NCBI GenBank assembly: GCA_034696485.1
Contig: JAQIWT010000384.1
Location: forward strand, 1 to 21,631
DNA length: 21,631 bases
From: Isohypsibius dastychi
Lineage: Eukaryota > Tardigrada > Eutardigrada > Parachela > Isohypsibiidae
Direction: 5' to 3'
The notes under the pieces are model-generated. The model did not search any database. It was given only the letters and a program-made list of their open reading frames with translations, and was not told where the DNA came from. Of the stretch, positions 1 through 21,631 are shown in pieces (positions within the stretch are counted from its first letter, which is position 1; every line of letters starts with the position of its first letter). A program made the position numbers and the translations under genes.

Positions 1-685
1 GCGAGGGCAATATTCGTAAGCGGACCAAGGCATAATATAGTCAGCTGGTCCGGGAACTGGCTAGCTAGTCGAATGATTGCAGAAACTGCGGATTCTTCTT
101 GAACAAGCGAGAGATGCACTTGAGGCAGCAGGGCTTCATCGACATCTCCAAATCCGTCAAAGCCGAAATAGTTATCTCTTGTGTTGCCGATCGGGGACAA
201 TGGTGTGTTGGCACCGCTGTACACCGGAATCTGGAACAAAACCATAGAACACATTCAACAGGTTGGAGCAACAACTTACGTCAAGCCGGTTTGCTATAGC
301 CAATGTCCGAAGGACGTTTCTGGTCACTACACCAAACAAACCAATTCGTAATGTACGTGCAGTTCGGATTCATGAAGAGTTCAGGTCATACCATTAATCA
401 ATGCTGCATTGCCATCCACGCATGTGATTGCGATGACATCGATGGTCGGATCAGTCAGTACGGTCAGTATTGCTTGAGCGTCGTCAATTCCAGCGTCGGT
501 GTCGATTATGACCTTTCGACGATGTTCCTGTAACGTACCAACCACACCTTCACTTATACATTTGAAGCAAAACATATTGTGAACACTGTACTTACACTTG
601 GTGGGTCATACAGCGTAACGCTGATTACTGAACCTGTAACGAACAGTGTGATGAAGCAGCAAAACGACGCTTGGTGTGAAACCAT
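1..685 (-). CDS. Inosine-uridine preferring nucleoside hydrolase, 5' part (spliced; runs off left edge)
   Basis: I recognise the nucleoside hydrolase family (N-ribosyl hydrolysis of purine and pyrimidine nucleosides; Ca-dependent). Exons on the minus strand are 685-596, 527-392, 326-280 and 230-1 (partial). All junctions are GT-AG and phases agree, giving 167 residues before the edge. The Ca-binding signature DTDAGIDD lies at about residues 39-46, followed by VIAITCVDGNA. Exon 3 gives VTRNVLRTL. Exon 4 gives IPVYSGA, YFGFDGFGDV, SAIIRLAS and CLGPLTNIAL, all family landmarks. The catalytic C-terminal half lies outside the window. The first exon encodes about 30 residues with a hydrophobic core (FCCFITLFVTG), which looks like a signal peptide, so the product may be secreted. 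I chose the ATG at 685 because it supplies this leader and exon 1 ends in a strong donor (AGT|GTAAGT). A start at 575 is possible only if exon 1 is not used. The gene is divergent from the carbonic anhydrase. The family is near certain; the leader exon is less so. Confidence 0.9.
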
Positions 686-1554
686 CACAGCGACTTTGAA
701 AAGCTGTAAACGCCGGGCGTTTTCGCTTTTCTTACAGCGGATTTCTTTCTTGAGAAAACAAAAGGGGGCCTCATTTTTATATCGCCCCAGAAGATGCTCG
801 GAATTTGTTTTTATGTCTCAAACGTCCGTTCGCTGGCCGTGGTCAGACTTCGATCGCACTTTTTGTCAGAGAACTTACCTTGAGTCACGATGATGAATGT
901 TTTGTGGAGATCGTTAATCAGCGAGAATGTATCGATAAACCGAGCTTGAAAAACAAACGCTCATTTCGAAGTGCCATCTCTCACCTGATTCCAGTTGAAA
1001 CGAGCATGTTTCAATTGGCCGCTTGCTTATTTTCGAGGGCAACAGCATCGTGTTCGATACTATACCATTCAAATGAACCAAACCAGGGTACTTGGTGTTT
1101 GTCCTAAAGGGAATAGACCATAGCAGCCCAGAAACATAAATTCAGGGAAAGCGTAAATTCCAAATATGGATTCCAACGCGGAACCAGTGACATTCGTTTT
1201 AATGAGAAAGATAAAGTCGATCCACAACCACAACGATATATGGCGGAAAGCCTCGTTTCCTGTACTACGTCTCCGCCAAAATTATAAATACACCTCTCAT
1301 ATAAAGTAGCATGTTGAGTCTACGAGGAGGTGTATTTATAATTTTGGCGGAGACGTATATGGTTGACCCGATAGTCAAGCCAGTCAGCTGACTTCCACTT
1401 TGCTCGCCTCGCCCTCGCTCGAATCCGACACCGAGCTTCGTATTCAGTTTTGCCATTTCGTATTTCGAAAACTGAGTCTTCTCGATTTGACTCCTCTCCC
1501 AAAACCCGTCCCCCGTTTTCCCTTTTGATCCCATCTCTCCAACTAAATTCAAAA
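686..1554. other. Divergent intergenic region between nucleoside hydrolase and carbonic anhydrase
   Basis: This gap of about 870 bases separates the start codons of two divergent genes, so it should contain both promoters and 5' UTRs. Open frames here (for example 805-1107 plus) match nothing I recognise and have no convincing splice context. The one clear structure is the inverted repeat at 1266-1357, described separately. Pyrimidine-rich sequence (about 1480-1545) precedes the carbonic anhydrase start and probably belongs to its 5' UTR. Confidence 0.5.
1266..1357. repeat. Perfect 31-bp inverted repeat with 30-base loop (MITE-like)
   Basis: Positions 1266-1296 are the exact reverse complement of 1327-1357, separated by a 30-base loop. 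Both ends read TA...TA around CGTCTCCGCC/GGCGGAGACG termini. That is what a TA-targeting (Tc1/mariner-type) miniature element of about 88 bp would leave, but TA is self-complementary, so the duplication is not proven. Each arm contains the TATA-box-like word TATAAATA, on the plus strand at 1283-1290 and on the minus strand in the right arm. The structure lies about 200-290 bases before the carbonic anhydrase start and could serve either divergent gene as a core promoter. No second full copy was seen in the window. Confidence 0.75.
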
Positions 1555-3892
1555 ATGGTATTCGGAATCGACAAGGTTGTTTCGGGGATCGTCAAGTACC
1601 ATCAAACTGTCAGGGCGGGAATGGTCGAGCAATTCAAAAGAGTCCGCGATAATCCTGTGGTGAGTTGATCGTTCTGCTTTCACGGATTCCAAATGAGATC
1701 ATTGAAGAATGCTGGAATATGAAGTTTCCGATTTGTAGCCATCAGTTCTGATGTTTACATGCATGGATTCCCGTATGATTCCTTCTCGATTCACGCAAGC
1801 GGATGTAGGAGAAATGTTTATCGTCCGAAATGCTGGCGTTCTCATTCCGAATCACAAGTATTATGGAAGTGATGCCACGATAAGTAAGTCGATCATGTTG
1901 AAAAAACGAATGCAGGCTTGGAAAATCGGGTTGAATTCCCACAAAAAGCCGTAATTCTAATTGTGGTTGATAACCTGCTTCCTGTACACTTGACGGCCTA
2001 CTCTGTCTATAACATACAGGGATTGAAATCTTACGCTTGATTTAGAACGATTGTTTTGGTTTTTTATTCGCATTTTCCGTTTTTCTGTATGTTTTCCGCC
2101 ACCAGAATATGCTTAAAAATTAGAAAATATATTTCAAACTAGAAGATCTATTTCTTCGAGCACGTGACGAAATTATTTTCTTTGAATATGTTGAAAGACG
2201 AAACTGCATGGCTTGAGGCGATTTTGAATGGTTTTTTATTCGGATGACTGTTCTGCTTCGTGGAAGTGCATAATATGTCTTTTTACAGCGACGGAACCTG
2301 GCGCAATGGAACTGGCATGTGTGATAAATGCCGTGCAGGATGTGATTGTTTGCGGGCATTCGGATTGCAAGGTGAAAGAGAACTTCTGGGAAAGTGAACA
2401 AAAGATAGAAGATAATTGAGTCGAAATTATGGGAACTCTTTTGAATAGTGGAATCACAGTGCAGTAAATATTTACTGCACTGTGGTGGAATCTATAATCT
2501 TCACATCTGCATTTCTGGTTTTCGAAGCATGTGATTTATGCCTTTTGATAATCGACTTTCGTTGAGCTGACACGAGTAACGAAGACATTTCTACGTTCAA
2601 AACGTATTTCTAAATTATAAAAGAATCTTAGTTATATTTCAGATATAATTAGTTATGACCAAAATATTTTCAGTATTATTGACAACATTTTTAGTTGCGT
2701 TTTTGATTTGCAGTACATCGAAAATATTTTATGCATTTCTAGGTTTCACTGAGTCTTTTTTATCGTTTCTTATGATCATTTTTTTCAACTTCGCTCTACC
2801 GTACATGATTTTTTGTGCTATTTTTTGTGCGAGAAAATTTGAAAAACAAACTTTTTACGTCGATTCCGTATCTCACTGACTTTAGCCTACCAAGGTAGTA
2901 TTAGCTCTACGAAAAAGTATGTTCAAATTATAATCGATACAATGTTTGTATTTGCCAATATTTATATTTTTGCTCTATTTTTTATTCATATTTTGGAGAA
3001 TTTCTTCTAATATCTGGCTGATCAGAGTTATAGGCCCCCTCATAGCTTTCTGCAAACTTTCGTGTCAAGACCTTTTATTCTGAAATGGATAACCTTCAGT
3101 CATTCTTTTCAGTTTGTATCGAGTCGATTTTTTCGAAAATGATCAACAGGATGAATTTTAATTTGATCCTTTGTTTTTAGCTTGTCAGTATGTGTGAAAT
3201 CTGTGGTAGAAATGTGGTGTTGATCGCTAAGAACGTTCCATGCACGTAAGATGGTGTGGAGGAGCATTGATGTAAACCGAAACTCTAGATGCGTTCAGAA
3301 TTCAGAGAATTAGTATTTTACCATTTCATTCTCGTTTTTTCTTCGTTCATTTTTTCCACCCTTTTTTATTCGTTCGAATCTTTTGTTTACATCTCCGCTT
3401 TTTCAGGCCATGATTCTGCTTCAAAATCTGAAAATGGAAGGCAAAACGATGGAGACATGTGATTTCCAGAATTCGCCACTACGCGCCTGGGTGATGCGTT
3501 ACGGTGGGGATTCCTACGAGCATTTCGAGACCATGTTACGAGCTGAGAAGAATCGACTGGTCTTCATGGAGGGAAGTCATGCTCACGAAGCCGTGATTGA
3601 TCCGAAGAATCAGTTTGTTCTGGCGGATAAATTCTCGCAAGTCAGCACGCTTCATCAATTGGAAAACATCACTTCCTACCCGTTTATGAAGAAATTAGTC
3701 GACGGCGGACTTGTCAGGCTGCACGCTATGTGGTTCGACATTTACACCGGGAATATCTTCTACTTTAGCAAACCACATAAGACGTTCATTGAGATTACGG
3801 AGGAGAATTGGGATGACTTCTTGGATGAGAAGGAACGCGAGGCGATTAGTAAGCAGGTTCGCTATGGGTTGATAAGGAAGATGATGGCTTGA
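1555..3892 (+). CDS. Beta-carbonic anhydrase, animal type, four exons
   Basis: This zinc enzyme interconverts CO2 and bicarbonate. Animal members of the beta class are usually mitochondrial and about 250-270 residues long. Coding exons are 1555-1659, 1739-1883, 2289-2371 and 3407-3892. All introns are GT-AG and phases match, giving 272 residues. Zinc and active-site residues are visible: CMDSR (Cys43, Asp45, Arg47) and GHSDC (His107, Cys110). Other family landmarks are VRDNP, FIVRNAG, AMELACVINAVQDVIVCGHSD, SPLRAWV, DKFSQVSTLHQLENI and LHAMWFDIYTGNIFYFS. The start ATG has context AAAAATGG and gives the expected N-terminus (GIVKYHQTVRAGMVEQF). The N-terminus has basic residues and few acidic ones, but I cannot confirm mitochondrial targeting. 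Intron 3 is much longer (1035 bases) than introns 1 and 2 (79 and 405) and carries the palindromic insertion at 2455-2484. No canonical AATAAA was found downstream. Confidence 0.96.
2372..3406 (+). other. Large third intron of the carbonic anhydrase gene
   Basis: This A/T-rich intron lies between the exon ending GHSDCK and the exon starting AMILLQ. It contains a hydrophobic 74-codon open frame at 2655-2879. The low-complexity T-rich sequence and lack of splice context suggest this is a chance frame. The palindrome at 2455-2484 is the only distinct structure seen. Confidence 0.6.
2448..2491. mobile_element. Tiny perfect palindrome flanked by 7-bp direct repeats (MITE-like remnant)
   Basis: Bases 2455-2484 form a perfect 30-bp palindrome with no loop. 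The 7-bp word GTGGAAT sits directly on both sides (2448-2454 and 2485-2491). If the next C is counted, the flanks read GTGGAATC on both sides and the duplication becomes 8 bp. Flanking 7-8 bp duplications and CACAGTG/CACTGTG termini fit an hAT- or P-like target-site duplication around a minimal two-ended element. It lies within intron 3 of the carbonic anhydrase and does not touch an exon. The assignment to a superfamily is inference. Confidence 0.55.
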
Positions 3893-6228
3893 GTTGTTGG
3901 AATGGCGAAATCTCCGGATGAATATTGGCGGGAATACGCGTTGTTGTTCATGTTTTTAGAAATTTTATTATTTTGGAGAAATGGTGATGGGTCTGTTTTA
4001 TTAGACTTGTATGGACATTTACTGTGCGGGTTTTGTGATGTGATCTGTATTTTTGTGGCTGGCAGGGCGAGGAGTGAGATCTATTCAACCCTATGTTTTT
4101 TTTGCGCTGCTTTGTTTTCTTGCGTAAATTAAGCTGTGGTAGAAAGTGCCTTGAATTTCTCGAGATGAGAAATGTCTGCAATTTAGATAAAGTTTTCCTG
4201 TGTGTCAGTTCAGTGTTCAACTCTGTTTAAACTGGAGGTGTTGGTGATTTGATTCAGTTGTATTGTAATGGCGAGGTCAGCAGATTTGGAGTTACATGAC
4301 CTTTTTGTCGCGAAGATATCACTGTTCCGCGCCCACATGCTCAACTGGGAAAAATGGTACATGTATTACTGGAATCGCATGCACGAGAGATAGTGCCGTT
4401 GCACAGTTATACAGAGTAACGTGCTGATCGACACGGTTGAGAATCAATAATGTGAGTGAAATCAGTGGAGCATTGTGCCCTTCTACTACAATCGAGTCAC
4501 CCTTATTTTTGGTCAGCTGTCCAGCTTCTCGTTTAATTGGTGCAGTGCCACAGTAACCACTGACATTTTTCGTTTGTGGAAAGCCTAAGTCAGCTGTGGG
4601 ATAAAACGGTATTTTTGATCGGTGTTCAAAGAGTTATTCCTTGATTAAGATTCATGGATTCAGGGGGCAACCCAATCGAATCACTGAGCTTTATTGACAC
4701 AGCTCTCAGGAAGAGCACATTTCAGCACATGCAGCTCTTGGCGTGCCCATCGATCCATCGATCGCTTGCTCACTGGATAGAGTCAATCCAGAAGTTGAAC
4801 GGCTTGTGAAACGAGAGAGTCAAAAAGGAGGACGCTGGTTTTTTCCGTTTGACTTACTGGATCATTTCCCTATTCTTCCTTCTGCGCCCCTTACATCTGA
4901 TTCCGTTTTGGTCACATTGCCTATTTATAGTGCAGTTAGCTGGAAAACCAGTTTAGCCGATCATCAGAGGATTTCACGAAAAATTATTTCGATTTATCGG
5001 AGATTCTTTCCGTGACCTCGGAATCGTGTGTGCTGACTTCGATCGTCTTGGCACGACATCGACCTCCTACTCGCTTGCTTCAGGTAAGCACGCTATGGAA
5101 TGTAGTTTATTAGGTAGATTTATGATCGATCTCATAGTACGTAAAGGGATGCTGTAAAGTGCAAGGTTGATTGCTGTCTGCCTGCCGCACCCAGCTCTTA
5201 TGTAATACGTAGCCTAGCTCACGTCCCACGTACTGTATGTGAGGCGCTAACAAAGTGGGCAAAGTTGTTTCAGTGGCAAGTGCTTTGTGTGCGAGCTGAC
5301 GTTCCGCAAAGCCGACAAGCACTCCTTTGCCAGAAGCGGCTCAAAATGGCATTTTGAAAATGCTTAAGTGATGCAGCATTTCATTCTGGTTGACACTTTC
5401 CAGGACCTGGAAATCTAAATGGGAATAATGCCCGCATAAGTTGGGAAGTTTTGGTTTTGATGAGCCCGCTGTGAGTGCTCACGAAAAATCGTTTGAGATT
5501 TGATGCGGATCTTTGTAAACATCTTGATGAAGCGTGAAGTTATGATTTTGGATGAGGGTGGAAACTGGAAAGACTGTACATAGTGCTTCGGGCTATTCTG
5601 TTACGTGATCGATTAGTTTCAAAGACGTCAGCTGAGCGGATGGTATGATTCCGTTCTCTGATTCAAAAAATTTCGTTTGGGCAAGATTAACAGTTTACTG
5701 TGCAATGTAAACAGAGCAACTTCATGAAGAGAGACAAAATCAAGGCCAGAACGAATAAAAGTTACCGAGAGCCCTTTTACTTCGGCATGAGGATTTGTGG
5801 AATAGATACCGATAACGGGATATACTCCGTCTTCTCAACCCGAAACCAGAGCCAGCAGCAAGCACACTAACTGCGCTTATCCTAATATTGTCGTAGAGTT
5901 GTTTCATTTGCTCTGGTCGATGTGACCTTCTCAGTATTACCAATGACTTTAACGTTTCCATCCAAGGCTTTATCCTGTCCGCATTGAACATGGAATCTTT
6001 CGATGTTGATCATCGTGGTAGAAATGAATTTTGTTGATGCTTACGAGTTATGGCTATTCAGGAAATTAATATCTCTGGATAGCTTCATGTTCTTTGAACT
6101 CAACGTCAATGGTGTTATCTGTCCTGTCACATCGAGTAATGATTGGCTTCTGAGTTTCAAAGCCATATTCTGCCAACATTCCTAGTGCAAGATGCTGCTG
6201 AAATCATACTTTCAATTGTTCTTTGCAG
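3893..6228. other. Intergenic region between carbonic anhydrase and SNAP-25 A
   Basis: I see no recognisable coding exon on either strand. The longest frames (4743-5015 plus; 5740-5991 minus) have no family features and no supportive splice signals. The first part presumably holds the carbonic anhydrase 3' UTR. A strong donor, CAG|GTAAGC, at 5083/5084 and the good acceptor at 6228 could define an upstream non-coding exon and a long 5' UTR intron for SNAP-25 A. That is a prediction only. Confidence 0.4.
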
Positions 6229-6321
6229 ATTTTCTGGTTGACCTTTTCGTCATTTCGAATTCTTCGAGCAGCTTTTGAGCTACCGAGCTGAATTCATCTT
6301 TCGGACCAGTGCAGCTTCATA
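6229..6321 (+). other. Probable 5' UTR segment of SNAP-25 A, behind a splice acceptor
   Basis: A pyrimidine-rich acceptor (CAATTGTTCTTTGCAG|AT) ends at 6228, and the SNAP-25 A start codon follows at 6322. Paralog B has the same arrangement: TTTTTGCAG|AT ending at 11088, with the start at 11125. This suggests that both genes have an upstream non-coding first exon. No in-frame coding extension is recognisable. Confidence 0.45.
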
Positions 6322-7799
6322 ATGCCTGCCCCGAAAGCGAGTCATGTGGAACATGTGGCACCGACGACGCCGGTACCGAGAACGGAACTGGAAGAGGTCC
6401 AGATGAACATCAACTTGAAAGCAGATGAGGTAATCCACTCTGACCAACACTTAAAACTGGAATTATTACATTAAACGAACAATTATCTGCTGTGTATATT
6501 GGTGCTATGGTATTTTAACATATTGATGGTATACTACCATAACTGAACCTCAAAAATTAGAGAAATTTCAGGTCAAAATATTTCGAGGTACTACTTTACA
6601 TATTTAGTTTATGAGTGGCAAACCTATAAATTTCCAGTTGAAGTTGCAGACAATTTGATAAAACAAAATAATGTCTGATTTTATGCACTCCTGATTTTCT
6701 CCGCATCTCGCACTCTTTGATAACCCCGCTCGTTTCAGTCGCTGGATTCGACCCGAAGAATGCTTCAACTATGTGAAGAGGTATGGTTGCTCCGGGATCG
6801 GTTTCAGTACAAATGACCACAAGTTGAGACTGACCGTGTATTTCCGATAGAGTAAAGAAGATGCCATTCGGACATTGGTTATGCTCGACGAACAAGGAGG
6901 TAACCTATACAGTACAGTTGTCGCATTCTCACAGAATAATCCAATGCCTTTATTTCAGAACAACTTGATCATATCAACGAAGGAATGGACCAGATCAATC
7001 AGGATATGAAAGAAGCTGAGAAAAACTTGACGGGAATGGACAAGTGCTGTGGACTATGCGTTTGTCCATGGAACAAGTACGTATGGTCATCGAGTATGCG
7101 TGAAGAAAAATAGTGTCAAAGGTAGACGCATTAACCGTGCTTCCCAAAAATAAACTCCTGGTATGCTAATTTTTCGTAGTAGAATTTTTGGAACGTCACC
7201 TGGTGAAACAGTGGGTCTCTCAAAGTGGTGGCAATGAGGCTGGTTTTGGGCTTGTCACTTACATCGGCGGGTTTCGATTACCTGGGGGGGGGGGGCAGCT
7301 TTCGAAAATTGAGTGGAAGTTTCATTTGACCGTCTTCAACCACAGTAGCGTACTTGTTCAAAGTCAAGATTTCGATATCTTCAATCGTTATTTGCAGAGG
7401 AAAGAACTTCGAAAAAGGTGGTGATTATGACAAGACCTGGAAATCAACTGGCGATGGCAAAATCGACGGAGTACCAAGGAGGACTGTACCAGAAGGGAAC
7501 GGTTTTGGTCCCACGGGAGGCTACGTCACAAAGTAAGAGACAGAAACCAGGAAGATACGTAGAAACAATCCGGTATTCTTCATAACAGGATCACAAACGA
7601 TGACCGTGAAGATGAGATGGAGGAGAATCTTGGTCAAGTATCGACCATGATCACTAATTTGAAGAACATGGCGTACGACATGTCAGGTGAAATCGGCACT
7701 CAGAATCGCCAGCTGGACAATATCAAGGCTAAGGCAGACTCCAACGCCGCTCGCATCGACGACGCTAACAAACGAGCTGACAAACTCTTGAAAAAGTGA
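6322..7799 (+). CDS. SNAP-25-like Qb/Qc t-SNARE, paralog A
   Basis: SNAP-25 supplies two of the four helices of the neuronal SNARE complex, with syntaxin and synaptobrevin, and drives vesicle fusion at the plasma membrane. Coding exons are 6322-6429, 6739-6780, 6851-6899, 6959-7076, 7398-7532 and 7589-7799. All introns are GT-AG with matching phases, giving 220 residues (the family is usually about 205-220). The Qb helix runs from about residue 22 (ELEEVQ) through [14 protein letters not shown] and [15 protein letters not shown], with the zero-layer Gln at 65. The palmitoylation-type cluster [10 protein letters not shown] follows (Cys96, 97, 100, 102). The Qc helix comes from [11 protein letters not shown], with zero-layer Gln in EIGTQNRQL. 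Exon 3 begins SKEDAIRTL, where B and C have SKDAGIRTL. The linker has GGDYDK and [10 protein letters not shown], shared with C rather than B. No exon 1b equivalent fits in its short first intron (309 bases). Confidence 0.96.
7284..7295 (+). repeat. Poly-G run (12 bases) in intron 4 of SNAP-25 A
   Basis: An uninterrupted run of 12 G residues lies within the 321-base intron between exons 4 and 5. It is a simple mononucleotide repeat. Its length is likely to vary or be mis-sequenced, but it does not affect the coding frame. Confidence 0.9.
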
Positions 7800-8799
7800 T
7801 CCAACGGTGAGCCGGAAAATTCAGTTCTACTCGCGAGTGATAAATTACAGTATGTGTATATTTCTCGCAGAACTGTGTTGCAAAAAAATACTGGATTTTT
7901 GTGCGGATCTGCCAATCTGTGCCTTAATGGAGAATATGGTTCGTCGAGTGGTTCTCTGTTTGCCGTGAGAGTGGGGCAGTTTGAGAACTCTTGATCTCGT
8001 TCCGGAAAACGTTTCTTCTTCGGATCTCGTTGGTTCGTCTCCCTAACTGACCGCTAGGAAACTCCGAGCAATACTTAATCATCCAGATTTTTGGATGTTT
8101 TACCATTCGTACTGTGGTGCGTCGCTGTTATTCTGTGAGTATTACAAACATTATGTCTTCGATATAAGTCGCTTTCGTTAAAATAGTGTAAACTAGTGTT
8201 TTTCACTATGAATCCTTCTCTAGCATAACAGTCTTTACTGAAGTTGCAAATTAAAAGTATATTGAATGCAACCACACCTAAACTCCGATCATAATCGCCA
8301 AGCTCGTTTTGATAGTGAAAGCAATCTTCTCATCGCGGAATACTCAGATCGCTTTTTCAGGCCCAATTCCCGGTTTTTCAAAAAGTACACAATAATTTGA
8401 GACCGCTCTGATAAGTTTTTCTGATTTTGATTATGAAAATATGGATGACCCCCAAGTTTCAGCTCCTCTCAAAAACCATACAGGGTGTGTGGAAATTGAA
8501 GGCATGTACATCCGTTTCTTCAAGAGGATTTGAAATCTTGGACTGAAACCCACCCTGACACAAATATATAGTCATATTAGTATACATCTGTGGACAGCGC
8601 AGCTCGTGTGCCCCGCCCCTCATGTTATAGCTTAAGAGCATCGCGGTTCGTTTAAATTTGTAGATCTGGCAGGCCCCACAACTTCGAAGAACAGGTAAGT
8701 TATGAACCGCCCTAACGCATGAAATTTCGGTCGTAAGAAGAAACGTTTGCATGACCTAAATCTGTCTGTTGGCCCCCTCATAAATGCGGCATTGTTTGA

Positions 8800-9120
8800 T
8801 CTGCGGCGCGAGAGAAAAACTGCTTTAACATCCAACGTATCATTTACTTCCTTATTCCGAGTCCAGACTTACATAAGTTCGCATTCAGTGAACAGGGCAA
8901 CTATGGCCGGTTCTTTTGCGTCGATAATCGATTAATCGAAGCCAGTGCAAACAGTACATACGGAGAACGGAAAGAGAATCGGGAGAGCGATCCGAAAATT
9001 GAGGAGGAAGAATATGAAACGTGCTCTGGAAGATATAGCAGAGCGTCTGGGCTGGATGAGAGAAGCGGCGAGCAACTTCAGTCTGTGGAATTCCTAGGCT
9101 GCTTCATCACTTTGAATTGA
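8800..9120 (+). other. Unassigned open frame without ATG, possible terminal exon
   Basis: A 106-codon frame is open from after a TGA at 8797-8799 to a TGA at 9118-9120. It lacks an ATG in the first part. An acceptor-like CAG ends at 8895, after which the frame encodes a hydrophilic, acid-rich segment (GNYGRFFCVDNR, then PKIEEEEYETC) of about 74 residues. Composition is more protein-like than that of neighbouring frames, but I recognise no family and found no upstream exon. It could equally be chance. Confidence 0.15.
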
Positions 9121-10975
9121 GGCTCATCAGTTCGGCCTTGAATCCACTCACTTCACCCAACGCGGAACACAAACTCATTTTTCACCCTGGGAAAATTACA
9201 TCATTCTCCAGCGGACCCTGCAAGACTCCCCAGGGAACCGAGAATTTGTTCTGTGATTGCGACGAACTCGACATTTGGGGAACTGGTTTTTTTGGGACTT
9301 TATCGGGTGGAATTCATACGAGTCTGCAAATTGCAGGTAAGAGATGGTGAGATTCGAGTTTGTGCGGGGAAATGATTAATGATGGCGCTTGTTTGTCAGA
9401 CAAATTTGATGTGAAAAGGGGGCAAGTCGGCTATCTGTTCATCACTTTGATTGTGTAACATTCGCCCCAAAATTTGCTTTGTGGGTGACTGATTATATAG
9501 CGCGTCGTGGGTGATTTCAAAAGACGTCATGATTTCAAGTAGTGTTTTTTGAGGAGTTCCACGAATGCAAGTGGGGAGATCCTTGAACTAAAGTGCACCT
9601 GGAGCCAAACAAGAGGAAACTATGCGGCAAAGTGCGCTATTTTAGGAGCGACGAAGTGAACTCATTTCGGCGGCAACTTACTTGCCGAAGTTTTCATTAA
9701 GGAGTATGAATTGATACACAGATTACGGAAAAGGTAGTTGGTGGAGCCATGTGTTTTTCATTCACTCACGTTTTGGTTTATGGGTTTGGCTATATTTTTC
9801 CCCGAAGTATACGTGTTGCTGTCAAGAAATCTTCAGATGCTTCTGCGTTCAGCTGTTTCCCAACCAAATACTGAGAGACTGACAGAAATGACGAAAAATA
9901 TGATTAACTTAGAACATAGCAGCCCAGGGTAATCAAAGATGTTTTATACCAACTGACATAATGCCTAAGCAAAACCCGAGTTCCATCAGATTTGTCCGTT
10001 CAATCTTCCTCTCGAAGATCTGCGCTAATATTTTGTCAACGTCTCTGCGACATGGTAATGATTGTTTGAATGCGCTTTTTTTACGCTCCATCGAGAATCG
10101 TTTGCGCTTTTGTGCGGGAAGTTATTGCAAACAACTTCACCAAGCGTAACGTTGCCCCTTCTCCCTCTTTTAGCCTCTCTTGGCACAAAGAGCAATTCAT
10201 ACAGTCCTGGGACTGTGAGTTTTGGGCAATATTTATTGATTCATAGACCAACGTCAGCTGGGGCCATGTTTATTGACGCACGGGTTCGGGAATCGACCAA
10301 AAATGAACAACATCTCGTTTTCGATAAATGAGAAAATCAGGAAAAAAGACGTTAGATAAGCTCTATTGATTACGGTAGACATTAGGTTAATTGGGTTGTT
10401 TGGGTAAATGACGGTTGTCAACTTGAGAAATGAAGATGGAAAAAGACAGGGAAGAGATTGCGTGCCAGTTAGTGTTTGCTCGAGATGCCTTTGATTGTCC
10501 TTGCCGTGTGACAACAGTGATTCAAACGAAGCTTTAATGGATATAATAAACCGGAAGCGACAGCTTAAATCTAATCTTTCAAGCGTGTGGATCAGTTACC
10601 GGGAGCGATTACCGTTACCGTGTTGGTTAATTCATCGGGCTCACCGATTGACGCAGGAGGCCACGGTTTTTGTCAAACCAGCCCCCTGGGACTCCTTAAC
10701 GAAAAAACTGCGTTGAAAATGAGAATCACAAAACTGAATGCTGTCAAAATCTATTGTAAGAAACGTCCGAGATTTATATCACTTTTGGGATTTTTCGATC
10801 TTTTGTACCAACGGGAATCGGAAGATGGAAAGGGGTGCCCACTTAGAAATCTGGTTGAGCCAACGCTCTGAAATACCGACGTAAAACAACGCTTCGCTAA
10901 GCAAAATTGATTTTTACCCGCTTCTTGTTTTGTTGATGGGAGCGAAGCGGGAGCCCGTTGAAAAATACAATCTAC

Positions 10976-11009
10976 CAAAAGTTGAACAATTTCAAAAGTT
11001 GAACAATTT
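10976..11009 (+). repeat. Two tandem copies of a 17-bp unit
   Basis: The unit CAAAAGTTGAACAATTT occurs at 10976-10992 and again at 10993-11009 without a mismatch. It lies about 80-110 bases before the probable 5' UTR acceptor of SNAP-25 B (11088). A simple local duplication is the likeliest origin; a regulatory role cannot be judged. Confidence 0.85.
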
Positions 11010-11124
11010 TTTTGCACAATTTTAGGTTGTGTATTTCCATATTTCAGAGTCAGATCCGGTTACATGTATTCTGTCGTTGTTTTTGCAGATTGGAAGCTAT
11101 CCGATACTGACGTAAACTTCCACT

Positions 11125-14100
11125 ATGCCTGCCGATAAAAACAATCACGTGGAGCATGTTGCACCGACGACACCTGTGCCGAGAACGGAGCTGGAGGAGG
11201 TTCAAATGAACATCAACCTCAAAGCAGATGAGGTGAGTCACTCTGTTGTGCAGGGACCACAAACAAAATACACAATATAGATCTGCGTTGTAACCAATTT
11301 CAATTCTGCTCAAAACCTATGAAAAATTCGTGTCCGACTAATGTGCATCCGTATGAGAAGATAATCAATGAAGCTTTGTAATGTGCTATGTTCACATTTT
11401 GAGGTGCCAAAATTGTCAATCCGCTGTTGGGGAAATTCGTTGTCAACGCTTACTTCTCTTTTCTTGGAGTTAGAAATTTTAATCTCTTTTTGTGGACCTG
11501 ACACGTACTGGCGGTGCTAGAACAAGTCAAAATCTCGAATAGCTAGAAACGCTTGAATTGCAAAGCTCCCCCTCCCCCAGATCTGAGCTTTGTGCCATAT
11601 ACTAGTCCGCCCAACTAATCCGATGTCGAACGATAAGCGCCATCTTTCGGTGCCGGGGTAAACAAATATTGAGCGCGTTTACAGCGAAGGTACTACTTAG
11701 CAATTGTGAAAAGCACGTAACTTCATCGACGTCCCGGTTTTTTTCACTATGATCACTGTTGGCGCTTTCTGGAATTTTGAAATTTGTTTACAAAATCACC
11801 TAAGAGCCTGTCAGGTGGGGAAAAAATGTTTCAGAGCGGGTTGTTATCACGAGGTCACGACACATCTTGACAGGAATGACAGGAGCTGGGAAAACAGTGT
11901 TTTAAAAATGAGCCCTATCCATTAAAAGTCAGGGCTCGCCGTTCGTTAGCAATCCAACTAATGAGGCATCATGAATTCCTTCGTGCAAGACACCCAGTTA
12001 ACCAGAGTGGGGAAGCGGCACGTTGAGAGTGTTGTTTTTGGGATGCATTTCAGAGCTCAGTGCTTTTGGGATTTGCAAATGAGGTGGAATGCACGCGATG
12101 CGATCGATGCTAAATAGCGGTTTGTTTGCCGATGACAACTTTAGAAGCATAGGTACATCGGCAGACTGAAAGGGAGTCCAGAGGATAAAGGGATACAAAA
12201 AAGGGAGGTCGAATGAGTGATATTTGCTCAAACCTCCGGAGCAGCCATTTAGACATGTACTTACTCCCTATATCATTCCCCCTTCTTTCTCCGCCGCAAT
12301 ACGTCACTAAATAGTAAAACATACTCGCTTTCTCCCTCTCGAGTCAGTCACTCATTTTATTCTCCCCAATAATTGACATTCTCTACCAACTTCTTTCATT
12401 TATTCCAACTCGCGTCCAGCTGTTTCTTCCTTGTTTGCTGAAAATGTTCCCAATCATCTTCACAATCCATTTATCCCATTATTTGCATCGACTTATTTGG
12501 TCTTCTCGTACGTGACCTTTAACGATTTAATACACCGTCGTTCGTTGACGAAGTAGACTTCGGCGAAATTAATAAAGACCAGCCCGTGTTGAAGTTTATT
12601 CTCTTCCATTCCGTCCAGCTTGCGGTGTTCTTTTTTTTTATCTGGATTTCCTCGGATTACATCGTTAGCAATGGCTAATTCCAAAGCCCCGACCCTGAAG
12701 TCGCAGAGCAGTGATAAATCGAGAACCAATTCGAAAACCGTCGATTTGAAAAGTATTGACCTGAATCTTCATGATGAGAATGCAGAGGTCCCTGAACTTT
12801 TACGGAGGAGCAGTTTGGAAGTTCAACTTGAAGATGCAGTCTTTGAGGTATAATATTGTTTTGACATTGCCCGAGTTTGCTTAAGGGTGTGAAGTTCTCA
12901 GCATCCAGGAAATGACAGATATAAAACAAATATGTCGTGACACGTTGTGGCTTTGGGGGGAAACGTTCGCCACATGTACCAAGCCAATGATATTGTTCAT
13001 AGTGGCCAGTTACGGCTGATCTCTGTACCCCCGATGATTTCCTGAGCTTCTGCTTAATTTTTCCTAGTGTTTAACAAATTCCACTAGCCATTTGAGAAAC
13101 TAGGATTTATTGATTACATGCTGAGTTCTAAGTGGGCTGCTGAGAAAACAGCAAGTTTCTCGCCCTGCTAATCGTTCTTTTTGTCTGTTTTCAGTCCCTG
13201 GACGCGACTCGCCGGATGTTGGCCATGTGTGAAGAGGTGAGTGATGATGTCTACCGTTAAAGTAAGGGAGGAAATGTTGAGCGCCTGACTATAATGACAC
13301 CGAGAAAAATGGGATGATATGCAATTCTGAAAGTTTGAAAAGTCGATGAAACTTGATTGTTGGAGGGAACGGCTTATGCTTTGAGGGAAGAAACCAGTCT
13401 GAATGACAATTTAAACACCAACCACTTGTTCTTTAATCATTAAAGCTTATCTGGTGAGACGCATTCCCGATCGATGGGAGACTCTTACTTCCTCTTACCG
13501 CAAAGTCGCTTAAGGAAGACAATAAAACGTACATTTATGACGAGCGGTTTTTACTCTTGAGACAAAGAATGAAAAGTTTCTGAACGATCGGCATAGTCGG
13601 TTAACACGAAACCAGATGAAACAGAAATCTAATTATTCAGAAAATGCTGAGAGATCACCGATGGAATGTTGCAATATTTATGGAATGAGTGAACCTTATT
13701 TCGAGGGAACAGACCGAGAGACTGGGGAAATGCTCGACCTCATCGATGAAAACATATTTCCCAAGAGGCAATTTCACGGAGCTACGATCATTAAATGCAT
13801 AATCCCCCGGATATCGTCCCGAGTTGCGTTTTTATTCCTGACAAATGGACCATGTTTTATTTTACATCCGGACGATAAATTGAGATCGGTTTCTGGCATC
13901 CTTCCAAGTATTGACCTTCAGAAACTAATTGAATTCAGGTTAATGGTTGAATTCGTAGTGACGGAGAAACGTTGAGTTATTTCCAACTGGATCACTTTAC
14001 AAGAACAACATTTCAAATAATGAAATGGAAATTTGAGACGAACTCCTGAGTAAACAATCGCTCGAATTTGACACAGAGCATTTAGTGAGTTTGTGGATTA

Positions 14101-15002
14101 GAACGCTGTTTGATGGAAGTTGAAGTAGGAATCGATATAAGCTTGATTTGAAGCCTCTTCAAGGATTTAACCTCGTCCGAGCAGTTAGATAGATTTCTGT
14201 TAATCATTATTTCTTATCTTTCAGAGCAAAGATGCCGGCATCCGGACGTTGGTTATGTTGGATGAACAAGGAGGTAAGCTACAAAGGTCACGGTATTCTG
14301 AGACGAATATTGGATAATCATCTTAATTGATCCGCTTTTAGAACAGCTTGATCGTATTAACGAAGGGATGGACCAGATTAATCAGGATATGAAAGAAGCT
14401 GAAAAGAATCTGACGGGGATGGATAAATGTTGCGGGCTATGCGTCTGTCCATGGAATAAGTACGTAGGGAAAAAAATCTGTGATCGGTCCCACGCACGAA
14501 TCTTATCTGATTAGTAAGCGTTTGTTGCCCTAGAGTTTGTAACTAACGAATTATGTTGCAGAGGAAAGAACTTTGAGAAAGGTGATGATTATGACAAAAC
14601 CTGGAAAGACACGGGTGATGGCAAAATCGGCGGAGGACCACGTGTTACAGTGCCTCAGGGTGGCGGAGTGATGATTTCAGGAGGATATATCACCAAGTAA
14701 GCATCCTTTCAAATTCAGATATGTTCAAAATTGGTTGGCTTTTGACCAAGAAAAAAACCACCTTACTTCATATCATCTGTTTTAATAGAATAACGAACGA
14801 CGCACGTGAAGATGAGATGGAAGATAACATCGGTCAAGTGTCCACCATGCTGACCAATCTGCGCAACATGGCCGTCGACATGAGTGGAGAAATCGAGGGG
14901 CAGAATGCCCAGTTAGAGAAGATCAACTTGAAAGCCGATTCAAACGCAAATCGCATCACGGATGCCAACAAAAGGGCAGACAAACTCCTAAAGAAAGCAT
15001 GA
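11125..15002 (+). CDS. SNAP-25-like Qb/Qc t-SNARE, paralog B (isoform from exon 1a)
   Basis: This is the second SNAP-25 gene, in the same orientation as A. Coding exons are 11125-11232, 13195-13236, 14225-14273, 14342-14459, 14562-14696 and 14789-15002, giving 221 residues. Exon lengths match A except that the last is 3 bases longer. The N-terminus [15 protein letters not shown] resembles known invertebrate SNAP-25. Exon 2 is [14 protein letters not shown] and exon 3 [16 protein letters not shown] (zero-layer Gln65). Cys96, 97, 100 and 102 form the [10 protein letters not shown] membrane-anchoring cluster. The Qc helix contains [13 protein letters not shown] and EIEGQNAQL with its zero-layer Gln. 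Introns 1 (1962 bases) and 2 (988 bases) are far longer than in A. Intron 1 holds the alternative exon 1b and the conserved block at 12106-12427. Its 3' end faces paralog C. An acceptor at 11088 suggests an upstream non-coding exon. Confidence 0.96.
12106..12427 (+). promoter_or_regulatory. Highly conserved non-coding block upstream of exon 1b in B (candidate alternative promoter)
   Basis: These 322 bases match the reverse complement of 18421-18742 in paralog C with only four differences that I could find (at about 12143, 12380, 12414 and 12415) and no indels. Weaker similarity continues to about 12525. The block ends about 240 bases before the exon 1b start codon, where an isoform-specific promoter is expected. 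Visible words include a CRE-like half site (TGACGTA on the minus strand, 12300-12306), an E-box CAGCTG near 12418 and a pyrimidine-rich stretch with CTCTC. The identity could reflect recent gene conversion, regulatory constraint, or both. A short antisense open frame in the block (12110-12322 minus) is intact in both copies but looks incidental. Confidence 0.5.
12671..12847 (+). CDS. Alternative first coding exon (1b) of SNAP-25 paralog B
   Basis: This open stretch begins at ATG 12671 and ends in GAG|GTATAA at 12847/12848. It leaves phase 0, exactly as exon 1a does, so it can splice directly to exon 2 (13195). It encodes 59 residues: a Ser/Lys-rich N-terminus ([15 protein letters not shown]), an acidic stretch, then [18 protein letters not shown] leading into SLDATRR. 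This replaces the 36 residues of exon 1a and changes the membrane-distal start of the Qb helix. The same exon, with the same length and phase, exists in paralog C at 18183-18007, where most of its codons are conserved. The predicted isoform is 244 residues. An in-frame ATG at 12620 would add 17 residues, but the C copy does not share that sequence, so I prefer 12671. Confidence 0.8.
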
Positions 15003-15927
15003 GATCTCCCGGAACGGACTTGTATTTTTCGGTTCTTTGATCTCGATTTTATTCTCCGCATTGTGCCGACTGTCACACTGCTGACAGTGTTTTAGATACA
15101 GAGATTGGTTAACAGAGTGATAATATACCTTTGATTTGGTTGACTTATCTTTATGAACTCTATGGTTGTGATAATCTGACTTACCGCGCTATTTTCTTTC
15201 TTGTTAGCCCGGAGCATATTTATGAGGTTCTTCCCTGAAATCCCACTTCTGATTATCGAGGTGAGCAGCGTTCAAACTAGTGTAAGTCCAGAGAGATAAA
15301 AATACCCCAGCCTGAAGTTCATGTTTTGCGCGATAAGATAAGATGACACTGCTCTTGATATGGTTCACATTACTCAATTTTAAATTCTTTTTCTGCTGGA
15401 TTTAAGTTTTGTTTTATCAAAATAGGGACAAACTGTGTAGGAGGTGTAGAAAACAAAAAGAGTATCATGAGAAATTCAGAATGATCGGGTTCAGATCAAT
15501 GCCGTTGTAGAATCTTGCTTGCCGTGACCATGTCTGGAACTGGGTGAGCGCGAGAGACGATGGTGGACAATAGTGTACTGTATTCCAGTGAAGTAAGCAT
15601 GGTGGTGGGTTACACTGGTGGACCACAAGGTGTTCTGACTTGAAGAATGGCTCACTGGGAAAGGCACTTGAGGGCGACTGTTTTTTGAAGAGGACCAAAT
15701 CCGGTCAGACCTCTGGGCATAATTCGGTAACTCTGGATAAAAATGCAAAGAGGAGTGATTTGAGATACGATGTACTAAAACGACATCAAATCAAGAACGA
15801 AAGAGAAATATAATATGGAACTGAGTTGAACCGTCTGTCAGAACCTAACGTCAATTTCACTACAACTTGGGGAAACACAAGGACTTTTTCAATCATCTTC
15901 CGGAACGTCGAACTCACCGCAAGCTGC
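15003..15927. other. Convergent spacer between SNAP-25 B and C
   Basis: These 925 bases hold both 3' UTRs. The sequences directly after the two stop codons do not resemble each other, so the spacer is not part of the inverted repeat. A small hairpin-forming pair (ACTGTCA/TGACAGT) lies at 15069-15088. A TTTATT at about 15048 reads AATAAA on the minus strand but is far from C's stop. No coding exon was recognised; minus-strand frames at 15465-15748 look like chance. Confidence 0.5.
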
Positions 15928-18900
15928 TCAGGCTTTCTTCAGCAGTTTTCCGGCTCGCTTATTGGCTTCGTTGATCCGGATGTCATTTGACTCAGCTTTC
16001 CGGTTGATGTTCTCAAGCTGACGAGTTTGCGTTTCCAATTCGCCACCCATGTCGACTGCCATGTTGCGCAGATTAGTGATCATGGTTGACACCTGACCAA
16101 TGTTGTCCTCCATCTCATCTTCTCTTGCGTCATTAGTAATTCTATACATAATATCAAAACAGAAAAACTTAATTTGATTTGCAACTAGTTCCGGTAAATG
16201 TACCTTGAAATGTAACCACCGGTAGGACCGAATCCATTTCCATCCGGTACCGTAACTCGAGGAGCTGCGCTGTTGACTTTTCCATCACCGGTGTCTTTCC
16301 AGGTTTTATCGTAATCACCACCTTTCTCAAAATTTTTGCCTCTGCAAAATGCAGCCTTCAAGTATGTTCCGTTAAGCCTGTGTTTGTACTAACTTGTTCC
16401 ATGGACAAACGCATAGTCCACAACATTTGTCCATTCCCGTCAAGTTTTTCTCAGCTTCTTTCATATCCTGATTAATCTGGTCCATCCCTTCGTTAATGCG
16501 ATCAAGCTGTTCTAAAAGCGGACCAATTAACATGATTATCTAATATTCGTCTCAGAATATCGTGACCTTTGTAGCTTACCTCCTTGTTCATCCAACATAA
16601 CCAACGTCCGGATGCCGGCATCTTTGCTCTAAAAGATCAAAAATAATGATTAATAGAAATCTTTCCAACTGCTCGGACGAGGTTAAATCCTTGAAGAGGC
16701 TTCAAATCAAGCTCAAATCGATTTCTACTTCAACTTCTATCAAACAGCGTTCTAATCCACAAACTCACTAAATGCGATCTGTGTCAAATTCGAGCGATTG
16801 TTTACTCAAGAGTACATCTCAAATTTCCATTTCATTATTTGAAATGTTGTTCTTGTAAAGTGATCCAGCTTGGAATAACTCAGCGTTCCAAAATTACTAT
16901 GAACTGAGTTGTTAATCTGAATGGGATGATGTTTTAAAAGTCAGTTGCCGCAGAGTTGATTCCAAGAACCATCCATAAAACCAACGTTCGTTCGTGGAAA
17001 TTCAGAATTGGTAAACTGTCTGAAGAAACATTCGAATCCGACGAATGTTTGGGATCATTGCGCCGTAAAACTGCCTCTTGGGAAATATCATTCCGAATTA
17101 AATTGAACAATCCACAACATCTCATCTGCTCGTTCGAGGGAAACCTCACTTGCCCTTATCACAAATACCATTAATGTTTTCTCTCTGGTCCTTTCTCAAC
17201 TTCTGAAATACCTTGATGTCATAAACTGGCTTCAGTTTATGGCTGCAGATATATTGATGCATGGAAACAGCTAGAAATGTATCAAGAGCAAAAAACAGCT
17301 TGTCAAAAATGTTCGGTTGATTGTCTTTCTTAAGCGACTTTGCGGTAACTGAAGTAACAGTCTCTCATCGATCGGGAATGCGTCTTACAAGATAGGTTTT
17401 AATGATTAACGAGCAAGTGGTTGGTGTTTAAATTGTCACTCAAACTACTTTTCCCCTCAAAGCATAAGATATTCCCTCCAACAGTCAAGCGTCATCAACT
17501 TTTCAAGTTTCAAAAATCCATTTCATCCCATTTTTCTCGGTCTGATTACAGTCTGTCGTTCAATATTTCTCTCAGTTTTGTTGAGATATCATCACTCACC
17601 TCTTCACACATGGCCAACATCCGGCGTGTTGCGTCCAGGGACTGTAAGAAGAAAAGGAAGAATTAGCACGACAAACTTGGTCTTTCTCTCTCAGCCGACT
17701 GTGAACTCAGTATACCCCGAGTAAAATATATTGAGAAAACCCGGATTCCCGGATTGGTTTATGAGCCATATTCCCTTGATCATCGGATTTTTTCGGACCA
17801 CCGATAAATTAACCCACGTCCATCAACGCATCAGTCAACCGAAATTCGCCACTATGGACAGTTTCATTGGCTTGGTTCATGTGGCGAACGTTTGCCCCCA
17901 AAGCTATAACGTGTCACGACATATTTGTTCTATATCTGTCATTTCCTGGATGCTGAGAACTTCACACCCTTAAGCAAACTTGGGTAATGTCAAAACAATA
18001 TTGTACCTCAAAGACCGCATCATCAAGTTGAACTTCCATACTGCTCCTCCGTAAAAGTTCAGGGACTTCTGCATTCTCGTCATGAAGATTCAGGTCAATA
18101 CTCTTCAAATCAACGGTTTTCGAATTGGTTCTCGATTTATCACTGCTTTGCGACTTTAAAGGTTGAGACCTCAAACTCGCCATTCCCTTCCCAAGTTAAA
18201 ACACAATGTATTCCAGTCAAAAGGCCCCTAGTGGTTCACTGCATCGCACGAAATTGGAATCGAAGATGAGATTTGGCGGAGATTAAATGGTCTACGCCGA
18301 TAGAGTAGTTTCTGAGAACAGCTCGGTAAAGGTCATGATTATAATGACCAAATAAACTCATGCAAATGATGGGATAAATAGATTTTGAAGATGGTCGGGA
18401 ACATTTTCAGCAAACAAGGAAGAAACAGCTGGGTGCGAGTTGGAATAAATGAAAGAAGTTGGTAGAGGATGTCAATTATTGGGGAGAATAAAATGAGTGA
18501 CTGACTCGAGAGGGAGAAAGCGAGTATGTTTTACTATTTAGTGACGTATTGCGGCGGAGAAAGAAGGGGGAATGATATAGGGAGTAAGTACATGTCTAAA
18601 TGGCTGCTCCGGAGGTTTGAGCAAATATCACTCATTCGACCTCCCTTTTTTGTATCCCTTTATCCTCTGGACTCCCTTTCAGTCTGCCGATGTACCTATG
18701 CTTCCAAAGTTGTCATCGGCAAACAAACCGCTATTTAGCATCAGTCTTCTTTGCTAATTTAGAAATCACACGCGTGTGAACTTGTGATACTGCAGATCAC
18801 TTGAGGATTTCGTTGACAGGAACAATATGAGACTGATTATTCGTTAGACGGGCCAGCATTCAAAGCCTGAATGGACTTCTAAATTCGACTTATCATGTAT

Positions 18901-19064
18901 CAAACGGTGGTTGTTTCTCTTTTCCATGATTACAGTAGACTACAACAAAATAGAAAAAGTGTCAAACTTACGTCATCGGCTTTCAGGTTGATGTTCATTT
19001 GGATCTCCTCCAGCTCGGTTCTGGGTACCGGCGTTACTGGGGCAGCATGTTCCAAGTGCGCCAT
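15928..19064 (-). CDS. SNAP-25-like Qb/Qc t-SNARE, paralog C (isoform from exon 1a)
   Basis: This third SNAP-25 gene is inverted relative to A and B. Coding exons, in order, are 19064-18972, 17641-17600, 16628-16580, 16511-16394, 16341-16204 and 16141-15928. All introns are GT-AG with matching phases, giving 217 residues. Exon 1a is shorter than in A and [21 protein letters not shown], ending ADD. Exon 3 is identical to B. Zero-layer Gln is at 60; the anchoring cysteines are 91, 92, 95 and 97. The linker exon is 138 bases, one codon longer than in A and B, and ends GGYISR. The Qc helix contains ELETQTRQL, with Thr after the zero-layer Gln where A and B have Asn. Exons 2, 3 and the first half of 4 follow B closely; the rest of exon 4 follows A. 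A possible acceptor (TTTTTTGTAG) at 19190 suggests a 5' UTR exon of about 125 bases. Confidence 0.95.
18007..18183 (-). CDS. Alternative first coding exon (1b) of SNAP-25 paralog C
   Basis: This is the counterpart of B exon 1b: also 177 bases, starting at ATG 18183 and ending GAG|GTACAA in phase 0, so it can join exon 2 at 17641. The first dozen residues differ (MASLRSQP), but from [15 protein letters not shown] onward the protein is almost the same as B. Changes such as SMEVQLDD for SLEVQLED are conservative. Preservation of frame, length and donor in both paralogs argues for a real coding exon. The predicted isoform is 245 residues. Confidence 0.78.
18421..18742 (-). promoter_or_regulatory. 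Highly conserved non-coding block upstream of exon 1b in C
   Basis: This is the inverted counterpart of 12106-12427, with four differences in 322 bases by manual comparison. It lies about 240 bases before exon 1b of C, the same distance as in B, which supports a promoter or enhancer role for that isoform. The CRE-like word TGACGTA reads on the plus strand at 18542-18548. Beyond 18742 the similarity to B stops at once. Confidence 0.5.
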
Positions 19065-21631
19065 CTTCGTTTTTCTCAGCGGTGCTTATGAGCTGGATCA
19101 CAATTGAGTAGGCTTCGATTTCTTGGATGCGCACTGGCAGTCTTGCAACCCAAGTCGCCCGGACTGGTAATTCAGCGTGATTAGACAGGCTACAAAAAAC
19201 GCACACAATAAGTATCTCAATAAGTAAATTAGGGTATGCACGAATGAAAACTTCTTGCCATAAGCGGTGAGTGGCACACCCTTGGATATCAATCGATGAT
19301 GTATGATATGACTGACCTTGAAACGGCTTTTATCGAACGAAAAGAGGTAATATTAATGTTTCAGTTTGAGTTGGGGGGGGGGGGGAGAGGGGAGTTGGGG
19401 GGTATTTAGGGCAGTATGGCAGCGGTCACGAGGACACCTCGTGTCATGAGTTAGACTCCAAAACTTTGGGGGTCAACAATCTCGAAGCCGTGATTCTGTG
19501 AAACTTCTGAACTGAGAATCAGAATTATGAACAATTTGTGGTCTCTGTTGAAAGTTGTTATGTTGTCGAACCATGTAACAGTACAGTAATAACCAGCTAG
19601 AAATTTTGTATTCTGCCATTTCATTCTTACACATTTGCGTTTTGGGATTGATAAGAGGACAATATTCGAGGAAACAACAATTCGAAATACATCTCAGATT
19701 TCGTAGAGAGAAAGCTGTACTCGCATCAAAAAAAATGGAGATCCACCTACATTTCCAATATTTCATATGAACCACATGGTTCTGACTCACCTTGGTATCC
19801 ACGGATCCTGCAAGATTAGCTTGGATTTGAAGTCGATCAGTGGTCCACACCCCAACAATTGAAAATGAACAAACTATTTAAAAAACAGAAGAAGAAGTTG
19901 GTTTCCTCAACAGCTGTTACACTCTGAATTAAAGCGAGAATTACATCAAGAATAGTCCTGTGTTTGATCTCACACAAAACAAGTTCCTCGTGTGTTTAAT
20001 CATTCATTTGGATCCAGCAACTGCATCAGCAGTGATCAATCGATAATCGATGGGAATGCATAGCGTGATCTGTGGATCAAAATGTGCGATCAGGGGAATT
20101 AAGGAGGAATGCCATTCACGGAACCCGAGAGGAGAGGAAAGGATGTGGGATAGTGAGTGCGGAACAGTACACGATTTACAGGCTACAGCATGAACCACAC
20201 CTCCAGCCCACTTTGGGCGAACTGGCTTTTGCTGTCTGTCTGGTCAGCTTTAACAGAAATTCAGAGAACTTATATGAAGAAATTTCAGTAACTAGATGCT
20301 CACTGTTTTCCATAAGATCAATCATGGGTACGAAGTAGAATACATATATTCATGTATCCGCGAACCACGAAAGATGAAACTATGGTATCAGAAAAGTAAT
20401 CGACCCCAAATCCGTTAGTCCGCGCATCAAATCTCAATTGAATGATGTACTGTGACCAACGTCCTGAAAACGAATCGTCTTTTTCTAGCACAGTCCGCCC
20501 ATTTATAGAACCTGAAAAGCAATGAATCGTCGTGTTTTTTTCTAATGATGCGAAACTGGCTAACCTCCACATGAAATTCAAATTTACAGACGGGAGAGCA
20601 AAAGCGCCAGAAAAAAGGTCAACTGCATGAGCGCAAAGGATTACTCTTTGCGGCGCACCTGGGTGGTTGGGAGCTGAGTTTTCCGTGCACTGTTTTCGGA
20701 GACGTAGGGTTCAGGTACAGTGAATATTCGGTGTCGCGAGGATTTTGGTGCGTGTTACTTTCGGTTCTTGCTACTTTCTGTGAGACAGAAGTTAGTGTGG
20801 AACAAGTAGTTCACATTTCAGTACTGAAGGACGTATGCGATTCCAATGCAATGATCGACTCACATTCCCACGTTTTCATCATCAGAATCATCAACACAGC
20901 TAGTGGACTAATCGGGGAATACGATCAGTCGTTCAGGAAGGCTATGGATTTGTTGGGAAAGTCTGCCATTTCTCTTTCGAAATCAGTGAACTTGCAACAC
21001 TGGACTCGGGTCATGCTGGCACTGGCAGTGCAAACGAAGTGAAGTTCCCACCAGCAATTGCCCACGAGATCACTCTTTCGCGGCTCTGCTAGAAGAATGC
21101 TCCTCATCTGCGATTTACCCAATTAACAAGGAACGAAGTTGCAGAAAGAGTATGAAGAACAATTTTGAGTAATTCGGCTACCAGTGACCTGTGTCCAACA
21201 TTCAATTGGCGCTAGATCTTAAGCATGTGAATGTTCATTATTATGCTAGTCGTTTCTTCAAAAACTGGTCTGTATATTATTGGAAGCAGAAAACTGAATA
21301 TTTGGTTTTATCGGGCTAGTTTCTGTTCGTTCATGATCACATCATGATGATCAGACAGATATTATGTGCAAATCTAGTGCAATCATTTTATGGGATGTTG
21401 TGCAAAGAAAATAATGAAGCGATTGTGTGAATTTTCCTGTACTCAAAGTGACCACTGACTTTCGAGCCCGCATTGCTGACTCCGCCCTATGTTTTAAAAC
21501 CCGTTATTTCACCTGACCACTCATTCGTTCACCACGCTCTTCTCTCGCGTCGCAATTTGATTGACAAGACAGCTATTTTTTACCTGCCTCGCCTCGTCTC
21601 TATCTCAATCGAGAGAGAAAGAATAGATGAG
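19065..21631. other. Region upstream of SNAP-25 C with no recognisable gene
   Basis: It should contain the C promoter and 5' UTR. A donor-like site on the minus strand (ACCAAG|GTGAGT, exon side at 19791) could end a non-coding or short coding upstream exon that splices to the acceptor near 19190; this is speculative. Longer frames (19473-19850 minus; 20575-21042 plus) show no family features, and the latter has no early ATG. The extreme right end (about 21530-21620) is rich in CTCTC/GAGAG words, as seen in some invertebrate promoters, and could precede a gene beyond the window. Confidence 0.4.
19373..19402 (+). repeat. G-rich tract with several G runs
   Basis: A run of 13 G residues (19373-19385) is followed by GGGG and GGGGGG runs separated by two to four bases. 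The pattern could form a G-quadruplex on the plus strand. It lies about 310 bases upstream of the SNAP-25 C start codon, on its non-coding side. No function can be read from sequence alone. Confidence 0.7.

Follow-up and report, generated by a model that had tools for sequence, protein, structure and literature searches.

Exon 4 of one of three neighboring SNAP-25 genes in the tardigrade Isohypsibius dastychi changes its closest relative partway through: the 5' half of exon 4 of gene C is nearly identical to that of gene B, and the 3' half is nearly identical to that of gene A. We analyzed a whole stretch of 21,631 nucleotides on contig JAQIWT010000384.1, which we call the window. The two tracts and the point where they meet can be read from the alignments. 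As to the process that made them, we infer interlocus gene conversion, in one direction or the other, with a probability of about 0.7. The switch leaves the protein encoded by exon 4 unchanged.

A cluster of three SNAP-25 genes

The three paralogues span 13 kb, with A and B on the forward strand and C on the reverse strand (Table 1). B and C lie tail to tail, and 925 bases separate their stop codons. In the gene models, all three genes have GT/AG at the intron borders and a matching order of exons, and the reading frames of B and C are open with either of two possible first exons. All three proteins score above the curated cutoff of the Pfam profile for SNAP-25 (PF00835; 25 bits), with 52 bits for A, 60.4 for B, and 64 for C. 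The best four proteins in each of three protein searches were P0001 (a JGI sequence) and proteins from Ramazzottius varieornatus, Paramacrobiotus metropolitanus, and Hypsibius exemplaris. An alignment of nine sequences shows that A, B, C, and P0001–P0004 all have the conserved cysteine-rich stretch ([11 protein letters not shown]) that lies between the helices (P0003 is from Paramacrobiotus and P0004 from Hypsibius).

A search of the assembly (30.4 Mb in 1,648 contigs) did not find any other contig that carries the locus; all 17 matches were on this contig (C384). With protein A as the query, 12 of 13 matches were on this contig and the thirteenth was on C697 (E = 1.8e-4). The sole match in the assembly to V-SNARE_C (PF12352), at L001 (G000:C595:1559-1756, E = 2.1e-16), is a different SNARE gene. 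Searching the whole window with Rfam at gathering thresholds gave no matches.

Table 1. Coordinates of the SNAP-25 genes and of the tracts and patches shared between them. Positions are those of the window.
Feature	Coordinates	Strand	Description
SNAP-25 A	6322..7799	+	6 exons: 6322-6429, 6739-6780, 6851-6899, 6959-7076, 7398-7532, 7589-7799; open frame, 220 aa
SNAP-25 B	11125..15002	+	exon 1 11125-11232 or exon 1' 12671-12847; then 13195-13236, 14225-14273, 14342-14459, 14562-14696, 14789-15002
SNAP-25 C	15928..19064	-	exon 1 18972-19064 or exon 1' 18007-18183; then 17600-17641, 16580-16628, 16394-16511, 16204-16341, 15928-16141
SNAP-25 C exon 4 (exon of the finding)	16394..16511	-	118 bases; AG before, GT after
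B-like tract of C	16451..16887	-	from the end of intron 2 through exon 3 and intron 3 to base 61 of exon 4; 94.9% identity to B over 435 aligned columns
Matching 94.9% tract in B	13968..14402	+	from B-C alignment and segmentation
Switch zone	16451..16473	-	23 bases that A, B, and C have in common; flanked by last B-type site 16474 and first A-type site 16450
A-like tract of C exon 4 (bases 39-118)	16394..16473	-	22/24 comparable codons identical; CDS columns 238-318
A partner of the A-C exon 4 tract	6997..7076	+	from base comparison and codon permutation
B-C patch 1	12106..12488	+	upstream of exon 1', no modeled exon inside; 97.7% identical to C
C partner of patch 1	18360..18742	-	97.7% identical to B
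B-C patch 2	12698..13006	+	most of exon 1' and start of its intron; 93.9%
C partner of patch 2	17848..18156	-	93.9%
B-C patch 3	13146..13552	+	exon 2 with intron on either side; 83.8%
C partner of patch 3	17291..17685	-	83.8%

Exon 4 of SNAP-25 C switches from B-like to A-like

Across the three genes, exon 4 has 18 variable sites. A base-by-base comparison shows that bases 1–61 of C differ from B at 1 position and from A at 6, whereas bases 62–118 differ from A at 2 positions and from B at 10. From 16507 to 16474, there are five sites with the B-type base and one with a base that is unique to C (16498). From 16450 onward, there are ten A-type sites, and two B-type sites (16426 and 16423) lie within this A-like half. 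The 23 bases in between are identical in A, B, and C, and this sets the resolution with which the switch can be placed. A preliminary description of the sequence had put the switch between 16474 and 16450, which is borne out, and had given the right counts of differences, except that the second part of the exon is 57 bases long and not 58.

On the B-like side, the similarity extends into the introns: within the 94.9% tract, intronic bases of B and C match at 240 of 257 positions and, in intron 3, at 64 of 68. Beyond the other end of the exon, intron 4 is nearly unrelated between B and C: 29 of 52 aligned bases match, and 2 of 100 shuffles were as good. The preliminary description had likewise called intron 3 nearly the same in B and C and intron 4 unrelated.

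Statistical tests of the tracts

We tested the tracts with permutation analogues of recombination tests; three sequences give just one unrooted topology. Codon permutation assumes that codons are exchangeable, and uneven constraint could mimic tracts; with this proviso, B and C have the same codon at 39 of 40 comparable positions between exon 2 and about base 59 of exon 4, as compared to 65 of 128 elsewhere (p = 5e-5). The A-C tract begins near base 39 of exon 4 and stops just beyond the exon, with 22 of 24 codons identical versus 59 of 137 in the rest (p = 0.0017). For this tract, three scorings of a stricter codon set gave p values of 0.0006 to 0.0028. Codon permutation found no tract for A-B (p = 0.88). 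These p values are per pair, and those for B-C and A-C are still below 0.01 after multiplying by three for the three pairs. In both tracts, the local excess of identity beyond chance reaches noncoding or synonymous sites: it is found in introns for B-C, and at synonymous sites of exon 4 only for A-C.

The best single breakpoint for B-C codons across exons 2–6 is within exon 4, at CDS columns 256/259 (p = 1e-4), with differences at 3 of 45 codons to the left and 52 of 101 codons to the right. Recombination tests had been suggested in the preliminary description as a check, and in this permutation form the B-C codons do give a significant breakpoint at the switch. The best breakpoint for A-C codons is the end of exon 4 (p = 0.0007), and a partner-flip test gave p = 0.0075. 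If exon 4 is considered alone, MaxChi is borderline (p = 0.06 for B-C and p = 0.064 for A-C); in the B-C genomic alignment of 13968–14459, it gave p = 0.019. We also segmented the B-C alignment under 15 parameter settings: 8 of them ended the tract at the switch, and 7 carried it on to the end of exon 4.

When C was scanned as the recombinant of A and B in a three-sequence test, p was 0.028 over the whole CDS, 0.014 over exons 2–6, 0.039 over exon 4, and 0.17 over exons 4–6. For the whole CDS, B as the recombinant of A and C scores better (p = 0.004), because exon 1 of B is A-like.

As a background, we used the codons in exons 1, 5, and 6 that encode the same residue in all three genes. A-B have 52 of these 95 codons in common, A-C have 39, and B-C have 48. 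In the 3' half of exon 4, 5 of 17 codons are common to A and B and 7 of 17 to B and C; in the 5' half, the count is 13 of 17 both for A and B and for A and C.

The junction is silent in the protein

All ten of the A-type changes in the 3' half of C exon 4 are synonymous. The residues encoded by exon 4 are identical in B and C, and the only one that differs in A is in the 5' half, so the junction is silent. The preliminary description had seen the creation of a chimeric SNARE gene, but exon 4 does not yield a chimeric protein.

It had also taken linker motifs that are found in A and C and not in B as agreeing with the mosaic. However, P0001 and P0002 (GNGMGPTGGY) and P0004 (GNMGPSGGY) have motifs close to the one in A and C ([10 protein letters not shown]; [11 protein letters not shown]), and just 12 of 35 comparable codons in exon 5 are common to A and C. 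Judging from these sequences, the motif was probably kept from an old state in A and C and lost in B. The other motif is GGDYD in A and C, GDDYD in B, and GADYD in all four tardigrade-like relatives (GADYDK in three of them), which says little either way about the mosaic. The linker of P0003 (GGGPLMSG) is more B-like: the exon 5 linker of B (GGGVMISGG, 14659–14685) is nearer to it than the linkers of A or C are.

B and C are an inverted pair with patches of high identity

A full-length alignment of B and C shows four patches of high identity and one short match of 38 columns, with stretches of about 46%–53% identity between them. The fourth patch is the 94.9% tract that ends inside exon 4. Patches 2, 3, and 4 include exons, and patch 1 alone does not. 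The start of patch 2 also falls inside an exon, nine codons into exon 1', so a border within an exon is not unique to exon 4. In the remainder of exon 4, the beginning of exon 5, and exon 6, identity is intermediate (76%–83%). Two of the three low-identity stretches that we tested aligned better than all 100 shuffles, and the third was equaled by 11 of 100. From these alignments, B and C look like old, full-length inverted duplicates, and the patches look like later copying.

We considered that patch 1 might be a dispersed repeat and rejected this, as it occurs at only two places in the assembly. A run of 236 bases outside the modeled exons (12144–12379 and 18469–18704) is identical in B and C, and the next-longest identical run is 70 bases. 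The 236-base run could reflect a very recent conversion or be a conserved control element.

The second possible first exon, exon 1', is 59 codons long and has an ATG and a splice donor of its own, and its end resembles the N-terminus of P0004. A tblastn search of the window with exon 1' found only the places in B and C (other matches had E values of at least 0.74). A seems to lack this exon, and its presence in B and C would suggest alternative promoter use in these two genes.

How the junction may have arisen

In the explanation that we prefer, B and C would derive from an old inverted duplication of full length, and much of their noncoding sequence would since have diverged to about 50% identity. 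Interlocus conversion between the inverted arms would have recopied patches at different times, and one of these, of about 435 bp, would end inside exon 4. The remainder of this exon in C would have been exchanged with A in a separate short event, which seems to have been limited to the exon because the adjoining introns do not match. We favor an order in which some or all of exon 4 was exchanged between A and C and a transfer from B to C then overwrote the 5' half. The A-C tract is unlikely to come from general synonymous constraint on the 3' half, because B encodes the same residues and is near the background there.

A variant that is nested within conversion, and that departs from this order in direction only, has C as the donor: C exon 4 would be A-like throughout, C would have given the 5' part to B, and B would be the mosaic. 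We take this to be quite possible, if not what we would expect. When scored more loosely, the A-C tract extends over the whole exon (32 of 38 codons, columns 190–318, p = 0.0006), and the differences between A and C after base 17 are evenly spread, at 4 in 101 (the MaxChi break is at base 17, p = 0.064). Furthermore, A matches B and C equally in the 5' half (13 of 17 codons each), and B scores as a recombinant over the whole CDS (p = 0.004). On the other side, a log likelihood ratio of 2.9 favors transfer from B to C, but it comes from exon 4a and drops to 0.26 (almost no information) without it. Within the B-C tract, A agrees at 24 of 39 codons, which is nearer to the A-B background than to the A-C background. 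Ectopic conversion, as proposed in the preliminary description, is the best explanation and the junction had been placed correctly, but the recipient may be either C or B.

We think it unlikely that there was no conversion and that the high-identity stretches are conserved functional DNA, such as splicing or promoter elements, one of which ends inside exon 4. Patch 1 would fit, as it is 97.7% identical, has no modeled exon, and lies upstream of the alternative exon 1'. In the 94.9% tract, however, B and C differ at 17 of 257 and 4 of 68 intron sites and at 1 of 33 codons (exons 3 and 4a), and a similarly low difference at intron and codon sites is as expected of a recent copy. Also, A and C agree in the 3' half of exon 4 while B is near the background, though all three encode the same residues. 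An assembly or amplification chimera of A and B reads is very improbable. A short-word assembler could join reads across the 23 bases that the three genes have in common, and a search of the assembly found no second contig of the locus for comparison. But several switches would be needed to make a chimera with the features of C, which has a base of its own at 16498, two B-type bases in the A-like half, and distinct intron bases on either side, and the models of A, B, and C all have open reading frames. Finally, the preliminary description had allowed for a partial inverted duplication of B that ended inside exon 4 and was joined to A-like sequence. B-C identity does fall at base 61 of exon 4, but B-C homology does not stop at this breakpoint: it runs on through exons 5 and 6, and diverged homology persists between the patches, where two of three stretches beat 100 shuffles. 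Past the A-like half, intron 4 of C is its own, and exon 5 of C is 70% identical to that of A. This origin is contradicted by the homology, and we give it almost no weight.

If conversion is the correct explanation, then a neuronal SNARE cluster of a tardigrade carries conversion patches of different ages, and trees built from the whole CDS of these SNAP-25 paralogues mix histories. Such conversion would be a common, ordinary process in a little-studied animal. A more speculative idea, which we doubt, is that conversion across the B/C palindrome amounts to domain-wise concerted evolution. The upstream region, the alternative first exon, and the N-terminal SNARE half would be kept alike while the linker and the C-terminal SNARE half diverge. 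This would give two SNAP-25 proteins with regulation and N-terminal halves in common and with different C-terminal halves.

Comparison with known systems

In the literature searched, and judged by title, none of the papers on SNAP-25 with gene conversion concerns such a case, and none on tardigrades with gene conversion concerns SNAP-25; we also found there no tardigrade paper that names SNAP-25. Exon 4 has 118 bases in A, B, and C, as do vertebrate SNAP25 exons 5a and 5b; a literature search for a SNAP-25 exon 5 of 118 bp found none. Exon 4 carries the stretch of vertebrate exon 5a/5b with the cysteine quartet (PMC2581893). The vertebrate exons arose by tandem duplication, are spliced in a mutually exclusive way, and differ at nine residues (PMC2581893), whereas here there are whole-gene copies and a silent exchange.

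In nematodes, conversion has been reported between neighbors that are head to head or tail to tail, with tracts that extend into introns in two early studies (PMC3966223). A survey cited in the same article suggests that conversion is likelier for paralogues in the same orientation, which counts against it here (PMC3966223). The hsp16-1/hsp16-48 modules and hsp70-7/8 of Caenorhabditis are adjacent inverted copies, like B and C. However, those cases are pairs of genes or modules, and here there are three paralogues, a background with about half of the codons identical, and two tracts that meet inside an exon (PMC3966223). The inverted arms of Y-chromosome palindromes similarly permit local conversion, but they are described on sex-limited chromosomes, and the SNAP-25 pair is alike only in patches (PMC3403216). 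Conversion in Drosophila is treated in PMC3924832.

Conversion occurs mainly above 80% identity, though it is possible below that at a low rate, and overlapping events distort the inferred lengths of tracts (PMC3924818). Both of these cautions apply to the SNAP-25 cluster. In particular, the low A-B and A-C background (52 and 39 of 95 codons), together with the rarity of conversion below 80% identity, is a point against conversion.

Other features of the window

An upstream gene is represented by two exon-like pieces on the forward strand (2291–2371 and 3410–3889) with weak matches to carbonic anhydrase (PF00484; E = 9e-5 and 4e-5, respectively, both just below the curated cutoff). At 1266–1357, there is a perfect inverted repeat of 31 bases with a 30-base loop. 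The stretch that contains it (1255–1365) gave 62 match rows across 39 contigs, this contig included, as counted from the listing of the assembly search, and its sequence resembles a palindromic miniature transposon family.
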